Part shown: positions 1 through 64,000 of the stretch, piece after piece
Position numbering within the stretch: position 1 is the first letter of the stretch
Layout of the letters: every line of letters starts with the position of its first letter
Source: a virus
Direction: 5' to 3' (one strand)
Length of the DNA stretch: 64,000 bases
Virus record (IMG/VR): IMGVR_UViG_3300042922_001182
Coordinates: 62,001 to 126,000 of that record
Program-made: the position numbers and the translations under genes
Notes under the pieces: model-generated
Seen by the model: only the letters and a program-made list of their open reading frames with translations
What the model was told of the DNA's origin: nothing
The model's database searches: none

Positions 1-296
1 CCCAGGACGGCCGCTCCAAGCGCACGCCCATCACGGAGTACCCCGTGCAGGAGCGCGGCGGCTTCGGCCGCATCGCCACCCAGCTCCAGGAGAACGACCT
101 CCTGATCAAGGCGCTCATCGTCAAGGAGGAGGACATCATGTTCATTAGCTCCGAGAAGATGGCCCGCGTCCCCGCAGAAGAGATCAAGATCTACCTGCGT
201 CCCACCTACGGCATCAAGGCGGTCAGCCTGGACGAGGGCGCGTACCTCGTCGACGTGGTCCGCATCGACGCCGATGAGACCTCGGAAGAGGTCTAG
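1..296 (+). CDS. DNA gyrase/topoisomerase IV subunit A-like protein, C-terminal end (5' truncated)
   Basis: Open from the window edge (frame starting at base 3), giving the last 97 residues. The text KRTPITEYPVQERGGFG and the following ALIVKEEDIMFISSEKM and RLDEG-like VSLDEGAYLVDVVRI segments follow the repeating pattern of the GyrA C-terminal beta-propeller, which wraps DNA. The position of the GyrA box (normally QRRGGKG) reads QERGGFG, so it is degenerate. In the family, subunit A cuts and rejoins DNA together with the GyrB-type ATPase; neither the catalytic part nor a B subunit is in this window. A short acidic tail (DADETSEEV) ends the protein. Could equally be a ParC-type subunit. Confidence 0.7.
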   Translation, partial: QDGRSKRTPITEYPVQERGGFGRIATQLQENDLLIKALIVKEEDIMFISSEKMARVPAEEIKIYLRPTYGIKAVSLDEGAYLVDVVRIDADETSEEV

Positions 297-314
297 CGAG
301 ACAACTGAACAGAC

Positions 315-358
315 GCCGGGAGACCGGCTGTACGGAGCCGGGGGTGCGAGCCCCCGGC
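315..358 (+). terminator. Two adjacent GC-rich hairpins between genes
   Basis: GCCGG-GAGA-CCGGC at 315-328 is followed by GCCGGGGG-TGCGAG-CCCCCGGC at 337-358. There is no T-tract after either, so this may be a weak terminator or an mRNA-processing/stability structure between the gyrase-like gene and the next gene. Confidence 0.4.
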
Positions 359-381
359 CTACCAAGAAAGGAACAACGACA

Positions 382-1020
382 ATGCCGTCTGAGCACAGGA
401 GGCTCTCTGCCAGGGAGATCGGAGAGGGGATCGAGGTCCAGCGTTTGCGGGTCTACGGCCTCTACAACCACCAGGGCGCGATCCCTCCTGAAACGTCGAA
501 GAAGATCCACGAGGACCTGAAGGGGCTCTTCCCGACCACCAAGGTCAAGAGCTTCTCCACCCTCGGTTCCGCTGACAAGATGAAGTACCTGGAGTGGCTG
601 AAGGAACAGCCCTCGTCCGGGGAAGAAGACAAGGGAAAGGAAGCGCAAGAGATGACCCAGAACAAGGGGCAGGAGTCCGGAGAGGTCACGGTGGTCCCCA
701 ACGACCGCTCCAAGGTGATCGTCATCCTGGGCACGGAGCTGGCCGAGCGACGGGAAGAGGTGAACTCCCTCCGTCTCATGCTCAAGGAGCGTGACTCGGA
801 GATCGGCTACATGTCGACCCAGATCGTCCAGAAGCTCAAGGAGGACAACGAGTACAAGGACCTCCTCATCGAGGAGCAGAAGGCCGAGATCGAGGCCCTC
901 AAGGAGAAGCTGAAGGAGTTCGAGCAGGTTCCCTCCCCCAAGTTGGACAAGGAGGAGAAGGAAGTGCTTGAAAAATTGCAGTTCAGGGTTGAAGGGGGTG
1001 GTACCGCATCGGCCGCTTGA
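382..1020 (+). CDS. Coiled-coil protein, N-terminal part of a split RelE-like gene pair
   Basis: A 212-residue protein; ATG at 382 follows AAGAAAGG. The N-terminal ~65 residues (LRVYG ... KSFSTLG ... YLEWLKEQP) match the N-terminus of the protein encoded at 1543-2379. A long charged coiled coil follows (about residues 115-200, repeated E/K/L heptads). Its paralogue continues after the coiled coil into a RelE/ParE-like domain; here that domain is in the +1 frame, at 968-1453. The stop at 1018-1020 is TGA followed by C, in the context GCT TGA C. The two genes are therefore either a split gene with coupled translation or joined by frameshifting. Function unknown. Confidence 0.75.
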   Translation: MPSEHRRLSAREIGEGIEVQRLRVYGLYNHQGAIPPETSKKIHEDLKGLFPTTKVKSFSTLGSADKMKYLEWLKEQPSSGEEDKGKEAQEMTQNKGQESGEVTVVPNDRSKVIVILGTELAERREEVNSLRLMLKERDSEIGYMSTQIVQKLKEDNEYKDLLIEEQKAEIEALKEKLKEFEQVPSPKLDKEEKEVLEKLQFRVEGGGTASAA

Positions 1021-1453
1021 CCCGGCGGCACTATCACTGTCCACGACCTGCGGAATCAGCGACGGAGCCCGCAAGACGAACCGCAAGATCGAGACCTTCT
1101 CCGTCTCGAAGAAGGCCCTGACGGCTATGGACGATGCCGAGAAGCGGCTTGCGGCCGTGTTCGGCCAGGACGCCGCCGATGAGATGATGGACGAGATCCT
1201 GCGTTGCATGAAGGACACCAACATGAAGGACCACAACGCGGTCAGGAAGGCGTTCCGCCTCTGCGCGGACGTGTTCATCAACCCCCGTGTCGGCGTGGCG
1301 CTCCGACGGGAGTCCTCCCTGTACCACACCCTGGGCGGTACCCACTACTACAAGAAGGACCCGATCCGGATCGTCTACCGTGCCAACGGCCCGGTGGTGA
1401 CCCTGGTCAAGGTGGGCATGCGGAACGACGTCTACGAAGACGTGGCTATGTAG
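968..1453 (+). CDS. RelE/ParE-like domain protein, C-terminal part of a split gene pair
   Basis: A 161-residue frame overlapping the preceding gene by 53 bases. TTG at 968 has a good ribosome binding site (GGAGGAG, 952-958) nine bases upstream, so independent coupled initiation is plausible; the frame is open from 914, so a +1 frameshift is also possible. The last ~110 residues are homologous to the C-terminus of the 1543-2379 product (both contain LC-x2-VF-x-NP, a G-x-TH motif, and a final R-x-DVY). The ending PIRIVYRANGPVVTLVKVGM and NDVYE resembles the last strands of RelE/ParE toxins (RVxYRv...hRrdvY). Toxin activity is inference only. Confidence 0.6.
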   Translation: MKNCSSGLKGVVPHRPLDPAALSLSTTCGISDGARKTNRKIETFSVSKKALTAMDDAEKRLAAVFGQDAADEMMDEILRCMKDTNMKDHNAVRKAFRLCADVFINPRVGVALRRESSLYHTLGGTHYYKKDPIRIVYRANGPVVTLVKVGMRNDVYEDVAM

Positions 1454-1461
1454 TAATCAGC

Positions 1462-1471
1462 TACATATTAT
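1462..1471 (+). promoter_or_regulatory. Candidate phage promoter, TACATATTAT
   Basis: One of seven copies of an AT-rich element found in intergenic gaps of this GC-rich window. It lies 72 bases before the ATG at 1543. No -35 box is visible at the usual distance. Confidence 0.5.
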
Positions 1472-1480
1472 TCACTTGTC

Positions 1481-1504
1481 GGAAGGGGGCTCACGCCCTC
1501 TTCC
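1481..1504 (+). other. Leader hairpin downstream of candidate promoter
   Basis: GGAAGGGGGC-TCAC-GCCCTCTTCC forms a ten-pair stem with one G-T pair, starting ten bases after the promoter-like element. It may be a 5' stabilising stem-loop or a terminator of the upstream unit. Confidence 0.4.
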
Positions 1505-1542
1505 GGCGTCAGCTAAAGACTTACCGGAACACGAGGTCCCCG

Positions 1543-2379
1543 ATGAACATCGAAAACGAGAGGCTCAGGGTCTACGGGCCCGACTTCCAGCGTGACAAGG
1601 GCGTCCGACGCCAGATGATGCTGGACATGCAGCAGAACGTCGAAGGCGCCAAGGCACTGAAGAGCTACGGCAACCTCACATTCAAGCGGTTGAACGACTA
1701 CTACCGCTGGCTCCAGGCGCAGCCCGACTTCGGGACGCCCAAGGAGCCGCCCGCTCCGCCCCTTCGGCTCTCCGCCATCCGGAGGGCAAGCCGGGCCCGT
1801 CGGGGGGCCGCCCTGACCGCCACTCTCCGCGAGGAGGTGGCCCAGCTCAAGGGGGAGATCAACACCCTGCTCGACGACGTGGAGATCCGCGACATGGAGA
1901 TCGAGGAGCTGAAGGACAACTTGGTCGCAATCCAGGCCGAGCTGGTCCAGCACCAGATGACCACCAACGGGAACACCCACCAGGTCAGCCACCGCCTGGC
2001 CGTCTCCATCTCCAAGGCCCCGCGCCTCCTGGTCGGGCAAGCCGAGATGCTGGCCGCCGACCTAGTGGCCGCCTTCCAAGGGGACGAGGAGCGGGCTGCC
2101 GACGTCCTGGACAACATCATCGAGCGCTCCACCGAGAAGCTCAGGGATCACCAGTGGCAGCAGGAGGCTATGAGCCTCTGCATGGAGGTCTTCATGAACC
2201 CCTACACGGCCGGGAAGAAGCTAGGGCTCCCCTGCGAGCTGCACGACGTCACCGGCGCAACCCACACTGCGGACAGGCGCAAGATACGGGCCCTCTACAG
2301 CATCCACGAGGGCGTTCCCAACTTCCGCCGGATAGGCTTCCGCAAGGACGTCTACCGTGGAACGCAACACACCAACTGA
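1543..2379 (+). CDS. Coiled-coil protein with C-terminal RelE/ParE-like domain
   Basis: A 278-residue protein that is the fused version of the two preceding overlapping frames. Residues ~5-65 (RLRVYG ... LKSYGNL ... YRWLQAQP) match the 382-1020 product, residues ~100-150 form a coiled coil, and the last ~120 match the 968-1453 product. The C-terminal segment (KIRALYSIHEGVPNFRRIGF followed by RKDVY) has the core pattern of RelE/ParE-superfamily toxins, a beta-sheet ending in an hR-x-DVY strand. No antitoxin-like gene is adjacent. Possible roles are an mRNA interferase acting on host or phage transcripts, or a structural reuse of the fold. Start ATG has only a weak upstream purine tract. Confidence 0.6.
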   Translation: MNIENERLRVYGPDFQRDKGVRRQMMLDMQQNVEGAKALKSYGNLTFKRLNDYYRWLQAQPDFGTPKEPPAPPLRLSAIRRASRARRGAALTATLREEVAQLKGEINTLLDDVEIRDMEIEELKDNLVAIQAELVQHQMTTNGNTHQVSHRLAVSISKAPRLLVGQAEMLAADLVAAFQGDEERAADVLDNIIERSTEKLRDHQWQQEAMSLCMEVFMNPYTAGKKLGLPCELHDVTGATHTADRRKIRALYSIHEGVPNFRRIGFRKDVYRGTQHTN

Positions 2380-2389
2380 GGAGTTTCAA

Positions 2390-2986
2390 ATGGACAAGAG
2401 GTTCTTCATCAGCTCTATCTATCACGACAGCCTACGCAACATCGAGGTCGGGACCGAGGTCATGTGCCCCGTCGGCATGAACCGCGCCACCGTCGCCGGG
2501 CGCATCCAGGTCGAGAACGCCGTCCAGTGGGGCAACATGGCCGAGTTCCTCGCCACCGCCCCCCAACACATCGCGGTCGATGGGACGGACAGCGACTTCC
2601 ACGAGGTCACCATGGTCGGCAGCATATGGTATGCCCTGCGGGTCGGCAACCAGTGGATGGGGAGCGACCTGCTCGTCCATGCCAGCGCCGTCCGCCTGCT
2701 CGTGGACCCAGTTCTTGGGCTCGGGGACAAGGTTTCCTGGAACTCCGAGGACCTGGGCCTCAGCGTGGACGACCTGGGGATGGTGTCGGCCATCATGGAC
2801 CTGCTGAGGGCCCCGGACTACCACAGGGTCCGCCTGGCCCTGGCCAAGTACCTCGGACCGGCCTTCAGCGCCGAGTCCATCCGCCAGATGATGTTCAAGG
2901 ACCGCTACTGGTACCTCGTTGAGCACCAACAGGGCAAGCACTTCTACGCCGAGAGCACGCTCTCCCGCGAACCGATGTTCTACTAG
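2390..2986 (+). CDS. Hypothetical protein
   Basis: A 198-residue protein. ATG at 2390 is preceded by GAGGAG; the stop of the preceding gene is ten bases upstream. The sequence is of mixed composition without signal peptide, membrane segment or cysteine cluster. It contains a 'VLGLGDKVSW...LGMVSAIMDLL' stretch that may be helical and ends SREPMFY. No family recognised. It belongs to the same transcript as its neighbours. Confidence 0.75.
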   Translation: MDKRFFISSIYHDSLRNIEVGTEVMCPVGMNRATVAGRIQVENAVQWGNMAEFLATAPQHIAVDGTDSDFHEVTMVGSIWYALRVGNQWMGSDLLVHASAVRLLVDPVLGLGDKVSWNSEDLGLSVDDLGMVSAIMDLLRAPDYHRVRLALAKYLGPAFSAESIRQMMFKDRYWYLVEHQQGKHFYAESTLSREPMFY

Positions 2987-2998
2987 GAGAATACGAAC

Positions 2999-3328
2999 TT
3001 GGAAGAGAAAGACTTTCGCTACTCCCCCGATTCCGACTTCAAGCGGCTTAAGGGAAGCCTGGAGCTGCACGTACTCGGAAAATCCAAGGAGATCCACATC
3101 GTCACGGTCTCTGACCAGGACGGCTTCCAGTTCCTCGTCACCTGCGAGGCCGGACAGGTCCGACCTGGCGCCCTCGTGGAGATGGAGGGGACCTTCGGCG
3201 TCTGCGCCGACCTCTACATCGTCGAGTCCACCCCCACCGGAATCACCCTGCCCAACGGCATCACCGTCCACACCACCGAGGCCCAGAACAGGTCCGGCGC
3301 GTGGGACGAGATGCTCACCGGCGACTAG
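2999..3328 (+). CDS. Hypothetical small protein
   Basis: A 109-residue protein starting at TTG 2999 with AGGAGA eight bases upstream. Beta-rich in appearance (ELHVLGKSKEIHIVTVSDQ, alternating hydrophobic residues) with a final HTTEAQNRSGAWDEMLTGD. No family recognised. Confidence 0.7.
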   Translation: MEEKDFRYSPDSDFKRLKGSLELHVLGKSKEIHIVTVSDQDGFQFLVTCEAGQVRPGALVEMEGTFGVCADLYIVESTPTGITLPNGITVHTTEAQNRSGAWDEMLTGD

Positions 3329-3357
3329 CCACTACTAAGAGAAAGGAAACACGAACA

Positions 3358-4017
3358 ATGTCGCGCAAAACCTACATCGGCTTCTTCATCGCCCTCTTCA
3401 TCACCCTCTTCTGCGATGCCTCCTTCGCCTGGACCGGTGCGCCCCCGCAGAAGGCCAAGCCCGACTATGAGTCCGTCACGTCCAACCCCATCCAGTCGCA
3501 GGTGGGTGGCCTGGTCATGCAGGCCTCCGACACCGACATGATCTACACGGCCGCCGACTACGCCTTCTCCAAGGTGGGCAAGCAGGGCACCCCCGAGCAG
3601 TTCGCCAAGGAGTACGCCAAGGCCAAGGCCCACCTGACGGCGGTCGCCTTCAGCGCGGCCTTCGTCGTCGCGATGGCCGAGGAGGAGAAGCCCACGGACC
3701 CCACGTCCACCGTCTACGCCCAGGCCATGCGGAACGGGATCTCGTCGGTCGCCGACGCCATGTCCGACATGTACGACGACTCCAGCGAGATCCTGGCCCT
3801 GAAGCGCCAGAAGCCGTCCGACAAGTTCGTCGAGCGCTACAACAAGGCGCGTATCGCCAAGAACCGCGCCTGGGAGACCACGGGCGTCCAGCCCCAGGCG
3901 ATGGCCGGTAGCCACATGTACGCCCGCGTCTACGCCGCCATCCTGGAGGACTACACGAAGGCGTACTACGACGGCGGCCTCCGGGTAGCGAAGATCATGC
4001 TCAAGCGCGGGTACTAG
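3358..4017 (+). CDS. Exported protein with signal peptide
   Basis: A 219-residue protein; ATG at 3358 follows GAGAAAGGAA. The N-terminus is a classical Sec signal: SRK positive region, a hydrophobic core IGFFIALFITLF, then a small-residue ASFA just before WTG that looks like a signal peptidase I site near residue 23. The mature part is helical and Ala/Lys-rich. A phage-encoded secreted or periplasmic protein could act at the envelope, but no lytic or superinfection-exclusion family is recognised. Confidence 0.7.
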   Translation: MSRKTYIGFFIALFITLFCDASFAWTGAPPQKAKPDYESVTSNPIQSQVGGLVMQASDTDMIYTAADYAFSKVGKQGTPEQFAKEYAKAKAHLTAVAFSAAFVVAMAEEEKPTDPTSTVYAQAMRNGISSVADAMSDMYDDSSEILALKRQKPSDKFVERYNKARIAKNRAWETTGVQPQAMAGSHMYARVYAAILEDYTKAYYDGGLRVAKIMLKRGY

Positions 4018-4018
4018 G

Positions 4019-4834
4019 TTGAGGACGCTTGAGAGCGTATTCGCCGGGCACAAGGGCCACGGGGGTCTGTACGACGCCGGTAAGCTCACAGAGGAGGAGA
4101 TGGAGTCGTCGGAGCTCTGCGAGGCCCTCTGGCGCATGGCCGAGATCTCCAAGGCCGCCGTGCGCCTCTACTCCTCGGACGCCGGTCAGAAGGACCTGAT
4201 CGATGCCTTCCAGGTGTTCGCCTCGGACTCCTGGGAGGTATCCATGGCCATGAAGCGCAACCTCCTACGCTCGTACTTCCACCGCATCAGGGCCGAGAAG
4301 ACGCCGGACCCGGCGAGGGTCCTCTTCGACAGGGTGCCGTTGGAGTTCGACGACGGGTACGCGGTCTACCCGGCGGTCAACATCGACGACCTCCAGCTGC
4401 TCGGCAGCAAGTACGTCAAGCGTCCCAGGATGTTCACCAGGTTCTCGTCGGAGCTAGAGGCCATCCCCGACACCCACCTCGTCCTGGCCGAGCCCCTCGA
4501 CGAGGAGGAGCAGGAGATCCTGACGGAGGCCGAGCGGATCGCCGAGTCAGGAACGTCCATGGCGCTCGTGGCCTTCGGCCCCCCTGGGAAGGGGCGGGAG
4601 GAAGTGATCACGATATCGGTATCCAACCTGATGGACTCCAGACAGAGGCTGGAAGAGTCGTACGACCGTTGCAAGCAGATCCTATCATGGGAGATCGCCT
4701 CCCGGCTCCACCTCGGACGGGACCCCGTAGGGGTCGGCGACCTTGAGGACGGAAGGCACGCGCTGGTGTGCCGGTGCACCGTCGAATCAAAGGGACTGAC
4801 CTTCACTGCAAAGAGGAAGGTTATCGACTTCTAA
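4019..4834 (+). CDS. Hypothetical protein
   Basis: A 271-residue protein starting at TTG 4019, one base after the stop of the preceding gene, so translation is probably coupled. Acidic N-terminal half with an EEEMESSELCEALW-type helix and a C-terminal segment (ALVCRCTVESKGLTFTAKRK) of alternating polarity. No family recognised. The transcript appears to end just downstream in a hairpin. Confidence 0.7.
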   Translation: MRTLESVFAGHKGHGGLYDAGKLTEEEMESSELCEALWRMAEISKAAVRLYSSDAGQKDLIDAFQVFASDSWEVSMAMKRNLLRSYFHRIRAEKTPDPARVLFDRVPLEFDDGYAVYPAVNIDDLQLLGSKYVKRPRMFTRFSSELEAIPDTHLVLAEPLDEEEQEILTEAERIAESGTSMALVAFGPPGKGREEVITISVSNLMDSRQRLEESYDRCKQILSWEIASRLHLGRDPVGVGDLEDGRHALVCRCTVESKGLTFTAKRKVIDF

Positions 4835-4835
4835 G

Positions 4836-4890
4836 GGACCAGCCACGCCGAGAGGCGAGGCTGGTCCGCTTGGTTCGCCCTTGATTTTTT
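4836..4890 (+). terminator. Rho-independent terminator
   Basis: GGACCAGCC (4836-4844) pairs with GGCTGGTCC (4859-4867), followed after a short spacer by a T-rich run at 4881-4891. Confidence 0.55.
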
Positions 4891-4900
4891 TCTGCGTTCC

Positions 4901-4930
4901 CTGACAGCCTGGCAAACAATCCGATATATT
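4901..4930 (+). promoter_or_regulatory. Candidate sigma70-type promoter
   Basis: CTGACA (4901-4906) and TATATT (4925-4930) are separated by 18 bases, close to the bacterial -35/-10 consensus (TTGACA/TATAAT). It lies just after a terminator and 27 bases before the ATG at 4957, so it would start a new unit read by host RNA polymerase. Confidence 0.5.
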
Positions 4931-4956
4931 CGGAGAGAAATGGAGGCCCGAAGGGA

Positions 4957-6132
4957 ATGGCTTCAAAGGAAGGGGCGAACGCCCTAAAGGAAATAGGGGG
5001 GCCGCTGTCGGCCTCCCTCGCCAACAAGGACAACAGCGCCAGACTGAAGCAGGCGGTTAGGTCGTACGTGGACGCGCACTCCAAGGTGCTCTTGGCGTCC
5101 CACCCGGGTAACCGCCTCTACTTCAGGGAGGCCGACGAGGACGCGCTCTTCAAGGCTGCGGGAGTCAGCCGCGAGGACGTGGACCTGGTCATCAAGAGGT
5201 ACAAGCTGGCCGACAGCACCTGGAGGATCCTCAACAGGGCCTTCTACTGGGCTGGGGCGCTGGCCGTCAGGCACTACCTGGTGTCCAAGGACGAGGAGGG
5301 GGCGCAGCACGCGCTCATCTACCTCGTCCTTCCCATGTACGCGTCTCTCCAGTTCAAGTACTGGAAGCACGAGCCCTCGGGCCACCTGGAGGCCGTGATG
5401 GAGTACACGGTCAACAACCTGAGCAACAAGTTCAAGCTCAAGGAGATGCGGACGATCATCGCCACCCTCCAGTACACCGCCAACTCGACGCTGGAGAAGT
5501 ACAAGGACGGCATCATCAAGGGCGACGACGAGGAGCTCCGCTACTTCCTGTCGCAGCTCTGGATCCGCATCAACGGGTTCCTCCAGAGCGTCGCCAACGA
5601 GTTCTACTCTAACGTGGAGAAGGGCAACCACCTCTACATCGAGAAGGAGCCCGGCGAGGACAGCTTCCGCGAGGTCGACAACGTGTCGATGCTCGTGGCC
5701 AGGCTCTCCGAGTCCAGCTTCAACAGGGCGGTGACCGGCGGCGTGGACACCAGGACGGCCACCGCCGCTTCCACCATCTCCGGGGTCAGCACCTCGGCGA
5801 TCAGGTCGGCGCTGGAGAAGATCAACAGCGAGAAGTCGGCGGAGGTCAAGGAACTGATCACGCTGACCCTCCAGATGTACTTCTCCGACGGCAAGCGGCA
5901 ACCGGACACCGTGGGGACCAACCAGTTCTTGGTGGAGTCCATCAAGAACCTGACCAAGAGCAACACGAAGGAGGAGGCCGTCCTTAGGACAAAGGACATC
6001 CTCGACGACATGCTGCTCACGACGAGCGAGAAGTACAACTCCTCCGAGAGACCGGCCACCAGGGCCAACTTCCGGAAGGCCATCTACATCTACTACGTCA
6101 TTCTGATCCAGCAGACCTACATGGGGAACTAG
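4957..6132 (+). CDS. Hypothetical protein, first gene of a unit behind a sigma70-like promoter
   Basis: A 391-residue, mostly helical protein. ATG at 4957 is preceded by GGAGG (4942-4946) and a closer AAGGGA. No transmembrane segments or metal-binding clusters are obvious; KYKDGIIKGDDEELRYFLSQ and similar helices are spread through the protein. No family recognised. It may be expressed early if the upstream CTGACA/TATATT element is used by host polymerase. Confidence 0.75.
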   Translation: MASKEGANALKEIGGPLSASLANKDNSARLKQAVRSYVDAHSKVLLASHPGNRLYFREADEDALFKAAGVSREDVDLVIKRYKLADSTWRILNRAFYWAGALAVRHYLVSKDEEGAQHALIYLVLPMYASLQFKYWKHEPSGHLEAVMEYTVNNLSNKFKLKEMRTIIATLQYTANSTLEKYKDGIIKGDDEELRYFLSQLWIRINGFLQSVANEFYSNVEKGNHLYIEKEPGEDSFREVDNVSMLVARLSESSFNRAVTGGVDTRTATAASTISGVSTSAIRSALEKINSEKSAEVKELITLTLQMYFSDGKRQPDTVGTNQFLVESIKNLTKSNTKEEAVLRTKDILDDMLLTTSEKYNSSERPATRANFRKAIYIYYVILIQQTYMGN

Positions 6133-6146
6133 AAGGAGGTGAGCCC

Positions 6147-6695
6147 GTGGAGCAACAGAGGAAAGTCGGGACGACCCGCTTGGATCGCCTCGAAGAGCTG
6201 ATGGAACTCGACAGGAAGGGCGCTCTGCCGCCCGTCCAGCGGCTCCCTCCCGTCCCCAAGGCCCCCGAGCTGCCGCCCAGCAAGAGGGACCAGGCGAAGG
6301 CGGTGGCCCGCAAGCGGACCGCCCCCGACCCCGTCGCGGGGGTCAAGCGGGCCCCCGTGGCCTCGACCGCGAGGCTCCACGAGCCCCCGAAGGCGCCGAA
6401 GCCGGTCGAGGTACTCAAGGAAGAGATCAAGCAGACACCGGAGCCCCCTCCGCTTGAGGTCAAGCTGAGCAAGCAGCCCCAAGCTGGGGACGAGATCGAG
6501 TTCGTCGCGTCGCCGATGTCCCCCGGGATGCCGTTCCGCATCTACCAGGGAATCATCACCAAGGTGGGCGACGGCGGTCTGGCCAACGTCACGCTGGAGC
6601 ACCCCAGCGGCCCGTGCAGCCTGACAGCGGTGAAGCACCTGGGAGAGGAAACATGGCCCACCTTGCACAGGTGGCGTTTGAAAGAAGGAGACTGA
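6147..6695 (+). CDS. Proline-rich protein with possible SH3-like C-terminal domain
   Basis: A 182-residue protein starting at GTG 6147 behind AAGGAGGTGAG. Residues ~25-110 are a low-complexity Pro/Lys/Ala linker. The last ~65 residues (QAGDEIEFVASP ... YQGIITKVGDGGLANVTLEH) read like a small beta-barrel of the SH3/Tudor sort, a weak call. Stop is two bases before the next ATG. Confidence 0.65.
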   Translation: MEQQRKVGTTRLDRLEELMELDRKGALPPVQRLPPVPKAPELPPSKRDQAKAVARKRTAPDPVAGVKRAPVASTARLHEPPKAPKPVEVLKEEIKQTPEPPPLEVKLSKQPQAGDEIEFVASPMSPGMPFRIYQGIITKVGDGGLANVTLEHPSGPCSLTAVKHLGEETWPTLHRWRLKEGD

Positions 6696-6697
6696 TC

Positions 6698-7243
6698 ATG
6701 TTCTTGGAGAACGCACGCCGCATCGACCCTACGGCCTACAAGTACCCGCTCATCATGGAGGCCAGGCCGCTCATCGACCGCCTCCTGGAGAGCGCCGACC
6801 CCACCGCCCAGCTCGTCCTCACCGAGGCCGAGCAGGACAAGGTCGTCGAAGAGGGCAAGAATTGGCTCGAAGAGAGCAAGCGCATGCTGGAGCTGAAGAA
6901 GGCGCAACACGCCACGGCGTCGGACCTGGCCAAGGTGCACGCCCAGTGGACCGCCGGGATCTACATCGTCAGCCTGCTCGTCGGCTTCCTGGGCTTCCCC
7001 CTGGTGCTCGTTACCGGCTACGTCGGCATCCTCCTCTTCGCCGTCATCAGCACCCTGCTGTCGATCGCCTTCTGGATCAACGCTGTCCTTGCGGTCGGAA
7101 ACTTCGCCGCCAGCGTATCGATCAAGAAGCAGATGGAGCAGGAGCTGGACAAGCTGGAGGGCATCCGCAGCCGCTCCTCCGACCGAAAGGTCAAAGAGAA
7201 GATCGATGACCTCATCACCCGCGTCCGTCGAGACATGGACTAG
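6698..7243 (+). CDS. Membrane protein, tandem paralogue A
   Basis: A 181-residue protein; ATG at 6698 follows AAGGAG. An N-terminal helical part (PLIDRLLESADPTAQLVLTE then a coiled coil) is followed by two hydrophobic segments around residues 88-135 (GIYIVSLLVGFLGFPLVLV and GILLFAVISTLLSIAFW) and a charged C-terminal helix (KEKIDDLITRVRRDMD). It shares order and motifs with the next protein, including xLVLTEAEQ/IVLTEEEK, GIYI/GVYIFGLL and KxKxxIDDxxxxI, so the two arose by tandem duplication. Function unknown. Confidence 0.75.
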   Translation: MFLENARRIDPTAYKYPLIMEARPLIDRLLESADPTAQLVLTEAEQDKVVEEGKNWLEESKRMLELKKAQHATASDLAKVHAQWTAGIYIVSLLVGFLGFPLVLVTGYVGILLFAVISTLLSIAFWINAVLAVGNFAASVSIKKQMEQELDKLEGIRSRSSDRKVKEKIDDLITRVRRDMD

Positions 7244-7257
7244 GAAAGGAAGAGAAG

Positions 7258-7818
7258 ATGTTCCTCAGCGAGTACCAGAACAGACCCCAAGGTCCCGTCA
7301 GGAGGTCCCTGGCGGACTACCCCACCCTGAGGGAGGCGACCGGTCTGGTAGAGAGGGCCCTACAGGGTGACTTCGACGCCGCCGAGATCGTCCTCACCGA
7401 GGAGGAAAAGGCGAACAGCCTGGCGGAGGCCAAGCGATGGGTCGACGAAGTCCAGGAGTTCGTACGCCAGAAGGACCGCAAGATCCGCAGCGAGTCGGAG
7501 GCCTCCAAGGCCATCGCCTGGATCGGCTCCGGCGTCTACATCTTCGGCCTTCTCATGATGATCGCCGCTCCCCTCAGCCTGGCGATCGGGCTCCTCGGCC
7601 TGCTCGCATCCCTGGTGGGCGTGGTCGTGATGTTCATCAGCGCCGGTAAGGCCGACAACGCCCGCAGGATGTCGATCCAGCTCCGGGAGGAGGGCCGCAA
7701 GCTCCGCCGCATGCGCGACAAGGCCAAGGACCAGAAGCTCAAGGACCAGATCGACGACGTCCTCGACAAGATCGACCAGAACAACGACGAGATCCTGGAC
7801 GCCACCAGGGGAGGTTAA
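7258..7818 (+). CDS. Membrane protein, tandem paralogue B
   Basis: A 186-residue protein starting at ATG 7258 behind GGAAAGGAAG. Same plan as the preceding protein: helical N-terminus with AEIVLTEEEKANSL, two adjacent hydrophobic segments at about residues 85-128, and a charged C-terminal helix (LKDQIDDVLDKIDQNNDE). Both probably insert as a helical hairpin with both ends on the same membrane face. Confidence 0.75.
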   Translation: MFLSEYQNRPQGPVRRSLADYPTLREATGLVERALQGDFDAAEIVLTEEEKANSLAEAKRWVDEVQEFVRQKDRKIRSESEASKAIAWIGSGVYIFGLLMMIAAPLSLAIGLLGLLASLVGVVVMFISAGKADNARRMSIQLREEGRKLRRMRDKAKDQKLKDQIDDVLDKIDQNNDEILDATRGG

Positions 7819-7820
7819 AC

Positions 7821-8084
7821 GTGAACAGCAAGAGATTCCTCGAACTGGCCGAGGCCGTCGCGCCCGAGAGGGACCGGCAGGTCCTCCTCGAAAGCCGCAC
7901 CCCCTTCGGCACCGGGAGCAAGAGGGAGCTGATGTCCGCCATCGCGACGTTCTCCTCGCTCCCCCTGGAGCACCGGTCCTCCCGCCTCCGGGAGATCGAG
8001 GAGTCCGCCTCGGCCCTCGGCGTGGACCTGGAGAGGTACCACAGCCACCTGTCCATGGAGGTGAACATTGAACGCCAAGCGTAA
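7821..8084 (+). CDS. Hypothetical small protein
   Basis: An 87-residue helical protein starting at GTG 7821 with GGGAGG upstream. Its 3' end overlaps the next gene by 17 bases, so the two are translationally coupled. No family recognised. Confidence 0.7.
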   Translation: MNSKRFLELAEAVAPERDRQVLLESRTPFGTGSKRELMSAIATFSSLPLEHRSSRLREIEESASALGVDLERYHSHLSMEVNIERQA

Positions 8085-8799
8085 GAAGTACCAGGACCTC
8101 GTCGTCGAGACGATGAAGAGGCTGGACAAGAGCGGCGCCAACGCCAAGAAGTACGCGGAGATGTTCGCCAAGATGGACGACAAGCAGTTCGACTCCTACG
8201 TCAAGGCGTTCGCCAGGGACGAGGACGCGAACTTCTTCATCGAGGTCATCCCGTTCGAGACGGAGCCGACCCTGAAGATGATCGCGGCGACCGCCGAGTG
8301 GCTGGGCGTGCCCCTTGAGGAGTACGTCTTCTTCCGCCACGAGGACCCGGACGGCGACCCCGTGCGGACCTCCGTGAGGGTGCCCGTGGGCTACCTCAAC
8401 CTCAAGCGCCTCCAGCAGATCCTCAGCAAGAAGAACACCATGTCGCTCGACATCGACAAGCGCGACATGCTCGTCAACCAGGTGACCGGCGACGACAAGA
8501 TCGCCCGCATCTCTAACGTCGAGAACTACGCGCTGAGCGTCATGGGGGCCGACGAGGGCCTCAAGGAATTCCTCGGGCCCAGGTCGGACGACGGCCAGAT
8601 GAAGAGGCAGATGTACAGCGACATCTCCACCAAGGGGTACTCGCAGCTCCAGAACCTCTCCAGCAACCCGGAGGACTCGCAGGCCCTCTCCACCGTGGAC
8701 GTCTTCTTCGCGGGAGCGGGGCTCAAGACGGACCTCATCACCAAGGGCATGGCCTTCCCCAGGACCATGCGCAACATGAGCAAGAGAAAGGACGTGTAA
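8068..8799 (+). CDS. RNA polymerase beta subunit C-terminal module (stand-alone)
   Basis: A 243-residue protein from TTG 8068, overlapping the gene before it. The stretch VPVGYLNLKRLQQIL ... GDDKIARISNVENYALSVMG ... EFLGPRSDD ... MYSDI follows the last conserved block of bacterial RNAP beta (VGYMYMLKL ... RFGEMEVWALEAYGA ... KSDD ... MYKNIV). It also aligns along its length with the last ~190 residues of the 11653-13590 product, including the ends VDVFFAGAGLKTDL and MDVLLTSAGLRLTD. It is therefore a second copy of the beta C-terminal region, perhaps a subunit of a second phage RNA polymerase, which some jumbo phages have. The remaining beta blocks are absent from this gene. Confidence 0.6.
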   Translation: MNAKRKKYQDLVVETMKRLDKSGANAKKYAEMFAKMDDKQFDSYVKAFARDEDANFFIEVIPFETEPTLKMIAATAEWLGVPLEEYVFFRHEDPDGDPVRTSVRVPVGYLNLKRLQQILSKKNTMSLDIDKRDMLVNQVTGDDKIARISNVENYALSVMGADEGLKEFLGPRSDDGQMKRQMYSDISTKGYSQLQNLSSNPEDSQALSTVDVFFAGAGLKTDLITKGMAFPRTMRNMSKRKDV

Positions 8800-8800
8800 C

Positions 8801-8935
8801 ATGGAAAGCAACGACAAGAAGAAGGACGAGCCCAAGAAGGCCCCCAAGGCCGCCGACGGCCGGGTCCTCATCACCGAGGACGCCACCCTCACGGCGTTCG
8901 GCCTCCAGGACGCCACCACGGCCGCCGTGCAGTAG
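8801..8935 (+). CDS. Small charged protein
   Basis: A 44-residue protein; ATG at 8801 lies one base after the stop of the RNAP-like gene, and AGAGAAAGGA upstream is a ribosome binding site. Lysine/acid-rich N-terminus (ESNDKKKDEPKK) and a mixed C-terminus. No family recognised. Confidence 0.5.
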   Translation: MESNDKKKDEPKKAPKAADGRVLITEDATLTAFGLQDATTAAVQ

Positions 8936-8959
8936 AGCCGAAGCGAACAAAAAAGACGA

Positions 8960-9001
8960 TCAGCAGCCCCTTACTCCGCCGTTGGAGTAAGGGGCTGCTG
9001 A
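8960..9001 (+). terminator. Strong hairpin ending the 5-8.9 kb unit
   Basis: An 18-base perfect inverted repeat (8960-8977 with 8984-9001) with a six-base loop. There is no T-tract on the plus side; an A-run lies just upstream at 8948-8954, which would serve as a T-tract on the minus strand. It could be a terminator or an RNA-stabilising end. Confidence 0.5.
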
Positions 9002-9054
9002 CCGGTTAAGACGGAAAGAGAGAAAGAAAGAACGCTCCGAGTGGCTCTCGCAGC

Positions 9055-9240
9055 ATACCATTGTAGTGTTCCTTGACAATTCTCCAGGAAACGTAGAGAA
9101 TGAATCAGATAAGGTCTTGAATGTTGATTGAGATATTCAGCTAAATGTCAAGGAAAATCTTAAAGATTTAGCCATAAAACTGAAAGTAACATTGGATTGA
9201 ACTTCGTTGAGAAACCTAGAGAGAATGTAATAAGAACCTA
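9055..9240 (+). other. AT-rich, structured, gene-free island (candidate non-coding RNA or origin)
   Basis: The 371 bases from 8936 to 9306 hold no plausible gene. From about 9055 the composition switches to strongly AT-rich. TTCCTTGACA (9069-9078) is a perfect inverted repeat of TGTCAAGGAA (9146-9155). Inside are two smaller stems: ATTCTC/GAGAAT (9079-9084 with 9096-9101) and TTGAAT/ATTCAG around 9117-9140. Directly after comes AAATCT-TAA-AGATTT (9155-9169). Together they can draw a three-way junction followed by a hairpin. A TTGACA box (9073-9078) sits inside the closing stem. Whether this is an RNA, an origin or a regulatory region is unknown. Confidence 0.45.
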
Positions 9241-9306
9241 AAAAGACCTGGAAACGCGCACGCGAGAGCGCCAACGGGCGCACCGAGAGCAACACGGGAG
9301 GACGAG

Positions 9307-10254
9307 TTGCCTGAGATCACCACCATGTACAACACCTACGCCGCGAGCATCATCAAGTTCCGGCGGAAGCTGGAGCAGATATCGACGAGGCTCGACCAGG
9401 CCATGGATGTCGAGATCAACAAGAGCGTCTTCGAAACCCCGCTGACCGATAGGGCGAAGGAGGTATGTCTAGCCTTTGGCGAAGAAATCAAGGAGACCCT
9501 ATCTCACTACTTCGCCGCCTACCTGGCCCAGGGGGCCAGCCCTTACGTCTACATTTCCTACAACACCTCTACATGCGGGACAAGGATCGTCCTCCCCGAG
9601 TGGTTCCACTCCTTCGAGAACCTGGTGTTCAACAAGGACAAGGGCCTCTGGATGGTGGACGTGAACTGCTTCCCGAAGCCCTTCTTCCTGTCTTCCACCC
9701 GTAAGGACATCCTGGGAATGGGCATCAAGGAGCTGCACGCGCCCCACGCCTTCCAGGAGAATCACAGGGTCTTCACTACCTACGAGGAAGCCTTGAGCTT
9801 CAGTCGGAAGCTAACCGAACAGGCCCTGAAGGATACGGGGAAGGTCATCTGCGACCTCCGGCAGCACGCCTACGTGCTGAGCCTGCTCAGCCCCCTCCGG
9901 ACCTTCAACGAGGCCGAGGTCCTGGTCGATAGGCAGCGGAAACTAAACGAGAAAATCCGGGGCAAACAAGGTCATGTGTGGTTCGTCGACGACAACGGCG
10001 CAGTGTGCGCTGCGTCCTGCAGCCACGTCTCCGTCAACAGGCGCAAGGGCCTGGGTAAGCTCTACTCCTACCGGGTGAATGGCCTGGGCTGGGTGGACGC
10101 CTCCAAGCTCTACTGCGAACAGCACGAGGCTATGCAGGACTTGGTCGGAAGGAAGGCCAAGGAGCTCGAACACCTGGAGATGCAGATCGCTCTCCGGAAG
10201 AGGGAGCTCGACAGCACCAACCCCCCGGACAACGGGTCCCCCGCCGGATCCTAG
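9307..10254 (+). CDS. Hypothetical protein following the AT-rich island
   Basis: A 315-residue protein starting at TTG 9307 with GGGAGGACGAG upstream. Helical N-terminus, a central part with several aromatic residues (YVYISYNTSTCG, FFLSSTRKD), a block HVWFVDDNGAVCAASCSHVS, and a C-terminal coiled coil ending in a low-complexity NPPDNGSPAGS tail. No family recognised. The next gene, a recombinase, begins 24 bases downstream. Confidence 0.75.
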   Translation: MPEITTMYNTYAASIIKFRRKLEQISTRLDQAMDVEINKSVFETPLTDRAKEVCLAFGEEIKETLSHYFAAYLAQGASPYVYISYNTSTCGTRIVLPEWFHSFENLVFNKDKGLWMVDVNCFPKPFFLSSTRKDILGMGIKELHAPHAFQENHRVFTTYEEALSFSRKLTEQALKDTGKVICDLRQHAYVLSLLSPLRTFNEAEVLVDRQRKLNEKIRGKQGHVWFVDDNGAVCAASCSHVSVNRRKGLGKLYSYRVNGLGWVDASKLYCEQHEAMQDLVGRKAKELEHLEMQIALRKRELDSTNPPDNGSPAGS

Positions 10255-10278
10255 TCAACAGAAAGGAAAACCTACACC

Positions 10279-11484
10279 ATGCTCATGGGACTTTTCCGCA
10301 AGGAAGCCGCGAAGGAAGCCCTCGGTCGCGAGACGCGTCACCCGACGTACGCCACCGGCTTCCACGGCATGGACTACCGCAACGGCTACATCGACGACCA
10401 GGGCTACGTCCAGGCCGGTCTCGACGGTGGTCGCATCCTGACCCTGGTCGGCAACTCCGGCACGGGTAAGTCGACCTTCGGCATGCAGATCGCCGCCAAC
10501 ATGGTCAAGCCGTTCGAGAACGGCATCATCCTCCACTACGACTTCGAGCGAGCCACCAACAAGGAGCGCTTCCGCAAGATCTCCGGCTGGAGCAAGGCCG
10601 AGGTCGAGGCCAAGTACCAGCACCTCAACACCGAGATCTACGCCGAGACCGTCTTCTCCGCGATCCGCAAGACCGCCGACCTGAAGCTGGCCAACTTCGA
10701 CAAGCTGAAGGTCGCCATCAAGTGGGACGAGAGCGGCAAGGAGATCGAGTGGGGCCTGCCTCCGACCGTCATCTTCGTCGACTCGCTGGCGCTGATGATG
10801 CCCAAGAAGATCACCGAGGAGGAGGAGCTGTCCGGCTCGATGTCGGCCTCGGCCGTCGCCAAGGTGAACACCGCCGTCCTGAAGCGCTGCATGAGCCCCC
10901 TGCAGGACGGCAACATCTTCCTGATCATCATCAACCACATCAACAAGAAGATCGAGATCAACCCGATGATCAAGACGCAGGCCGACGTCAACTACCTGAA
11001 GCAGGACGAGAGCCTGCCGGGCGGCAAGGCGGCGGTCTACCTCGCCAACTACCTCATCAAGCTCGTGGCCTCCAAGAAGCTGAAGAAGGAGGAGGAGCTG
11101 GGCGTGGACGGCTTCCTGGTGACCGGCGAGCTCATCAAGAGCCGCTCGAACGCCGCCGGTAAGACATTCGTGCTGGTCTTCGATCAGGCCAACGGCATGA
11201 ACGCTGACCTGTCGGCCTACGTGGCCCTCAAGGACGCCAAGAAGATCGGCGGCGCCGGTCGCAGCTGGTACCTGGAGAACATGCCCGAGGTCAAGTTCGC
11301 GCAGAAGGACTTCCTGGAGAAGCTGAACAGCGTCCCCGGGATGCGCGACAAGTTCGACGAGCTCTGCTTCAACCACTTCTCGGACATGATCCCCGCCGAG
11401 GACGACTACGAGGACCAGCCCGACCTGTCCTCGTTGCAGGAGCACTTCGAAGAGGGCGACGACGGCGAGATCCCGGACGCCTAG
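10279..11484 (+). CDS. RecA/UvsX-like recombinase ATPase
   Basis: A 401-residue RecA-fold ATPase. Walker A is GNSGTGKST (residues 58-66) and Walker B is VIFVDSLALM (about 164-173). Further RecA-like features are the IILHYDFERA strand after Walker A and IFLIIINHINKKI, the strand before the DNA-binding loops. The length suits phage UvsX-type strand-exchange proteins, which pair single-stranded DNA with homologous duplex during replication and repair. An acidic tail (DDYEDQPDLSS ... EEGDDGE) ends the protein, as in many RecA-like proteins. ATG at 10279 is preceded by GAAAGGAAAA; a second ATG six bases on is possible. A RecA-like helicase is a less likely alternative. Confidence 0.8.
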   Translation: MLMGLFRKEAAKEALGRETRHPTYATGFHGMDYRNGYIDDQGYVQAGLDGGRILTLVGNSGTGKSTFGMQIAANMVKPFENGIILHYDFERATNKERFRKISGWSKAEVEAKYQHLNTEIYAETVFSAIRKTADLKLANFDKLKVAIKWDESGKEIEWGLPPTVIFVDSLALMMPKKITEEEELSGSMSASAVAKVNTAVLKRCMSPLQDGNIFLIIINHINKKIEINPMIKTQADVNYLKQDESLPGGKAAVYLANYLIKLVASKKLKKEEELGVDGFLVTGELIKSRSNAAGKTFVLVFDQANGMNADLSAYVALKDAKKIGGAGRSWYLENMPEVKFAQKDFLEKLNSVPGMRDKFDELCFNHFSDMIPAEDDYEDQPDLSSLQEHFEEGDDGEIPDA

Positions 11485-11563
11485 GTAGGGCTCCCGGCGC
11501 AAGCAACCAAGGGGTTTGCGCCGGGCCCTTCCGGGGTATGATAAGGGGCGGGCCCGCGTCAAG

Positions 11564-11573
11564 CACATATTAT
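11564..11573 (+). promoter_or_regulatory. Candidate phage promoter, CACATATTAT
   Basis: AT-rich element in the 168-base gap before the RNAP beta gene, 80 bases before its TTG start. The ATG at 11572 that it contains lacks a ribosome binding site and is not the start of the downstream gene. Confidence 0.55.
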
Positions 11574-11652
11574 GAATCGGGACTACAACCGCCGGGAAAC
11601 CCTGGCAAGACCCGGCAGACAGCTAAACGTTTACAGAAAGGAAGGCTTAGCC

Positions 11653-13590
11653 TTGCACGACAGGATCGACATCGAGGCCTACCGCAACACCGACCGCTTC
11701 CTTGGGGAGGAGGTCCTCTTCCCCTTCGTGAGGAGCACCGACGGCTCGCGAGAGCTGATGGCCTCGTCCCAGGTCCACCAGGCGCTCGTCCTGACCAACG
11801 GTGAGTTCCCCCGCGTCTTCACCGGGTACGAGAACCAGGTGGGGAAGTACAGCTCCGCCTACCTCCGCGCCGAGCAGGAGCTCAAGATTCTCGAAGTCAT
11901 CGGGAAGAACCCGTACAACGCGCTCATCGTCTACGAGGACGAGGAGGGGACCATCGGCGTCATCTGGCGGAAGGAGTGCGAGAGCCTCTCCGAGCACTTC
12001 GGCTACCAGTACGACAACACCTACTTGGACGGGAAGTGGGAGGGCGACACGATCGCCAAGGGGGACGTCATCCGGCGGGGGACCGCCTACGACGAGGAGA
12101 TGAACTTCTCCTTCGGAACCAACCTCAGGGCGGTCTACATCCCCTGGGACGGAATGACCTTCGAGGACGCTATCGTCATCAGCGAGAGCACGTCCAAGAA
12201 GCTTGAGACCTCCTTGGTGGAGGTCGTCACGATCAACATGAACACCAACGACCTGGCCCTCAACCTCTACGGGGACGAGGATCCCAGCGGCTACAAGTCG
12301 TTCCCCGACATCGGCGAGGAGGTCAAGAACGGCATCCTCATGGCCCGTCGCCGCATCAACTACGAGTCCGCCCTTGTGGACCTGAGCACCAACCTCCTGA
12401 CCCAGGTCAACCCCAGTCGGGACACGGTGTTCTACTGCAACGGCACCGTGGTGGACATCGAGATCTTCAACAACGACGACGTCAACCGCCTGGAGAAGTA
12501 CGACTACAACGCCCAGATGCTCAAGTACCTGGCCGTGAACATGGAGTTCTACCGCGACGTGGACAGGGTCCTCGGCGCGTACATCAACGGCGGTCGCTCC
12601 TACACGGAGGACGCCGCCGCCGCCTACCGCCGCGCCCGGGACATCTGCAAGGATGGCGAGGAGCGCATCCGCTGGCGGCAGAACAAGAACGACTTCGAGT
12701 CCTACGTCATCCGGTTCACCCTGCTGCACAAGACCACGGCCAAGCCCGGGTCGAAGCTGGCGAACCGCTACGGCGGCAAGGGCGTCATCTCGCTCATCCT
12801 CCCCGACGACCAGATGCCGGTCAACGAGCACGGCGAGCGGGCCGAGATCATCCTCAGCCCTCTTGGCGTCACCAACCGCCTCAACCCGTCCCAGCTGATC
12901 GAGCAGGAGCTCAACTTCGTGGCGGACCACATCATGCGGGAGGCCAGGAAGGCGCCCGACACCATGACGGCGTGGGGTCTAATCCAGGACCTGCTCATCC
13001 AGGTCAGCCCCACCCAGGCGTCGGCCATGGCCAGCCACCTGTACAAGGAGGACATGGAGAGCTTCGTCAAGTCCATCCTGGACGACAAGCTCTACATCCA
13101 CCAGGCGCCGTTCTGGGGGAACCTGGACCTCGGCGGCCTGATCGAGCTGTACACCAAATACCCGTGGATCAAGCCCTACAAGATGAGCTGCTCCGAGAAG
13201 CCGCTGATCATGGGCGACATCTACTTCATGCTCCTGAAGCACGAGCCGATGACGAAGTTCTCGGTTCGCTCCACCAGCACCGTGAGCAACCGTGGCACCC
13301 CCTCCAAGAGCAGCCGCTACAAGGAGCACCAGCAGCCGTTCAGCCACACGCCGATCAAGATCGGCGAGATGGAGACCTTCAACATGTTCGCCACCGGCAA
13401 CTTCGAGGAGGTCCTCCGCATGCTCAACCTCTACTCCTCCAACCCGGGGGACAGAGAGCACCTCGCAAATGTTCTCCTCAAGACGAACATCTTCGACAGC
13501 AAGCAGGTAGATTCGCTCGGCGGCGAATCCAGCGTCAAGTCTATCATGGACGTACTGCTCACCAGCGCCGGTCTCCGGCTTACCGATTAG
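11653..13590 (+). CDS. RNA polymerase beta subunit, C-terminal half (phage type)
   Basis: A 645-residue homologue of the catalytic half of bacterial RpoB. GDVIRRGTAYDEEMNFSFGT followed by WDGMTFEDAIVISE (about residue 165) matches the RpoB block GxNMRVAFMPWNGYNFEDSI. GSKLANRYGGKGVIS (about 366) and ILSPLGVTNRLNPSQ match GDKxAGRHGNKGVIS and LNPLGVPSRMNxGQ, which hold lysines near the active centre. The C-terminus carries the GDIYFMLLKH ... IGEMETFNMFATG block. The N-terminal half is encoded separately at 21807-23225. Start TTG 11653 is chosen because AAAGGAAGG lies 7-15 bases upstream; the in-frame ATG at 11572 has none. Confidence 0.9.
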   Translation: MHDRIDIEAYRNTDRFLGEEVLFPFVRSTDGSRELMASSQVHQALVLTNGEFPRVFTGYENQVGKYSSAYLRAEQELKILEVIGKNPYNALIVYEDEEGTIGVIWRKECESLSEHFGYQYDNTYLDGKWEGDTIAKGDVIRRGTAYDEEMNFSFGTNLRAVYIPWDGMTFEDAIVISESTSKKLETSLVEVVTINMNTNDLALNLYGDEDPSGYKSFPDIGEEVKNGILMARRRINYESALVDLSTNLLTQVNPSRDTVFYCNGTVVDIEIFNNDDVNRLEKYDYNAQMLKYLAVNMEFYRDVDRVLGAYINGGRSYTEDAAAAYRRARDICKDGEERIRWRQNKNDFESYVIRFTLLHKTTAKPGSKLANRYGGKGVISLILPDDQMPVNEHGERAEIILSPLGVTNRLNPSQLIEQELNFVADHIMREARKAPDTMTAWGLIQDLLIQVSPTQASAMASHLYKEDMESFVKSILDDKLYIHQAPFWGNLDLGGLIELYTKYPWIKPYKMSCSEKPLIMGDIYFMLLKHEPMTKFSVRSTSTVSNRGTPSKSSRYKEHQQPFSHTPIKIGEMETFNMFATGNFEEVLRMLNLYSSNPGDREHLANVLLKTNIFDSKQVDSLGGESSVKSIMDVLLTSAGLRLTD

Positions 13591-13603
13591 GAAAGAGAGA
13601 AAA

Positions 13604-14614
13604 ATGACCAAGAAGGCCTTCACCACCGTATTCCTCCCCGTCCGTCCCACGCTGGACGCGGCGGTCGCCTCGTACATCCTTTCCACCGAGCTGGCCGCCA
13701 CCGTCTGCAAGATGGTCGTCGTGCCCATCGGCAGCCCGCCGTTCGACCTGACGGACGGCCAGGCCTCTTTCCAGATCGTCAGCAGCAACCGTCGCGGCGA
13801 CTCGATGAAGTTCGTCCACCCCAAGGAGGGCGGCTCCGGCACCATGACCGAGAACGTCCTGGAGCTCCTGGACAAGGAGTCCCGGGCCAAGTACGCCCGG
13901 GTGACCAAGCTCGTCACCGAGGCGGCCCGAAAGCAGCGCGGCGGCGAGAGCCTGGCGACCATCGCGGCCCTCTATGACGCGATGACCGTCTACGGCTCGC
14001 CCGGGGAGGACACCTACGAGGTCATCACCCGCTTCTGGTCCATCCTGGGCTCCTTCGTCCAGGGCGAGGTGCGCCGCATGAAGGCCGAGAAGGACCTGAT
14101 CTCGAAGGTCGTCGATCGCCGGGAGACCGTCAAGTACAAGGGCGCGAACATCCGCATCGCCCGCATCTCCAAGCAGATCAACAACCGCGAGCTCGGCGCC
14201 ATCCTGTCGAAGTTCGACATGGTGGTCTACCAGGTTCGCAACGTCGCCCACGCCCTCAACAGCTACAACAAGGCCCCGGTGAAGGTGTCCATGAAGGACA
14301 TCGCCTCCAAGAAGCCGAACAGCGGTTGGTTCGTGAACGACCACGACACGATGATCAAGACCGAGGGCACCAAGACCAGCGTCTCCGAGCTCTTCGACCA
14401 CGTCATCCTGTCGCTCGGCGGCACCGTGAAGCGCAAGGAGAGGCAGGCCCCGGAGCCGAAGGTCATCGCCGTCGAGGAGATCACCCTCAGCCTCGAACCG
14501 ACCGACGACGTTTCCTTCAAGGCGTCCTCGGTCGTCGTGGAGGGTGAGCTCGTGGTGAAGGGCGACGTGACCGTCACCGCCCCGACCATCGACCTCCAGC
14601 CCACCGAGGCCTAG
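13604..14614 (+). CDS. Hypothetical protein downstream of RNAP beta
   Basis: A 336-residue protein; ATG at 13604 follows GGAAAGAGAGAAAA. The N-terminal VFLPVRPTLDAAVASYILST and the central KYKGANIRIARISKQINNRE segments look like a globular alpha/beta protein. The last ~70 residues (EEITLSLEPTDDVSFKASSV...) are beta-rich and acidic. No family recognised. Position after RNAP beta and before a ligase suggests expression with DNA/RNA metabolism genes. Confidence 0.75.
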   Translation: MTKKAFTTVFLPVRPTLDAAVASYILSTELAATVCKMVVVPIGSPPFDLTDGQASFQIVSSNRRGDSMKFVHPKEGGSGTMTENVLELLDKESRAKYARVTKLVTEAARKQRGGESLATIAALYDAMTVYGSPGEDTYEVITRFWSILGSFVQGEVRRMKAEKDLISKVVDRRETVKYKGANIRIARISKQINNRELGAILSKFDMVVYQVRNVAHALNSYNKAPVKVSMKDIASKKPNSGWFVNDHDTMIKTEGTKTSVSELFDHVILSLGGTVKRKERQAPEPKVIAVEEITLSLEPTDDVSFKASSVVVEGELVVKGDVTVTAPTIDLQPTEA

Positions 14615-14624
14615 TCCAACACAC

Positions 14625-14652
14625 GACCGGAAGCGCAACCGCGCTTCCGGTC
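14625..14652 (+). terminator. Hairpin after 13604-14614 gene
   Basis: GACCGGAAGCGC-AACC-GCGCTTCCGGTC is a perfect 12-pair stem with a four-base loop. The T-tract is weak, so partial read-through into the ligase gene is likely. Confidence 0.5.
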
Positions 14653-14677
14653 TCAGCCTTCTAAGAGAGGATTCCAA

Positions 14678-16786
14678 GTGTCCGATATCAGAATCGACAT
14701 CCGCCATGCCGCCATGGAGGCCATCGAGAACGGCACCCTGAAGGACAAGCCGACCCTGGCCAAGAGGCTCGGCGAGTTCTTGGAGCACTGCTCCGACGTC
14801 TACTACAACACCGGGGCCAAGGTCGTGTCCGACTGCGAGTACGACACCCTCCGGGACGGCCTCCGGGAGGCCACCAGGTCCAGCCTCCCCGTCGGGGCCA
14901 CCCCCCGCTCCGGCATGCTGACGGAGGAGCACGACTTCCCCGAGCTGGTCGGGACCCTGGACAAGCGAAACGTCGTATTCGGTGAGAAGAGCTTCCACGA
15001 GTGGCTGTTCAAGGCCATGACACGCGCCGGTGTGTCCAGGGCCCGTATGGCGGGTAGCCTCAAGCGGGACGGGAACAGCGCCGTGGTCACCTACCTCCGT
15101 GGCACCCCGGTCTCGGCGGTGACTCGCGGCAAGGACGGGAAGGGCGTGGACGTGCTCCACCTCCTCCCCAAGCACCGGATCTCCAACCCCTTCGCGGGGG
15201 ACTCCAAGCTCGGCATCAAGTACGAGATCATCATGCGGTACACCAAGCTCGACGCCCTCAACGAGGAGACCGGGCGCGGGTACGTCAGCCCCCGCAGCGT
15301 CGTCAGCGGGCTCCTGGGGAGCAAGGAGGCCTCCGAGGCGGCCCCCTACCTCTCCCTGGCCCCCCTGGACTACAAGCTGGAGGAGGGCGCGTATACGGAC
15401 GACAGGGGCGACCGGCTCGAAGTCCTGCACACCAACTCCATCGGCATCGAGGGCTGCGACGTCCTGCCCCTGGAGATGCTGGTCTTCGAGGGCGACGCCC
15501 AGGAGATCAGCGAGCAGCTCCAGTTCTGGTACGACGAGTGCATCAAGACCCGCCAGGACCTCGACTTCATGGTCGACGGCCTGGTGCTGGAGTTCCTTGA
15601 CGAGGACGTGCGGGAGGAGCTTGGCTGGACCGAGGACGGCTCCGAGCCACGCTGGGCCATGGCGCTCAAGTTCCCCTACATGGAGCAGACCACCAGGGCC
15701 CGTCGCTTCTTCCTGGAGATCGGGAACCTGGGCCGGGCCACCCCCATGGTGGAGTTCGACCCGGTGTACTTCAACGGCGCCAAGCAGACCAAGTGCTCGT
15801 TGGCCAACTGGAACCGCTGGGACAAGCTCGCCCCCATCGGGATCGGCACGGAGGGCCTGATCGAGTACCGCAACGACACGCTGTCGTACTTCGTCAAGCT
15901 CGACCTGGCGAGCAACGACCTCGTCGAGCCCTTCAAGTTCGAGGAGCGGTGCCCCTCGTGCGACACCCTGTTCTACTTCACGCACAACAAGGAAGGCGAG
16001 AGGGTGTTCGCCTACTGCACCAACTCCCACTGCCCCTCCGTCGTCGTCGGCAAGACGGTCAACTTCCTTGAGAAGATGGACGTCAAGCTGGTGAAGGAGT
16101 CGACGCTCAGGAAGCTGTACGACCACCACATGCTTCCGGCTGGCATCGAGAGCCTGTTCTCCCTCGACTACGAGGAGGTGGCGGTGCTCAACGGCCTCGG
16201 CAAGAAGTCGGCCGACGTCATCCGGCAGGCCGTGGAATCCATGAAGGGCTGCTGGGACTGGCAGCTCCTGGGGTCCCTCGGCATCGACAGCATCGGCAGG
16301 ACGCTGGCCAAGCGCCTGATGAAGGTCTACGACCTCTACGACCTGCTGGAGCTGATGAACGCCGAGGACAGCGCCGACGGCACCGAGAGGGCGTTCGTCC
16401 GCACCATCACCGCGACGGTCGAGGGCTTCGCCGAGAGCAAGAGCCAGAAGCTCTACGACGGCATCAACATCAACTGGGACCTGATCGTCTTCCTGTACGA
16501 GGCCCTGGAGCCGAAGACCTACCGGGACGAGCTGTCCAAGGCCAAGACCTCCGGTCCCAGCCTCAACCTGGTGGTGACCGGCTCGCTGAAGAACTGGTCC
16601 AGCCGCGACGAGCTGAAGGACAAGCTGGACCTCCTGGGCCACAAGATGTCCGACACGGTCAGCGCCAAGACCTCCTACCTCGTCACCAACACCCCCCACT
16701 CCGGGACCGGCAAGAACAAGAAGGCCCAGGAGCTCAAGGTCCCCATCATCACCGAGGACGAGCTGATGGCGATGCTCAACCTCTAG
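14678..16786 (+). CDS. ligA: NAD-dependent DNA ligase (LigA family)
   Basis: A 702-residue protein with the full bacterial LigA order. An N-terminal Ia-like helix pair holds VSDCEYDTL. The nucleotidyltransferase has catalytic Lys129 in LKRDG (usual motif KxDG). An OB-fold region follows, then a zinc finger at about 425-455 (CPSCD ... YCTNSHCPS), helix-hairpin-helix repeats (LNGLGKKSADVI and SLGIDSIGRTLAKRL), and a C-terminal BRCT domain (LNLVVTGSLKNWSSRDELK). It seals nicks using NAD+. The usual lysine motif is shifted to KRDGNSA rather than KLDGLA, but the catalytic residue is present. GTG at 14678 follows AGAGAGGA. Confidence 0.93.
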   Translation: MSDIRIDIRHAAMEAIENGTLKDKPTLAKRLGEFLEHCSDVYYNTGAKVVSDCEYDTLRDGLREATRSSLPVGATPRSGMLTEEHDFPELVGTLDKRNVVFGEKSFHEWLFKAMTRAGVSRARMAGSLKRDGNSAVVTYLRGTPVSAVTRGKDGKGVDVLHLLPKHRISNPFAGDSKLGIKYEIIMRYTKLDALNEETGRGYVSPRSVVSGLLGSKEASEAAPYLSLAPLDYKLEEGAYTDDRGDRLEVLHTNSIGIEGCDVLPLEMLVFEGDAQEISEQLQFWYDECIKTRQDLDFMVDGLVLEFLDEDVREELGWTEDGSEPRWAMALKFPYMEQTTRARRFFLEIGNLGRATPMVEFDPVYFNGAKQTKCSLANWNRWDKLAPIGIGTEGLIEYRNDTLSYFVKLDLASNDLVEPFKFEERCPSCDTLFYFTHNKEGERVFAYCTNSHCPSVVVGKTVNFLEKMDVKLVKESTLRKLYDHHMLPAGIESLFSLDYEEVAVLNGLGKKSADVIRQAVESMKGCWDWQLLGSLGIDSIGRTLAKRLMKVYDLYDLLELMNAEDSADGTERAFVRTITATVEGFAESKSQKLYDGININWDLIVFLYEALEPKTYRDELSKAKTSGPSLNLVVTGSLKNWSSRDELKDKLDLLGHKMSDTVSAKTSYLVTNTPHSGTGKNKKAQELKVPIITEDELMAMLNL

Positions 16787-16792
16787 CACGAT

Positions 16793-16802
16793 CACATATT
16801 AT
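16793..16802 (+). promoter_or_regulatory. Candidate phage promoter, CACATATTAT
   Basis: Lies seven bases after the ligase stop codon and 63 bases before the ATG at 16865. Its last two bases overlap the start of a perfect hairpin. Confidence 0.5.
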
Positions 16803-16830
16803 CCGAAAGACGCGTGTGCGTCTTTCGGAT
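16801..16830 (+). terminator. Perfect hairpin between ligase and next gene
   Basis: ATCCGAAAGACGC-GTGT-GCGTCTTTCGGAT, 13 pairs, followed by AACTAACTTTTC. It may end the ligase transcript, or form the 5' end of the transcript begun by the overlapping promoter-like element. Confidence 0.5.
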
Positions 16831-16864
16831 AACTAACTTTTCTCTCTCGAAAGGAGATACGCGG

Positions 16865-17119
16865 ATGAAGAAGAACGACATCACCATGGCCTTCAAGCAT
16901 GTCAAGAGCGTGGTCGACCCCACCATCACCTACGAGGTCTCCCATTCCAAGAGCTCCCACGCCCCCGGGGCCAAGACCTTCATCAGCATCGACCCCGTCG
17001 AGCACATCGGCACCGACAAGGCAGCGCAGGCCCACATCGGCTCCGAGGTGGGGACCGGCGTCTACCTGGAGGACCTCCCGGCCGTGCTGGAGGCCGTCAA
17101 GTACGTCAGCGACGTCTAG
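16865..17119 (+). CDS. Hypothetical small protein
   Basis: An 84-residue protein; ATG at 16865 follows GAAAGGAGATAC. Contains KTFISIDPVEHIGTDKAA and ends EAVKYVSDV. No family recognised. First gene of the unit behind the CACATATTAT element. Confidence 0.65.
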   Translation: MKKNDITMAFKHVKSVVDPTITYEVSHSKSSHAPGAKTFISIDPVEHIGTDKAAQAHIGSEVGTGVYLEDLPAVLEAVKYVSDV

Positions 17120-17129
17120 GCGGTCGGGG

Positions 17130-17657
17130 ATGCACGGCCGATACGAGAACCTCCACTACTTCGAAGACTACCACGTCACCAAGGGGTTCTTCGACAGAGA
17201 GCCCATTTCCAAGAGCAGGAGCAAGAGATTGAAGACCAAGAAGAACAACGAGAAGAAGGCCAAGCGGGGGCAGCAACGGATCCGCCTCCCCGAGGGGGTC
17301 AGCGAGGAGAAGATGCGCGAGAAGCTCAGTGATTTCGTCTTCCATGCCCTGGGCCTGGAGCCGGGCGTCTACAACGTCGGCTCAGCGACGGCCCACGTCA
17401 AGGGTACCCCCGCCACCTGCTACGTCCGCGTGAAGCCCACCTGGTCCAGCGAGAGCAGCAAGATGTCGACCATCATCGTGACCCCCGAGTTCGCCGTCCT
17501 CTGCGAGACCGACAACTGGATCGACCTCGGTTGGCATGAGATCGGCAGCCGGTTCTACTACAAGAGCCTCAGCGAGCTGGAGGCCTGGCTCAGGGACCAG
17601 GTCCGCATGCCCGTGTCCCCCGCCTGGAAGGACAAGCTCCTTCCCATCGAGTCCTAA
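17130..17657 (+). CDS. Hypothetical protein with basic N-terminal region
   Basis: A 175-residue protein from ATG 17130. Residues ~28-55 are strongly basic (SRSKRLKTKKNNEKKAKRG), which suggests nucleic-acid contact. The remaining ~115 residues form an alpha/beta-looking domain (STIIVTPEFAVLCETDNWI). No family recognised. Confidence 0.7.
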   Translation: MHGRYENLHYFEDYHVTKGFFDREPISKSRSKRLKTKKNNEKKAKRGQQRIRLPEGVSEEKMREKLSDFVFHALGLEPGVYNVGSATAHVKGTPATCYVRVKPTWSSESSKMSTIIVTPEFAVLCETDNWIDLGWHEIGSRFYYKSLSELEAWLRDQVRMPVSPAWKDKLLPIES

Positions 17658-17666
17658 GGAGGGACC

Positions 17667-18236
17667 ATGCAAGAGAGAAACATCTACAGGGACCGAGACC
17701 TGGTCAAGTGCTGGCTCGACGCCGACGCCATCCTGTCGGGGGCTTCCAACCCGACGGCGGTGGCCCTGACCCTCCACCTGATGCTGTCGGCGCTCACCCA
17801 GCGTATCGGGGGCACCAAGAAGGCGGGGAAGTACGCCCCCGCCCTGGCCGTCCTGGCCCACCTCGACTACCTGATGACCGGCGAGTTCGCCTCCGGGGCG
17901 AAGGAGAGGGCCATCAACGAGGTCTGCCAGCTGATGACCTTCAGGAGCCAGCTGCTCACGCAGGGCAAGGACACCGACGACTACAACATCGAGTTCGGGG
18001 CGGACGGGAGCTACTGGCTCCTCTGGGACGGTGAGGTCGTCACCCTGGGGCAGGAGATGGCCGTCTACAACAGCCGACAAGAGCAAACCGGGACGGGCCT
18101 CGTCACCGGTTTCTCCTACGGGTACGCGACCGACTGGGACATCCCGTCGGAGCTCCGCTTCTGCGTCCTGGTCGGCCAGGTCCCCGTCGACATCACCCGC
18201 GTCAAGCCCATCAACCTCATCACGGAGAAGCGATGA
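17667..18236 (+). CDS. Hypothetical protein
   Basis: A 189-residue protein; ATG at 17667 follows AAGGAGGGACC. Helical N-terminal half (AVALTLHLMLSALTQRIGG) and a beta-rich second half. Its stop overlaps the next start (ATGA). No family recognised. Confidence 0.7.
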   Translation: MQERNIYRDRDLVKCWLDADAILSGASNPTAVALTLHLMLSALTQRIGGTKKAGKYAPALAVLAHLDYLMTGEFASGAKERAINEVCQLMTFRSQLLTQGKDTDDYNIEFGADGSYWLLWDGEVVTLGQEMAVYNSRQEQTGTGLVTGFSYGYATDWDIPSELRFCVLVGQVPVDITRVKPINLITEKR

Positions 18237-18418
18237 CCACCAACAACAGCGCAGATCGGGCCCGGGAGGCCGTATCCAAGACCGGCCACGCCACGTACCA
18301 AGGCCAGCCCATCCGGGAGTCCGTCGACGGGGGCTACCACGCTGGCCACAACCAGCGTTGGGTCCCCTGCCTGGACTCCGCCCTCTCTCACATCGAAGGG
18401 AGCAACAATGACCGATAA
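18233..18418 (+). CDS. Hypothetical small protein
   Basis: A 61-residue hydrophilic protein starting inside an ATGA overlap with the preceding gene and overlapping the next by 11 bases. No family recognised; real by tight coupling on both sides. Confidence 0.55.
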   Translation: MTTNNSADRAREAVSKTGHATYQGQPIRESVDGGYHAGHNQRWVPCLDSALSHIEGSNNDR

Positions 18419-19958
18419 GCAAGTTCTCTACCGCCTCGGTAGCACGCACGTCTCCACGTTCGGGTACCGCGTCGACGGCATCGGCCAGATCCTGGCGTTC
18501 TACGCCAAGGGACTGGACTCCAGCGGCGCGGTGGGCAACCAGCCCCTCGGTTACCTGTACGAGAAGCTGGACCCCGAGGTCAAGCTCTCCTCTATCCTGT
18601 TCGGCCGCTGCGACCCCTCCTTCACCGAGGAGAACGTCTACGAGGACGTGGTCAACGAGGGGCGAAAGCTGGCCTTCCTCCTGAACCCGTCGACCCGCCT
18701 CGCGGAGGCCCTGGCCTCGCTAGGGATCATCTACCTCAGCGAGGCCGACATGAGGTGGAAGTTCCCCAGGGGGAACTGGACCGACTGGTTCGTGGCGGAC
18801 ATCGCCCTGTGGAGCCCCATCCTCGACAAGCTGGAGGCGGACGAAGAGAAAACCATCTGCTTCAACTTCTCCTACGAGGGGGTCAATCACCGGGGGGAGG
18901 ACGGCTGGAGGTCCGCGATCCTCCACAGGGAGGCCCTCATCGAGCTCGCCACCAAGCACATCCGCTCCACCCTCCTCCAGGCAGCTGTGTGGGCCATGAG
19001 CGAAGGCACGTTCTCCGTCGCTGAGGAAGAGACGGCGGAACCCGCCAAGGAAGAGGAGGTCGAGGTGACGCTCTCACACGTCACTATCAGCCGAGCCATC
19101 GGGCTGCGGTACGCTGGTCGCTACCCCTCTGCATCGGACGCCCCCGCCCTTGTGATGCTACCGGGTGCCAACCGGCAGATCGTGTTCTCGCTGAGCTCCG
19201 TCCGGGAGGCCTTCTCCGACCCGCGAGGTCTCTGCAACGAGAGGATCTTCCGTCAGGTCCTCCGAGCAGGGATCATCGTCGACTTCCTCAGCAATGCCTT
19301 GTACGACGTTGAGGAGCTCGTCAAGGCAGAGGGGGCCGTGGTCGACGACCCCGAGGCGGGTGTGAAGGACGTCTTCGTCCTGGACTGCGCGTCCAGCGAG
19401 GACGAGCTCCACAACAACATGGTGGGCGTCATCACCGAGCTCGCCAGGGTGCGTCCCCGTGGCGCCACCCTGGACGATCCACCGGACGGCATCATCCGCT
19501 CCGACGACCCCGTGCCGGAGGACTTCTACGAGGAGTGGACCAGTGGGAGCACCCCCAGGAAGGCGCTCGCCGACTTCACCAGCCTTCTCCGGGATGACTG
19601 GGCCGAGAAGGAGCAGCCCTGCGGGTACGTCGATAGCTCCCTCGTGGAGGCGGCCCTGTCCAGGCAGGCTCTGTGGTACAGCGACGAGCCCATCACGAGG
19701 GAGATGTGCGAGGACCCTCGTGACTGGGACGAGATGCTCCGCCGGAACGAAACGAGGAAATCGGGAGACTACATCTCCTTCTGGTTCTCCATCGAGTTCA
19801 AGATGGTCTACCTCACCGCCGAGGCCTACCGGGCTTGGAGGCTGGGCGAGGTCGTGTTCGGCAACTTCCCCACGTTCACCGTCGAGGAGGCCGAGTCGAT
19901 CTACGAGCAGCGCTCCGGGGAGGCCGAGCTGGCCGACCGGGCAGAGGGCGAGGAGTAG
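18408..19958 (+). CDS. Hypothetical protein, 516 residues
   Basis: ATG at 18408 has GAAGGG upstream and overlaps the preceding gene. The protein has a long acidic linker (EEETAEPAKEEEVEVTL, about residues 205-222) joining two globular parts. The C-terminus is acidic. No catalytic motif, membrane segment or metal site recognised. The next gene, a DNA glycosylase, starts three bases after its stop. Confidence 0.75.
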   Translation: MTDKQVLYRLGSTHVSTFGYRVDGIGQILAFYAKGLDSSGAVGNQPLGYLYEKLDPEVKLSSILFGRCDPSFTEENVYEDVVNEGRKLAFLLNPSTRLAEALASLGIIYLSEADMRWKFPRGNWTDWFVADIALWSPILDKLEADEEKTICFNFSYEGVNHRGEDGWRSAILHREALIELATKHIRSTLLQAAVWAMSEGTFSVAEEETAEPAKEEEVEVTLSHVTISRAIGLRYAGRYPSASDAPALVMLPGANRQIVFSLSSVREAFSDPRGLCNERIFRQVLRAGIIVDFLSNALYDVEELVKAEGAVVDDPEAGVKDVFVLDCASSEDELHNNMVGVITELARVRPRGATLDDPPDGIIRSDDPVPEDFYEEWTSGSTPRKALADFTSLLRDDWAEKEQPCGYVDSSLVEAALSRQALWYSDEPITREMCEDPRDWDEMLRRNETRKSGDYISFWFSIEFKMVYLTAEAYRAWRLGEVVFGNFPTFTVEEAESIYEQRSGEAELADRAEGEE

Positions 19959-19961
19959 GCC

Positions 19962-20651
19962 GTGGGCAGGGCCTTCTTCGCCTCCGAGGAGGACTGGGAC
20001 AGGATCCGCATAGCCCTCAAGGTGAAGAAGGTCGCCCACGGCATCCTGGCATGGCACCGGGAGCAAGGCAGGCATCACCTGCCTTGGCGGACGGAGAGGA
20101 CCCCCTACAGGGTCCTCACCTCCGAGTTCTTCCTGGGGAGGACGAGGGCCGAGCAGGTGGCCCCCGTCTTCCTCGCCATCCAGGAGAGATGGGCGGACCT
20201 TTCTTCTTTGGCCGCAGCCGACGCGGACGAGCTGAGGGAGGTGATACGACCGCTGGGGCTCATCGGAAGGGCCGACAGGCTGATCGCCACCGCCAACATG
20301 CTCCTGGAGCACCACGGCGGGATACCCGAGACCTGGCAGGAGCTCATCCAGTTCCCGGGTATGGGGCCCTACATCTCGGCGGCCACGGCCTGCTTCGCCT
20401 TCGGGCAGGAGGTCACCATCATCGACGCCAACGTCCTCAGGGTGTACCAGAGGATCTACGCGTCGGACCTGGAGGACGGGACGGTCACCCTGGGCTACCT
20501 GATCGAGGCCCACCCCCTCTACGCCCCGAGCTACGACGAGTGGAACTACGCCATCATCGACTTCGGCGGCCTGGTGTGCAAGGCCCGGGGTGCCAAGCAC
20601 GACCTGTGCCCCCTCACCGATGTCTGCGACCACTTCCAGATTAACCAGTGA
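19962..20651 (+). CDS. MutY/Nth-type DNA glycosylase with altered iron-sulfur ligand
   Basis: A 229-residue HhH-GPD protein. LPWRTERTPYRVLTSEFFL (about residues 40-58) matches the MutY N-terminus, with Glu55 at the place of the MutY general acid. FPGMGPYISAATACFAFG is the helix-hairpin-helix, and IIDANVLRV supplies the catalytic Asp155. The C-terminal iron-sulfur loop has exact family spacing C-x6-C-x2-C-x5-C, but the second ligand is His213 (C206, H213, C216, C222). It lacks the NUDIX-like domain of full MutY. It probably removes a mispaired or damaged base. Start GTG 19962, four bases after the preceding stop. Confidence 0.85.
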   Translation: MGRAFFASEEDWDRIRIALKVKKVAHGILAWHREQGRHHLPWRTERTPYRVLTSEFFLGRTRAEQVAPVFLAIQERWADLSSLAAADADELREVIRPLGLIGRADRLIATANMLLEHHGGIPETWQELIQFPGMGPYISAATACFAFGQEVTIIDANVLRVYQRIYASDLEDGTVTLGYLIEAHPLYAPSYDEWNYAIIDFGGLVCKARGAKHDLCPLTDVCDHFQINQ

Positions 20652-20705
20652 GGGGGCCTGCGAACAAACCCCTAAGCAACGCAACTCGAACACAAGGAGA
20701 CCCGT

Positions 20706-21125
20706 ATGGAACTCAAGCGTGATAAGATCATCCTCCTGGAGCTCGACGAGAACGAGCTGACGGAGGTCGACAAGAAGAACGGCGTGCAGAAGGGCAAGGG
20801 CTATCGGGTCCACGCCGTGTACGACGGCAGCAGCAACCCGATCGCCACCTACGACGGCAAGCTGAACCGGACCGACCTGGACGCCCTGGAGAAGCTCCCC
20901 GAGGACACCGTCGTCGTCCTGGTGAGCGGTGTCCGGAACCCCGACCCCGACCCGTTCGTCTGGAGGCGCTACTCGCTCTCCGGCAGCTTCATCAAGAACG
21001 ACGGCGGTCAGATCCAGTTCGCCGGTCTGGTCAACGGTCGCGAGTGCGACGAGGCCGAGACCGCGTACCTGGACTTCGTCTTCCCCCGTTACCGCGCTCG
21101 GGCCTTCGCCCCCGCCAAGAGCTAG
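20706..21125 (+). CDS. Hypothetical protein
   Basis: A 139-residue protein; ATG at 20706 follows CAAGGAGACC. Beta-rich (IILLELDENELTEVDKKNG, GYRVHAVYDGSSNPIATYDG). No family recognised. The unit ends here in a strong hairpin opposite the convergent HU gene. Confidence 0.7.
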   Translation: MELKRDKIILLELDENELTEVDKKNGVQKGKGYRVHAVYDGSSNPIATYDGKLNRTDLDALEKLPEDTVVVLVSGVRNPDPDPFVWRRYSLSGSFIKNDGGQIQFAGLVNGRECDEAETAYLDFVFPRYRARAFAPAKS

Positions 21126-21130
21126 CCAAG

Positions 21131-21160
21131 TGCCCCATCCCTCGCCTGAGGGATGGGGCA
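21131..21160 (+). terminator. Terminator hairpin, plus-strand unit
   Basis: TGCCCCATCCCTC (21131-21143) pairs with GAGGGATGGGGCA (21148-21160), a perfect 13-pair stem six bases after the stop codon. Confidence 0.6.
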
Positions 21161-21165
21161 AATGA

Positions 21166-21200
21166 AGAGAGCGATGGGCCGCTCGGGTCCATCGCTCTCT
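21166..21200 (-). terminator. Terminator hairpin, HU gene
   Basis: AGAGAGCGATGG (21166-21177) pairs with CCATCGCTCTCT (21189-21200), located just past the HU stop codon on the minus strand and followed there by TCATTT. It faces the plus-strand terminator next to it. Confidence 0.6.
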
Positions 21201-21214
21201 GGTCTTGTTGTAGC

Positions 21215-21517
21215 TTACGCCTTCGCGGCGGGCTCGGCCTTGCGGCCGTTGACTTCGTCCTTCAGGCCCTTACCGGCCGAGAAGTACACCTGCTTGTGGG
21301 CGGCGATGTCGATCGCCTCGCCGGTGCGGGGGTTGTGGCCCTTCTTGGCTTCCACGTCGCGGGTCTTCAGGGTGCCGAAGTTGGTCAGCACGACGGTGCC
21401 GTCCTTCTGGAGGCCCGTGGTCAGACCCTTCAGGAGGCTGTCGACCACCAGGCCGGCGTCCTTCTTGGTCATGCTCAGGTCATCGGCGACGAAATCCACG
21501 AGATCGGTCTTGGTCAT
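21215..21517 (-). CDS. HU/IHF-family DNA-binding protein
   Basis: A 100-residue protein on the minus strand. It has the HU order: N-terminal helices (MTKTDLVDFVADDLSMTKKD), then GLQKDGTVVLTNFGTLKTRD, then the DNA-contacting arm EAKKGHNPRTGEAIDI with the hallmark NPRTGE, and a final GKGLKDEVN. HU proteins bend and compact DNA as dimers; phage copies occur in several large phages. ATG at 21517 is used because GAAAGGAAGAAAG lies upstream; the in-frame sequence before it has no ribosome binding site. A short Ala/Glu/Lys tail (GRKAEPAAKA) follows. Confidence 0.93.
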   Translation of the reverse strand: MTKTDLVDFVADDLSMTKKDAGLVVDSLLKGLTTGLQKDGTVVLTNFGTLKTRDVEAKKGHNPRTGEAIDIAAHKQVYFSAGKGLKDEVNGRKAEPAAKA

Positions 21518-21556
21518 TGTCTTTCTTCCTTTCGTTTGGCCCATAAGGGCACAGCT

Positions 21557-21572
21557 CAACATCGAATTGTTG
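21557..21572. promoter_or_regulatory. Palindromic site upstream of HU gene
   Basis: CAACA-TCGAAT-TGTTG is a perfect five-base inverted repeat around a near-palindromic centre, 40 bases before the HU start. It could be an operator for autoregulation; no protein can be assigned. Confidence 0.3.
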
Positions 21573-21732
21573 TGTGGCGGGGGGTGGAAAACCCCCACCG
21601 CAGCGAGGGGCCGGGGATTAAGTCCTTACTACTGCGCCGTGATGGAAGCAAATATGATGGAGATGTCATTCGGCGCTCCGGCTTTTTGCCTGGCTCTGGG
21701 TCCCAAAGCGTTTGGGCCCGTTCAACTTCGGG

Positions 21733-21738
21733 TATAAT
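21733..21738 (+). promoter_or_regulatory. Possible -10 box (TATAAT) before the RNAP beta N-terminal gene
   Basis: A consensus TATAAT lies 69 bases before ATG 21807. The best upstream -35 match (TTTGGG, 21711-21716) is poor. The 289-base divergent gap between HU and this gene also holds a GC-rich hairpin (GCGGGGGCGCCCCCGC, 21745-21760) shortly after the box. Confidence 0.35.
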
Positions 21739-21806
21739 GGAAATGCGGGGGCGCCCCCGCGAGAGGCCCAATCGGGCCGGAGGAACATGAAAGAGGTACC
21801 AAACGG

Positions 21807-23225
21807 ATGAAGAAATTCCTGAGCGAATTCTCTCCCGGTGAGCCCTTCAACGAGGAGTTCATCTTCGCCAAGGACAACGACGACGTGCTTGCCTACGTGG
21901 ACGACGTGGCGGCCACCCTCAACGTGATCGAGGGCGTCGAATACCTGGGGAGCGAGCTGATCGCCGACGAGACGGAGCTACGGCCCCGTCAGGAGGACGG
22001 CAAGCAGTGGATGAGCCTCGACGAGAGCCGCCTCGACATCATTAGGATGCAGTGGCGTATCACGAAGGGGGAGGAAACCGAGGTGATCACCCAGGAGGTG
22101 CTCTACCCCAAGCTCATCGACCACCACTACTACCTGATCAACGGGGTGAAGTGCTACCCCATCTACCAGATCGTGGACTCGGAGTGCTTCAAGACCTCCA
22201 GGTCGGTGACGCTCAAGACGATGGTCATGCCCATCATCCTGCGCCACGAGCCGGAGGAGTTCGAGGACATGGAGGGGAACGTCTACAACGCCCACTCCTA
22301 CAAGCTCCACCTGTTCCACTACAAGATCAACTACCTGCTCTACTACCTCTCCAAGAAGGGGTTCGAGCAGACCATCGAGTACATGGGCTGGGACGCCTAC
22401 CACCTGGGGCTGCTGGACGCCGAAGAGGCGAGCGGCATCGACCAGGAGGTCTACCGCCTGTTCAAGGTCTCCGGGACCAGCGTGCTGTACGCCTCCAAGG
22501 AGATGCTGCAGGACCGCAACGGGCTCGACATGGTGGCGTCGCTGCTGGACGTGCTGGAGGGCAAGACCCGCCCCGAGAAGGCGGCGGAGATCGAGTACTG
22601 GAAGCGCAAGCTCGGCTCGGTGTTCACCAAGAACACCGTCAACTACGTCGAGAAGGCCGAGAGCATCAGCATCTCCTTCGAGCGCATCATCGGAAGCCGC
22701 GAGCACAAGGTGCTCCGGATCGACGACGAGGACAAGAAGGACACCTACAGCGTCGTGCGCTGGATGGTGAGGAACTACGAGGAGCTGCACCGCCAGGACA
22801 ACATGGACCTGCGCCACAAGCGCATCCGCCTGCACGAGTACCAGCTCTACCCGCTCCTGACTAAGCTGTCGACCGGCCTGTACCGGGCCCTCAACACCAA
22901 GGACCCCAAGTTCAACGACCTGAAGCAGATCCTGCGCGTCGGCCCCGGCCACGTCATCAAGCGCCTGCTCAACAACGACCTGCTGCGGTACAGCAGCGCC
23001 GTCAACGGCATGGACCTCTTCAACAGCGCGTTGAAGTTCTCCTTCCGTGGCCCGCAATCGCTGGCCGACGGCGGTAAGACGATCTCGACCAAGTACCGGG
23101 GCATCCACCCCAGCTACATCGGTCGGATCGCGCTCAACACCAGCTCGAACGGCGACCCCGGCATGGGTGGCACGTTCTGCCCGTTCATCCAGCCCCACGG
23201 CCAGTACTTCACCAAGGAGAGATAA
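21807..23225 (+). CDS. RNA polymerase beta subunit, N-terminal half (phage type)
   Basis: A 472-residue protein matching the N-terminal half of bacterial RpoB. LIDHHYYLINGVKCYPIYQI corresponds to the 'GxFxINGxERV' strand region. DLRHKRIRLHEYQLYPLL corresponds to DDIDHLGNRRVRxxGELL. FSFRGPQSLADGG ... YRGIHPSYIGRIALNTSSNG corresponds to KRRLSALGPGG ... [20 protein letters not shown]. The catalytic second half is encoded at 11653-13590, in reversed genomic order. ATG at 21807 follows AAGAGG. The rifampicin-pocket region appears diverged (RGPQSLADGG instead of RRLSALGPGG); resistance is inference. Confidence 0.85.
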   Translation: MKKFLSEFSPGEPFNEEFIFAKDNDDVLAYVDDVAATLNVIEGVEYLGSELIADETELRPRQEDGKQWMSLDESRLDIIRMQWRITKGEETEVITQEVLYPKLIDHHYYLINGVKCYPIYQIVDSECFKTSRSVTLKTMVMPIILRHEPEEFEDMEGNVYNAHSYKLHLFHYKINYLLYYLSKKGFEQTIEYMGWDAYHLGLLDAEEASGIDQEVYRLFKVSGTSVLYASKEMLQDRNGLDMVASLLDVLEGKTRPEKAAEIEYWKRKLGSVFTKNTVNYVEKAESISISFERIIGSREHKVLRIDDEDKKDTYSVVRWMVRNYEELHRQDNMDLRHKRIRLHEYQLYPLLTKLSTGLYRALNTKDPKFNDLKQILRVGPGHVIKRLLNNDLLRYSSAVNGMDLFNSALKFSFRGPQSLADGGKTISTKYRGIHPSYIGRIALNTSSNGDPGMGGTFCPFIQPHGQYFTKER

Positions 23226-23227
23226 GG

Positions 23228-23620
23228 GTGCCCGCTTCCACTTTGACTTCCCCCGCCAAGAAGACCCGCGTCAAGGGTCCCCGACCCACGCCGGGTCAGA
23301 ACAAGCGTCGCGGCGAGTTCCTCACCTCGGTCCAGAAGGACTGCGTCGAGCGCATGGGCCAGTGCAACGGCTGCCCCAACAACATCATGTCCTCCACCCC
23401 CTGCATGGTCAGGTTCTCCGCTGCGGTGAGGGACACCGTCGGCGCCACCGCCGAGCAGGAGAGGGCGGCCAAGAGCACCCAGAAGTACATGGAGAACAAC
23501 CCTGCCAGGCGGAATGTTACCTGCCCGAAGTGCAGCAGGTCGTGGACCACGACCCGTGCGCTTGCGGAGGTCTGCCCCGACTGCGTCAAGGATATCCGTC
23601 TGTTGAGCGGGAGGAAATAG
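23228..23620 (+). CDS. Zinc-ribbon protein
   Basis: A 130-residue protein from GTG 23228, two bases after the RNAP beta stop and with AAGGAGAG upstream. Two cysteine clusters are visible: CNGCPNN ... C around residues 46-60, and CPKCSRSWTTTRALAEVCPDC near 99-119, a classical zinc ribbon. The N-terminus is basic (KKTRVKGPRPTPGQNKRRG). Placement directly behind RNAP beta makes a nucleic-acid or transcription role plausible, but this is inference. Confidence 0.7.
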   Translation: MPASTLTSPAKKTRVKGPRPTPGQNKRRGEFLTSVQKDCVERMGQCNGCPNNIMSSTPCMVRFSAAVRDTVGATAEQERAAKSTQKYMENNPARRNVTCPKCSRSWTTTRALAEVCPDCVKDIRLLSGRK

Positions 23621-23621
23621 A

Positions 23622-23927
23622 ATGTCAACGCAACTAGTCGCTGCCTTCTCGCAGCTGCCCACCGTCACCCAGGTCTCCCTCGTCCTCACGACGGGGGCGG
23701 TCGTCCTGCTCGCCCTGCTGATCGTCCTGGCCCTGGTCCTGAAGTCGATCGCCAAGGACGCCACCCTGCGCGAGCAGGCCAGCGCCGGGATCGACATCGC
23801 CCAGTCCGTCCTCATGGTCGCCAACGGGGCTGCGGCCGAGGAGCTGGAGGCCCGCAGCAGGGTCCCCGCTAGGAGGAAGATCGCGGTCTTCCCCGGGAAG
23901 GAAGGGAACGATGAAGAGACGACCTGA
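23622..23927 (+). CDS. Small membrane protein
   Basis: A 101-residue protein; ATG at 23622 follows GGGAGGAAA. One transmembrane segment at about residues 18-42 (VSLVLTTGAVVLLALLIVLA) followed by a cytoplasmic-looking charged tail. Overlaps the next gene by 17 bases. No family recognised. Confidence 0.7.
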   Translation: MSTQLVAAFSQLPTVTQVSLVLTTGAVVLLALLIVLALVLKSIAKDATLREQASAGIDIAQSVLMVANGAAAEELEARSRVPARRKIAVFPGKEGNDEETT

Positions 23928-24252
23928 GACGCTTCTCATGCGGTTCACCCTCCGCCTCGGCCGGTGGAAGGGGGTCCGCGTCTACAAGCTCCTCTACATC
24001 GTGGACGCCGACAGGGTGATCTACCGGCGGGAGGAGCCGTCCTTCCTCCCCTTCCTCACCCGGGTCGAGGAGGAGCAGTTCAAGACCAACCGGGACTCCT
24101 CCGTCCGCATCTTCCGGCAGATAAGGGACCGCCTGGAGGAGTGCGGCTTCGACGTCTCGATGATCGAGGACCTACGACCCGAGTTCTTCGACGAGCCGGT
24201 CGAGGAGGCCAGCGTCGTTAGCAAGAAGCCCAAGGGGTTCCTCCTCCCGTAG
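23911..24252 (+). CDS. Hypothetical basic protein
   Basis: A 113-residue protein from ATG 23911 with GGAAGGAAGGG upstream, overlapping the previous gene. Basic N-terminus (KRRPETLLMRFTLRLGRWKG) followed by a strand KLLYIVDADRVIYRREE. No family recognised. Last plus-strand gene before a bidirectional terminator. Confidence 0.65.
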   Translation: MKRRPETLLMRFTLRLGRWKGVRVYKLLYIVDADRVIYRREEPSFLPFLTRVEEEQFKTNRDSSVRIFRQIRDRLEECGFDVSMIEDLRPEFFDEPVEEASVVSKKPKGFLLP

Positions 24253-24259
24253 CAACGAG

Positions 24260-24298
24260 AAGAACGGAAACGGCACGCGCCGTTTCCGTTCTTTTTTA
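24260..24298. terminator. Bidirectional terminator between convergent genes
   Basis: AAGAACGGAAACGGC-ACGC-GCCGTTTCCGTTCTT, 15 perfect pairs, followed by a six-T run. It lies between a plus-strand stop (24252) and a minus-strand stop (24296). Confidence 0.8.
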
Positions 24299-24994
24299 TC
24301 CGATGTAGAGCTTCCTGACCTTGGGGGTCCTGAGGACGTTCCCCCGCCACCGCTCCAAGAGCTCGTCCCTCTTGCTCTCGGCGTCCGAGTAGGAGTCGAG
24401 GTTGAGGTCGATGCTCCCGAAGGGGGAGTTGATGCTGGCGAACTTGGACCTGACCTGGTAGATGGCGTCCTTCACGTCGAGGACGCAAAGCTTCAGGAAC
24501 TCCTCTCGCATGTTCTCGGGGATGGTCGCCATGTGGCTGGGGTGGTGGACCTTCACCTCGAACAGGATGGTCCCGGGCGCCAGGACCTTCGGATGGATTT
24601 CCACCTGGTTGGGGGCGTGCCACTCGAACGTCAGCGGGTGCTCGTTGAACGACCCCAGGTCCGCCATCATCTGGCGGGTGAAGGGGTCCTCCGTAGCGTA
24701 GGCCGGGTTCGGGGTGAGGCCGCCCATGCCGCTGGTGTAGTCGGTCAGCATCTTGGCCACGCCGACCACGCGGAGATCCGTCTTCAGGTAGTAGAGGCCC
24801 TGCCGACCCGGCACGGCATCGGCCACCGTGTCCACCGTCAGGCGGATCCGGTGGGGGAAGTAGGTGCTGAAGGTCGGGATGCTGACCTGCTTCACGATGT
24901 CCAGCAGGGAGCCAGTGGCGAGCTCGATCAGGTTGCTGGACGCGCCGATCTTGAGCTCGATGTACCTCAGGACGTCGGTGGGACTCAGGGACAT
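24296..24994 (-). CDS. Putative neck/head-tail connector protein
   Basis: A 232-residue minus-strand protein. The N-terminus (TDVLRYIELKIGASSNLIEL ... LDIVKQVSIPTFSTYFP) followed by GLYYLKTDLRVVGVAKML resembles large-phage neck/connector proteins, which open with an 'ILxYIxxKLG ... EL...L..I...A...Y..Y.P' pattern and then 'Y.LP.D...I..V'. This is pattern recall rather than alignment. It is encoded three bases downstream of the prohead protease, consistent with a head-assembly pair. Confidence 0.45.
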   Translation of the reverse strand: MSLSPTDVLRYIELKIGASSNLIELATGSLLDIVKQVSIPTFSTYFPHRIRLTVDTVADAVPGRQGLYYLKTDLRVVGVAKMLTDYTSGMGGLTPNPAYATEDPFTRQMMADLGSFNEHPLTFEWHAPNQVEIHPKVLAPGTILFEVKVHHPSHMATIPENMREEFLKLCVLDVKDAIYQVRSKFASINSPFGSIDLNLDSYSDAESKRDELLERWRGNVLRTPKVRKLYIG

Positions 24995-24997
24995 AGA

Positions 24998-25819
24998 CTA
25001 CCTCCCACCGAGCAAGAAGCCGCGCAGCTCCTTCTGGATGTGCTCCTCGACGCGCACGTTGGCCGTGACGTTCTGGCCGTCCGTGATGGTGACGAAGCGG
25101 CAGTCCTCCGACAGCTTCGCGCCGAAGGTGGGGATCTCGAACTGGTCCGAGATGTCCCGGAGGTTCTGGCTGCTGCTCTTGATGAAGTCCATGACGGCGC
25201 TCTCCATCACGGGGATGATGAGGCCCTCGGTCATGATCTTCTTGTCGAAGGCGTCGTACAGGCTGGAGCCCTCGTTGAGGGTCTTCTGCATGTAGGCGTT
25301 GTCGTGCGAGGGGTGGATCACCCAGTCGTACGCCAGGATGTTCAAGGGGGACTTGATCTCCAGGTAGTCCTTCTTCTGCTCGGTGATGGGGCCGATGCCG
25401 CGCATCGAGAACGCCACCTTGGAGCCCTGGCGGATCAGGCCGCCGAAGTCCTTGCCGACGGCGGTCATGGCGGACTCCACGATGCCCTTGATGACGGTGC
25501 CCTCCATCCAGGCCCTCGTCACGATGTGCGAGATCCTGGTGTGGTCGATGGAGAGCTGGCGCTGCATGTCGGAGCTGATCGGGTGACCGGCCTCGCCGTA
25601 CCAGGTCTTCGTCTTGACGCGCTCGATGACGTAGGGGGCCTTCAGCGCCTCGTTCAGGGTCTTCGAACCGTACAAGCGCTTGTTGCGATTGGCACGGTCG
25701 GCGTCCTGGAGGAACGTCTCGATGGCGACGAACTCCTTCTGCTCGCTGATGATGGTGGGCTTGTACTCCTGCTCCGCCGCCTCGGAGATGATCAGGTAGC
25801 CCTTGTTGCTGGTATCCAT
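24998..25819 (-). CDS. Prohead core protease (T4 gp21-like serine protease)
   Basis: A 273-residue protein. LQDADRANRNKRLYG, then WYGEAGHP (His79), then RISHIVTRAWMEGTVIKG, and finally LIRQGSKVAFSMRGIG (Ser138 in SMRG) follow the order of the U9/S80 prohead proteases: a catalytic His in a G-x-x-x-HP context, then a Ser in S-x-RG. These enzymes sit inside the procapsid and cleave scaffold and capsid N-termini during maturation. The GSKV-x-FSxRGxG block is especially typical. ATG at 25819 has GGGAGAGG upstream on the minus strand and an AACA-N6-TAAG element 34-47 bases upstream. Confidence 0.85.
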   Translation of the reverse strand: MDTSNKGYLIISEAAEQEYKPTIISEQKEFVAIETFLQDADRANRNKRLYGSKTLNEALKAPYVIERVKTKTWYGEAGHPISSDMQRQLSIDHTRISHIVTRAWMEGTVIKGIVESAMTAVGKDFGGLIRQGSKVAFSMRGIGPITEQKKDYLEIKSPLNILAYDWVIHPSHDNAYMQKTLNEGSSLYDAFDKKIMTEGLIIPVMESAVMDFIKSSSQNLRDISDQFEIPTFGAKLSEDCRFVTITDGQNVTANVRVEEHIQKELRGFLLGGR

Positions 25820-25852
25820 ATGCTGCCTCTCCCTTAGTCTCGCTAGATCTTC

Positions 25853-25866
25853 CTTATACTATTGTT
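25853..25866 (-). promoter_or_regulatory. Candidate late promoter, AACA-N6-TAAG (minus strand)
   Basis: Read on the minus strand: AACA-ATAGTA-TAAG, 34 bases before the prohead protease start. The same pattern is found before the minus-strand genes at 31733 and 60483. Confidence 0.5.
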
Positions 25867-25899
25867 GGAGGATGAAAGCGAATCTACCGTAAACCCGTA

Positions 25900-25909
25900 C
25901 ACACATTAT
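25900..25909 (+). promoter_or_regulatory. Candidate phage promoter, CACACATTAT
   Basis: Variant of the CACATATTAT element in the divergent gap, about 34 bases from the oppositely directed minus-strand element and 44 bases before TTG 25953. Confidence 0.45.
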
Positions 25910-25952
25910 CTTCATGACCAAACCACTTGTTAGCAAGGAAGGAAGGAACCTT

Positions 25953-26258
25953 TTGCTGAAAGCTGTTGAACCCATGATCACCAAGATGATCGACATCGCG
26001 ATGGCCAACCTCGACGTCAACAACGGGTTGAGCGTCTTCAACCAGGCCTATAACCTGGTGCAGGACCTCATCCGGTTCCTCGACAGCGACCCCAGGTGGG
26101 CCGCCACCATCATCATGACGATTCGCTCCTTGACGTACAAGGGCTACGACATGAACAAGAGCCAGGCCTTCGAGGACCTCAAGACGGAGGCCTACCTCAT
26201 CCAGCAGGTACTGCACAACACCATGAGCGCCGGTCTGGCGCTGTCCCCCACCCGCTAG
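25953..26258 (+). CDS. Hypothetical helical protein
   Basis: A 101-residue protein. TTG at 25953 is chosen because AAGGAAGGAAGGAA (25935-25948) ends five bases upstream; an in-frame ATG at 25914 has no ribosome binding site and would lie only four bases after the promoter-like element. Nearly all-helical (AVEPMITKMIDIAMANLDVN). No family recognised. Confidence 0.6.
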   Translation: MLKAVEPMITKMIDIAMANLDVNNGLSVFNQAYNLVQDLIRFLDSDPRWAATIIMTIRSLTYKGYDMNKSQAFEDLKTEAYLIQQVLHNTMSAGLALSPTR

Positions 26259-26276
26259 AGCAGAAGGAAGAGTCCC

Positions 26277-26348
26277 ATGATTCGCATCCAACCCCACTAC
26301 GTCATCCGTCGCAAGGGCGGCCTCATCATCCGCACCGGCGGCAAGTAG
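26277..26348 (+). CDS. Tiny basic peptide
   Basis: A 23-codon frame between a good ribosome binding site (AGAAGGAAG) and a terminator. The product is arginine/lysine-rich with a repeated V-I-R / I-I-R pattern (YVIRRKGG, LIIRTGGK). Supported only by position and ribosome binding site. Confidence 0.4.
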   Translation: MIRIQPHYVIRRKGGLIIRTGGK

Positions 26349-26355
26349 GAAGAGG

Positions 26356-26381
26356 AGAGGGGCACGCGCCCCTCTTTTTTT
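26356..26381 (+). terminator. Rho-independent terminator
   Basis: AGAGGGGC-ACGC-GCCCCTCT followed by a seven-T run. The core GGC-ACGC-GCC is the same as in the 24260 terminator. Confidence 0.8.
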
Positions 26382-26442
26382 ATTAGGGGGACGCGGGCCC
26401 TCAACACCCACTTGTACGACACCCACACGCTAGGAGAGGACA

Positions 26443-26934
26443 ATGGAGAAAATCGACACCGTCAGCATCACCGCTGACCTGACCGCAATCGGCTTGGAGG
26501 AATTCGAGCGCATGGTGAAGTGGGTGAGGGAGAAGCACCCGGACGCCAGGCTCGTCCACTCTTTCCCCGAGCAGGTGAAGGGCCTCCTCTCCAAGCGGGA
26601 GAACGCCCGCAAGACCAAGACCAAGGTGAAGATCGACTTCAGCAAGGAGTCCGATAGCCCCGACGACCCCACCAGGGTGGGCCAGGTGCTTGAGCGCCAC
26701 TTCCCCATGGGTCGGCAGTTCCCCGGCGAGCTCAAGGGCCGCCAGCCCTACTTCTCCAACACCTACGGCGTGGCCTTCCGCGCCACCATGACGAACTACA
26801 TGAGGCAGACCGGTGGCACCGCCTACTTCGTCAGCCCCTTCGACAGCTCCCCCGACTGCCTGGACGAGTTCTCCCGACTTGAAGCCGCTGGCGTCAAGGT
26901 CCAGGTGATCGTGCCGGGGCTCATCCCCCAATAG
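26443..26934 (+). CDS. Hypothetical protein upstream of SbcC-like ATPase
   Basis: A 163-residue protein; ATG at 26443 follows AGGAGAGG. Helical N-terminus (EEFERMVKWVREKHPDARLV), a basic linker (KRENARKTKTKVK) and a C-terminal domain ending QVIVPGLIPQ. No family recognised. Ten bases separate it from the ATPase gene, so the two are probably co-expressed. Confidence 0.7.
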   Translation: MEKIDTVSITADLTAIGLEEFERMVKWVREKHPDARLVHSFPEQVKGLLSKRENARKTKTKVKIDFSKESDSPDDPTRVGQVLERHFPMGRQFPGELKGRQPYFSNTYGVAFRATMTNYMRQTGGTAYFVSPFDSSPDCLDEFSRLEAAGVKVQVIVPGLIPQ

Positions 26935-26944
26935 GAGACAGACA

Positions 26945-29662
26945 TTGAGGATCGACTACCTTAAGCTGGAGAACTACGCCGGTATCGCGCACGGCACGGG
27001 CTTGACCGAGATCGAGCTGGACTTCTCCGCTGGCAACCGCTTCATCATGCTGGTGGGCAAGAACGGCAGCGGCAAGACGACGATCCTGTCGGCCTTCCAC
27101 CCCTTCGCCGGTACCTACGACAGCCGCCCGACGCCCATCACCCCCGGCAAGGAGGGCCGCAAGGTCGTCCGTATCAGCCACGACGGCTCCACCTACGAGG
27201 TCCAGCACTTTTACGGCAAGCGTGCCGTCAAGTCCTTCATCTCCAAGGACGGCGTCGAGCTGAACGAGAACGGCGGCGTGACGACCTTCAAGGATCTCGT
27301 GCTGACCGAGCTGGGCCTGGACGAGGACTACTTCAAGATCGGCCGCATCGGCTCCAACGTCTCCAGCTTCACCGACCTCACCACCGCGAAGCGCAAGGAG
27401 TTCATCTCGAACTTCCTGCCGGAGATCGACGACTACCTCACCTGTCACAAGAACGCCAACGCCCGCTTCAACCTGGTGAAGAAGGAGGTCGCTACCATCA
27501 GCGACCAGCTCAAGCGCATCGACACTCTGGAAGCCCTCCAGTCGCTGCTTGAGGCAGATACCGGTCGTCTGACCGCCTTCGAGACCGACATCCAAGCGGC
27601 GTCGGAGGAGAAGGCCAGGAACCACGGCAGGTCCCAGCAGATCTCGGCGGACATGGTGCCTCTTCGTGCTGCGTCAGCCGACTTCGTCGCCTACGCCAAG
27701 GTCCACGCCAAGGCCAGCGCCACCGTGAGCGCCCTGGGCGCCAAGCACCCCAAGCTGGCCGCTCTGTCGGTCGCCGAGGTGCGCTCCATGCTGGCCGCGA
27801 CCAACGAGGCCCAAGCCGCTACCGTGGCGACCTTGGACAGCGTGAAGGTCAGGCTGCAGGACGCGCTGGTCGAGTCGGCCCGCAGGGTCAACGCCAAGAA
27901 GTCGAAGAAGGACCAGCTAGCCAAGCTAGGTCGGACCGACGAGACGGCGGAGGAGATCGATCAGCTCGTCGCCTCCCTTAGCGAGCGCGTCGCCTACGCC
28001 GCTTCCGAGCTTGCCGCCCTGAAGGCCAAGGGCTTCCCCGATCTGTCGGGGATTCCCTCCAAAGACGTGCTCACAGCGAAGGGCCTTCTCAAGGAGCTCA
28101 GCGACTACCTGCTCCTCACCCTGAGGGGCGACGGAGGTCAGGATGTCCGTAGCTTCTTCGTGGTGGAGCTGGAATCGGGAACGCTCAGCGCGGCCTCCAT
28201 CGCCTCGATGGTCCACGAGTCCCGGGAGGCTTCCAAGGCCGCGATCGCTAAGTGCGTTGCCATCAGGGAGGAGATCGCTGGTCTGAAGGGAAACCTCGGA
28301 CAGCTCGAAATCCTCAAGAAGCGCCCCGCCGAGTGCCGGATGGACCACTGCGCCTTCATAAGCAACGCCCTCCAGTACAAGGACCTCCCCCTGACCATCA
28401 AGGGCAAGGAGATCGAGCTCCAGAGGGCCGAGGAAGCGGCGGCCTCCTTAGGGGATGACCTTGAGAGCTGTCTGGGCATGCAGAAGATCTACGAGGCCTT
28501 CAAGCAGTACGCCCTTCGCGCCTCCAAGTACGACATGCTTCAGCGCATCCCCGGTCTCTACGAGAGCCTGTCGACCGCCAAGGCGATCGCCGGTCTCCTC
28601 TGGAAGCCGGAGGCCGAGATCGAGGACTACCTCGACCTGGGCCGGGCCCACCGTGCGGCCGTCCTGGCCGAGGCCCTCGCCGAGTCGGAGGAGAAGGTCA
28701 AGATCGCCAAGGAGAGGCTGGAGATGGTCCGCTCCCAGCAGGACACCATCGACAGCATCCGGAACGAGCTGAAGGACCTGGAAACCTCCTGCACGGAGGC
28801 CGACCAGCTAGCGGACCAGCTTGCCGAGGAGGAGAAGGCCCTCGTCGACAAGCACGCCAAGGCTACCCTCCGCATCGAGGTCCTAGGCACCTTCCTGAGC
28901 GCCATGGAGGAGATGCAGACGACCACCAGCACCTTGGCCGCGCTGGAATCCGACAACAACCGCTTCAGCGACCTCTCGGCGCAGCTGAAGCTCGCCACGT
29001 CGGAGGCCGAAAAGGCCGAGAAGAGGGCCGCCGATCTGACCAGGGAAAAGGCCCCGCTGGTGAAGCGCATCGACGACGTGAAGCTTCGGATCGCCAAGAG
29101 GGAGGAGCTGGAGCAGCGCATCGCTTCCCTTGAGGACTCCTACAAGACCCTTGACCTGATCCGGCGATCCCTGGACCCCGCCAAGGGCATCCCGCTGTTC
29201 TTCATCGACGGATACCTGAAGCGCACCAAGCGCATCTGCAACGAGCTGCTGTCGCTGGCCTACGGCGACCGCTTCCGGGTCAGCGACTTCGTCATCAGCG
29301 ACAAGGAGTTCAAGATCCAGGTCCGCAAGCAGGACGCTGGGATCCTAGACGACGTCCTCCACGCCTCCCAGGGCGAAAGGGCGCTGGTCACGATCAGCCT
29401 CTCCCTGGCGCTCATCGAGCAGGCCATCTCCAAGTACAACATCCTGTGCCTGGACGAGATGGACGGCCCGCTGGACGCCGACAACCGCTCGGCCTTCGTC
29501 GAGATGCTGGACACCCAGGCCCGCAAGCTGGGCATCGAGCAGGTCCTGCTCATCTCCCACAACGAGAACTTCTTCGGACAGCCCATCGACCTGGTGCTGC
29601 TGGACGGAGCCAACGTAGACGCCACTTCGGTCCCGGACGCCCGGGTCGTATTCGGAGGATAG
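26945..29662 (+). CDS. SbcC/Rad50-like recombination ATPase (T4 gp46 type)
   Basis: A 905-residue SMC-like ATPase. Walker A is GKNGSGKTT (residues 38-46), followed by a Q-loop region. Long coiled coils flank a hook-like C-x4-C (C464 and C469, in ECRMDHCAF). The ABC signature is SQGERALVTISLSLAL (about 807) and Walker B is ILCLDEMDGPLD (about 833), with a final LLISHNE switch His. Such proteins work with an SbcD/Mre11 (gp47) nuclease to process DNA ends and recombination intermediates; no nuclease partner is in this window. The hook spacing (x4 rather than x2) is unusual. Start TTG 26945 behind AGGAGA. Confidence 0.85.
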   Translation: MRIDYLKLENYAGIAHGTGLTEIELDFSAGNRFIMLVGKNGSGKTTILSAFHPFAGTYDSRPTPITPGKEGRKVVRISHDGSTYEVQHFYGKRAVKSFISKDGVELNENGGVTTFKDLVLTELGLDEDYFKIGRIGSNVSSFTDLTTAKRKEFISNFLPEIDDYLTCHKNANARFNLVKKEVATISDQLKRIDTLEALQSLLEADTGRLTAFETDIQAASEEKARNHGRSQQISADMVPLRAASADFVAYAKVHAKASATVSALGAKHPKLAALSVAEVRSMLAATNEAQAATVATLDSVKVRLQDALVESARRVNAKKSKKDQLAKLGRTDETAEEIDQLVASLSERVAYAASELAALKAKGFPDLSGIPSKDVLTAKGLLKELSDYLLLTLRGDGGQDVRSFFVVELESGTLSAASIASMVHESREASKAAIAKCVAIREEIAGLKGNLGQLEILKKRPAECRMDHCAFISNALQYKDLPLTIKGKEIELQRAEEAAASLGDDLESCLGMQKIYEAFKQYALRASKYDMLQRIPGLYESLSTAKAIAGLLWKPEAEIEDYLDLGRAHRAAVLAEALAESEEKVKIAKERLEMVRSQQDTIDSIRNELKDLETSCTEADQLADQLAEEEKALVDKHAKATLRIEVLGTFLSAMEEMQTTTSTLAALESDNNRFSDLSAQLKLATSEAEKAEKRAADLTREKAPLVKRIDDVKLRIAKREELEQRIASLEDSYKTLDLIRRSLDPAKGIPLFFIDGYLKRTKRICNELLSLAYGDRFRVSDFVISDKEFKIQVRKQDAGILDDVLHASQGERALVTISLSLALIEQAISKYNILCLDEMDGPLDADNRSAFVEMLDTQARKLGIEQVLLISHNENFFGQPIDLVLLDGANVDATSVPDARVVFGG

Positions 29663-29669
29663 ACTTCAA

Positions 29670-30257
29670 ATGGAACAGAGCAACGTCGGATTCTACTGCC
29701 GCCAGTGCGGCACCCGCTGGGAGACCAAGGAGCAGGCCGAGGCCTGCTCTACGACCCCCGTCATCCCCTTCGGCACAAAGTACGTGACTACCCGCCAGGC
29801 CCAGGTCAAGCACGTCCTCCTGAGGGTGAAGGGCATCCGTGGCACCGGCTGCTGCCAGACGCTCGTCCTGAGCATGCCCACCACGTTCGTCGAGGAGATG
29901 CGCGGCCTCACCAAGTTCCGCCACGGCTCCTGGAAGCAGAACTGCGAGGAGTACAGCGTCAGCCGCACGACGAAGACCCACCCGGACGACATCATCCCGG
30001 TGACCGAGTCCATGCTCCTCGCACGGGCGTCCCACATCAACTCCGCCATCGCCAGGCTTGAGAACGTTATCAAGACCCTCCGCCGCATCCAGGCCTTCTA
30101 CAAGACCGTCTTCGAGAACGGCGAGTACGCCGCCCCGAGCGAGGACAAGAAGCTGGCGAACTCGTACAGCAAGGAGCTGGATAAGCTGGGATGGAAGCGC
30201 AAGCAGCAGCCCGACGCGGCGACCCAGGTCTCCGGGGAGACGGGGCCTAACGCGTAA
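29670..30257 (+). CDS. Zinc-finger-like protein downstream of SbcC-like gene
   Basis: A 195-residue protein; ATG at 29670 has GGAGGATAG upstream. The N-terminus FYCRQCGTRWETKEQAEAC looks like a zinc finger (C-x2-C ... C), with a further GCC pair near residue 60. The C-terminal half is helical and basic. No family recognised. Confidence 0.7.
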   Translation: MEQSNVGFYCRQCGTRWETKEQAEACSTTPVIPFGTKYVTTRQAQVKHVLLRVKGIRGTGCCQTLVLSMPTTFVEEMRGLTKFRHGSWKQNCEEYSVSRTTKTHPDDIIPVTESMLLARASHINSAIARLENVIKTLRRIQAFYKTVFENGEYAAPSEDKKLANSYSKELDKLGWKRKQQPDAATQVSGETGPNA

Positions 30258-30321
30258 AAGGGCCCGCCAACACCATGATACGCCGGGGCTGGTGATGCCA
30301 ATCCACCCGCCCCGGTTCCAA

Positions 30322-30395
30322 GCCTTCGTAGCTCAGCTGGACAGAGCGGGTCCGTCCTAAGGACAAGGTCGGGGGTTCGAATCCCTCCGGGGGCG
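30322..30395 (+). tRNA. tRNA-Arg (anticodon CCU)
   Basis: A 74-base cloverleaf. Acceptor GCCTTCG pairs with CGGGGGC (two G-T pairs). The D stem is GCTC/GAGC around AGCTGGACA. The anticodon loop is GTCCTAA, with U33 followed by CCU. The T arm is GGGGG-TTCGAAT-CCCTC, with a five-base variable loop. The outermost anticodon-stem pair is a G-A mismatch. CCA is not encoded. It reads AGG, a codon used heavily in this window's genes, so it likely supplements the host pool. Confidence 0.85.
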
Positions 30396-30438
30396 CTCGC
30401 CGAAAGGCGCTAACGGCAAAGAGAAGGAGAGAAGCAAC

Positions 30439-30789
30439 ATGGATCGTCAGGAACGCGTTGCCCAAGTGGCCGCGCAGGTCGCCGCCGAGAAGAAGCAGGG
30501 CCTCACGGAGCGGGCCGTTCTCGCCACGCTAGGCGCCATTGTCGTCAGGACGAGCATCGCCAAGCTGCCGGATCAGGAAACCCGCGTGGTTTGGCAGGCA
30601 GCATACCCCGGGGTCAAGATCCTCTGCAACGAGGCGAACCGCCACATGGACGACCTGCTCGGCCACGGCGAGACGCCGGACGCAGCGGTGGCGGACCTGC
30701 TTGACGAGGCCACCCGCTTCGAGGGCAAGCTCTACTACATGACCTCCCCCGTCAGCCTGGCTGGCAAGGTCGCCGAGATCAGGGGCTAG
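30439..30789 (+). CDS. Hypothetical helical protein
   Basis: A 116-residue protein; ATG at 30439 follows AGAAGGAGAG. Alanine-rich helices (RVAQVAAQVAAEKKQG, AAVADLLDEATRFEGKL). No family recognised. Confidence 0.65.
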   Translation: MDRQERVAQVAAQVAAEKKQGLTERAVLATLGAIVVRTSIAKLPDQETRVVWQAAYPGVKILCNEANRHMDDLLGHGETPDAAVADLLDEATRFEGKLYYMTSPVSLAGKVAEIRG

Positions 30790-30792
30790 GCC

Positions 30793-30930
30793 GTGGGCAG
30801 GGAGAAGATCGTCATCGTGGGGAAGTCCCTGCTGCTGGGTGCCGCCGTGGCCTTCGCCATCGGCGTCCCCGCCATGATCATCGCCTCGGCGAAGCCGCCA
30901 TCGGACGGCCCGGCGTTCGACAGGCGCTAG
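30793..30930 (+). CDS. Small single-pass membrane protein
   Basis: A 45-residue protein starting at GTG 30793, three bases after the previous stop. One hydrophobic segment at about residues 12-32 (LLLGAAVAFAIGVPAMIIAS). No family recognised. Confidence 0.5.
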   Translation: MGREKIVIVGKSLLLGAAVAFAIGVPAMIIASAKPPSDGPAFDRR

Positions 30931-30954
30931 ACAACTTTCTACGAGCGGGGGAAT

Positions 30955-31001
30955 AACGCAGAAGCGGCTAAGGCGTAGTGCCTTAGCCGCTTCTGCGTTT
31001 C
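30955..31001. terminator. Bidirectional terminator between convergent genes
   Basis: A 20-base perfect inverted repeat (30955-30974 with 30980-30999) with a five-base loop, followed by T's on the plus side and lying seven bases from the minus-strand stop at 31008. Confidence 0.8.
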
Positions 31002-31007
31002 TTCCCT

Positions 31008-31733
31008 TTAGTCCCGAACGGGGAGGACGTCGCCGTCCTGGTCGACCCAGCCGACCGCCGTCCTGGTCACGACCACCCCACCCAGGTCGTAGCCAGCCAG
31101 CGTCTCGCCGGTCAGAGAGTCGACGACCCTCGGGACCCCTGTGCTGCTGCACACGAGCAACGGTTCGCCAGGAGCCTCCGGGGCCCGGTCGTCGCCGGTG
31201 CCACTCTCGCTGGTACTTCCGCTGCTCTTTCCTACCTCGCCCTCTTCCGGCTCCTCCTCCGTGGGGATCTCCGAGAAGCGCGCCAACAGGGCGTCCTCCG
31301 GGTCCACGTCGGCGGAGACGGTCGCAGCCCTGGACGTCGGGGCGGCGATGGACGTGTTGCTCGTCTTCGCCGCCTCCATGATCTTGTCGAAGAGCTGGAG
31401 GGCCGTTGCGCCCGCGTCCTCGCTCTCCTTGACCTTGAGGTCCTTGATCTTCATGTCCTGCTGGGTCTTCTTTAGGGCCACCAGCTCCTTGACCATGGAC
31501 AGCTTGGCGTTCTTGGTGGAGGTCATGACCTCCAGCATCCTGGCGATGCTGCCGGGCGTCGCGCCACGGCGATCCGCGAGGAGGCGGTCCAGGACCGTCT
31601 TTCCACTGTCGAACATACCGTCCAGGTCGTCGAGCTCTTTGATGAGCAGGTCCCGCTCGTAGCGGAACGGATCCGCCTCATCGTACGGGTAGCCGTTGTC
31701 GGGCGGGGAGCCCGCGTTCGCGTCCTGCGTCAT
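31008..31733 (-). CDS. Hypothetical acidic coiled-coil protein (possible virion or packaging protein)
   Basis: A 241-residue minus-strand protein. ATG at 31733 has AAGGGAGGGAG upstream. Residues ~20-110 form charged helices (LLIKELDDLDGMFDSGKTVL ... ATPGSIARMLEVMTSTKNA ... TQQDMKIKDLKVKE), loosely like small terminase or other helical packaging proteins. A low-complexity Ser/Glu region follows, then a beta-like C-terminus. It is preceded by an AACA-N6-TAAG element like the prohead protease and sheath genes, suggesting late, virion-related expression. Function not established. Confidence 0.6.
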   Translation of the reverse strand: MTQDANAGSPPDNGYPYDEADPFRYERDLLIKELDDLDGMFDSGKTVLDRLLADRRGATPGSIARMLEVMTSTKNAKLSMVKELVALKKTQQDMKIKDLKVKESEDAGATALQLFDKIMEAAKTSNTSIAAPTSRAATVSADVDPEDALLARFSEIPTEEEPEEGEVGKSSGSTSESGTGDDRAPEAPGEPLLVCSSTGVPRVVDSLTGETLAGYDLGGVVVTRTAVGWVDQDGDVLPVRD

Positions 31734-31771
31734 GGCGTCTCCCTCCCTTTCTCGGATCGCCTGCTGATCCA

Positions 31772-31785
31772 CTTATGATAGTGTT
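31772..31785 (-). promoter_or_regulatory. Candidate late promoter, AACA-N6-TAAG (minus strand)
   Basis: Read on the minus strand: AACA-CTATCA-TAAG, 39 bases before ATG 31733. Confidence 0.5.
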
Positions 31786-31797
31786 AACGGTTTTGTC

Positions 31798-31807
31798 CAC
31801 ATATCAT
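31798..31807 (+). promoter_or_regulatory. Candidate phage promoter, CACATATCAT
   Basis: AT-rich element 40 bases before GTG 31847 and only 12 bases from the opposite-strand AACA-N6-TAAG element. Confidence 0.5.
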
Positions 31808-31846
31808 CCTATCGCACCAGGAAAAGGTCGCGTAAAGGAGAAAGAC

Positions 31847-32410
31847 GTGCATCAACAGATCCATGACATCAGCGGCCTTGAGACCGCCATCAGACTTCAG
31901 CGCGGGACGGAGTACCAACTCGCACCCGGCCAGGAGTTCCAGGGGATGGGCGCAGAGCTCAGGGTCTCCCACATCCCCCTCGGGAGGGCGTGCGGCGCCT
32001 CCTTCGAGGCGACCCCGAGGCAGTTGATCGAGACGAGCTTCCGCTGCCCGGGTTGCGACCCCATGAACGAGGAGTACGGCACCGACATCATCCGTGGGGT
32101 GCTCGACGAGGCGGGGGTGGGTTACACCGAGGGGGCCTTCTTCGAGGGCCTGGTGGGAGAGGACGGGGGAGACCTCGGGTTCGACTTCGAGGTGGAGATC
32201 CCCGGCAGGGAGGACCCCCTCTACATCGCCTTCGCGCCCTCCTACTGCTTCATCAACCACGACCGCATGACCCAGGACTACCAGACACTCAGGGGGTTCG
32301 CCTTCGAGTACGAGATGGACTTCCTGGAGTTCACCTACCAGCAGGAGCCCGCAGGGATCCGCAAGGAGCTCCAGGAGGAGCTAGCCAAGAGATTGACGCC
32401 CGCTCAGTAG
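31847..32410 (+). CDS. Possible degenerate PD-(D/E)XK nuclease-like protein
   Basis: A 187-residue protein; GTG at 31847 follows AAAGGAGAAAG. FRCPGCDPMNEEYGTDIIRG followed by ...GVGYTEGAFFEGL, then LGFDFEVEI and PLYIAFAPSYCF, resembles the family of small phage/homing-type endonucleases. In those a zinc knuckle precedes an E...hFDFh...hIEhDGxQHF core. The FDF aspartate is present, but the place of the catalytic glutamate (IEYDG) reads IAFAP, so activity is doubtful. Weak call. Confidence 0.4.
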   Translation: MHQQIHDISGLETAIRLQRGTEYQLAPGQEFQGMGAELRVSHIPLGRACGASFEATPRQLIETSFRCPGCDPMNEEYGTDIIRGVLDEAGVGYTEGAFFEGLVGEDGGDLGFDFEVEIPGREDPLYIAFAPSYCFINHDRMTQDYQTLRGFAFEYEMDFLEFTYQQEPAGIRKELQEELAKRLTPAQ

Positions 32411-32417
32411 AGCGAGA

Positions 32418-32443
32418 GGGGGGACGAGTTCCCCCCATTTTTT
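32418..32443 (+). terminator. Rho-independent terminator
   Basis: GGGGGGA-CGAGT-TCCCCCC followed by A and seven T's. The next ribosome binding site (GGAGG) follows directly. Confidence 0.75.
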
Positions 32444-32454
32444 TGGAGGAACCA

Positions 32455-33627
32455 ATGAACGCCAAGGAATCCCCCACCGTCCCCCTGCACCTGGTGCTCG
32501 CCATGGTCGGCGGCAACCACGACGACCGAGCGCGGATCCTCTCCTCGGCCCCTATCTTCCTGGACTACGGCACAGTCTCGGGTCTGGAGGAGCTGGCCAA
32601 GGCCCTCGACTTCATGGGCCAGAAGTCCGACCGCTGGAGGAAGGCCCAGTACTTCGCCAAGATGGAGTTCCTGCGCCTCGGCGGCTGGCGCTTCCTGGAC
32701 CGATACGGCGACCCGTCGTCGTACGGCGCGATGGCAAAGATGGTCTTCCTCGACGACTGCCCTGAGTACGAGCTATTCGAGAAGCTGGTCTCCAACCCCT
32801 ACGCCCCCATGATCTCGGAGCAGGCCTACCGGCAGCTGCTGGAGGAGCTGGACCGGCCCCAGCAGCGGATCGCCTACCCCGAGATCCCCCTCCCCGAGGG
32901 CTACGTCGTCGTCAAGGCCCCCGCCTTCGAGGAGGACCCCCGAGACATGATCAGCCCCGGGGGCTACGAGGAGGCACTGACGAAGGCCGGTATGGAGACG
33001 GTCGTTCTGGAGGAGACCGTGGCCCAGGTGGAGCCCACCCCTCTGGCCGTCGTCTTCCCGCCCAGGAACCCCGAGCTGGACCGGAACCCCCCTCCGTCAC
33101 CCTACCACACGGCGTCCCCGGAGCCCGTCGTCTCCACCGCCACCACCATCTTCCGCTCCAGCCAGAAGATCGTGCTCGACGGCGAGTGGTGGGTGGAGGC
33201 CAACCCCAACATCACCGCAGGCGAGTTCCTCAAGAAGACGCATCCCGATAACACCCGCGTCCTGGTCGAGGTGCTCCGCGACGGAAGCCAGGTCGCCGTC
33301 CACAGGGACGACCGGATCTTCTTCCACAGCAACGTGTTCCGGGTCTTCCGGCTCTACGAGCAGGAGAACGGTGAGCCCAAGAAGATCGCACCCGCCGTGT
33401 TCATGTACGGTCTGGATGGCGAGATGGTCGTTGCCTCAAAGCGGATCATGACTGCCGAAGAGATCCTGAAGGACAACGGCTGGGATCCGGAGCTGTTCTA
33501 CCTCGTCGAGCTACTGGGCAGCAGCCAGCAGGAGAGCTACGAGAACAAGAACGGCACCGAGTTCGACTTCGCCCTGCCGGACCACAGGCGCCTCGTCGCC
33601 GTCTACTGTGGTTCTACCGCCAACTAG
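32455..33627 (+). CDS. Protein with two tandem ubiquitin-like (beta-grasp) repeats
   Basis: A 390-residue protein; ATG at 32455 follows TGGAGGAACCA. The N-terminal ~150 residues are helical, followed by a proline-rich linker (about 195-235). The C-terminus has two homologous ~70-residue repeats at about 236-300 and 313-385. Both contain LDGE, a V strand, an (I/M)TAxExLK helix, a VLVEVL/YLVELL strand and a final hydrophobic strand. Order and length resemble the bacterial Multiubiquitin family (tandem beta-grasp domains linked to E1/E2/JAB-type systems), a tentative match. There is no C-terminal di-glycine (ends CGSTAN) and no conjugation enzyme nearby. Confidence 0.55.
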   Translation: MNAKESPTVPLHLVLAMVGGNHDDRARILSSAPIFLDYGTVSGLEELAKALDFMGQKSDRWRKAQYFAKMEFLRLGGWRFLDRYGDPSSYGAMAKMVFLDDCPEYELFEKLVSNPYAPMISEQAYRQLLEELDRPQQRIAYPEIPLPEGYVVVKAPAFEEDPRDMISPGGYEEALTKAGMETVVLEETVAQVEPTPLAVVFPPRNPELDRNPPPSPYHTASPEPVVSTATTIFRSSQKIVLDGEWWVEANPNITAGEFLKKTHPDNTRVLVEVLRDGSQVAVHRDDRIFFHSNVFRVFRLYEQENGEPKKIAPAVFMYGLDGEMVVASKRIMTAEEILKDNGWDPELFYLVELLGSSQQESYENKNGTEFDFALPDHRRLVAVYCGSTAN

Positions 33628-33637
33628 GAAGGACACC

Positions 33638-34168
33638 ATGAAAGCTTACGTCACCATAGGTCTCCCCGGATCGGGGAAGACCACGTTCGTCAACGAGTTC
33701 CTGCCCAACGCGGTGAACCTGAACCTGGATGACTACCGGGCGATGGTGGGCACCGGGCCCCACGACATGCAGGCCTCCAGGGAGGCCGCCGCACGGCGGG
33801 ACCTGGACCTCCGGGTCGCCGCCTCGGAGGGCCGGGACGTCGCCATCAGCGACACCAACATGAGCAAGAAGTACAGGCTCCCGCTGATCCACATGCTCCG
33901 GGGTCTGGGCTACGAGGTGATCTTCGTGCTGTTCGACGTCGGGTGCGCAGTCTGCTGCACCCGGCAGTCCGATAGGCCGGTTGAACAGCAAGTGCCGTAC
34001 GAGGCCATCAGGAGCATGGACAAGCGCTTCTTCGAAGACGGCGCTTTCAGCACCGACGAGTACGACCGAATCATCAACATCGTCCCTTCCTACTCAGGGA
34101 GGCTGTTCGACAGCAAGCCTCCTACCATAACGATGAGGAGCGGCGGCTTCCCGTGGTGCGTCACATGA
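33638..34168 (+). CDS. P-loop kinase, polynucleotide 5'-kinase-like
   Basis: A 176-residue protein; ATG at 33638 follows AGGAAGGACACC. Walker A GLPGSGKTT (residues 8-16), then NLNLDDYR with the aspartate expected of T4 Pnk-like kinases, and VAISDTNMSKKYR, the strand and DTN motif after the second core segment. An R-rich lid follows later (CTRQSDRPVEQQVPYE). Resembles the kinase domain of T4 polynucleotide kinase without the phosphatase domain. Substrate (DNA/RNA ends or another small molecule) is unproven. Confidence 0.75.
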   Translation: MKAYVTIGLPGSGKTTFVNEFLPNAVNLNLDDYRAMVGTGPHDMQASREAAARRDLDLRVAASEGRDVAISDTNMSKKYRLPLIHMLRGLGYEVIFVLFDVGCAVCCTRQSDRPVEQQVPYEAIRSMDKRFFEDGAFSTDEYDRIINIVPSYSGRLFDSKPPTITMRSGGFPWCVT

Positions 34169-34848
34169 CGGACGACAAAGGGCTGGACTTCCAGCAGGCG
34201 CAGAAGCGCCGGGTTGCCGACACGGTGATGAAGGAGCTGGGGCTCAACGCGGAGGACCTCGCCGCCGTGGCCGAGACGGCGCCGAAGGAGATCCGCGACG
34301 CCTTCTACGACTGCCTCCAGCGCAACGCGATGTACAAGAGCATCGGCAGGCAGCGGGCGGCGGAGGAGGAGGCGAGCGGGACCCCTGGCGACAGGTGCTG
34401 CAACGTGGTGTGCCCCAGCTTCAAGCAGAGCGAGTTCGAGGTGGAGACCCCCACCGAGGGCGGCTGCATCCGCATCTCTTGCACCGGGAAGCAGAACTAC
34501 TGCACGGGAGGCGTCGACAGGGCGCAGGGCTGCACCCACAGGATGAAGGAGATGCCCCCGAGCGACCCGTTCCGCTCCGACATCCCCTCCCACCAGGAGG
34601 CGGTCAACATGCTCATGCGGGCGGGTCTCCTGGAGCCGGACGAGTTCGGCCACTTCAACGGCACCGACCTCGCCCACAGGGCGGCGACGCGCTCCCTGTG
34701 GTGGGCCTATGTCGATCTCCTTGCAGAGACGGGTAAGATCCCCATCATCAACTGGACGGATGAAGACGGCGTGCAGCTCCCCGACAGGGGGGCCGTGGCC
34801 CAAGCCGCCAAGCACCACCTTTTCGGGGGCGAGACCCCCGCCAGCTAG
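34153..34848 (+). CDS. Cysteine-rich hypothetical protein
   Basis: A 231-residue protein, from GTG 34153 (GAGGAG twelve bases upstream) or ATG 34165, which overlaps the preceding stop as ATGA. The middle holds a cysteine cluster (CCNVVCPSFK ... GGCIRISCTGKQNYC ... GCTH, about residues 80-130) that probably binds metal. The rest is helical. No family recognised. Confidence 0.65.
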   Translation: MVRHMTDDKGLDFQQAQKRRVADTVMKELGLNAEDLAAVAETAPKEIRDAFYDCLQRNAMYKSIGRQRAAEEEASGTPGDRCCNVVCPSFKQSEFEVETPTEGGCIRISCTGKQNYCTGGVDRAQGCTHRMKEMPPSDPFRSDIPSHQEAVNMLMRAGLLEPDEFGHFNGTDLAHRAATRSLWWAYVDLLAETGKIPIINWTDEDGVQLPDRGAVAQAAKHHLFGGETPAS

Positions 34849-34852
34849 AAAC

Positions 34853-34885
34853 GCCGGAAACCGTCCCACCCGGACGGTTTCCGGC
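34853..34885 (+). terminator. Hairpin terminator
   Basis: GCCGGAAACCGTCC-CACCC-GGACGGTTTCCGGC, 14 perfect pairs, four bases after the stop codon; no T-tract. Confidence 0.6.
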
Positions 34886-35056
34886 ACAAACCCCCGCTTG
34901 CCCACTTGCGTTTCGCCACGTTCGCGGCCCCAAAACCTCCGTTTCGGCCGGTGCGGGCCCCCTCCGGCCCCGCCATACTTGGGGCCGTGGACCTGAGGAA
35001 ACGCCCCGGCGGGGTCCACCGGGAGAGAGACCGGGGCAGGAGAAAGGAGGCCACGA

Positions 35057-35830
35057 ATGGCCACTCGACGCAAGAGCATGAACACCTGGCAGGGCACCGG
35101 CTGGGAGCAGGAAGCCGGTCAAGACCCGACTCGACGGGGCGCCCCGGCGGCAAGGGCCCGAGGCGGCATGGACGAGTTCCTGTCGCACGAGGCCCCGCAG
35201 GAGGAGCTGGACAAGCTCGCCCAGGCGGGCGTCTCCCGCGAGGACGTGGACAGCCGCGTCTTCGCCCAGGAGCAGGGCGGTGGCGGCGGCGGCGGCTACA
35301 TGGCCGAGGCCGTCCAGACCGGCCCGCGCCCGCTCCCCGGCCGCACCGGCCAGGTCCAGCAGCGGCGCCAGGCCGTCCCCGGCCCCGTGACCTGGGTGCC
35401 CGAGGAGCAGGCGGCTCAGTACGAGGAGGAGTACGAGGAGCAGGAGCGCCCGCGCCTCGCCGGTCGAGTCCGCGCCACCGGCCCGGTGGCGATCGGCCCG
35501 CACGGCGAGGAGGTCCACGTCCCGGTGATGCGCGGCCTGCCCATGCGCACCTACAGCGAGCAGCCCCGAGTGGCCGTCCAGCTGTTCGAGGACGAGGAGC
35601 TCCAGTTCGACTACGAGCACGGCAAGCGCGTCTCGATCCCCATCACCGGCCGGTTCTACAACATGATCGGCAAGATGGGCGGCGAGATCCGCAAGCAGCA
35701 GCTCGGCCCCGAGGGCTACAGCCGCATGGGCAAGATGGGCGGCGACAAGGTGGCCCGGATGTACCGGGCGGCTCAGCAGGCCGAGCGCCAGCGCATCGAG
35801 GCGGCCCGCAGCGGCCGGAGGACGAGGTAG
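35057..35830 (+). CDS. Protein with C-terminal KGG-like repeats
   Basis: A 257-residue protein; ATG at 35057 follows AGAAAGGAGG. Low-complexity N-terminal half with a glycine run (GGGGGGG, about residue 75) and an acidic EEYEEQE patch. The C-terminus has GKMGGEIRKQQLGPEGYSRM followed by GKMGGDKV, i.e. two GKMGG motifs spaced like the KGG (stress-induced acidophilic) repeats of bacterial small stress proteins. Arginine-rich end. Function unknown; DNA or RNA binding is conceivable from its charge. Confidence 0.65.
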   Translation: MATRRKSMNTWQGTGWEQEAGQDPTRRGAPAARARGGMDEFLSHEAPQEELDKLAQAGVSREDVDSRVFAQEQGGGGGGGYMAEAVQTGPRPLPGRTGQVQQRRQAVPGPVTWVPEEQAAQYEEEYEEQERPRLAGRVRATGPVAIGPHGEEVHVPVMRGLPMRTYSEQPRVAVQLFEDEELQFDYEHGKRVSIPITGRFYNMIGKMGGEIRKQQLGPEGYSRMGKMGGDKVARMYRAAQQAERQRIEAARSGRRTR

Positions 35831-35870
35831 AGGAAGGGGGCGAGACACCAACCTAACCCGCTGCGCAGTG

Positions 35871-35900
35871 GGGGGACGGCAGGGATGCCGTCCCCCTTTT
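35871..35900 (+). terminator. Rho-independent terminator
   Basis: GGGGGACGGCA-GGGA-TGCCGTCCCCC followed by TTTT; a promoter-like element starts five bases later. Confidence 0.75.
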
Positions 35901-35904
35901 CACG

Positions 35905-35914
35905 CACATATTAT
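35905..35914 (+). promoter_or_regulatory. Candidate phage promoter, CACATATTAT
   Basis: Immediately follows a terminator and precedes ATG 35960 by 45 bases, exactly the layout expected of the start of a new transcription unit. Confidence 0.6.
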
Positions 35915-35959
35915 GCCCTTGACAACGGTTTGCTGACTACGGAAAGAGGTATTTCCAAC

Positions 35960-36205
35960 ATGGTGATCATCAACGGAAACAAGAGCGTCTACGACAAGGA
36001 CGCCCTCCTGGCGCTCTACTTCGCGATCGCCCGTGGCGACTACATCCTCGTGGATACCACCAAGATGCTGTACGCCAACGGCCAAGGGTTCTCCACCGTC
36101 GACGAAGGGGTTTCTACGATCCTGCTCGATGCCAAGGCGACCGCCCGCCGTGTCGCCAACATCGTCGAGGAGCGGGCCAAGGATCTCATCAAGGAGAAGG
36201 ACTAG
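35960..36205 (+). CDS. Hypothetical small protein
   Basis: An 81-residue protein; ATG at 35960 follows GGAAAGAGG. First gene of the long plus-strand run. Central hydrophobic helix (DALLALYFAIARGDYILV) and a charged C-terminal helix. No family recognised. Confidence 0.65.
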   Translation: MVIINGNKSVYDKDALLALYFAIARGDYILVDTTKMLYANGQGFSTVDEGVSTILLDAKATARRVANIVEERAKDLIKEKD

Positions 36206-36206
36206 C

Positions 36207-36563
36207 ATGGATAAAGAGAAGCGTCTCTCTGAGCTCGTGTCCCGCTGGAAGTTCATCGCCGCACTCCAGAAGGAGATGCGGGACACCATCACCGCCCGTA
36301 TCGCGACGGAGGATGATGCGCGAATCAAGGTGCTGCAGCTGCCGCCGGGGAGCTACCGCGTCTACAAGGACATCATGCTCCACAAGCTGGGTCTGAACAT
36401 CACCACCGGCTCCGCCGAGGCCATGCTCCGGATCGGCGACATCGCCGTGAACGGCATCCCCATCGTCGAGCGCCAGGACTGGGTCGATGTCCACGCCGGT
36501 GGCATCGTGGTGATCACGGTGCAGAATACGGACTTCATCATCCAAGGCGTAAAAGCCACGTAA
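36207..36563 (+). CDS. S4-like RNA-binding domain protein (tentative)
   Basis: A 118-residue protein; ATG at 36207 one base after the preceding stop, with AAGGAGAAGG upstream. Residues ~58-112 (MLHKLGLNITTGSAEAMLRI then GDIAVNGIPI ... HAGGIVVITVQN) follow the S4 fold pattern seen in rRNA-binding proteins and TyrRS (L...G...S..EA...I..G.V.VNG..V......V..GD.I.V). The substitution of the usual arginines makes this a weak call. Confidence 0.5.
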   Translation: MDKEKRLSELVSRWKFIAALQKEMRDTITARIATEDDARIKVLQLPPGSYRVYKDIMLHKLGLNITTGSAEAMLRIGDIAVNGIPIVERQDWVDVHAGGIVVITVQNTDFIIQGVKAT

Positions 36564-36582
36564 AGGAAAGGAAACAGAACAC

Positions 36583-37014
36583 ATGGGAATCACACTGCTC
36601 CGGGAGGCCATCGAGCCCCACATCAAGGAGGTGGAGGAGTCGCACGCCGCAGTCATCAAGGAGAACGACGTCGACGGCCCCGGCGAGATGGAGCCGGACG
36701 CCTTCGACCACGTCAACCTGGTGATGGCGATGTTCGAGTTCGTGCCCCAGGACGTCCGCGACGAGCTGGACAAGCTCCCCGGTCGGGCCTTCGAGGACGA
36801 CAAGCCGCGAATCGGCCAATGGGGGACCATCGATCTCAGTGAGAACACCGTCGAGGCCGTCTTCGCCAAGTACTTCGGCGTCCCCCTGGACCTCATGCTC
36901 GGGCTGGAGCTCATCTCCCGGGTGGCGGAGCTCACCCCGGACCCCGTCTCCGAGATCGAGCACGTACGGCAGTACCTCGACCTCTACGAGCGGCTCCACC
37001 CTCAGTACAAATAG
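36583..37014 (+). CDS. Hypothetical acidic protein
   Basis: A 143-residue acidic, helical protein; ATG at 36583 follows AAAGGAAAGGAAAC. No family recognised. Confidence 0.65.
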   Translation: MGITLLREAIEPHIKEVEESHAAVIKENDVDGPGEMEPDAFDHVNLVMAMFEFVPQDVRDELDKLPGRAFEDDKPRIGQWGTIDLSENTVEAVFAKYFGVPLDLMLGLELISRVAELTPDPVSEIEHVRQYLDLYERLHPQYK

Positions 37015-37026
37015 GAGGAATGAACC

Positions 37027-37404
37027 TTGATCATCAACCCCACCTACAGGCAGAAGAAGCCCGCGAACGCCGTCGTTGCGATCATGCGGGTCGAGAAGAA
37101 GGCGACCAAGAACGTCATCGTCTTCTTCCCCGAGTTACCCTTCGGCACGGATGAGAACGGGTACGTCCTGTGCAAGGCGTTCAACGCCACGACCGGGACC
37201 TGGTTCGGCGCCCACTACAAGCAGTGGCTCAGCCGCACCGAGACCGCCGACGAGGAACAGCGCAACCAGGCCGACGCAGCTCTGCTCCTCAGCGGGTTCA
37301 CCTCCCCTATGTGGTGGGTCATCGCCACCAACCACATGCACCCCCGAAACCTGATCGCCAACTGGAACGAGGAGCAGAGGCGCTCCCAGGCCAAGGGGGA
37401 GTAG
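37027..37404 (+). CDS. Hypothetical protein
   Basis: A 125-residue protein from TTG 37027 with AGGAGGAATG upstream. N-terminal strand-rich segment (AVVAIMRVEKKATKNVIVFF) and a tryptophan-containing middle (SPMWWVIATNH). No family recognised. Confidence 0.65.
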   Translation: MIINPTYRQKKPANAVVAIMRVEKKATKNVIVFFPELPFGTDENGYVLCKAFNATTGTWFGAHYKQWLSRTETADEEQRNQADAALLLSGFTSPMWWVIATNHMHPRNLIANWNEEQRRSQAKGE

Positions 37405-37408
37405 GCCC

Positions 37409-37636
37409 GTGGACATGCCGATGAGGGTCGAGGCCACCTTCGACCCCGCAGACCCCGCCGACCTGAGCCCCCACGCCCCGGCCGTGGGCGAGCGCCACAC
37501 CTTCGCCCGCTACCGGGTCGCGGAGGAGGGCCCTTACGCTGGGCAGTGGACCTGGACGCACGTCCGCAGCGACGGCACCGGGGGCACCTGGGTGCCTGAG
37601 TGCGACCTGAAGGACATCAAGGAGGTGTCGAAGTGA
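37409..37636 (+). CDS. Hypothetical small protein
   Basis: A 75-residue protein from GTG 37409, four bases after the previous stop; its stop overlaps the next start (GTGA). Beta-like, with aromatic residues (GQWTWTHVRSDG). No family recognised. Confidence 0.6.
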   Translation: MDMPMRVEATFDPADPADLSPHAPAVGERHTFARYRVAEEGPYAGQWTWTHVRSDGTGGTWVPECDLKDIKEVSK

Positions 37637-38232
37637 AGAACGGACCAGTGACGAGGGAGGACCCCAAGGAGAAGGACCCCCTCATCAGATCAAGGGCCCC
37701 TATCATCAGCGTCGTGACGGTCGATTCTGGTCGAGAGGCCACTGAGATCCTCGACAAGGGCGATATCATCCAGTCCATCGGCGTCCCCGAGGCGAAGATG
37801 CTCAAATTCGTCAAGAGGGGCGATTGGATAGTCCTGAACGTCCGGGGCCACGGCGTGGTCATGGCCGGGAAGGTCACCCACGACGGGGACCCGGAGAGCG
37901 CCTCCTGGTGCTACGCCGGGACGGTGTCGCTGGACATCCAGGACGACCTGATGACCCCGGAGGAGCTGGGGCCGATCCTGGAGGGGAACGCCGCCAAGGG
38001 GCTCTTCGACATCGCCGCCAGGGGGCGGTACGGCCGCTTCTCGCTGCCGGACGACGCCCCGAGGTTCGTCGAGCTAATCGGACACACATCATTCATGCGG
38101 GAGGACATCGTCCGCGCCCTCATGAAGCGCTTGGACGCCGCTATCCGGGTCAAGGAGACCCCGGAGGAGAAGAAGCAGCGGATCCAGTCCCAGTTCTCCC
38201 ACCTGAAGAAGAAAGAAAGGAACGACCAATGA
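37633..38232 (+). CDS. Hypothetical protein
   Basis: A 199-residue protein from GTG 37633 (GTGA overlap) with AAGGAGG upstream. Beta-rich N-terminal half (IISVVTVDSGREATEILDKG, WIVLNVRGHGVVMAGKV), C-terminal basic helix (KKQRIQSQFSHLKKKE). No family recognised. Confidence 0.7.
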   Translation: MKNGPVTREDPKEKDPLIRSRAPIISVVTVDSGREATEILDKGDIIQSIGVPEAKMLKFVKRGDWIVLNVRGHGVVMAGKVTHDGDPESASWCYAGTVSLDIQDDLMTPEELGPILEGNAAKGLFDIAARGRYGRFSLPDDAPRFVELIGHTSFMREDIVRALMKRLDAAIRVKETPEEKKQRIQSQFSHLKKKERNDQ

Positions 38233-38867
38233 TTCGAGTCACGACTCCCGAGGCGGCCATCGCCATCGCGGAGCAGAACGCCCCCGGTAGCCGGTACGAC
38301 GTCATCCTCAGGGCCGTCGCCGCCCGCCTGGAGGAGCTGAAGGACGCCTTCGCCTCCGAGGGGGTCGAGTACGACCCCGAGGAGCACGGGGCCGTCAAGG
38401 TCATGGACCACCCCGACGACTTCGACAAGGAAGAGGAGGGCGGCGCTGCCCCCGTCTCGCAGCGCATCTTCGAATCCATCACCTGGCATCCCGATCCCAT
38501 CGGGGTCGGCGGTTACTGGCAGCTGATTCAGCTCGGTGACGGCGACGCCTCCGAGACCTACATCGTCCCCAAGGGGCACCTCTACGCGGACGACGAGAAG
38601 TGGCTGGAGGAGCAGGTCCCCTCCGTCGAGCTGGCCTTAACGAACGGAGGCCCCTTGGTCGACAAGCTCTGCGACAAGTTCCGCGATAGTTCCTTCGAGA
38701 CCTTCAGCCAGGGGTTCGCCGAGGAGTACAACCACCTCGCCGAGTACAACCGGGACATGGAGCTCCCCCGCGACGAAGCGTCTTACATGGCGCTCGCAAC
38801 CCCCATCTACGAGAGCCTGAAGAAGGAGCTCTACCCCAACTTGGAGGCCGACACCGATGGCGACTAA
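38229..38867 (+). CDS. Hypothetical acidic protein
   Basis: A 212-residue protein starting in an ATGA overlap, with AAAGGAACGA upstream. Acidic patch (DDFDKEEEGG, about residues 66-75) between two globular-looking parts. No family recognised. Confidence 0.7.
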   Translation: MIRVTTPEAAIAIAEQNAPGSRYDVILRAVAARLEELKDAFASEGVEYDPEEHGAVKVMDHPDDFDKEEEGGAAPVSQRIFESITWHPDPIGVGGYWQLIQLGDGDASETYIVPKGHLYADDEKWLEEQVPSVELALTNGGPLVDKLCDKFRDSSFETFSQGFAEEYNHLAEYNRDMELPRDEASYMALATPIYESLKKELYPNLEADTDGD

Positions 38868-39261
38868 CGAGCCCCGCATCCAGCTCCAGTGGGGCTACAA
38901 CGGCGCCACCCCCGAGGGCGTCACCGCCGCCTGGGGCGTCCGGGCTGTCGTCGAGGACCGCTGGGTCTCGATGGGCGGTTGCCGCCAGAGCAACGTCGGC
39001 CCCAAGGAGGAGGTCGACGCCATCATCAAGCTGCTGAACTCCGGCGTGAACGCCGAGTGGCTGGCCCGCGCCAACGGCCTCCTCCAGGACAACGAGATCC
39101 ACCCCGCCCGGGAGCGTCAGGTCGTCCTGTACGCCAACGACGTCTCCCGCCTGGTGGTGGTGGGCAACACCAACGCCAGCCACGGCTACCTGTACGTGTC
39201 GGCCTTCTTCGACCACGACAACAAGACCGGGTGGCTTGACCGCGAGCACCCGATCGCCTAG
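38857..39261 (+). CDS. Hypothetical protein
   Basis: A 134-residue protein; ATG at 38857 overlaps the preceding gene by 11 bases. Alternating strands (VRAVVEDRWVSMGGC, QVVLYANDVSRLVVVG, GYLYVSAFFDHDN) suggest a beta-sheet fold. No family recognised. Confidence 0.65.
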   Translation: MATNEPRIQLQWGYNGATPEGVTAAWGVRAVVEDRWVSMGGCRQSNVGPKEEVDAIIKLLNSGVNAEWLARANGLLQDNEIHPARERQVVLYANDVSRLVVVGNTNASHGYLYVSAFFDHDNKTGWLDREHPIA

Positions 39262-39277
39262 CTAGAGGAGAGACACC

Positions 39278-39640
39278 TTGGACAACAACGGCATCCCCTG
39301 CACCGTCGGCCAGCCCCAGATCGAGGGCAGCGTCGACCATCTCTCGGAGGGCATCACTAAGGAGCAGGTCGACCTCGTCTTCCAGACGGTCGAGCGGGCC
39401 CTCATCGAGGAGGTCGGCGACGACATCGTCAACTCCAAGATGAGCGCCATCGTCGACGTTGCCGGGAGCGAGGTCACGGTGACCCTCACCCTCAACCAGG
39501 TCGGCAACTGGGGGATCCCCAACACCGACGACGGCCTGGCCCAGATCTTCCGCGACGTCAAGGGCATGGCCCGTAGCCTCAAGGAGGGCGAGAGCCACAA
39601 CGACAACCTCAAGCGACTCCGTCCCGGCGAGTTCGCCTAG
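39278..39640 (+). CDS. Hypothetical protein
   Basis: A 120-residue protein from TTG 39278 with GAGGAGAGAC upstream. Central strand pair (MSAIVDVAGSEVTVTLTLN). No family recognised. Followed by a terminator. Confidence 0.65.
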   Translation: MDNNGIPCTVGQPQIEGSVDHLSEGITKEQVDLVFQTVERALIEEVGDDIVNSKMSAIVDVAGSEVTVTLTLNQVGNWGIPNTDDGLAQIFRDVKGMARSLKEGESHNDNLKRLRPGEFA

Positions 39641-39652
39641 GCAAACCCAGCA

Positions 39653-39687
39653 AAGGCCCTGTGAGAGATCGCAGGGCCTTTTATTTT
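39653..39687 (+). terminator. Rho-independent terminator
   Basis: AAGGCCCTG (39653-39661) pairs with CAGGGCCTT (39672-39680), followed by TTATTTT. Confidence 0.7.
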
Positions 39688-39701
39688 GTAAGGAGACCAG
39701 C

Positions 39702-40172
39702 GTGTCCAAAGAAAAACTCGCCGACCTCATCAAGAAGAATGAAGAGCTTGGTAGCGTACACTGCGTCGCCCTCAATGAGGATAAGAATGTCCTTCAGAGC
39801 GTTCTAATTGGAGAGGAATACCACTCCAGGGACGTCACGGGGATCCTGCATGACGGCCCCCTTCCCGACCTGCAGGACGCCTTCTTCGTTAGCGACGGGG
39901 GGAAGCTCTACGAGCTGCAGTACGTCATCGTCGGGAAGCTGGTGGAGGTCGCCCACCCCACCTCCACCACCTGCCCCTACCACGGCGTGGTCTGCCGCGA
40001 GTGCGGGGAGCACGTCAGCGTCTTCCACGCCGGAAACGAGTGGAAGGAGCTGCTCAACGAGCGCATCCAAGAGCACGTCGACGGAGACCACCCAGACCTC
40101 AAGCGGGACTACCCCGACCTGGTGGTCGAGTCCCTGCTCACCCCCCTCCCCACCTACAAGCCGTTCGGCTAG
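39702..40172 (+). CDS. Protein with zinc-knuckle-like cysteines
   Basis: A 156-residue protein from GTG 39702 behind TAAGGAGACC. CPYHGVVCRECGEHVSVF (about residues 91-108) with a later EHVDGDHP histidine pair suggests a zinc finger. No family recognised. Confidence 0.65.
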   Translation: MSKEKLADLIKKNEELGSVHCVALNEDKNVLQSVLIGEEYHSRDVTGILHDGPLPDLQDAFFVSDGGKLYELQYVIVGKLVEVAHPTSTTCPYHGVVCRECGEHVSVFHAGNEWKELLNERIQEHVDGDHPDLKRDYPDLVVESLLTPLPTYKPFG

Positions 40173-40184
40173 GAGAAGGAAGTC

Positions 40185-40985
40185 ATGAGCAAAGAGATCC
40201 ACAGCGACAAGCTGGCCACCAAGGAGAAGATCGTCAACTGCGTCCTCCTCGGCGGCGGCTGTATCACCAACCTCCCCCAGGTCGACCCCGAGACCGGGCT
40301 CTACCGCGTGGCGGCCTGGGACGGGAAGCTCGATTGGTACGCCGACCTCACGGCTGAGGAGTGGCGCGAGACCGACTCGATCATCACCGGCTACCTGCTC
40401 CTGGAGCGGGTCAAGCGGGAGCACCCCGGCTTCATCTTCGAGATCGAGCAGGACATCGACGAGCACTTCGTCTGGGAGGGAGAGGCTAACGATCCCCGGC
40501 TAGATGGGGACGGCCAGTTCTACGACATCCTGGTCTACGCCAAGGCCATCGTCGACGGCGAGTTCGTGACCGGCGAGGCGGTCCTGGGGAGCACCTACAT
40601 GGACTACGGCCAGCCCCTCGGGGACGTCAACGGCTACCTGGAGCAGCTTCTCAAGGACGCGGTCGAGGACCTGATGGCGAATCTGGAGAGGAAGGGGGTT
40701 CAGGTCTTTCTCGGCCACACGGTATACGCCGAGTGGCCGAGCTACGACCAGTTCCGGGCCGCCCGGGATCGGTTCTACGAGAGCCCCATCGAGCCGTATA
40801 CCGGCCTCCTTTGGGCCCCTCCCGGGAAGAGCTCCCTCTCCATGAGGTCCACCACGCCGATGGCGTGGGAGCAGGCGGAGGCCCTGGCGCGGACCATCAA
40901 GTCGGCTCACCCGCCGAGCCACCTCCAGATCAGCACCCACGCCACCACCGTTTCCAAGGAGATCATCATCAATGGGAAAGGCTAA
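40185..40985 (+). CDS. Hypothetical protein
   Basis: A 266-residue protein; ATG at 40185 follows GGAGAAGGAAG. Acidic central part (FIFEIEQDIDEHFVWEGE). Overlaps the next gene by 14 bases. No family recognised. Confidence 0.7.
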   Translation: MSKEIHSDKLATKEKIVNCVLLGGGCITNLPQVDPETGLYRVAAWDGKLDWYADLTAEEWRETDSIITGYLLLERVKREHPGFIFEIEQDIDEHFVWEGEANDPRLDGDGQFYDILVYAKAIVDGEFVTGEAVLGSTYMDYGQPLGDVNGYLEQLLKDAVEDLMANLERKGVQVFLGHTVYAEWPSYDQFRAARDRFYESPIEPYTGLLWAPPGKSSLSMRSTTPMAWEQAEALARTIKSAHPPSHLQISTHATTVSKEIIINGKG

Positions 40986-42231
40986 CCGGGACAAGATCCG
41001 CAAGCTCCCCTTCGAGTCGAAGGAGAAGATCCCCCTCCTTGTGGAGGAGGCCGAGTCCGTCCTCAAGGTCGTCGAGTCCGTCTTCGGGCCCTTCGCCCGC
41101 AGCGCGGCCTCCTACGAGGGGATGGACGACACCGAGGCCATCACCATCCCCATCAGCGATGGCCCCCTCCAGGGCAACATGCGCCTATGGTTCTGCAGCC
41201 GGGCGGGTCGGTTCGGCGACGAGAAGCACCCCGACCTGTTCGAGGTCTTCATCGACGACGGGTACCCCTACCGGGAGGCGTCGGAGACCATGGGCTTCGC
41301 CGACACCAAGGGGCCCATCGACGACGACGCCCCGTTCTACGATCGTGGCGTGACGCTTCGGGTGCCTCTCAAGAACCCGAAGCATGCCGCCAAGGTCTTG
41401 GAGCGCCTCATGGAGGTCATCAAGGCGTCGGGGGTCCACCCGGAGCTGCTCGACAACTCCCCGGAGAGGGCCCTGGAGTTCTACCGGAGGGACCCCGTGT
41501 CCTACGAGGTCCGGGCGCTCATGCCGCTGGTGGACCACTCCAAGCAGAGCTACGGATGGGGCCTGGACATCGAGGCCATCGCCTCGGTCCTGTTGGAGGC
41601 GGGCCTCCCCACCCACTACGAGCACAAGTATCCCAAGGCATTCTCCATCCCTCCCGGATTGGAGAATCGCAAGAAGCTGGTCAAGCGCAGCTGGATCACC
41701 GTCCGCATCGACAATGACATCAGGGCCAGGGATCTGGCGAAGGGCCTGGTGGAGATCGGGGCCGTCCAGGTCCACCTCACCATCAAGAGGGTCACCGTCT
41801 CCAACGACCGCCTCTACCCGGAGGACATGAAGGGGGACCACTACGCCTTCACTTCGGAGGAGGTCCCGGTTGAGGTCAAGGTCATCGAGTTCGGCATCCA
41901 CCGCCAGATGGCGTTCGCCGCCGACGGTGAGGGCATCAGCGCCTACGGCAACATGTACCGCAGCGAGGCGGACCACGAGGACGGGAAGGACTTCGAGCCA
42001 TCGGGCTGGGACGGCTTCGGCTTCCTGGCGGAATGGTGGGACCCCTGGCGGGACCGCGAGATTTCCGGCAGAGACATCATCGCCATGTTCGACGCCGGGC
42101 TGAAGGAGCGAATCCGATCCGGGGATCTGCGCGTCTACTGGCGTGAGGATTACGAAGAGGACAGCGCGACGCTGGTGGATCCGAACGACCCGGAGCGCAT
42201 GTACAGCATCGCCGACGACAACGACACCTAG
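40972..42231 (+). CDS. Hypothetical protein, 419 residues
   Basis: ATG at 40972 overlaps the preceding gene. Basic N-terminus (GKANRDKIRKLPFESKEK), then alternating alpha/beta segments (ITVRIDNDIRARDLAKGLVE, EVPVEVKVIEFGIHRQMAF) and a very acidic end. No catalytic motif recognised. Confidence 0.7.
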   Translation: MGKANRDKIRKLPFESKEKIPLLVEEAESVLKVVESVFGPFARSAASYEGMDDTEAITIPISDGPLQGNMRLWFCSRAGRFGDEKHPDLFEVFIDDGYPYREASETMGFADTKGPIDDDAPFYDRGVTLRVPLKNPKHAAKVLERLMEVIKASGVHPELLDNSPERALEFYRRDPVSYEVRALMPLVDHSKQSYGWGLDIEAIASVLLEAGLPTHYEHKYPKAFSIPPGLENRKKLVKRSWITVRIDNDIRARDLAKGLVEIGAVQVHLTIKRVTVSNDRLYPEDMKGDHYAFTSEEVPVEVKVIEFGIHRQMAFAADGEGISAYGNMYRSEADHEDGKDFEPSGWDGFGFLAEWWDPWRDREISGRDIIAMFDAGLKERIRSGDLRVYWREDYEEDSATLVDPNDPERMYSIADDNDT

Positions 42232-42255
42232 GCGGCTCGTCCGCATATCCGGTAA

Positions 42256-42296
42256 GGGGTGGGGGGAACACGACCGTATGTGAGCCCCCCTACCCC
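42256..42296 (+). other. Leader hairpin
   Basis: GGGGTGGGGGG pairs with CCCCCCTACCCC (one mismatch) around an 18-base loop, just after a weak promoter-like GCATATCC at 42243. The next gene starts 26 bases further on. Confidence 0.4.
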
Positions 42297-42321
42297 CAAT
42301 CTCAGAAGGGACATCAGCGAA

Positions 42322-42846
42322 ATGCGCTACACCGATCAGCCCAAGACCGTCGTCACCGACATCAACGCGGGCAAGGCCTACATCATCTCCGGTCGCACCT
42401 TCTTCGTGCTCGCCTCCAACTTCCGCAAGGAGTCCGAGGGCGAGGACGGCCCCATCTACAGCGTCCTCGCCGACCTGAAGGGCGCGGTTACCGTCGTCTC
42501 CGCAGCCGACCTCTACGCCCTGGAGCGGGCCCCCGAGCAGGACAAGAACGAGGGCGGCTTCATCGTGGTCCACGGCCCGGACTCCGGCTGGCGCTACAAG
42601 CACTTCAAGGGCGGTCAGTACCGCGTCGTCAGCTCCAAGGTGGAGGCCCTGGTGGACGGCGAGGTCGTCACCTACGTCGCCTACGAGGCCCACATCAACC
42701 CCTCCCAGCACACCCGCTGGCTGCGCCCCTACGAGTCCTTCTTCGGCGACGTCCGCATCGACAGGAAGACCCTCCAGAGCGTCCCGGACGACGCGCCCCA
42801 GGATGGCACCGTCATCGTCCACCGCTTCGACCTGGTGAGCCGCTGA
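42322..42846 (+). CDS. DUF1653-like domain protein
   Basis: A 174-residue protein; ATG at 42322 follows AGAAGGGAC. Residues ~88-140 (WRYKHFKGGQYRVVSSKVEA ... VVTYVAYEA ... TRWLRPYESFFGDV) match the DUF1653 pattern (YxHyKGxxYxV ... vvYxaly ... WvRPlemF). Function of that domain is unknown. The next gene overlaps by one base (TGATG). Confidence 0.7.
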   Translation: MRYTDQPKTVVTDINAGKAYIISGRTFFVLASNFRKESEGEDGPIYSVLADLKGAVTVVSAADLYALERAPEQDKNEGGFIVVHGPDSGWRYKHFKGGQYRVVSSKVEALVDGEVVTYVAYEAHINPSQHTRWLRPYESFFGDVRIDRKTLQSVPDDAPQDGTVIVHRFDLVSR

Positions 42847-43289
42847 TGGGGTACCAACCTCGCGGGGAATGGCATCCGCGCATCGACCCTCAGCTTCTCG
42901 CCATCGCCGTCGTCCTGAGCGTCATCCTCGGCATCGCGGCCTACTTCATCACCAACCACCTGACGTCGAAGGTCGTCATGGAGGTGGTGGCCGTCGTCGA
43001 CTGGAGGAACTACAAGCCCGAGTGGTACGAGAGCACCACCCGGGCGGTCACCTCCACCACCTACGTCCCCGACGGCAAGGGAGGGACCAAGGCGGTCAGC
43101 ACGACCACCTACGTCCCCGACACGATCTACCACCAGCCGGAGTACCAGGTCCACTTCGCGTGGAGGAGCTTCGGCTACCTGGAGACCTACTACGACCCGT
43201 CCTACGGCGGGTGGCAGGAGGACCAGGAGCGAGACATGGTGATCAGGGAGGGCGGGCTGCGGCGCGACCACTACCTGGCACCCGAATAG
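42846..43289 (+). CDS. Membrane-anchored protein
   Basis: A 147-residue protein from ATG 42846 (TGATG overlap). One transmembrane segment at residues ~17-38 (LLAIAVVLSVILGIAAYFI) after a short N-terminus, then a tyrosine-rich outer domain with a small internal repeat (TSTTYVPD and STTTYVPD). No family recognised. Confidence 0.65.
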   Translation: MGYQPRGEWHPRIDPQLLAIAVVLSVILGIAAYFITNHLTSKVVMEVVAVVDWRNYKPEWYESTTRAVTSTTYVPDGKGGTKAVSTTTYVPDTIYHQPEYQVHFAWRSFGYLETYYDPSYGGWQEDQERDMVIREGGLRRDHYLAPE

Positions 43290-43305
43290 AGAAAGGAAAG
43301 AGACC

Positions 43306-44322
43306 TTGAGCAACTTCAACGAGGACCAGTACGTCCGCGTCCAGAGCACCGGCAAGTTCGGGATCGTTCAGCGCGTTGACCCCAAGGACAAGACCCCCGA
43401 CGGCAGGAACGTCCTTCTGGCGTCCCCCAATCGCGGGGAGTCCATGTTCTACGCCCCCGAGGAGGACCTGGCGATCGTGGACCGCGTCATGCTGGTCAAC
43501 CTCATCGAGCAGCTGACCAACACCGTCGAGCGCCTCCCCTTCACCATCCTGGGCGACATGGCGGGCGTCCTCACCTACGACATGCCCCTCAAGGGCGTGG
43601 AGAAGGGCAAGGTCGTCATCGTGGCGTCCTCCGGCGACGCCGTGGAGGTCCTGGACCTGAACTGGACCCCCGGCGCCCCGGTCAAGAACAACGTCAAGGT
43701 CGGCCTCGGCGAGGACGAGTACTGGATCGACGCGGACCAGCTGGTCCCCTCCACGGAGGAGAACATCCGGGAGGCCATCCGGATCAAGCAGAAGTCCCTC
43801 TGGACCCTGCGCTCCCTCGCCGCCAACCTGGGGCAGGAGCCCGCGCTGGCCGAGGAGGAGGGCCTGCGGCACGTCGGCCTGCACGTCAGCGGGACCGGCG
43901 AGATCATGGACATCCTCATGTACGAGTCGTACGAGGAGGCCCGGGACAACCTGCTGGACACCGTCGAGAGCGCCACCGGCTTCCACCCCAAGCGGGGCGA
44001 GACCCTGTCCATGTGGCGCCTGGACGACAGCGGCTCTGCCACCCAGATGCCCCTGCCCCTCGACGAGGAGTTCCTGACCCACGCGGCCAGGTACCACAAC
44101 ACCCAGGTCCCCACCGTCAACCGCATGGTCCACTACCACGCCTACGGCACCCCCGGCGGCGAGTACAAGAGCGTCCCCCGGGCGGCCGTCATCACCGACG
44201 TCATCGACCCGGACCTCGTGGGCCTCGCCATCCTCAACCCCACCGGCCAGTTCTTCAACCCCCGCGTCCCCTACAGCGCGGAGCCGAAGCCCGGCCACTG
44301 GTCCTGGCCCCCTCGGGCCTAG
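43306..44322 (+). CDS. Hypothetical protein, 338 residues
   Basis: TTG at 43306 follows GAGAAAGGAAAG. The N-terminal ~50 residues (DQYVRVQSTGKFGIVQRVDP ... GRNVLLASPN) resemble a small KOW/SH3-like barrel; the rest is mixed alpha/beta. Followed by a terminator. No family recognised. Confidence 0.7.
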   Translation: MSNFNEDQYVRVQSTGKFGIVQRVDPKDKTPDGRNVLLASPNRGESMFYAPEEDLAIVDRVMLVNLIEQLTNTVERLPFTILGDMAGVLTYDMPLKGVEKGKVVIVASSGDAVEVLDLNWTPGAPVKNNVKVGLGEDEYWIDADQLVPSTEENIREAIRIKQKSLWTLRSLAANLGQEPALAEEEGLRHVGLHVSGTGEIMDILMYESYEEARDNLLDTVESATGFHPKRGETLSMWRLDDSGSATQMPLPLDEEFLTHAARYHNTQVPTVNRMVHYHAYGTPGGEYKSVPRAAVITDVIDPDLVGLAILNPTGQFFNPRVPYSAEPKPGHWSWPPRA

Positions 44323-44329
44323 CCCCTCT

Positions 44330-44360
44330 GGGGTCCCTCCGGGGGCCCCTTTCTTTTTTT
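44330..44360 (+). terminator. Rho-independent terminator
   Basis: GGGGTCCC-TCCG-GGGGCCCC stem (one G-T pair) followed by TTTCTTTTTTTT. Confidence 0.75.
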
Positions 44361-44373
44361 TCGGAGGTAGTTC

Positions 44374-44652
44374 ATGAGAGACAAGGAGAGGCTGGCGCAC
44401 GTCGAGGCCAGGATGGCGGAGATCCGAGACCTGGGGGACTCCAAGAGCTTCGAGGTCTGGACCAAGGAGTTCCGCCGACAGCTGGAGGAGGAGATGTCCG
44501 AGCTGCTCAAGAGCATCTGGCTTTCCGCCTTCCCCGAGGACGCCGACAGGTTCTTCTCGGTGACCGTCCACACCACGAGCCTGCTCTACCGGGAGTACAA
44601 GGTCGAGCTGCCGGGCTGGGTGTCGGCGGCCCTGAGGGGGGTGGAGCTGTGA
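44374..44652 (+). CDS. Hypothetical small protein
   Basis: A 92-residue helical protein; ATG at 44374 follows CGGAGGTAG. Overlaps the next gene by one base (TGATG). No family recognised. Confidence 0.6.
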   Translation: MRDKERLAHVEARMAEIRDLGDSKSFEVWTKEFRRQLEEEMSELLKSIWLSAFPEDADRFFSVTVHTTSLLYREYKVELPGWVSAALRGVEL

Positions 44653-45077
44653 TGGAGCCCTGGTTCGTCACGGGCCTCTGGAACGTCTTCAAGGACAAGG
44701 AGGACCCCAAGAGGGGCGTCATCACGGGCGCCATCGAGAGCGTCGTGATGAAGGAGATGACCAGACGGCACTTCCGCTACTCGGAGGAGAAGCCGGGGGG
44801 CATCACCGTCACCGAGGGCACCGTCCCCGACGACGTGGCGGAGGAGGTCTACGAGGCCTGCCTGGTCCGCATGGGCGAGCTCCGGACGGAGGACGAGCCC
44901 TACCGGGAGATCCCGGAGAACGAGGACGACGACGAGGCCACCGCAGAGGTGCGCCTGCTGCTGAGCGACATCATCAACGACATGATGAACGCCAGCGACA
45001 TCCAGACCGTATCCTGCTTCGTCCGTGCGGACGCGAAGAGGATCGAGCTGGTCAACCTGGAGGTGAAGGTCAAGTGA
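44652..45077 (+). CDS. Hypothetical acidic protein
   Basis: A 141-residue protein from ATG 44652. Acidic patch (PENEDDDEATAEVR) in the middle. Its stop overlaps the next start (GTGA). No family recognised. Confidence 0.6.
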   Translation: MEPWFVTGLWNVFKDKEDPKRGVITGAIESVVMKEMTRRHFRYSEEKPGGITVTEGTVPDDVAEEVYEACLVRMGELRTEDEPYREIPENEDDDEATAEVRLLLSDIINDMMNASDIQTVSCFVRADAKRIELVNLEVKVK

Positions 45078-45949
45078 TCAAGCGAATCAACGTCATGCGG
45101 GCCATCGAGGACCGCGTCAACGAGCCCCTGAAGGGCTTCGGGGTGCGCATCCTGTTCAAGGAGGCCACCGCCACTGGCTGGTACTCCGGCGCCATCGTCG
45201 ACGGCGAGGGCCGGTTGCTCTCTACGTGGTACTCCGGCTCCTCCTCCGGCCAGGACAGCCTCATCTCGGGGCACGCCAACCTCTCCAGCGCCAAGTTCGT
45301 CCTCGCCGAGTTCCTGCTGGACGACGCGTGGGCCCAGGAGCTCATCCGGGAGCACAGCTACGAGGTCCCCGAGCCCGTGGAGGAGGGCGAGGAACCCGTC
45401 TGGTGGTTCCGCCACGACTCCTGCGACGTCTTCGTGACCTCCAAGCAGCCCCACTCCGGTTCGGTCAGGGGCGTCATCAGGAGCATCAAGGACCCCGACC
45501 AGGACCCCCCGATCGCCACCTTCAGCGTGGACAACTGGGACCCGGGCAGGGACCTCTTCGCCTGGGCCTTCTCCTTCGAGCGGTCCAGCTCCATGCACGG
45601 CCGCCTCAAGGACTCCATCCAGAACAGGTGGAGGAACGAGCTCGTCAGCTACAAGCACCACCACAGCGCCCACAGCTGCACCGTGCGCTTCGCCGAGGCG
45701 GTCAACAAGCTCCCAGGGATCATGGCCGTCTACGCCGCCCGCTACCTCGTCGGCTGGGACTCCCCCAAGGAGAGCGTCCGCGTCGGCGTCCTGATCGGGG
45801 AGGGCCACGAGACCCACCAGGACGTCATCAGGCTCTACCACAAGGCACGGAGCGAGTCCCCGGGGTACGACCTCCACGTCAACCTGGACGTCTACAGCGA
45901 GGACGCCGAGGCGACCCTGGCCAAGATGCCGGGCATGATGAAGCTCTAG
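45074..45949 (+). CDS. Hypothetical protein, 291 residues
   Basis: GTG at 45074 in a GTGA overlap. Mixed alpha/beta, with several His residues near the C-terminal third (YKHHHSAHS). No family recognised. It precedes the polymerase gene with an 80-base gap carrying a hairpin. Confidence 0.65.
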   Translation: MIKRINVMRAIEDRVNEPLKGFGVRILFKEATATGWYSGAIVDGEGRLLSTWYSGSSSGQDSLISGHANLSSAKFVLAEFLLDDAWAQELIREHSYEVPEPVEEGEEPVWWFRHDSCDVFVTSKQPHSGSVRGVIRSIKDPDQDPPIATFSVDNWDPGRDLFAWAFSFERSSSMHGRLKDSIQNRWRNELVSYKHHHSAHSCTVRFAEAVNKLPGIMAVYAARYLVGWDSPKESVRVGVLIGEGHETHQDVIRLYHKARSESPGYDLHVNLDVYSEDAEATLAKMPGMMKL

Positions 45950-45952
45950 GCG

Positions 45953-45996
45953 GTTCCCCCTCCCCCCTCGCCCCTCCCCTTAGGGGGCGGGGGAAC
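45953..45996 (+). terminator. GC-rich hairpin before the polymerase gene
   Basis: GTTCCCCC (45953-45960) pairs with GGGGGAAC (45989-45996), and an inner CCCC-TTA-GGGG stem lies at 45976-45986. There is no T-tract, so it may be a weak terminator or an mRNA stabiliser. Confidence 0.4.
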
Positions 45997-46029
45997 ACCC
46001 CAACGCAGAACCAGGAGGTAAACGAACGC

Positions 46030-47823
46030 ATGCTAGACAAGATGCCCGCTGGGGGCAACTACCAGCTCCTCAACGTCATGTACGCCAAGCCCGGCCCCGA
46101 GATCGGGTGGGACAAGGACCACGTCGTCCTGGTCTACCGGGACGAGGACACCAACGAGAAGAGGGTCCAGGTCATCGACGACCCGAAGTTCACCTGGCAC
46201 ATCAACAGGGAGGACACCTGGCTGAAGACCCCCGTGCGGGCGGTCCAGCCCCAGGACGTGGACGCCATCACCAGCCTCTACAGGGACCGCTTCCGCGACA
46301 TGGCGGAGGAGCTGGACTTGATGGCCTTCTACAACGAGAAGCGCAAGTCGGGCAACCGCTACCTGTGGAACCAGCTCCACCTCAACTACAACGTCCACGG
46401 CACCGACACGGACATCCGGGACTACTTCATCGCCCAGTTCCTCGACAGGTACCCCTACGAGGGCAAGCTCAACAAGCTGACCAAGGGCTACTACGACATC
46501 GAGGTCAACCAGAACGACTTCGACGGCACCTTCCCGGATGAGCACTACGCCCCCTGCCCGATCGACCTCATCACTGTCTTCTTCGACCAGGACATGACGT
46601 GCCACACGTTCGCCCTGGTGTTCGAGGACAACCCCCAGATGATGGCCCTGGACGAGGACGCGTTCAACGCCAAGACCGTGGAGCGCATCAGGGCCGAGAC
46701 CGGGGACACCATCACGAGCGAGATCCACTGGCACTACGACGAACTGGAGATGATCAAGGCGTTCTTCGACCTCGTGGACGAGAAGGCCCCCGACTACATG
46801 CTCGCCTGGAACGCCAAGTTCGACCTGCTGACGCTGATCAACCGCATCAACCAGCTGGGCGCCCGCATGAGCACGGACGACATCGTCAGGGTCCTGGGCA
46901 TCACCGAGAGGCAGGCCTCCGGCAAGGACCGCATCACCCCGGCCGACATCATGTGCTCCAAGAGGATCCCCATCCAGATCCCCCCGTACTTCAAGGAGGA
47001 CACGCGCACCCAGGAGCACGCCGACAAGAACGAGATGTTCGACTGCTCCTCCATGGCCATCTGGATCGACCAGCTCATCGCATACGCCCAGCTCCGCAAG
47101 GTGTCGGGCAAGAAGGACAGCTACGCCCTGAACGCCATCGCCGAGGACGAGCTGAAGGCCAAGAAGGACGTGATGCCCCCCGGGGCCAACATCCGCAACA
47201 TCAACCTGGTGGACTACGAGGCGTTCGTGTCGTACAACATCAACGACGTGATCCTCCTCTACCGCCTGGAGAAGAAGAACAAGGACATGGAGCAGCTGCA
47301 CAACCTCGGCCTGATGACGCAGACCCGCGTCCAGAGGGCTATGGCGAAGACCGTCTGCCTCAAGAACTTCTTCTCCAAGTTCTGCAAGATCCAGGGCTGG
47401 ATCATGTCGAACAACCGCAACCAGACGTACGGCAAGGAGGGCCCGCCCTCCGACAAGTTCCTGGGCGCGTTCGTGGCCGACCCCAACATGAACATGCCCG
47501 CAGGGGCGGACATGGGGAACGGCAGGCGCTCCCGCTACCTGTTCGAGAACGTCATCGACATGGACCTCTCGTCCCTGTACCCGTCCATCATCCTGGCGTG
47601 CAACATCGACGTCGGCACCCAGATGGGCAAGCTGCTCTTCGACACCTACGACCACGTCGCGGCGGACGGGACCCGCTTCACGATGGAGACGGAGGAGTCC
47701 AAGGAGAGGGCGGCGTCGTTCTGCGACAGCATGGCCTCCAGGGACATGGCGGCCATCGGCAACAAGTACTTCGGCCTCCCGAGCGTGGAGGACATGGTCA
47801 AGGAGGTGGCTCTGTGTCTGTGA
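46030..47823 (+). CDS. Family B DNA polymerase, N-terminal part (exonuclease plus start of palm)
   Basis: A 597-residue protein; ATG at 46030 follows CCAGGAGGTAAACG. The 3'-5' exonuclease is complete: Exo I YYDIEV (about 154-159), Exo II AWNAKFDLL (about 258-266) and Exo III YNINDVILLY (about 403-412). Polymerase motif A is DMDLSSLYPSII (about 511-522). The protein stops ~75 residues later, before motif B (K-x3-NSxYG) and motif C (DTDS). The stop is not a simple error: the next gene has its own AAGGAGG and GTG start over this end. The rest of the polymerase must be encoded elsewhere, as in phages with split gp43, or this is an exonuclease remnant. Confidence 0.85.
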   Translation: MLDKMPAGGNYQLLNVMYAKPGPEIGWDKDHVVLVYRDEDTNEKRVQVIDDPKFTWHINREDTWLKTPVRAVQPQDVDAITSLYRDRFRDMAEELDLMAFYNEKRKSGNRYLWNQLHLNYNVHGTDTDIRDYFIAQFLDRYPYEGKLNKLTKGYYDIEVNQNDFDGTFPDEHYAPCPIDLITVFFDQDMTCHTFALVFEDNPQMMALDEDAFNAKTVERIRAETGDTITSEIHWHYDELEMIKAFFDLVDEKAPDYMLAWNAKFDLLTLINRINQLGARMSTDDIVRVLGITERQASGKDRITPADIMCSKRIPIQIPPYFKEDTRTQEHADKNEMFDCSSMAIWIDQLIAYAQLRKVSGKKDSYALNAIAEDELKAKKDVMPPGANIRNINLVDYEAFVSYNINDVILLYRLEKKNKDMEQLHNLGLMTQTRVQRAMAKTVCLKNFFSKFCKIQGWIMSNNRNQTYGKEGPPSDKFLGAFVADPNMNMPAGADMGNGRRSRYLFENVIDMDLSSLYPSIILACNIDVGTQMGKLLFDTYDHVAADGTRFTMETEESKERAASFCDSMASRDMAAIGNKYFGLPSVEDMVKEVALCL

Positions 47824-48260
47824 TTCACAAGAAGGGTCTGCACAAGGTGGGGCTAGAAAGGCCCCCCTTGGACATCCCGAAGGCGATCGCCCTGCTGGAC
47901 GAGCTCAGGACGACGCTGATCAAGCTCGGCTACAACGTCGAGCACAAGGCGAGCGACACCTACCTGTGGCTGGTCCTGTACGAGAAGGACGACAAGGCCC
48001 CCGTCTCCAGGGTCTATGCCCACAGCAGGGCCCTCCAGGTCGAGCGCTGCACCGGGGAGGGCGACCCGGGCCCGTTCATCGACCGGGCGGGCGAGGTCAT
48101 CTTCGATCAGATCGACGACCCGGAGGCCGTGGACGACTACGGCTGGATCCCGGTGGCCCAGGTCGAGAACGGCCGCCTCCCCTTCGAGGAGTGCCTGGAC
48201 ATCCTGGTGGACCTCCTGACCCGTGGTGCGCAGAAGCGCGCCTCCTGGAGGGCCAGGTGA
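47814..48260 (+). CDS. Hypothetical protein overlapping polymerase gene
   Basis: A 148-residue protein; GTG at 47814 with AAGGAGG (47800-47806) seven bases upstream, overlapping the polymerase end by ten bases. Helical N-terminal (IPKAIALLDELRTTLIKLGY) and beta-rich middle (DTYLWLVLYEKDDKAPVSRV). It shows no polymerase motif B or C. Confidence 0.65.
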   Translation: MSVIHKKGLHKVGLERPPLDIPKAIALLDELRTTLIKLGYNVEHKASDTYLWLVLYEKDDKAPVSRVYAHSRALQVERCTGEGDPGPFIDRAGEVIFDQIDDPEAVDDYGWIPVAQVENGRLPFEECLDILVDLLTRGAQKRASWRAR

Positions 48261-48640
48261 TGGTGAGGCACAACGGCTCCGAAGGCGGTAGGAGGTTCGC
48301 GGAGAGCTTCATGGAGGCCTCCCAGAACATCCACGCCCGCATGTCCCAGGAGGCGGTCTGGCTGGCGGGCTTCCGCCGCCTGGCCGCCGTCCACGACAAC
48401 AACGGCTGGGTGGACCGCGAGCGCAAGACCATCAAGGTCCTGGCCGACCCCCGGCTCAACCGGGGCGTCAGGGTGGGCTCCCTGGTGGCCCTCATGGACC
48501 CCTACCTCAACGGCGAGTTCCAGCTGGTGGAGATCACGGCCATCGACCACCCCGGCCAGAGGCACAACGACTCCGCCTACGGCCTGCACTACCGGCACGT
48601 CGGACCGAAGATGAAGGTCCCCCAGGAGGCGTACCAGTGA
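48260..48640 (+). CDS. Hypothetical protein
   Basis: A 126-residue protein from ATG 48260 (TGATG overlap). Contains FRRLAAVHDNNGWVDRERKT. Overlaps the next start (GTGA). No family recognised. Confidence 0.6.
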   Translation: MVRHNGSEGGRRFAESFMEASQNIHARMSQEAVWLAGFRRLAAVHDNNGWVDRERKTIKVLADPRLNRGVRVGSLVALMDPYLNGEFQLVEITAIDHPGQRHNDSAYGLHYRHVGPKMKVPQEAYQ

Positions 48641-48834
48641 AGAGCCTCTTCGCAAAGAACCTCAACTACACCAGGCAGGGCCTGAAGTTCAGGTCGGAGG
48701 TCCAGGAGGTCGCCGAGATGCTGGCCCAAAAGATCGAGGAGAGGGGCTACGACCCCCACCACGCGGCGGAGGTCCTCTCCCTGGAAGTACTGACGGCTTA
48801 CAAGGCCATCGCGGATAGCAAGAAAGGTAGCTAG
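48637..48834 (+). CDS. Hypothetical small helical protein
   Basis: A 65-residue basic helical protein from GTG 48637 (GTGA overlap). No family recognised. Confidence 0.55.
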   Translation: MKSLFAKNLNYTRQGLKFRSEVQEVAEMLAQKIEERGYDPHHAAEVLSLEVLTAYKAIADSKKGS

Positions 48835-48840
48835 AGCACT

Positions 48841-49263
48841 ATGAACTTCGACCCCAAGGCCCAGCAGGAGGCCGTCGCCCTCGTCAAGGCCCTCTCCGAC
48901 AAGCTCGGCGTGGCCGCAGACCAGGCCTACAAGCACGTCTACGGCCAGATCATCGCGGAGGGCGTCAGCGCCCTGATGCTCAGCCTCGCCGTCATCGCCA
49001 TAGCCTTCGCCCTCTCCCACGACGCCGCCCGCAAGGCCACCTGGGCCTACGGCGAGTGGCGCGAGGCCAAGAGCAAGGACACCAGCTACGGCGAGGGCGA
49101 CGGTATGTTCATGATCTGCCTGCTCTGGAGTGGCGTGGCGATCGCCTGCGGCATCACCCTCGTCTGCCAGCTCTACGAGTTCGCCGCTGCGCTCAGGACG
49201 CTCTCCAACGCCGAGTATCACACCCTGCAGCGCATCCTGTGGCTCGTGGGGCAGCTGCGATGA
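48841..49263 (+). CDS. Two-pass membrane protein
   Basis: A 140-residue protein; ATG at 48841 follows GAAAGGTAGC. Hydrophobic segments at about residues 41-58 (GVSALMLSLAVIAIAFAL) and 90-112 (MFMICLLWSGVAIACGITLV). Overlaps the next gene (ATGA). No family recognised. Confidence 0.65.
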   Translation: MNFDPKAQQEAVALVKALSDKLGVAADQAYKHVYGQIIAEGVSALMLSLAVIAIAFALSHDAARKATWAYGEWREAKSKDTSYGEGDGMFMICLLWSGVAIACGITLVCQLYEFAAALRTLSNAEYHTLQRILWLVGQLR

Positions 49264-49823
49264 GCGAGCAGTACTGGCCGCCCAAGGAGGCGCGGAACAC
49301 GGAGACGGCCCCCATCCGGGTCTTCGTCAACCCCGGTAGCACCCGCATCGGCTACGAGATCTACCCGGACGAGGTGGCCGCCCTCCCCTCCGACGCCAGG
49401 GAGGACCTGGCCAAGCTCCTGGAGACCATGGCGCAGCACGTCCGGGGCGTCGACACCGGGCTGATCGACAGCGTCCGCGAGCCCGAGAGCCTGGAGGACT
49501 GCCGCAAGGCCCTCCACGATGCCCTGGCCGGTCACCCGGCCAACATCACCGTCCAGCAGCGCTCCGACCTCGTCGAGGGGACGCTCAAGCGCGTCGAGCG
49601 GCTCGACAAGCCCTCCCTGCCCCCCGGCACGAGGGTCCTGGCCGGGATGCGCAGGTACACCGCCATCATCGCGCCCGGGGACCCCATCGACTGGCTTCCG
49701 GGCAAGGTTCTCAGGAAGACCTACTTCGACAAGTTCGCCAACAGCAACCACTACGAGGTGGAGCTGGACACCGGCGACATCGTGAGGGTCGACGACAACA
49801 TGATCAAGAAAGAAAAGGTGTAG
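49260..49823 (+). CDS. Hypothetical protein
   Basis: A 187-residue protein from ATG 49260 (ATGA overlap). The C-terminus (ELDTGDIVRVDDNMIKKEKV) resembles a small beta-barrel edge. No family recognised. Confidence 0.65.
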   Translation: MSEQYWPPKEARNTETAPIRVFVNPGSTRIGYEIYPDEVAALPSDAREDLAKLLETMAQHVRGVDTGLIDSVREPESLEDCRKALHDALAGHPANITVQQRSDLVEGTLKRVERLDKPSLPPGTRVLAGMRRYTAIIAPGDPIDWLPGKVLRKTYFDKFANSNHYEVELDTGDIVRVDDNMIKKEKV

Positions 49824-49826
49824 CCC

Positions 49827-50342
49827 ATGCTACGAGACCGCATCAGGGCCTTCTTCGACAGGCTCTTCGGGTACGAGATCATCCTCGGCGACGTCGACCC
49901 CAAGGAGATCGAGCAGAGCAACGGGGAGCTGCACGCCAACGCCCACCTGGCGATCGCCATCGAGGAGGTCTCCAAGGCCTACTCGGACCTCCCCACCGAC
50001 CACCCCGGCGAGCGCCCCCTCCGCAGGGCCCTGGAGCACCTGGGCGGCGTCGCGGGGCGGCCCCTTATGGGCCCCCACCGGGAGTACGTGCCACAGGGCA
50101 ACCTGGGGTGCCCCGAGCTGGTGGAGGCCGGGTCCCGGTTCACCTACGTCAAGGCCGTCAGGGACGCCGCCCGCCTCGCGCACATGGAGAAGTACGCGGC
50201 GGAGCAGGGCATTTGCCCCTCCTGCCATCGGATCGCCATGTGGTGCCCGTGCAAGAAGTTCCACACCCCCGGTAATACCCCGGAGTGCTTCCTCGACGGC
50301 GTCGACTGCATGGTCTGCAACCAGGGTAAGCACTTCAAATAG
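49827..50342 (+). CDS. C-terminal zinc-ribbon protein
   Basis: A 171-residue protein; ATG at 49827 follows AAAAGGTG. The last ~50 residues hold CPSCHRIAMWCPC ... C ... CMVC, likely two zinc sites. The N-terminal part is helical and acidic. No family recognised. Confidence 0.65.
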   Translation: MLRDRIRAFFDRLFGYEIILGDVDPKEIEQSNGELHANAHLAIAIEEVSKAYSDLPTDHPGERPLRRALEHLGGVAGRPLMGPHREYVPQGNLGCPELVEAGSRFTYVKAVRDAARLAHMEKYAAEQGICPSCHRIAMWCPCKKFHTPGNTPECFLDGVDCMVCNQGKHFK

Positions 50343-50355
50343 GAGGTTTCAAACG

Positions 50356-50649
50356 ATGCCGAACTGGACCGACGAGTCCTACGCCACCCTGGGCAAGGTG
50401 ATCGTCCTCGCCATCGCCTGCATCCTGGCGTCGGGCCTCTGGATGGTGGCGGTCAACAGGCTGGCCCAGGCCCTGGGCTGGACCTTCGCGCTGGCGTCCT
50501 ACGCCCTCAAGAGCAACCTCGTCGGCGGCGAGCGCGGGGCCGGGGACGAGTACTACTGCGCCATCTGCGACGAGTGGCGGAAGAAGCCCGAGAGGGTACC
50601 GAGGAACGCCGACGGCGACTACGCCGACCTGAACAACGAGGAGGAGTAG
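50356..50649 (+). CDS. Small membrane protein with CxxC
   Basis: A 97-residue protein; ATG at 50356 follows TAGGAGGTTTC. One hydrophobic segment at residues ~13-33 (KVIVLAIACILASGLWMVAV), then YYCAICDEW, a C-x2-C near residue 68. No family recognised. The next gene starts at the very next base. Confidence 0.6.
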   Translation: MPNWTDESYATLGKVIVLAIACILASGLWMVAVNRLAQALGWTFALASYALKSNLVGGERGAGDEYYCAICDEWRKKPERVPRNADGDYADLNNEEE

Positions 50650-50847
50650 GTGACCAACCACGACATCAACACCTGCCCCCTCTGCTCCGAGACCTTCGTG
50701 CGGCCCCACGACCCCGAGACCTGCGGTGGGTGCCTGGACCCGAGGGCCCAGTGCGTCACCATCGTCCTGGAGTGCGGTACCGTCTACCCGTTCGACCAGG
50801 GTCTCCTGGATCGGCTCAAGAGGAGGGTCGAGAATGCAGGTCTTTAG
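50650..50847 (+). CDS. Small zinc-ribbon protein
   Basis: A 65-residue protein from GTG 50650, directly abutting the previous stop, with GAGGAGGAG upstream. Contains CPLCSETF ... CGGCLD ... C, a probable zinc site. Overlaps the next gene by 14 bases. Confidence 0.6.
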   Translation: MTNHDINTCPLCSETFVRPHDPETCGGCLDPRAQCVTIVLECGTVYPFDQGLLDRLKRRVENAGL

Positions 50848-51031
50848 CGGGGAGCAGGAAGCCAAGAACTTCAGCACCGCCGTCCGCATCGCGTCCCGCC
50901 TCCGGGAGGTCCGCGAGTCCAAGGCCCGCAGCATGGAGCACCACGACGCCAAGACGGCCAAGCACCTTCTGGACACCGGGATGCCCGAGGCCCAGGTGGA
51001 CGCTATCCTCATGGCCATCGTCATCGGCTAG
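50834..51031 (+). CDS. Hypothetical small helical protein
   Basis: A 65-residue protein; ATG at 50834 follows AGGAGGGTC. Helical and basic/acidic mix. No family recognised. Confidence 0.55.
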   Translation: MQVFSGEQEAKNFSTAVRIASRLREVRESKARSMEHHDAKTAKHLLDTGMPEAQVDAILMAIVIG

Positions 51032-51041
51032 CAGATCTCAA

Positions 51042-51070
51042 GGCCCTTCTCGGAGACCCCGGGAAGGGCC
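51042..51070 (+). terminator. Weak hairpin
   Basis: GGCCCTTC (51042-51049) pairs with GAAGGGCC (51063-51070) around a 13-base loop. The 97-base gap otherwise contains only C-rich sequence and the next ribosome binding site. Confidence 0.35.
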
Positions 51071-51128
51071 CTCCCTAACCCCCCAAACCCCCCGGCAACA
51101 CCCCGCTAGGCACGAGGAGGGCCACGAG

Positions 51129-51305
51129 ATGAAAAAGGACGACGTCCGCTTTGTCCTGACGGGCCAAGGCGGTTCATACGGCCACGCGGCCGACCTGCAC
51201 TCGAACCAGACCTGCGAGGTGTGCTCCGGCCCCGCCCCGCACGGCTCGACCGTGTGCGGTCCCAAGTGCGCCGAGGAGCAGTACGAGAGGGAGAACCAGA
51301 GGTGA
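51129..51305 (+). CDS. Small zinc-binding protein
   Basis: A 58-residue protein; ATG at 51129 follows GAGGAGGGCC. CEVCSG ... CGPKC (C-x2-C ... C-x3-C) near residues 29-47. Overlaps the next start (GTGA). Confidence 0.6.
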   Translation: MKKDDVRFVLTGQGGSYGHAADLHSNQTCEVCSGPAPHGSTVCGPKCAEEQYERENQR

Positions 51306-52075
51306 GGTACGACGCGGACATCGCCAAGGAGGTCCTCAAGGCCCTCCACGACATCAACCAGGGGCTCAAGAACGCCCCGGACGGCTGGAAGTCCTGGTAC
51401 CTCCAGCAGGGCCAGGGCATCACGGCCATGAAGACGGAGAGCGGCGGGCTGTTCGGGGTCTCCCGGGCCACCCTGTACCAGGAGGCCGAGGGGCCGCTGG
51501 CCGCCAAGAAGCCGAAGGAGAGCAGGGCGATCTCCATGCTCACGTCGGAGGACTTCCAGTTCGGCCAGGACGGCGAGCTGTTCCTGGAGGTCCACTGCAA
51601 GGAGTTCTACGCCTTCTGGGACAACCACCGCAACGACCTGGAGGGCCTGGAGCTCACCCTGGAGGGGGCGGTCTTCCACACCACCGTCCCGGGGGTGACC
51701 CTGGGGCTCGCGGCCTCCGAGGGACCGGCCGACCTGGGGCGGGTGATCGACCTGCTGGCGGACCTCTACGAGCTTCCCGAGACTAGGTTCTCAGTAGGGG
51801 CCGAGGTCTACGAGGCCGTCAAGGGATCCGATGGCGCGGTCGACCTGTACCTGGACTCCGCCCGTGGGACAGTGACCCTCGAAAACGATCCGGACCACGT
51901 AGACGCGGTTCGGGTAAGCAGCAAGTTCCTGGTCGGCTGGGGCGCCAAGGGCGTCAAGAGCGTCCTGCTCACCGACCTCCCCGCGCCGGTTGCCGGGGCC
52001 CGCATAGCCACCCTTGAGTGCCTGGGGAAGACCGCGTCCTTCGCGACGTCGTTCCCCGTGGTGCCGATGAGGTAG
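51302..52075 (+). CDS. Hypothetical protein, 257 residues
   Basis: GTG at 51302 in a GTGA overlap. Helical N-terminus (IAKEVLKALHDINQGLKNAP), beta-rich C-terminal half. No family recognised. Confidence 0.65.
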   Translation: MRYDADIAKEVLKALHDINQGLKNAPDGWKSWYLQQGQGITAMKTESGGLFGVSRATLYQEAEGPLAAKKPKESRAISMLTSEDFQFGQDGELFLEVHCKEFYAFWDNHRNDLEGLELTLEGAVFHTTVPGVTLGLAASEGPADLGRVIDLLADLYELPETRFSVGAEVYEAVKGSDGAVDLYLDSARGTVTLENDPDHVDAVRVSSKFLVGWGAKGVKSVLLTDLPAPVAGARIATLECLGKTASFATSFPVVPMR

Positions 52076-52084
52076 GGGGACGAC

Positions 52085-52195
52085 GTGACCGCCTACGACT
52101 GGACCCTGGTCGGCGCCCTGGCCGCCGTGGTGCTCCCCCTCCCCCTGGGCCTGCTGGCCCTCGGGCTCACCCCCACAGAGAGGAAGACGAAGTGA
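52085..52195 (+). CDS. Tiny membrane peptide
   Basis: A 36-residue frame from GTG 52085 with GAGGTAGGGGG upstream. Almost wholly one hydrophobic segment (LVGALAAVVLPLPLGLLALG) plus a basic tail (ERKTK). Its stop overlaps the next start (GTGA), supporting a real gene. Confidence 0.5.
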   Translation: MTAYDWTLVGALAAVVLPLPLGLLALGLTPTERKTK

Positions 52196-52683
52196 CCGAC
52201 GACAACGAGACCAACAGGGCCCCGCGCCCCGGGTTCACCCCGCCCACGGGGCCCGCCGACCCGTTCCGGAACCTGCCCGAGAGGCTGAGGCCGCCCGGCG
52301 ACGACCACCTGCGGCACACGCCCAGGCTGTTCCAGGACCCCGAGCTGTTCCCGGCGGCGCAGAGGTCGCCCTCCCTCGGCGACCACGACGGCGACCTGGA
52401 GGAGACCTACGAGGTCTGCGACGACGACCCGGCGCTGGTGCTGAGCATCGTCAAGGGCGGCCGGCCCCAGACGGCGCTCATCGTCGAGCAGGACGGCACG
52501 TTCCGGTTCTGCCCGAACGGCTACAGCGAGGCCGTTAGGGTCTCCCCCGACGGCACCTTCCTGGTGAACGGCGAGGAGGTCACCTGCGACAGCGACCTGT
52601 ACGCGGGGTTCGCCAGGATGTTCAAGGGGCTGTACGACGGCGGCACGCCCGTCAGGCTGATCACGGAAGAGGAGGCAGAGTAG
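52192..52683 (+). CDS. Hypothetical protein
   Basis: A 163-residue protein from GTG 52192 (GTGA overlap). Proline-rich N-terminal ~60 residues, then a beta-rich part (TALIVEQDGTFRFCPNG, VRVSPDGTFLVNGEE). No family recognised. Confidence 0.6.
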   Translation: MTDDNETNRAPRPGFTPPTGPADPFRNLPERLRPPGDDHLRHTPRLFQDPELFPAAQRSPSLGDHDGDLEETYEVCDDDPALVLSIVKGGRPQTALIVEQDGTFRFCPNGYSEAVRVSPDGTFLVNGEEVTCDSDLYAGFARMFKGLYDGGTPVRLITEEEAE

Positions 52684-53073
52684 ATGTTCGTCGACAAGAA
52701 GAGGCTGAACTACCCCGGGGACGCGCTGGCGGAGGCCTCGCAGGACCTGAACCGCAACCTGGAGAGGATGGCCGAGGTCATGGCGTCCGTGCGGCAGCAC
52801 GAGGAGGAGCTGAGGCGCCTGCAGGGGATCAAGGAGATGGTGGAGCGCGACATCGCGTCCTCCCGGGCGGCCCTCCTGGAGGTGGCCGGTGCCGAGCTGG
52901 CCCTCGCCGCGAGGCAGAGGGAAGAGGAGGCCCGCGAGCCCCTGGGGGACTTCCTGACCGAGGTAAAGTCCGAGAGGGCCGACCCCTCCCTGGAGGAGCT
53001 GAGCTCCCGGCTGCGCGGCGACCAGCCCGAAGACTACAACGTGACGCTCCGCAGCGGCGTACACTTCCAATAG
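52684..53073 (+). CDS. Coiled-coil protein
   Basis: A 129-residue protein; ATG at 52684 abuts the previous stop and has GAAGAGGAGG upstream. A long helix/coiled coil spans about residues 15-85 (RNLERMAEVMASVRQHEEEL). No family recognised. Confidence 0.6.
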   Translation: MFVDKKRLNYPGDALAEASQDLNRNLERMAEVMASVRQHEEELRRLQGIKEMVERDIASSRAALLEVAGAELALAARQREEEAREPLGDFLTEVKSERADPSLEELSSRLRGDQPEDYNVTLRSGVHFQ

Positions 53074-53084
53074 AGAGAAGAGAC

Positions 53085-53873
53085 ATGACCGAAACGCACA
53101 ACCCCATCACCCCCATCGCCTCCTGCTACGTCCACCGCGACGGCAGGTTCCTGATGCAGCTCCACGCCAAGGAGGGCGTGTGGTTCCCGCCGGGGGGCAA
53201 GATCGACACCAAGGCCAACGAGCTGCCCTACGAGGCCGCCGCCCGCGAGACCCTGGAGGAGACCGGCATCAGCGTCTTCCTCCCCGACCCCACCGTCATG
53301 GACGGCAACACGGTCGACCTGCCCCTCCCCGTCGCCATGCAGACGGAGACCTACATGGGCAAGGACGGCGTGGAGCGGGTGTACCTGAACCACGTCTTCG
53401 TGGCCGAGTGCCCCGAGGGCGCGGAGTACAGCGGCAACCAGGAGAGCCTGGACCACGGCTGGTTCACCCCCGCCGAGATGATGCTCCTGCCCAAGTTCCC
53501 CCTCGCCATCCAGAAGCGGGCCGCGTCCATGCTGGTCTTCGTCGAGACGATGAAGTCGGCGGGCATGTGGCCCTACAACAGGCCCAAGACGCTCCTGGAG
53601 GTCTTCGCGGAGCAGACGGTCCCGTACCAGCCGCTCCCCGAGGGCGGCCTGGGCCGGATCGCCAGCAACATCCTGAAGAGCGTGGGCGAGGAGTCGGACG
53701 AGTTCGAGATCCCCAGGGCCTGGACCGAGGGAGGCGAGCACCGCTTGGACATCGACCGCATTTCACAGACCTTCCACGTACCCTCGGAGATGATCCGATC
53801 CGACGAGGAAACCAAGAACTTCATCGGCGCGACCGAGCACGTCGTCCCGATGACCTTCAAGGACCGTGCTTAG
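53085..53873 (+). CDS. Nudix hydrolase
   Basis: A 262-residue protein; ATG at 53085 follows GAGAGAAGAG. The Nudix box reads GGKIDTKANE ... RETLEETGI (about residues 38-63). The distance between the first Gly and Glu is two residues longer than the usual G-x5-E, but the R-E-x2-E-E-x-G core is intact. The N-terminal ~150 residues form the Nudix domain (WFPPGGK, YLNHVFVAE); the remaining ~110 are an extra C-terminal part. Such enzymes hydrolyse nucleoside diphosphates linked to another group; the substrate is unknown. It overlaps the DUF488-like gene. Confidence 0.85.
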   Translation: MTETHNPITPIASCYVHRDGRFLMQLHAKEGVWFPPGGKIDTKANELPYEAAARETLEETGISVFLPDPTVMDGNTVDLPLPVAMQTETYMGKDGVERVYLNHVFVAECPEGAEYSGNQESLDHGWFTPAEMMLLPKFPLAIQKRAASMLVFVETMKSAGMWPYNRPKTLLEVFAEQTVPYQPLPEGGLGRIASNILKSVGEESDEFEIPRAWTEGGEHRLDIDRISQTFHVPSEMIRSDEETKNFIGATEHVVPMTFKDRA

Positions 53874-54243
53874 GATCTACACCGGGGAGGTGGGCAAGTA
53901 CCGGGGGCCCCACGGGCTCGACGTCACCGCCAGGAGCGGAGACCCGGTGTTCGCCCCCTCCTGGGAGATCGTCATGGGCAGCAAGTCCAGGAGGATCACC
54001 AGGGAGCGGTACATAGCGGAGTACGAACGCCTCCTGAGGGGGCAGTTCAAGGCCAACCTGGGGCGGGTGGAGGAGGTCCTCTCCCAGCCCTCGGTCGTCC
54101 TCCTCTGCTACTGCGACTGGAGGAAGGAGTTCTGCCACAGGCGCCATCTGGCGACGGTGCTCAAGCGCTTGGCGGACAGGGTCGGCATCGGAGCCGAGAT
54201 CATGGGGGAGGTCTCAAGGACCAACAGGCCCCCGGAGGAATGA
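53866..54243 (+). CDS. DUF488-like protein
   Basis: A 125-residue protein from GTG 53866, overlapping the Nudix gene by eight bases. VVLLCYCDWRKEFCHRRHLA (about residues 77-96) is the signature strand and CHR motif of DUF488 proteins (hLLCxE...CHRxhhA), whose reaction is unknown. Co-translation with the Nudix hydrolase suggests a shared role in small-molecule or nucleotide metabolism, an inference. Confidence 0.7.
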   Translation: MLRIYTGEVGKYRGPHGLDVTARSGDPVFAPSWEIVMGSKSRRITRERYIAEYERLLRGQFKANLGRVEEVLSQPSVVLLCYCDWRKEFCHRRHLATVLKRLADRVGIGAEIMGEVSRTNRPPEE

Positions 54244-54246
54244 CGA

Positions 54247-54402
54247 TTGCACCACGCTATGGTGAGGCTCCCCAACCGGGAGGAGATGCGGCTCCTGGAG
54301 GAGTACACCGGCCTCAAGAGCATCCTGATCAGGGTGGGGGACTTCGCGTCCTGCGGGGTCGTGATGGCCCTATGGGAGCTGGCCCGCATGTGGCTGGGCT
54401 AG
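54247..54402 (+). CDS. Hypothetical small protein
   Basis: A 51-residue frame from TTG 54247 with GGAGG eight bases upstream, three bases after the previous stop. C-terminal hydrophobic stretch (ASCGVVMALWELARMWLG) may be a membrane or amphipathic helix. Confidence 0.5.
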   Translation: MHHAMVRLPNREEMRLLEEYTGLKSILIRVGDFASCGVVMALWELARMWLG

Positions 54403-54414
54403 AGCCGATTCGGT

Positions 54415-54440
54415 GGGAAGGGGCCTCGCGGCTCCTTCCC
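54415..54440 (+). terminator. Hairpin terminator before the portal gene
   Basis: GGGAAGGGGCC pairs with GGCTCCTTCCC (one G-T pair), 13 bases after the last stop of the long plus-strand run. Confidence 0.5.
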
Positions 54441-54467
54441 GCCTCCCTCTTACCACGGTAGAACAAC

Positions 54468-54477
54468 CACATATCCT
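54468..54477 (+). promoter_or_regulatory. Candidate phage promoter, CACATATCCT
   Basis: Variant of the shared AT-rich element, 41 bases before the portal ATG and directly after a hairpin terminator. Confidence 0.5.
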
Positions 54478-54517
54478 AAAGACAGCAACGCGGCGAGGCC
54501 GCTAGGAGGCGAAGCAG

Positions 54518-56887
54518 ATGGCAGAGAAAGACGAGGGCAAGGGTCTCCTTGCCCAGCTCAGGAGCATCGGGGCGTACACCACTGGCCTGATGTTCGGCAG
54601 CAGCGAGGAGCGACGCGCCGAGGACAGGGCCAAGAGGGCCGACGTCAAGGACCTGGTGGCCCGGGTCAGCTCCAGGTACCAGAGCACCACCGGCCCGGAC
54701 GTGGTGGAGTTCCTCGCCCAGGCCGAGCTCCAGGCCGACGACGACAAGGGGAAGGGCGGCAAGAAGAAGAGCGGCAAGAAGCTCCTTGAGATCAACAGCA
54801 TCGTCGAGGGGGCCGACCAGAAGATCCTGAGCAACATGATGTTCATGGAGATGGACCGCATCACCGGCTACGACACGTACGCCATGATCCACAAGTACAT
54901 CCCGCAGCTCTCGGACGCCATCAAGAACTACCGGGACAGCATCCTCTCCCCGGACGACTTCACCAAGGACACCTTCACCGTCCACTACGAGGCGTCGGAG
55001 GTCGAGGCCGTGAAGCTCGCCGTCGAGAGGCTGGACCAGATCACCGAGCGCTACGGCCTGGAGGAGAAGAGCAAGAAGATCATCGACGACACCCTGATCC
55101 TCGGCGACCAGTTCGTGGCGACCCTCTCCCTGGATCGGGAGCTGCAGAGGCTGCTGCTCGAAGGCGCTGACCCCAAGAACCTGATGATCCTCTCCAACGA
55201 GCAGATCGGCAGGGACCTCGGCGGCTTCCTGACGGAGTCCGAGTCCGCCCTGACGGAGGAGGAGATCACCGACCTCGGCATCCTGATCGAGGAGGAGGGC
55301 AAGGAGGACCCAGCTCTGAACGAGCTGAACCGTAGCCTCATGCTCATGATCAACGAGAACCTCAGCTTCGGCGACTCGAAGACCATCCTCCGGGAGAAGG
55401 CCGAGACCGAGATGATCATGAACAACGCCACCGGCGGTAGCGCCCTGGAGGCGGCCAAGGAGCGCGAGGCGGCCGAGAAGCAGAAGGCCATCGACGGCTG
55501 GAAGATGGTGAACGGCTCCGTCGTCAAGGTGCTGGACCCCCGGCGGGTCGTCAAGCTCCAGGTGGACGACGTCTGCTACGGCTACTACTACGTGGAGAAG
55601 GCCAGCAACACCGACTTCGGCAAGAAGCCCGCCGGTCGGCACGGGTCCGACGCCTTCACCAGCGCCTTCACCGGGGCCGGGAACGACGAGGCCGCCAAGA
55701 AGACCAAGTCCGACATGGTGGCCGACATCTTCATCAAGCGCATCGGCAAGAGGGTCAACAACGAGCTGTTGGCCAAGAACCCCGAGTTCAAGACGATCAT
55801 GTACAACCTCCTGAAGCAGGGCGCCCTGATGAAGGAGCAGATGAAGATCACCTACCTCCGTCCGGACGAGGTCGAGCACTTCATGATCAACGAGGAGGAC
55901 GGCTACGGCGTCTCCATCTACCGGGACATCCTCTTCACGGCCAAGCTGTACCTGGCGGTGCTGACCACCACGCTCATGAACAAGCTGGTGCGCGGCCCCG
56001 ACAAGCGCGTCTTCTACGTGGAGGTCGGCCTGGACAACGACACCGAGGGCGTCATCCAGCAGTTCATCCGCGACGTCAAGAGCCGCGACATCAAGATGAA
56101 CGACCTGAAGGACATCAACACCATCCTCAACAACGTCGGCATCCACAACGACTACTTCATCCCCATGATCAACAACGAGCGGCCCGTGGACATCGAGACC
56201 ATGTCCGGCTCGGAGGCGACCCTGGACAACGAGTTCCTTGAGTACCTGCGCAAGACCATGATCTCCGGGATCGGCGTCCCCTCCGCGTTCCTCAACTACT
56301 CGGAGGACGTGGAGTTCGCCCGCTCGCTGGCGATGCAGAACGGCCGATTCGTCCGCTCGATCGTCGTCCTCCAGAAGTGCTTCGGCAAGGGCTTCACCCG
56401 GCTCTACCGCACGCTCTACCGCAACGAGTACCCCAGCGAGGCCGAGAAGCGCGAAAGCAAGCCCACTGCGACCCCCAAGACCAAGGGGGAGGGCGAGGGC
56501 AAGCCCGCCCCCTTGCTGCTGGGAGAGGCCGCGCCTAAGCCCAAGGGCAAGGCCGAGGACCGCGCCCAGACCTACGAGATCGAGGCGCGGCTCATCGAGG
56601 TCCGCTTCCCCTCCCCGGCCTCGCTCAACACCACCAACATGACCGAGCAGGTCAACAACAGCCAGACCGTCGTCGACTTCATCGTGGCTACCCTCGCGGG
56701 GGACGACACGCCGGAGGATGCCAAGCGGGAGCTCAAGCTCCAGGTGACCAAGGACCTGGTGACCACGGTCGACTGGGCCAGGTACGAGAACATGGCGAAG
56801 GACGCCAGGATCAAGGCCAAGAGGGACGCCCTCCTCAGCAACGAGGAGGACCCGGCGTCCAAGGGCGGAGGCCTGGCCGACGTCTAA
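54518..56887 (+). CDS. Portal protein
   Basis: A 789-residue protein; ATG at 54518 follows TAGGAGG. Order and motifs fit T4 gp20-like portals: an early helical segment ending AIKNYRDSILSPDDF, a long middle, then ITYLRPDEVEHFMIN ... SIYRDILFTAKLYLAVL ... LVRGPDKRVFYVEVG ... IETMSGSEATLDNEFLEYLR ... GVPSAFLNYSED. The protein forms the ring at the capsid vertex through which terminase pumps DNA. It is longer than T4 gp20 (about 520 residues), with extra N-terminal and central low-complexity regions (GKGGKKKSGKK; GEGKPAPLLLG). It is the only structural gene on the plus strand here. Confidence 0.85.
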   Translation: MAEKDEGKGLLAQLRSIGAYTTGLMFGSSEERRAEDRAKRADVKDLVARVSSRYQSTTGPDVVEFLAQAELQADDDKGKGGKKKSGKKLLEINSIVEGADQKILSNMMFMEMDRITGYDTYAMIHKYIPQLSDAIKNYRDSILSPDDFTKDTFTVHYEASEVEAVKLAVERLDQITERYGLEEKSKKIIDDTLILGDQFVATLSLDRELQRLLLEGADPKNLMILSNEQIGRDLGGFLTESESALTEEEITDLGILIEEEGKEDPALNELNRSLMLMINENLSFGDSKTILREKAETEMIMNNATGGSALEAAKEREAAEKQKAIDGWKMVNGSVVKVLDPRRVVKLQVDDVCYGYYYVEKASNTDFGKKPAGRHGSDAFTSAFTGAGNDEAAKKTKSDMVADIFIKRIGKRVNNELLAKNPEFKTIMYNLLKQGALMKEQMKITYLRPDEVEHFMINEEDGYGVSIYRDILFTAKLYLAVLTTTLMNKLVRGPDKRVFYVEVGLDNDTEGVIQQFIRDVKSRDIKMNDLKDINTILNNVGIHNDYFIPMINNERPVDIETMSGSEATLDNEFLEYLRKTMISGIGVPSAFLNYSEDVEFARSLAMQNGRFVRSIVVLQKCFGKGFTRLYRTLYRNEYPSEAEKRESKPTATPKTKGEGEGKPAPLLLGEAAPKPKGKAEDRAQTYEIEARLIEVRFPSPASLNTTNMTEQVNNSQTVVDFIVATLAGDDTPEDAKRELKLQVTKDLVTTVDWARYENMAKDARIKAKRDALLSNEEDPASKGGGLADV

Positions 56888-56902
56888 CGAGAAGAGAACG
56901 CA

Positions 56903-56937
56903 AAGACCCGAACCCCATGTGGGGTTCGGGTCTTCTC
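56903..56937. terminator. Bidirectional terminator between portal and tail tube
   Basis: AAGACCCGAACCCC-ATGT-GGGGTTCGGGTCTT, 14 perfect pairs, between convergent stops at 56887 and 56949. Confidence 0.75.
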
Positions 56938-56948
56938 GTTTGCTAGCT

Positions 56949-57677
56949 CTAGCGGGTGCTCTTCGAGTTCGGGGTGTAGTCGCCCATGGCGCGGAAGCCG
57001 AACATGGTCGACTTCAGGACCTTCTTGGCGAGGTCTTCCACGGCCTGCGAGGTGTGGAAGTTGCCCTTGAACGGGATGTCGATCTCGACCTGACCGTGGT
57101 CGCCCTTGGAGTAGTTGTGCTGCGCCAGGGCGATCTTGGTCGGGAACACGGACGTGTAGATCGCCGCGAACTCGATGTTGTCGTTGTCGACGTTGTGGGC
57201 GTCGGGACGGGTCTGGATGTAGAGCAGCTCGCCGGTGTGGTGGCGGGCGCCGTACTGGCCGTCGTTGACGTTCACGTAGGTCGCCAGGCCGGTCTCGGGG
57301 TCACGGATGCCGCTGGCCCAGTACTGGAACAGCGAGCGCACCGGCGAGCCGGAGAACTCCTGGAACTTGATCTGGAACTCGGTGTTACCCTTGGTCACAC
57401 CGGCCGCCACCTGGTACTCCTGGGCCGCGAAGCCCGAGGTGACCGCCTCGGTGGTCAGGTCGATGTCCGAGATACCGTCGAAGCCCTGCATGTTGGCCTC
57501 GGTGAACTCCATGGCCTTGGGGAACTTCTTCAGCACCCAGCTAGGCAGCTTGAGCCAGCGGAAGTACGCATAGCCCTTGATCATGGGGTCGTTCGTCATG
57601 TCCTTCCCGGCGAGGTCGAGTGCGCCGAGGAAGGAAGACGGACTCTCGTACTCATTGAAGTTGAATCCGGTCGTCAT
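56949..57677 (-). CDS. Tail tube protein
   Basis: A 242-residue minus-strand protein encoded directly after the sheath gene, the normal sheath-tube order. FRWLKLPSWVLKKFPKAMEF, DIDLTTEAVTSGFAAQEYQV and TEFQIKFQEFSGSPVRSLFQ followed by YWASGIRDPETG fit the large-phage tube family (a beta-barrel stacked as hexamers inside the sheath). ATG at 57677 has AAAGAGGAGAG upstream. Assigned mainly from position, size and beta-rich pattern. Confidence 0.7.
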   Translation of the reverse strand: MTTGFNFNEYESPSSFLGALDLAGKDMTNDPMIKGYAYFRWLKLPSWVLKKFPKAMEFTEANMQGFDGISDIDLTTEAVTSGFAAQEYQVAAGVTKGNTEFQIKFQEFSGSPVRSLFQYWASGIRDPETGLATYVNVNDGQYGARHHTGELLYIQTRPDAHNVDNDNIEFAAIYTSVFPTKIALAQHNYSKGDHGQVEIDIPFKGNFHTSQAVEDLAKKVLKSTMFGFRAMGDYTPNSKSTR

Positions 57678-57771
57678 TACTCTCCTCTTTTCTTTTACAG
57701 AAGTGAAGGTGCTCTATTAGGCTCGGTTGAGGCGCCCGACCCCGAGGGGCCGGGCTCCATGGTTTGTTCGC

Positions 57772-60483
57772 TTACTTGACGATGATGTCGTTGACGACAC
57801 GCTCGATCACGTTGTTGAAGACCAGCTCGGTCTTAACACGCGTCACCTTGCGCTTCTTCTCGTAGTCGGAAGCGTACACCGTGCCATTGGCAACCTTGCA
57901 GGCGCGGTTGTCGACCCACTGGGAGAGCTCGCCGTTCACATCCGCCTGGAAGGCGTTGTAGGTCGAGGCGTCGCTGAACTCGAACTGGTAGTTCTCGCCC
58001 ATGCGCTCGATACGGCGGAGGATCCTCAGGAGGACGCGGACGTTGTTCTGGTCCGACAGGGCGGAGACCACCTTCTGCATGGTCAGCTGGGAGCCGATCT
58101 TGGTGGTGGTGTTGTCCTGCTCGGCGTAGTTGATCTGGAGCTTGTACAGCTCCTCCTTCCACGTCTCGGTCGGGTTGAACGACATGCGCTTGAAGCCGTC
58201 GAGGACGCCGCGACGCAGGCCAGCCAGCGGGAACTGGATGCCGTTGGCGGTGTCGTTGGCGGGGATCATGCGCGACAGGAAGTAGGTCATGGTGACCTTG
58301 ATGTCGCCGCCGGTGAACTCCGCGTCCTCGACCACGAAGTCCTGGGTGTAGAGCGAGCCGAAGAAGCTCGACGCCTGCGCCTGGTTCTTGCGGAAGTCGA
58401 CGGCCTTCGCCGCGTTGGGCGTAAAGCCGGTGTCCAGGATCGCCATGTGGTCGCCACGGATGTTCCGGGCCAGCTCCAGCATGGCGGTCTTGACGGGCGT
58501 GGGGTAGTTGGCGTCGATCGTCAGGTCGATCGGGACCAGCTTCTTGTTGGTGACGTTCTGGTCGAGCGTGCCGCTGTACGCGGACACCAGCAGCGAGGTC
58601 GCCGTGGTGGTGCGCAGAGTGGGGTTCGACTCGTCCAGGTCGCCGTCGGTACCGCTACCGAGAGGCGCGAGGTTGTCGATGTTGTAGATGTCGACGCCGT
58701 AGGTGTTGCCGAGCTTGACCGTGGCCTCCGAGCGCGCCTCGGTGAGGACGCCAGCGGCGGCGGTCAGGACGGCGACCTTGTCGGCATCGGACGCCTTCGC
58801 GACGCCGACGGCGGCGGTCAGGACGGTGTCCAGGTGACCGTAGGCCGTCTCCATCGAGGTGATGACGTCGTTGGCAGCATCGACCTTGGCCTCGGTGAGG
58901 TTGGTGTTGATGGCGGCCTGGGCGGCGGTCAGGGCAGCAGCGGCGGCGGAGGTCGCCGTGTTGAGCTTGTTCGCAGCGGACGAGGTCGTCGCGATGGCGT
59001 ACGCAGCCAGGGCCGCATCGGCCGCCGTGATGGCGGTGTCCAGGGTGGTCTCGGTCGCGTCCGCCTCGGTCGAGATAGCCAGCACGGTGGTGCGGACTTC
59101 CTTGGCCAGGGCGACCGCGTCCTTGGCGGCCTGGTGACGGGTCACCGGGTCGGCGCCGACGTTGGCGGCGGTGATGGCAGCCTGGGACGCGGTGACCCGC
59201 GAGGTCAGGCCCAGGGTGGCCATCTCCACGACGTTGGCGGTGCGCGAGGCGGTGGTGTAGCCCTCGATCGCCACCAGAGCCGCGAGGACGGCGACGGTGG
59301 CACCCTGGACGGCGCGGCCCAGGTTGTAGGCCTGAAGCTGCTCGGTGCGCTTGGCGCCCGAAGCGTAGGCCAGGAGGGCCTCGGCAGCGAGCTTCTCGGC
59401 AGCTTCGCCGACGGCGGCGACCATGTCGGCCTTCAGCTTGAGGAAGGTGCCAGCGGTGGTGGGATCGCCCTTCGACGTGGTCAGGGCGGTCTTCAGCGCG
59501 GTGGCCTCGGTGTTGTAGGTACCGGCCTCGACCTTGTCCATCGCGTCTTCGATCGTCGCGATGGCGGTCAGGGCAGCGGCGTGGTCGGACACGCGCACGG
59601 CCTCGTCGGCGTTCACGATCGCGGCGACGGTGGAGCTGGAGACGTCGGCGAGCTTGGTGCCAGCGTGGATGGGATCCTCGCCGTCGACGTCGCGCTCGGT
59701 GACGGTCAGCAGGTCCAGCAGGGCCGGGTCGACGTCCGGGTTGATCGCAGCGCCGAGAGCGTTGTAGGCGTCCTCGTTGTAGAGGAACTCCATCTGCTCG
59801 GAGAAGTTCTCGAACACGTAGTCGATCGTCATCTTCTCGTTCGACTTCGACTTGGCGTCGGGCGAGAACGAGACGAGGAAGGGGCCCTCGACCGGGGTGA
59901 CGGTGCCGGTCTTGGAGACGCGGACAACGCTGGCCTCGTAGACGCGGAAGTCGTTGGTGTTGTCCAGGTCCGTGGTCAGACGGAGCTGCACACCCAGGTC
60001 GTTGTAGCCCTTGCCGCGACCCTTCGGGCGGAACGCGCCCAGCAGGTGGTGCTTGTAGCCGTCCACGGTGTCCGAGTGGACGCGCTTCAGCTCGGCTTCG
60101 AGCGCCTCGTGCGAGGTGTGGTTCACCGGGCTGTACATCAGCACCGGGCGGACCTGCAGCTTGCCGCTCTCCATCTTCGTCTGGACGTCCAGGATGACGT
60201 GAGCGAAACCGGCGTTCTCGGGCATGACGCGGAGGCCGAAGACCTCGCCGCCGGACTGCAGGAAGTTGCGAATGTTGTACATGGCCTGTCCGTGGCGGCG
60301 CATGTTGGGCTTGCCGTAGTGAAACTCGGCCTCGCTGGGGGTGGTAAGCCTGACCAGCGTGTTGTCGGGACCGATGTCCGACGTGAACGCGGTAAGCATC
60401 ACGGTCGACCCCGCCGCAGTCACGAAGATCACCGAGTCGTCGATGATCCGCGAGCTGATACTCGGGTGAAGATACTCTTCCAT
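57772..60483 (-). CDS. Tail sheath protein with large Ala/Thr-rich insertion
   Basis: A 903-residue minus-strand protein. The N-terminus (EEYLHPSISSRIIDDSVIFV ... STVMLTAFTSDIGPDN) and C-terminus (GGDIKVTMTYFLSRMIPAND ... VLDGFKRMSFN ... FNNVIERVVNDIIVK) follow contractile-sheath design. Between about residues 255 and 590 lies a low-complexity, strongly helical Ala/Thr/Asp-rich region without Cys or Trp, likely an extra domain exposed on the tail surface. T4 sheath is about 660 residues, so the insertion explains the extra length. ATG at 60483 (GGAGG upstream) is preferred to the GTG at 60498. Confidence 0.8.
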   Translation of the reverse strand: MEEYLHPSISSRIIDDSVIFVTAAGSTVMLTAFTSDIGPDNTLVRLTTPSEAEFHYGKPNMRRHGQAMYNIRNFLQSGGEVFGLRVMPENAGFAHVILDVQTKMESGKLQVRPVLMYSPVNHTSHEALEAELKRVHSDTVDGYKHHLLGAFRPKGRGKGYNDLGVQLRLTTDLDNTNDFRVYEASVVRVSKTGTVTPVEGPFLVSFSPDAKSKSNEKMTIDYVFENFSEQMEFLYNEDAYNALGAAINPDVDPALLDLLTVTERDVDGEDPIHAGTKLADVSSSTVAAIVNADEAVRVSDHAAALTAIATIEDAMDKVEAGTYNTEATALKTALTTSKGDPTTAGTFLKLKADMVAAVGEAAEKLAAEALLAYASGAKRTEQLQAYNLGRAVQGATVAVLAALVAIEGYTTASRTANVVEMATLGLTSRVTASQAAITAANVGADPVTRHQAAKDAVALAKEVRTTVLAISTEADATETTLDTAITAADAALAAYAIATTSSAANKLNTATSAAAAALTAAQAAINTNLTEAKVDAANDVITSMETAYGHLDTVLTAAVGVAKASDADKVAVLTAAAGVLTEARSEATVKLGNTYGVDIYNIDNLAPLGSGTDGDLDESNPTLRTTTATSLLVSAYSGTLDQNVTNKKLVPIDLTIDANYPTPVKTAMLELARNIRGDHMAILDTGFTPNAAKAVDFRKNQAQASSFFGSLYTQDFVVEDAEFTGGDIKVTMTYFLSRMIPANDTANGIQFPLAGLRRGVLDGFKRMSFNPTETWKEELYKLQINYAEQDNTTTKIGSQLTMQKVVSALSDQNNVRVLLRILRRIERMGENYQFEFSDASTYNAFQADVNGELSQWVDNRACKVANGTVYASDYEKKRKVTRVKTELVFNNVIERVVNDIIVK

Positions 60484-60563
60484 CCTTTTTTCCTCCACTT
60501 CTGTTAGACGGGTCGCCTAAGGATTCAATCGAGCCATCTCATTGTGAGACCCATGGGAGCACT

Positions 60564-60578
60564 CTTTAATTGAATGTT
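60564..60578 (-). promoter_or_regulatory. Candidate late promoter, AACA-N6-TAAA (minus strand)
   Basis: Read on the minus strand: AACATTCAATTAAAG, 81 bases before the sheath ATG, in a 123-base gap that otherwise holds no gene. Confidence 0.5.
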
Positions 60579-60606
60579 TCAAGGTGATAGGAGGAAAGAG
60601 TACCTT

Positions 60607-61311
60607 TTAGTAGTGGAGCGTTCTCTCGATGGGCGAGGCAACCTCCTTGGCTCCGCTCTTCGTCCTTGCGACAGACGCGATGACGGACTGGTTCATGTCC
60701 TCGAAGCTCAGAGCCGCGAAGTTGGAGCTGAGAGCAGGAAGGCGCTTGAGGTTGACAGCCTTGTACGCCTTGCCATTCGAGCGGCGGTACGGAACGTTCA
60801 GGTTGCTAGCATCCCTGTAAAGCTCTGCGACGATGCTCTCCAAGACGGAGTTGGGGACCTCAAGATTGATCCCGTTGATCTCCATGCAGTCGTTGTAGAG
60901 CTTCATCACCCTCTCGTAGGGGATGGAGGCGGGGAGGTTGCCGCCGTGGAGGAGCTGGATGAACTTCTTGCCCGCATCGACGGACTTGGTGACGTTCAGG
61001 TTCTCCAGGAAGACGTCGCCGCGCTCCATCTGGAAGACGTGGACGGCGGTCTCGCCGGAGCCGGTGGTGTACTTGTCCTGGAAGCTGAGCATCGACTCGA
61101 TGGGCATGGCGAGGAGCTTGCGGGTGCCCTTACCGGCCGACTCCCTGGACGGGAAAACGGTGAACTCGAAGATGAAGAGAGTCCTGATCCTGTCGCCCAC
61201 CCACTCGGCGATGCCGTCCTGGAAGTAGCTCTCGGGGATCATGACCTCGATGTAGGGGGCGGCCACGATGAGGGAATCCTTCTGTTCGGTAAAGATCTTC
61301 TTGAAATCCAT
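60607..61311 (-). CDS. Probable virion structural protein
   Basis: A 234-residue minus-strand protein; ATG at 61311 has GGAGG upstream. Beta-rich N-terminal half (SLIVAAPYIEVMIPESYFQ, FIFEFTVFPSRES) and helical C-terminal half. Position between the sheath and terminase genes suggests a tail or head-tail component; the family is not recognised. Confidence 0.6.
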   Translation of the reverse strand: MDFKKIFTEQKDSLIVAAPYIEVMIPESYFQDGIAEWVGDRIRTLFIFEFTVFPSRESAGKGTRKLLAMPIESMLSFQDKYTTGSGETAVHVFQMERGDVFLENLNVTKSVDAGKKFIQLLHGGNLPASIPYERVMKLYNDCMEINGINLEVPNSVLESIVAELYRDASNLNVPYRRSNGKAYKAVNLKRLPALSSNFAALSFEDMNQSVIASVARTKSGAKEVASPIERTLHY

Positions 61312-61337
61312 GCTATTGCCTCCTCGGCTTATGAAAC

Positions 61338-61362
61338 GGGGGAACGCTGTGTGCGTTCCCCC
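61338..61362 (-). terminator. Hairpin between minus-strand genes
   Basis: GGGGGAACGC (61338-61347) pairs with GCGTTCCCCC (61353-61362). On the minus strand it follows the stop at 61369 and is followed by GTTTCAT, so partial termination is likely. Confidence 0.55.
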
Positions 61363-61368
61363 TAATGC

Positions 61369-62043
61369 CTAGAACTTCTTCTCCTCCAGGTAGCCGACCA
61401 GCCCCCGGATGCCCGCCGCCAGCGGCTCGTCCTGCTTGCCCTCGGCGGCCCGGTAGATCCGCTCGATCAGCTCGGAGACGAACAGGGCGTGGTCCTTGAG
61501 CGACTTCGCAACGACGAAGCTGTAGAGGTGCAGGCAGAAGACCGTGGCCTCCACCTGGGCTCTGGCGTGGTCGGCGCCGGGTTGGCTGGAGAGGATCTTC
61601 CTGACCATACCGGCGACCGGACGGAGGTTGCGGAACTGGAACTTGCTACCCCGCATCTTCTCGTACGCCTCGCTGTACATCTTGTTGTTGTGCGCCTTGT
61701 CCTTGTACTTGGCGGTGGAGGCCAGCTGCCCGCCGATCCTGGTGCGCAGGCGCTCCAGCTTGTAGGCGTCCTGGATCTGGGTGAAGACGGCGTTGGTGAC
61801 CTTGCCCTCGGGGGTGGCGACCTCGGCGTTCTCGGCGAGGGACTCGGTCATCATGTCGTAGTTCGCGGAGCCAGGAGCCAGGCTCATGTGCTCCACGTTC
61901 TCTCCGACGATGTCCTCCTTGAACTCCTTGTTGGCCTTCTGGAGGATCTCCTCGAAATCGGCGTTGAAGTTGTCGATCTCCTTGATGAGCTTGGCGTCCT
62001 CCTCATCAGCGGTGAGGAACGCCATCGACGTGTTGTCTTGCAT
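61369..62043 (-). CDS. Probable virion protein, helical
   Basis: A 224-residue minus-strand protein; ATG at 62043 has AGGAAAGAGAG upstream. Helical throughout (DNFNADFEEILQKANKEFKE, NKMYSEAYEKMRGSKFQF). No family recognised; inferred virion role from position. Confidence 0.6.
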   Translation of the reverse strand: MQDNTSMAFLTADEEDAKLIKEIDNFNADFEEILQKANKEFKEDIVGENVEHMSLAPGSANYDMMTESLAENAEVATPEGKVTNAVFTQIQDAYKLERLRTRIGGQLASTAKYKDKAHNNKMYSEAYEKMRGSKFQFRNLRPVAGMVRKILSSQPGADHARAQVEATVFCLHLYSFVVAKSLKDHALFVSELIERIYRAAEGKQDEPLAAGIRGLVGYLEEKKF

Positions 62044-62064
62044 TTTCTCTCTTTCCTTCCTGTG

Positions 62065-62838
62065 TTAGCGGGAGACCAGGGCGATGAAGTCCGCCCGGAC
62101 CTTGACCTGGAGCGACGGGCCGGAGACGTCCGAGATCGAGGGGGAGATGAACTTCTCGCAGAAATCATCACCGGCCAGGAATCCAGACTCGCCCTCCTCG
62201 TCGAAGAGGATGCCCTTCACCATCTGGTAGTTGTCGTTCTCCTCGTCCTGGGCTAGCAGGACCTGGAGGACGTACACCGGGTCGTCGATGGTCCCCGGGA
62301 GATCCCGGAGCACCTCAGCCAGGTGGTAGACGACGATGGCATCCTCCTGGGTCCGGACGGTCTTGCGGACGGTGGACATCATCAGGTCCTTCTTGCTCTC
62401 CTCCGACTTGTAGGCCCCTGCCAGGGCCTTGCGGTTCTCGAAGCAGTAGGACACGAGGAAGCGGGTGAGGTTGTTCCTGTACGAGAGCACGAAGAACTCG
62501 TACAGCTGCCTCGTGACCAATGCCATCGCGGACTCCAGGAGGTAGGTCTCCGGGAGGACGATGTTGAAGGACAGCGAGATCGCATCCAGGACCTTCTTGT
62601 AGCCCTGCTTTCGGGCGGTCCTGAGGTCGTTGAGCATCTCCGAGTCGCCCTCGTTGAGGGCCTTGAGCATGCTGTGGCGCTCCTCGAACTCCCTGAGGAG
62701 GTCGATCGGGCCGCCGGGCCCTCCCAGCTGGCCCACCTGCTCCGTGATGTTGCCCAGGAGGACGTCGTCGGACAGGTAGGCGATGATGTCCTCCCTGTTC
62801 ATGATGCCTGCGGGGCGGTACTCCTCTTTGTCGATCAT
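62065..62838 (-). CDS. Probable virion or packaging protein
   Basis: A 257-residue minus-strand protein directly after the terminase gene; ATG at 62838 has AAGGAAAGAGA upstream. Mostly helical (SMLKALNEGDSEMLNDLRTA, MALVTRQLYEFFVLSYRNNL). No family recognised. Confidence 0.6.
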   Translation of the reverse strand: MIDKEEYRPAGIMNREDIIAYLSDDVLLGNITEQVGQLGGPGGPIDLLREFEERHSMLKALNEGDSEMLNDLRTARKQGYKKVLDAISLSFNIVLPETYLLESAMALVTRQLYEFFVLSYRNNLTRFLVSYCFENRKALAGAYKSEESKKDLMMSTVRKTVRTQEDAIVVYHLAEVLRDLPGTIDDPVYVLQVLLAQDEENDNYQMVKGILFDEEGESGFLAGDDFCEKFISPSISDVSGPSLQVKVRADFIALVSR

Positions 62839-62855
62839 TCTTGTCTCTTTCCTTC

Positions 62856-64000
62856 TTACTCGTTGAGTCCGAATACCTTGCCGAACTTCCTGGCGAGGGC
62901 GCTGCCGTAGCCGTTCCTGGAACGGCGGGCTATCTCCTCCCTCACTATGGAGTCGCCCAGCGATTCCTGGCCGTGTGTCGATGCTCTCTTGTTGGCCTTG
63001 CCGAGCTGGGCGATCTGGCTGAGCGCCTTGCCGTGACCTTCTGTGGTGAGCGACCCGTCTGCGTTCTTCGTGTACTTCACGAACTTGGGAATGTTCTTAC
63101 CGTAGGCCATGCCGTAGCGGACCATCAGGTACGCGAAGAGCACGTCGTCGTGCTCGCCGCTGCGGTGCTCGATCTTGCCGTTCTTCTTGCGTTCCAGGTT
63201 CTTGATCTCGTTGAAGATGTCCTGGACGCGGACGATCTCGGGTTGGTCGTTGACGATGCCGTACAGCACCTCGTTGATCATCTTCTGGCGCGAGGACTGA
63301 TCCGTGTTGATGCCGTAGGTCCTGTCCTGGACGGGACGGGTGGTCTTGGCCGTCGGGGGCTTGACCTTCTTCTCGGCCTCCTTGGTCTTGAGCTCGTAGT
63401 AGACGTTGCGCTCGAAGTGCGTCTTGAGCAGGTTGTCGATGACGCCCTTGCCGTACGAGTTCCGCTCGATGAACATCACGCAGTTGGGCATGAGCGTCGC
63501 CAGCTCGCACAGAAGCTCTGTCAGCTCGGCGGTGTCGATGGCGCTGCTCTTGAAGTGCCCCATCGGTCGCAGGTCCTCCGGGTCGCAGATGACGATGGAG
63601 CTGGGATCTCGCATCAGGCCACCGGCGACGTCCACGCCGATCAGCCACGGCCTCCTCCAGTCGGTGATCTGCTCCACGAAGTTGAAGACGTAGTTGTCCA
63701 GGAGGTAGAGCTTACCGGCCGTGGTGCGGATAACGCCGTCTGCAATGGCGCTGAGCTGTTCCTCCTGGAAGGGGGAGGTGTTCGAGGCGTAGGTCCACTC
63801 CAGCAGGATCTCGCGCTTGACCATAAACATGTCGTTGTTCAGGTTTCGGCACTGCGTCCTGTACCAGCGCTCGCTGCGCCCGAGCTCCTGGTAGCTGAAC
63901 TTGATGTAGACGAAGTCGTTGGTGGAGATCTTGTCGATGTAGGCCTTGACCCTCTCGTGATCCCACTCGTAGAAGATCTCGTCGAAGGGCACCGCCGCCT
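62856..64000 (-). CDS. Terminase large subunit, nuclease half (5' end outside window)
   Basis: A minus-strand frame of about 380 codons open at the window edge. IGVDVAGGLMRDPSSIVICD carries the first acidic residue of the RNase H-like nuclease, VMFIERNSYGKGVIDNL the second strand with Glu, and HRSGEHDDVLFAYLMVRYGM the third acidic cluster, as in T4 gp17. The preceding WYRTQCRNLNNDMFMVKREI is the end of the ATPase half, most of which lies beyond the window. The enzyme cuts concatemeric DNA and drives it into the capsid through the portal. No true start codon is in the window. Confidence 0.9.
   Translation of the reverse strand, partial: AAVPFDEIFYEWDHERVKAYIDKISTNDFVYIKFSYQELGRSERWYRTQCRNLNNDMFMVKREILLEWTYASNTSPFQEEQLSAIADGVIRTTAGKLYLLDNYVFNFVEQITDWRRPWLIGVDVAGGLMRDPSSIVICDPEDLRPMGHFKSSAIDTAELTELLCELATLMPNCVMFIERNSYGKGVIDNLLKTHFERNVYYELKTKEAEKKVKPPTAKTTRPVQDRTYGINTDQSSRQKMINEVLYGIVNDQPEIVRVQDIFNEIKNLERKKNGKIEHRSGEHDDVLFAYLMVRYGMAYGKNIPKFVKYTKNADGSLTTEGHGKALSQIAQLGKANKRASTHGQESLGDSIVREEIARRSRNGYGSALARKFGKVFGLNE

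Follow-up and report, generated by a model that had tools for sequence, protein, structure and literature searches.

A recurrent AT-rich element of a GC-rich jumbo phage as a probable AR9-type early promoter

What reads the AT-rich ten-mer CACATATTAT that stands at position 11564, ahead of a gene for a piece of an RNA polymerase (RNAP), and that recurs in near-identical form before other gene units of a genome with 63.5% GC? The window considered here is the whole 64,000-bp stretch that was analysed, bases 62001-126000 of a 238,984-bp virus record (positions in the full record are marked "record" below). Judged by its genes, the source is a ~239-kb jumbo phage and a distant relative of Bacillus phage AR9. 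A comparison of 24 kb of the window with 50,697 phage records returned no close DNA relative, and protein searches found kin among Bacillus phages AR9, PBS1, Goe21 and BpSp, Listeria phage LPJP1, Staphylococcus S6-like phages and Yersinia phage phiR1-37. AR9 has counterparts of approximately 70 genes, in most cases at 25-50% identity. Our own gene calls, made with a codon-usage model across the whole record, comprise 286 genes (93.8% coding, 6.2% non-coding). By analogy with the better-known members of this group, we consider it very probable that the element forms the core, centred on -10, of an early promoter of the AR9/phiR1-37 kind, read by the virion RNAP (vRNAP) in an early-to-late cascade.

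Recurrence and placement of the element

The sequence, positions, spacing, gene context and conservation of the element were all obtained here. The pattern YACATATYMT has six matches in the window, all on the plus strand, where shuffling leads one to expect 0.07. The whole record holds 16 forward and two reverse matches, and a reversed-pattern control gave none in the same record. Allowing up to one mismatch to CACATATTAT gives 26 sites across the genome (the strict set), every one of them non-coding, and allowing up to two gives 37, of which 36 are non-coding. The first-pass annotation, made from the letters of the window, listed seven such sequences; all are present, and its statements that they recur beyond chance, only in gaps, and lie 40-80 bases before the next gene hold up, with element sites no commoner inside genes in the genome-wide scan. 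Its count of seven plus-strand units needs amending, since the copy CAAATATGAT at 21649 had been missed and the one at 54468 is better assigned to the late promoters described below.

A wider set of 32 sites includes two on the minus strand (record 236256 and 183406); the second of these shares bases with a late-promoter match and, like record 116468 (window 54468), is ambiguous. A weight matrix grown at a loose threshold drew in matches on the reverse strand, ATATTAT being close to a palindrome, and strand-specific sites were used instead. The view that several elements directly follow terminators is true of some, such as 35905; at 1462 and 16793 the hairpin instead starts at or just after the element, and the hairpin at 16799-16832 overlaps the core. 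The same arrangement, in which the element abuts the preceding stop codon and a terminator-like hairpin starts at or near the predicted +1, was observed at window 1462-1510 and 16793-16832 and at record 58112, 210019 and 221941, so that the early transcript would open with the terminator of the previous unit.

Table 1. Predicted promoter elements and RNAP-related genes located in the window (starts are likewise predicted)
Feature	Position	Strand	Sequence	Remarks
Early core	1462..1471	+	TACATATTAT	+1 G 1478; first gene 1543-2379
Late match	4915..4926	+	AACA-N6-TA	
AR9 gp77 orthologue	8068..8799	+		gp77 annotated as virion RNAP subunit
Early core	11564..11573	+	CACATATTAT	+1 G 11580; ahead of nvRNAP beta C-terminal gene
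nvRNAP beta, C-terminal part	11653..13590	+		AR9 gp88 orthologue, 42%
Early core	16793..16802	+	CACATATTAT	+1 G 16809; first gene 16865-17119
Late match	20663..20674	+	AACA-N6-TA	
Late match	21558..21569	+	AACA-N6-TG	upstream of nvRNAP beta N unit
Early core	21649..21658	+	CAAATATGAT	+1 G 21665; before nvRNAP beta N-terminal gene
nvRNAP beta, N-terminal part	21807..23225	+		AR9 gp104 orthologue, 40%
Late match	25855..25866	-	AACA-N6-TA	before gene 24998-25819 (-), AR9 head maturation protease orthologue
-35-like box	25879..25886	+	CGAATCTA	belongs to 25900 promoter; -37 to -30 of predicted +1
Early core with -35-like box	25900..25909	+	CACACATTAT	+1 G 25916; first gene 25974-26258
Late match	30269..30280	+	AACA-N6-TA	
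Late match	31774..31785	-	AACA-N6-TA	
Early core	31798..31807	+	CACATATCAT	+1 G 31814; first gene 31847-32410
Early core	35905..35914	+	CACATATTAT	+1 G 35921; first gene 35960-36205; terminator hairpin precedes
Late match	42267..42278	+	AACACGACCGTA (AACA-CGACCG-TA)	before gene 42322
Late match	54462..54473	+	AACAACCACATA (AACA-ACCACA-TA)	perfect; before structural gene 54518-56887 (AR9 gp127 orthologue)
Late match	60567..60578	-	AACA-N6-TA	before tail sheath orthologue 57772-60483

Predicted start and conservation in relatives

The early promoters of AR9 were mapped by dRNA-seq to AAATATATATTAT-(6N)-G(+1) and assigned to the vRNAP (PMC5312081). In the present phage a G lies exactly seven bases downstream of the ten-mer at 24 of the 26 strict sites (p ~2e-10), in whose selection the G position had no role, and 29 of the 32 sites in the wider set have a G at the N6 spacing. 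A weight matrix built from the annotated AR9 early promoters alone finds the listed sites again, 18 of its 20 best matches here being intergenic and most of them identical with those sites. The same geometry extends to 68 distinct IMG/VR contigs that encode relatives of the beta subunit of the non-virion RNAP (nvRNAP): ATATTAT-N6-G occurs 231 times in the sense and 61 times in the antisense orientation, as opposed to 595 and 600 times for the same word without the G (Fisher p ~2e-20 for the contrast). These relatives were collected by alignment queries, a query of IMG/VR with nvRNAP beta as a single protein having returned no matches; relatives from the phiKZ group are only ~23% identical to the nvRNAP beta of this phage. 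Orthologue pairs between AR9 and the present phage also agree on lying behind an early promoter, with p = 0.003 at a 5-kb limit, 0.07 at 2.5 kb and 0.007 at 8 kb by what is a crude measure.

On its sequence, the element is best read as a further instance of the AR9-type promoter, a known kind. It shares with the AR9 early promoters the ATATTAT core, the N6 spacing to a +1 G, the placement before early units including the nvRNAP genes, the number of sites per genome (~32-41) and an upstream box in a subset, whereas the AT-rich extension of AR9 has been lost and YACATATTAT remains in a genome of 63.5% GC. The work on phiR1-37 describes an A-dU-rich promoter consensus with 56 promoters confirmed by RNA-seq (PMC4848604); its TATATTAT core with TG near +1 matches the present element, and its AT-rich flanks, host and genome composition differ. 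The reported phiKZ early promoters, with a ~10-nt AT-rich motif near -10 and a start 6 nt downstream, are alike by description. The earlier proposal of a phage-specific promoter used by a phage RNAP therefore stands, given the core, N6 spacing and +1 G mapped in AR9 and the sense bias in the 68 contigs; the start base, timing and reader polymerase of the present promoters are predicted from AR9.

Two RNA polymerases, two probable promoter classes and rival readings

The phage encodes orthologues of both AR9 enzymes, the nvRNAP (AR9 gp88, gp104, gp153, gp269 and gp225) and the vRNAP (gp77, gp144, gp188 and gp263). Every nvRNAP orthologue lies in a unit headed by the element, with elements at record 1456 (gp269), 73564 (gp88), 83649 (gp104) and 144531 (gp153), and the element at record 188523 heads the sigma-like nvRNAP gene and its neighbour. 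Three of the four vRNAP genes (record 131741-, 152496- and 236664+) have instead matches to AACA-N6-TA (record 133287-, 156682- and 236296+); no nearby promoter match was identified for the fourth, the gp77 orthologue in the window. AACA-(6N)-TA/G is the late promoter of AR9, read by its nvRNAP (PMC5312081, PMC9209446). In our record AACA-N6-TA occurs at 38 non-coding and 14 coding positions, and each of the other gaps has 2-7 non-coding occurrences, so that gap 6 alone shows an intergenic enrichment of the motif; 45 matches to AACA-N6-TA/G in the whole record lie at most 250 bases upstream of a gene on the same strand, and many structural units are headed by such matches. The shared motif and spacing, found before the vRNAP genes as well, together with the early element indicate that both AR9 promoter classes are conserved here.

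The late motif also resolves two sites at the edge of the original list. At 54468, CACATATCCT overlaps a perfect late match, has no +1 G and is followed by a structural gene, and is for these reasons better explained as a late promoter. Likewise, the weaker form at 42243, put forward as the head of the unit at 42322, gives way to the adjoining late match, which accounts for that gene better. The division is not complete: a few structural orthologues (e.g., g207121 and g157056) lie within 5 kb behind an early element, and no clear element was found for the units of AR9 early-gene orthologues SbcD, DnaB and a Dda-like helicase at record 30-39 kb. The gene order uvsX-[early promoter]-nvRNAP beta is common to the present phage, phiR1-37, PALS_2 and Goe21.

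These data fit the following course of infection. The multisubunit vRNAP packaged in the virion would enter the cell along with the DNA, recognize YACATATTAT and begin at the G seven bases downstream, transcribing the early units and with them the genes of the nvRNAP. The nvRNAP would then read the late genes, including those of the vRNAP, from AACA-N6-TA/G. The suggestion, drawn from the RNAP beta pieces encoded in the window, that a phage polymerase is the natural reader is supported, with the refinement that both pieces belong to the non-virion enzyme, the predicted reader being the vRNAP.

A host promoter of the sigma70 family, read by host RNAP, would account for the likeness of TATTAT, at -12 to -7 of the predicted start, to the bacterial -10 hexamer and for a box near -35 at eight sites. 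We nevertheless regard this reading as very unlikely. A scan for TTGACA-like -35 boxes at a 16-18-nt spacer from TATAAT across window 11-30 kb gave one site against 1.9 expected from shuffles; that site is on the minus strand and is none of the elements, in keeping with the original argument against sigma70. In addition, Bacillus and Yersinia phages, and many uncultivated relatives too, have the core, N6 spacing and +1 G; the phage carries genes for two sets of RNAP pieces; and AR9 can complete infection without transcription by host RNAP, its early transcription being insensitive to chloramphenicol (PMC5312081). Use of the element as a middle promoter by the nvRNAP would agree with the nvRNAP beta pieces encoded beside elements in the window and with the weak AT-rich motif at -24 of phiKZ middle promoters (PMC7598289), but the element heads the units of the nvRNAP genes themselves and the AR9 nvRNAP consensus exists separately here, mostly before other units, which leaves this alternative very doubtful indeed. 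Finally, hairpins directly after the element in several units could point to an operator or RNA-level signal with no promoter function; the fixed distance to the G, the strand-specific enrichment in relatives and the match to a consensus of mapped start sites make that barely conceivable.

Valine V206 of the sigma-like nvRNAP subunit of AR9, which has been tied to recognition of uracil in the template strand (PMC9209446), is kept in the orthologue at record 189471-190922; in the beta-N alignment with AR9, R363 is kept and K375 aligns with D. Neither a thymidylate synthase nor a dCMP deaminase family was found in the record, and AR9 UGI has no match in this phage. An orthologue of the AR9 5'(3')-deoxyribonucleotidase, an enzyme kind expected in uracil-DNA phages, was observed at record 137991-138689 on the minus strand (31% identity). 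The DNA of this phage may or may not contain uracil.

An upstream box at a subset of the probable early promoters

The absence of a -35 box, which had been noted for the element, applies to most sites. At eight of the 32 sites genome-wide, the promoter at 25900 among them, CGAAWCTA or a close variant lies exactly 21 bases before the ten-mer, at -37 to -30 of the predicted start. Eleven CGAAWCT words occur in the genome, seven of them intergenic, all at the box spacing, and four coding. The word derived from relatives reached six occurrences at one position, as compared with three at most for random sets of 32 non-coding sites in 2000 trials. AR9 has CGTATYA at a fixed -22 in eight of its 32 annotated early promoters, and when the gap between CGTAT and ATATTAT is scanned, AR9 (9/11), Goe21 and BpSp peak at 20 and phiR1-37 peaks at 19; PALS_2 and LPJP1 show no peak. 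The box of the present phage thus differs from that of AR9 in word (CGAAWCTA vs CGTATYA) and gap (19 nt between CGAAT and ATATTAT vs 20 nt), and its gap equals that of phiR1-37, where CGTAT precedes ATATTAT at some promoters. Among the other IMG/VR relatives, CGTAT/CGAAT boxes are not enriched beyond phiR1-37 itself, and relatives without the box show raised A at -18/-17 before ATATTAT. We found no mention of the box in the main text of the AR9 paper (PMC5312081) and no description of one in the passages of the phiR1-37 work that were covered; as far as these sources go, the accessory box is apparently undescribed.

Boxes precede smaller first genes (p = 0.009). Genes behind two-box promoters (record 3827, 87974, 127824, 140711, 181818, 196851, 198028 and 236030) are mostly small (61-253 aa), with neither AR9 relatives nor assigned function; no function could be convincingly assigned to them from Pfam or PHROGs, and we consider them candidates for host takeover. 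Compared by eye, the presence of a box had no obvious relation to nearby late promoters. In AR9, gp119 (L020:43982-44695, -), annotated "RNA polymerase", sits behind a two-box early promoter and by eye contains a sigma region 4-like stretch followed by an alpha-CTD-like stretch; neither gp119 nor the AR9 "sigma factor" gp148 has a match in the present phage.

Box and core together resemble a bacterial -35/-10 promoter in geometry, a likeness that implies no class membership. The part of the literature covered names no specificity factor for a jumbo-phage vRNAP. We lean slightly towards the view that at some early genes AR9-like vRNAPs read a bipartite promoter resembling a bacterial one, in which a -35-like box (CGTATYA in AR9, CGTAT(C/T)T in phiR1-37, CGAAWCTA in the present phage), held at a fixed distance from the -10-like core, may be contacted by a sigma4-like part of the injected enzyme and may mark small host-takeover genes. 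The box, present in about a quarter of the early promoters, probably raises recognition or strength, a role proposed here without precedent.

By keeping mainly YACATATTAT-N6-G, a GC-rich phage narrows the promoter to the bases that are likely essential, because background AT-richness no longer masks them. The box at fixed spacing, also present in AR9, Goe21, BpSp and phiR1-37, would offer a concrete second contact for the vRNAP. Lastly, both promoter classes being kept from AR9 (~28% GC) to a phage of 63.5% GC, they may allow the early and late genes of uncultivated relatives to be predicted.

Follow-up and report, generated by a model that had tools for sequence, protein, structure and literature searches.

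The late promoters of Bacillus phage AR9 (Takahashivirus PBS1) have the consensus AACA-(6N)-TA/G with transcription starting at the last base, and its early promoters follow AAATATATATTAT-(6N)-G (PMC5312081). The AR9 nvRNAP reads the template strand of the late promoter and requires uracil at positions -11 and -10 (PMC7598289; PMC9209446). Structurally, U(-10) is held between I207 of gp226 and R363 of the beta N-terminal (beta N) subunit, Y210 of gp226 stacks on G(-9), and V206 of gp226 blocks the methyl group of thymine, which is accepted once V206 is changed to glycine (PMC9209446). In the Yersinia phage phiR1-37, RNA-seq reported no conserved sequence besides an AT-rich promoter (PMC4848604), and the missing late consensus has been remarked on (PMC5312081).

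The DNA described here, referred to as the window, is a stretch of 64,000 nucleotides (positions 62,001 to 126,000) of the IMG/VR virus record IMGVR_UViG_3300042922_001182, which is 238,984 bp long with 63.5% GC and a noncoding share of 6.6%. A codon-usage script called 284 genes across the record, and as these calls are home-made the start positions are approximate. The phage is related to AR9 but has diverged from it; tblastn matched 71 of its proteins to AR9 (E up to 1e-3), and its gene order shows long blocks conserved with AR9 along with rearrangements. No relative came up when phage records were searched at the nucleotide level or viral contigs were scanned with a single protein, while a two-protein alignment recovered relatives from viral contigs. 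Bacterial and archaeal genomes yielded nothing related to the nvRNAP beta subunit.

A spaced motif upstream of virion genes

An earlier note on this DNA had described three minus-strand units starting behind AACA-N6-TAAR, and these strings were confirmed letter for letter at 31785-31772, 25866-25853 and 60578-60565 on the minus strand. The downstream genes were also as claimed, being g100 encoding an acidic protein of unassigned family (31008..31733, minus strand), the prohead protease g93 (24998..25819, minus strand, 41% identity to AR9 g114) and the tail sheath g144 (57772..60483, minus strand, 46% identity to AR9 g126). A fourth match was located at 20663-20676 on the plus strand, and the four matches in 64 kb compare with a mean of 0.33 and a maximum of 2 in 100 dinucleotide shuffles. 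Eight matches occurred in the whole record, seven of which were intergenic and 28-92 nt upstream of a co-oriented gene. Neither TAAR nor the T-rich start that had been proposed described the sites well, as only T(A/G) was constrained; TAAR is over-specified because the base after A/G is free. The consensus in this phage is AACA-N6-T(A/G), the last base being the likely transcription start.

Within the 13,121 nt of intergenic DNA preceding genes, 40 sense sites matched AACA-N6-T(A/G) as against a mean of 3.6 and a maximum of 9 in 500 dinucleotide shuffles, none of which attained 40, and about a tenth of the sites (approximately 4 of 40) are expected by chance. Only the six-base spacer was raised, with 2-9 sites at spacers of 0-5 and 7-15. 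Among the 256 tetramers AACA ranked first before N6-T(A/G) (p = 1e-21). A pattern-free expectation-maximisation search returned the ribosome-binding site, then (CAC)ATATTAT and then AACA-N6-T. Most of the information in the late motif was carried by AACA, and no further conserved element was present upstream (mean information 0.09 bit). The median distance from motif to start codon was 38.5 nt, which is compatible with a start at the A/G. Many parallel comparisons were run and the central tests lie far beyond what these could explain.

Enrichment before late genes, which the earlier note had named as the check on its proposal, was found across the genome: among genes preceded by a gap, the motif stood before 12 of the 19 that encode virion or vRNAP proteins and 28 of 143 others (p = 1.6e-4). 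An exact match was missing at the remaining 7 of the 19, and some virion genes without the motif may be read from a promoter further upstream. The class had been described as one of the minus strand. A bias was upheld, with the motif at 20 of 49 minus-strand genes and 20 of 113 plus-strand genes (p = 0.003), but restriction to that strand was not, the 40 sites being split evenly (20 plus and 20 minus).

In the window, the focal predicted late promoter AACA-CTATCA-TA (31774..31785, minus strand) has its predicted start at the A at 31774, and the g100 start codon lies 40 nt on. The predicted promoter before g93, AACA-ATAGTA-TA (25855..25866, minus strand), has a counterpart at about equal distance from AR9 g114, and the motif is also found at the AR9 equivalents for AACA-TTCAAT-TA (60567..60578, minus strand) before g144 (AR9 g126), AACA-ACCACA-TA (54462..54473, plus strand) before the portal gene g142 (AR9 g128) and AACA-ATCCGA-TA (4915..4926, plus strand) before g68 (orthologue AR9 g052). 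Late promoters were further predicted at AACA-AACCCC-TA before g86 (20663..20674, plus strand) and AACA-ATTCGA-TG before g87 (21560..21571, minus strand). Probable late promoters on the plus strand were AACA-CCCACT-TG before g95 (26403..26414), AACA-CGACCG-TA before g118 (42267..42278) and AACA-CCCCGC-TA before g134 (51097..51108). A weak candidate, AACA-TTGGAT-TG (9188..9199, plus strand), lies 107 nt before g75.

A host promoter of the sigma-70 type, or chance matches in the AT-rich spacers of a GC-rich genome, could be considered as the source of the motif since the intergenic DNA is richer in AT than the genes. Shuffles of the same spacers retained that composition and gave 3.6 sites against 40, with only the six-base spacing raised in the real DNA. 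The upstream information test showed no -35 element in the late promoters, and sites of the TTGACA-N17-TATAAT type were at shuffle level (one site in the 10 kb from 24 to 34 kb). The spacing peak was also repeated in relatives of 25% to 55% GC, as described below, and this explanation is regarded as very improbable.

Polymerases and early promoters

Each of the five nvRNAP subunits of AR9 has a homologue encoded in the record (g4, g77, g88, g167 and g200; tblastn), and the set comprises the split beta and beta' core and a gp226-like sigma subunit. The beta C-terminal subunit g77 (11653..13590, plus strand) is 42% identical to AR9 gp089 (PF00562, 7.6e-22) and the beta N subunit g88 (21807..23225, plus strand) is 40% identical to AR9 gp105 (PDB 7s00 chain c, 2.5e-108), while the sigma-like subunit g200 (genome 189471-190922) has 28% identity to gp226 (PDB 7s01, gp226 chain, 5.8e-46). 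Four vRNAP subunit homologues were also found by tblastn against AR9, with g73 (8068..8799, plus strand) corresponding to AR9 gp078. The promoter-pocket residues were retained, these being V206 and Y210 of gp226 (in g200) and R363 of beta N (in g88). In AR9 a contact to U(-10) is also made by K375 of beta N, a position occupied by D in this phage, by R in phiR1-37 and by N in the Staphylococcus phage S6. K375 is not a defining residue because confirmed dU phages are also without it.

Among genes with an AR9 orthologue, the orthologue also carried the motif for 22 of 26 genes that have it here and for 17 of 40 that do not (p = 6e-4); the comparison group matters because AR9 is AT-rich and some of its matches will have arisen by chance. 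The earlier note had drawn a parallel with AR9, whose late promoters are read by a multisubunit polymerase of the phage, and the exactly spaced consensus, the five nvRNAP homologues and the use of the same orthologous genes support it. The shared orthologue sites together with polymerases homologous to those of AR9 indicate that the parallel is one of homology rather than analogy. Both phages have AACA-N6-T(A/G) with exact spacing, without a -35 element and before virion genes, and both have a five-subunit nvRNAP with V206, Y210 and R363 and an early motif ending in ATTAT-N6-G. AR9 differs in having 28% GC against 63.5%, and the nvRNAP subunits are 28-42% identical.

We are confident that AACA-N6-T(A/G) is the late promoter of this phage and that its own AR9-type nvRNAP is the reader. 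From homology we infer which polymerase reads the motif, that the template strand is read and at which base transcription starts. The nvRNAP would be produced after infection and would recognise the motif in the AR9 manner. Some ten bases ahead of the start, g200 and g88 are predicted to bind the complement of AACA on the template strand (3'-TTGT or UUGU), and the first base transcribed would be the A or G of T(A/G).

Early genes would start from (CAC)ATATTAT-N6-G and be read by the virion polymerase. The early, or class I, element terminates in ATTAT-N6-G as it does in AR9 and therefore both promoter classes have AR9 counterparts. The 19 virion and vRNAP genes scored above for the late motif all lacked the early one. 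Early-class promoters on the plus strand of the window include ATATTAT-N6-G before the nvRNAP gene g77 (11567..11580) and further sites at 1465..1478, 16796..16809 and 35908..35921. ATATCAT-N6-G (31801..31814, plus strand) before g101 is divergent from the focal late site within one 113-bp gap, and ACATTAT-N6-G (25903..25916, plus strand) before g94 is divergent from the late site of the protease, so that late (minus) and early (plus) promoters stand back to back in single short gaps at 31774-31814 and 25855-25916. An ACA core common to both classes had also been suggested. This was ruled out as a link between them by the differing distance from the start, the early ACA lying at about -15 to -13 and the late AACA at -11 to -8, and the resemblance is coincidental. 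Outside the window, before the endonuclease gene g192, an early motif overlaps a late one on the same strand, AACACCATATTATAG (genome 183399-183418), an arrangement that may allow continuous expression.

The late motif in related genomes

Gene calling and the spacing test were repeated in the same way on nine other genomes, namely AR9, phiR1-37, S6, the Listeria phage LPJP1, four genomes labelled G001-G004, and the Pseudomonas phage phiKZ. The number of sites with the six-base spacer, set against the mean for all other spacers, was 78 against 22 in AR9, 62 against about 17 (16.6) in phiR1-37, 33 against 15 in S6, 46 against 17 in LPJP1, 46 against 12 in the metagenomic relative G002 (55% GC), 18 against 5 in the likewise metagenomic G001 (50% GC) and 81 against 24 in G004, with a weaker peak in G003 (20 against 7). 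A virion-gene bias of the motif was present in AR9, phiR1-37, S6, LPJP1, G002 and G004, and G001 and G003 have too few virion genes to be judged by this test. The AR9 late promoter, defined in one low-GC phage with uracil DNA, is thus common to a clade ranging from 25% to 63.5% GC. The GC-rich member is useful in that the signal stands clear of background and the polymerase residues can be compared directly.

Looser and stricter patterns had given null results. Whole-genome counts of AACA-N6-TA against a reversed control showed no signal in the AT-rich relatives because this pattern was drowned by background, and AACA-N6-TAAR showed none in G001 and G002 because it is over-specified. Counting only intergenic DNA before genes with the other spacers as control resolved this. 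In LPJP1 and phiR1-37 the spacing test detected the late motif but the three best motifs of a de novo search did not include it, since so short a motif is readily outscored there.

S6 and LPJP1 share the motif, the spacing, the virion-gene bias and V206 with the phage described here, and differ in having 25-26% GC and Gram-positive hosts. phiR1-37, a confirmed dU-DNA phage, shares the gp226 and beta N homologues and the AACA-N6-T(A/G) peak, and differs in having 33% GC. The 62 sites before phiR1-37 genes represent a candidate late promoter for that phage. No paper giving a late motif for phiR1-37 was found in the literature searched, which excludes most subscription journals.

A late promoter of the phiKZ type, with TATG at the start and AACA incidental, was also considered since the nvRNAPs of phiKZ and AR9 are distant homologues (PMC9209446) and that of phiKZ reads late genes. 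In phiKZ the six-base spacer gave 29 sites against a mean of 18 (p = 0.003 without correction, among 256), an excess too weak to count as a real late motif, and there was no virion-gene bias. phiKZ further differs from the phage described here in its TATG consensus, thymine DNA and nuclear shell, and homologues of the phiKZ nuclear shell and PhuZ were not found in the GC-rich phage at E 0.1. With AACA being the most informative part here and the base after T(A/G) free, a phiKZ-type promoter is regarded as extremely improbable.

Probable uracil recognition and the composition of the DNA

Since V206 is kept and excludes thymine in AR9, this phage of 63.5% GC may carry deoxyuridine DNA. Deoxyuridine at -11 and -10 is probably required for recognition, in which case the genome probably contains dU. 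On the evidence given below we consider dU the better supported of the two states, with moderate confidence. V206 could also have been retained by descent rather than for uracil specificity.

Ordinary thymine DNA with the same promoter and polymerase, the pocket tolerating thymine and the motif being recognised without uracil, is a distinctly less probable alternative with several points in its favour. No dCTP deaminase was found in the record by PF00383, DCD-family or AR9 Dcd searches and no Ugi homologue was found, in both of which the record differs from AR9. K375 of beta N is D, and the dU phages so far described have been noted to be of low GC (PMC8460666). Set against thymine DNA are V206, whose change to glycine admits thymine in AR9 (PMC9209446), and the retention of Y210 and R363. 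Genes related to dTMP removal are also present, including g158, which is homologous to Dtm, the dTMP phosphatase of PBS1 (8.5e-29), and g164, a YfbR-like protein (PF12917, 2e-21) of the family that includes the dTMP phosphatase of the dU roseophage DSS3_VP1 (PMC12697855). No thymidylate synthase (ThyA or ThyX) turned up in family searches of the record, and the lack of phiKZ shell and PhuZ homologues noted above likewise weighs against thymine. The guanylate-kinase-like protein g211 is also found in dU phages. In phiR1-37 dTTP is removed via the pyrophosphatase Dtt (PMC12697855), and in LPJP1 the support for dU is PCR behaviour only (PMC8460666). The gene g85 (window 19962-20651) encodes a protein like HhH-GPD base-excision glycosylases, with no sequence match to the AR9 N-glycosylase.

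One relative, G004 (IMGVR_UViG_3300031994_000003; 333 kb, 26.7% GC), no longer has the pocket. Its V206 region reads KRYW and Y210 and R363 are replaced, and among the genomes compared V206, Y210 and R363 were lost together only in G004. Homologues of Dtm and Dcd were not found in G004, and the coincidence of a dismantled pocket with their lack in this sole relative further argues against thymine DNA in the GC-rich phage. The late-type AACA motif of G004 is extended to tgAACAATttATTATA and precedes sheath, terminase, protease and vRNAP genes. In the beta-subunit tree G004 groups with phiR1-37, G001 and G002 with modest support (80/86). That pocket loss is tied to a longer promoter is an idea drawn from one case. 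We tentatively suggest, at slightly short of an even chance, that the GC-rich phage is a dU phage that tells its own promoters from those of the host by template-strand uracil and that promoter length trades against this uracil check across the clade, the pocket-less G004 having the extended form. Whether conserved V206 predicts deoxyuridine DNA can now be tested, as can whether loss of the uracil pocket accompanies a longer promoter as in G004.

Other genes of interest included g163, which has a metallo-beta-lactamase fold, matches Anti-Pycsar Apyc1 (PF23023, 6.7e-21) and has a weak AR9 homologue in g022. A single tRNA-Arg with a CCT anticodon was located at window positions 30322-30396. Two genes, g221 (genome 202525-204315) and g233 (genome 212488-214452), encode long proteins with the similar N-termini VVAELLQNAQRAGA and VVAELLQNSQRAGA that look like GHKL-type ATPases.

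Follow-up and report, generated by a model that had tools for sequence, protein, structure and literature searches.

A viral gene at 32455-33627 of the analysed window (the whole stretch of DNA under study, 64,000 nucleotides long, which corresponds to positions 62001-126000 of a record of 238,984 bases) encodes a 390-residue protein, P0001, that carries two C-terminal modules with a weak but measurable likeness to the bacterial Multi_ubiq domain. Directly established for P0001 are the gene, its linker, its repeat, a statistical Multi_ubiq resemblance above that of all other proteins of the phage, and the absence of the enzymes tested for. Our preferred reading, held tentatively and only just short of an even chance, is that P0001 is an accessory protein in which an N-terminal region is joined by a flexible proline linker to a duplicated ~70-residue module, derived from Multi_ubiq or like it, that would bind non-covalently.

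The gene and its surroundings

The record (239 kb, G+C content of 63.5%) encodes several multi-subunit RNA polymerase proteins, and the nearest named phages for its SbcC-like protein and RNA polymerase beta-type subunit are Bacillus phages AR9/PBS1 and relatives (29-37% identity), so that, judged by these proteins, the record is that of a jumbo phage distantly like AR9/PBS1. Translation of 32455-33627 agrees with the 390-aa product that an earlier sequence-only reading of this DNA had described. The GC3 of the gene (0.916) is the same as the window median, and the reading frame is a real gene and no artefact. The features of the locus are as follows.

32418..32436, + strand: GC hairpin resembling a terminator, with T7 after it, immediately before P0001 (promoter/terminator scan)
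32445..32449, + strand: Shine-Dalgarno sequence GGAGG, 5 nt before the ATG of P0001 (read from the sequence)
32455..33627, + strand: P0001, 390-aa orphan (open reading frame translation)
32455..33024, + strand: N-terminal region, residues 1-190, without a family match (profile searches)
33025..33144, + strand: proline-rich linker, residues 191-230 (11 Pro in residues 190-230)
33148..33372, + strand: module r1, residues 232-306, Multi_ubiq-like (hhalign 22-39% alone)
33385..33624, + strand: module r2, residues 311-390, Multi_ubiq-like, with the tail YCGSTAN (hhalign 53-72% alone)
33638..34168, + strand: next gene, a polynucleotide-kinase-like AAA_33 protein, 10 nt downstream of P0001 (profile matches)

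The hairpin stands between P0001 and an upstream 211-aa gene, and its T-run stops only ~10 nt ahead of the P0001 start codon, so that a promoter would not fit between them. P0001 and the polynucleotide-kinase-like gene probably share one transcription unit. The 211-aa gene (31775-32410) has a CPGC pattern with weak HNH/homing-endonuclease PHROG matches, and terminates at a strong terminator-like hairpin. Elsewhere in the window, a near-perfect 20-bp hairpin at 30955-30999, probably a bidirectional terminator, separates a 116-aa gene (+ strand) from a 254-aa gene (- strand); a tRNA-Arg (CCT) gene, the sole tRNA detected within the window, lies at 30322-30396; and a perfect 14-bp inverted repeat with a 5-nt loop is found at 34853-34885, immediately past a 231-aa gene.

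Neither a search of 50,697 phage records nor peptide patterns in IMG/VR turned up relatives of P0001, and the 37 related jumbo-phage records that were reached via a conserved RNA polymerase subunit contained none either. The single match in a bacterial genome was to a Cas10-like protein, and was attributed to chance through the string KDNGWDPE; the plasmid matches that were inspected look unrelated as well (e.g., acyltransferase/acyl-CoA synthetase). By these sequence searches, P0001 is an orphan in the collections covered.

The internal repeat, its likeness to Multi_ubiq and its predicted fold

P0001 has two similar ~70-residue modules in tandem on one chain, a finding that is separate from the matter of their Ubl nature. 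Both stretches that had been quoted as internal repeats are present (LDGEWWVEANPNITAGEFLKK...VLVEVL and LDGEMVVASKRIMTAEEILKD...YLVELL), and r1 and r2 align with a score of 42 over ~40 residues (LDGE..V......TA.E.LK....D......LVE.L), which was equalled once when the second module was shuffled 2000 times and, with slightly shifted module boundaries, in 2 of 1000 shuffles. However, the two modules are alike in their first halves only, and the repeat is unexceptional proteome-wide: when 189 phage genes were sorted by shuffle z, P0001 (z 5.8) came 12th, several of the genes ahead of it contain far stronger internal repeats (z between 10 and 30), and a raw score of at least 42 was seen in 286 of 4709 adjacent-segment pairs of the phage proteome. 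Given the shuffle result and this rank, the duplication is probably real but modest.

Multi_ubiq proteins were retrieved with a consensus query written from general knowledge of the family, for which the matches listed were mostly annotated 'multiubiquitin domain-containing protein'. In tblastn, this consensus matched none of the 50,697 phage records vs 167 plasmid records, and two scans of IMG/VR found no Multi_ubiq. We constructed our own profile from 25 domains out of 14 of the plasmid proteins. P0001 ranked first among 2952 stop-to-stop phage ORFs in a blind search with this profile (8.2 bits, E 0.49) and first among the 261 called phage genes (E 0.037), and the profile matches to the two repeats were in register. 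On its own, the C-terminal region scored 13.1 bits, a value reached by none of 5000 shuffles. In hhalign, r1 and r2 together gave 85.5% to Multi_ubiq (E 5.7e-6; range for the repeat pair 79-85%), a probability that is unstable for two- or three-row alignments, as a random third window can lift it to 91%; the controls stayed at or below 9.3% for 500 column shuffles, at 0.14% for the reversed profile and at or below 7.8% for 60 shuffled profiles. When used alone, r2 reached 72%, above all 2368 windows taken from the other phage proteins, the best of which gave 54.7%, and aligned across 59-61 of the 62 profile columns; r1 alone reached 22% in this window control, and two of the 2368 windows scored higher.

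The likeness to the Multiubiquitin family that the sequence-only reading had proposed, together with a profile search as its check, is thus borne out in part. P0001 is the best phage protein against our own profile, but the curated Multi_ubiq profile PF14452 (cut-off 24.5 bits) gave no match to it at E <=10 in either hmmscan or a six-frame search; by comparison, this profile scored two of the retrieved plasmid proteins, which are genuine members, at 119 and 164 bits. Furthermore, with a wider profile of 41 domains, to which five more proteins and their third domains had been added, P0001 scored more weakly (E 0.35 among called genes) and was nearly level with an unrelated gene. Aligned pairwise with single Multi_ubiq proteins, r1 and r2 scored 56 and 58, and at least 56 was obtained for 6 of 1655 other phage windows. 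Pairwise shuffle z values of 6-9 to single Multi_ubiq domains were discarded after a genome-wide control. The modules are likely to be remotely related to Multi_ubiq; the evidence from these alignments is suggestive and just short of proof, and we claim no membership of the family.

A beta-grasp layout had also been suggested, with structure prediction and comparison to ubiquitin as the check. AlphaFold run on the two modules without an alignment (pLDDT 43) gave module 1 the element order b-b-a-b-b-b and module 2 a b-b-a start with strands after it, in agreement with the suggestion as regards the order of elements. On the other hand, the model for which the two repeats served as the alignment (pLDDT 59) has a b-a-b-b-like order with a long first strand, and is closer, weakly, to ribosomal uL23/dodecin-like arrangements than to ubiquitin. 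This two-row model had no PDB match below E 0.1, and its VIA-align rows were uL23-like at Z 4.5, mutually tied and below the tool's meaningful level. No ubiquitin-like chain was listed by Foldseek and VIA-align for either of the two low-confidence models, comparison of the AlphaFold model with BFVD gave nothing, and a PDB sequence search with the two-row profile found no Ubl. From the models, the P0001 modules possibly have a beta-grasp fold.

In the strongest alternative, P0001 is a fast-evolving phage orphan whose duplicated small alpha/beta domain is unrelated, its Multi_ubiq likeness being a convergent short beta-beta-alpha pattern (LDGE...TAxEhLK). We regard this as a substantial possibility, somewhat below even. 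It would fit the missing curated family match, the restriction of the r1/r2 similarity to the first ~40 residues, the two-row model whose best, weak fit (Z 4.5) is to uL23/dodecin-like chains, and the wider Multi_ubiq profile that gave no improvement. It is, however, harder to reconcile with P0001 being the phage's best Multi_ubiq match by two methods with its repeats in register, and with the near-complete coverage of the profile columns by r2 (59-61/62).

Conjugation enzymes, the C-terminal tail and possible roles

Profiles for ThiF, Prok-JAB, Prok-E2_A and Prok-E2_B found nothing across the 239-kb record, which is possibly incomplete, and by these four profiles no linked E1 (ThiF)/E2/JAB genes as in Bil/Bub-type operons were found in it. 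The translated product ends ...VYCGSTAN, with no GG and one glycine five residues from the end, so that it has neither the C-terminal Gly nor the Gly-Gly of a conjugatable Ubl. The earlier statements that conjugation enzymes and terminal glycines are lacking hold, the former for the four families searched and the latter in the sense that no GG is present (...YCGSTAN).

Because the phage shows no conjugation enzymes and P0001 no terminal diglycine, a non-covalent action of the modules is most likely, and we infer a binding role of this kind for the tandem module as the most economical reading. According to our preferred reading, r1 and r2 probably diverged from a Multi_ubiq beta-grasp domain or are alike in fold; they would form a two-headed non-covalent binding surface, with both the binding role and a partner presumed, and would tether the N-terminal part of P0001 to that protein partner.

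The sequence-only reading had pointed out that bacterial multiubiquitin-type pathways include anti-phage ones, and that a phage copy could be a decoy or inhibitor. As to the pathways, Bil is listed among anti-phage pathways, but phage defence has not been demonstrated for Bub-type multiubiquitin operons (PMC13373217). As to P0001, a decoy directed at a host Ubl pathway (Bil, Bub or CBASS type) would have its tandem modules take the place of the host Ubl on a host E1, E2 or JAB and would itself stay unconjugated. Its likeness to Multi_ubiq is consistent with this role, as is the frequent occurrence on plasmids of Multi_ubiq operons that include E2, ThiF and DUF6527 or JAB-like partners, and pathways with Ubl-like conjugation are indeed countered by phages, as by T4 Vs.4, which sequesters the cGAMP that conjugated cGAS makes (PMC10097602). 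However, Vs.4 itself is no Ubl mimic, the demonstrated protection is wanting for Bub operons as noted above, no anti-defence gene was recognised in linkage with P0001, and no relatives were found in the phage, IMG/VR and jumbo-phage searches. In addition, the conserved residues of the second half of Multi_ubiq (VDL, GVERF motifs) are mostly unconserved in the phage modules. We therefore consider a decoy or inhibitor unlikely.

A second protein was reached from the best other window of the profile control. P0002 is a 176-aa protein encoded at record positions 191493-192023, outside the window, and its start overlaps the end of a GmrSD_N (DUF262) gene. Its last 75 residues are VYFVNGKAYASSGVLIGGREVLGMALIQGDFNPLTQSMWQENQDGEDFRVHSDMSFNIQGQRVYFYTAPNQINGG, then a stop; they resemble Multi_ubiq (hhalign 49%; 2 of 5000 shuffles as good) as the selected best of 2368 windows. 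The C-terminal end is ...VYFYTAPNQINGG, with a Gly-Gly, an ending found in 10 of the 261 phage proteins. The P0002 domain showed no significant similarity to r1 or r2, and a search for P0002 relatives found none. A value of 96% in hhalign for r1 and r2 combined with the P0002 domain was rejected as selection-inflated, since the pair attains 91% with a random third window and 85% with a selected one. It is quite improbable that the phage owns a multiubiquitin-like set, with P0001 as a diglycine-less decoy or adaptor and the Gly-Gly protein P0002 beside GmrSD_N, which would hijack or block host ubiquitin-like conjugation.

Finally, P0001 is very improbable as a covalent modifier whose tail a host JAB-type protease would trim at ...YCG/STAN for attachment to host or phage targets by host enzymes: the glycine five residues from the end and the ...CGGSS or ...GQSS ends of certain plasmid Multi_ubiq proteins would allow it, but a glycine within the last five residues is commonplace, P0001 has no GG, and the phage has none of the four enzyme families searched for.

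Comparison with known systems

If the modules are true Ubls, P0001 would be the first phage tandem multiubiquitin-like protein in the material searched (0 of 50,697 phage records, 167 plasmid records) and a specific candidate for the way in which phages deal with bacterial Ubl pathways; otherwise it would be an ordinary orphan protein in which a domain has been duplicated. TAPI is a known phage protein with a Ubl beta-grasp domain (PMC1779556), so a Ubl fold in a phage is not new by itself. TAPI sits in lambdoid tail modules beside TAPK with its JAB and NlpC domains, whereas P0001 lies in no recognised tail cluster, and the PF06805 (TAPI, Lambda_tail_I) profile has no match in the phage record. 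T4 Vs.4 differs in another way, acting against its bacterial pathway by sequestering cGAMP and not by Ubl mimicry (PMC10097602).

The closest comparison is with the Multi_ubiq proteins of Bil/Bub-type operons, for which solved PF14452 structures exist (BilA, 8u38, 9cd2, 9d59 and 9d5b; BubA, 9ea8). Unlike these, P0001 has an extra N-terminal region and a proline linker, its second module halves are diverged, it has no PF14452 match, and it comes without E2/ThiF/JAB partners and without GG. Like them, it has two ~70-residue tandem modules with a DG turn, an I-T-x-x-E-hL helix start and a hydrophobic strand after the helix.
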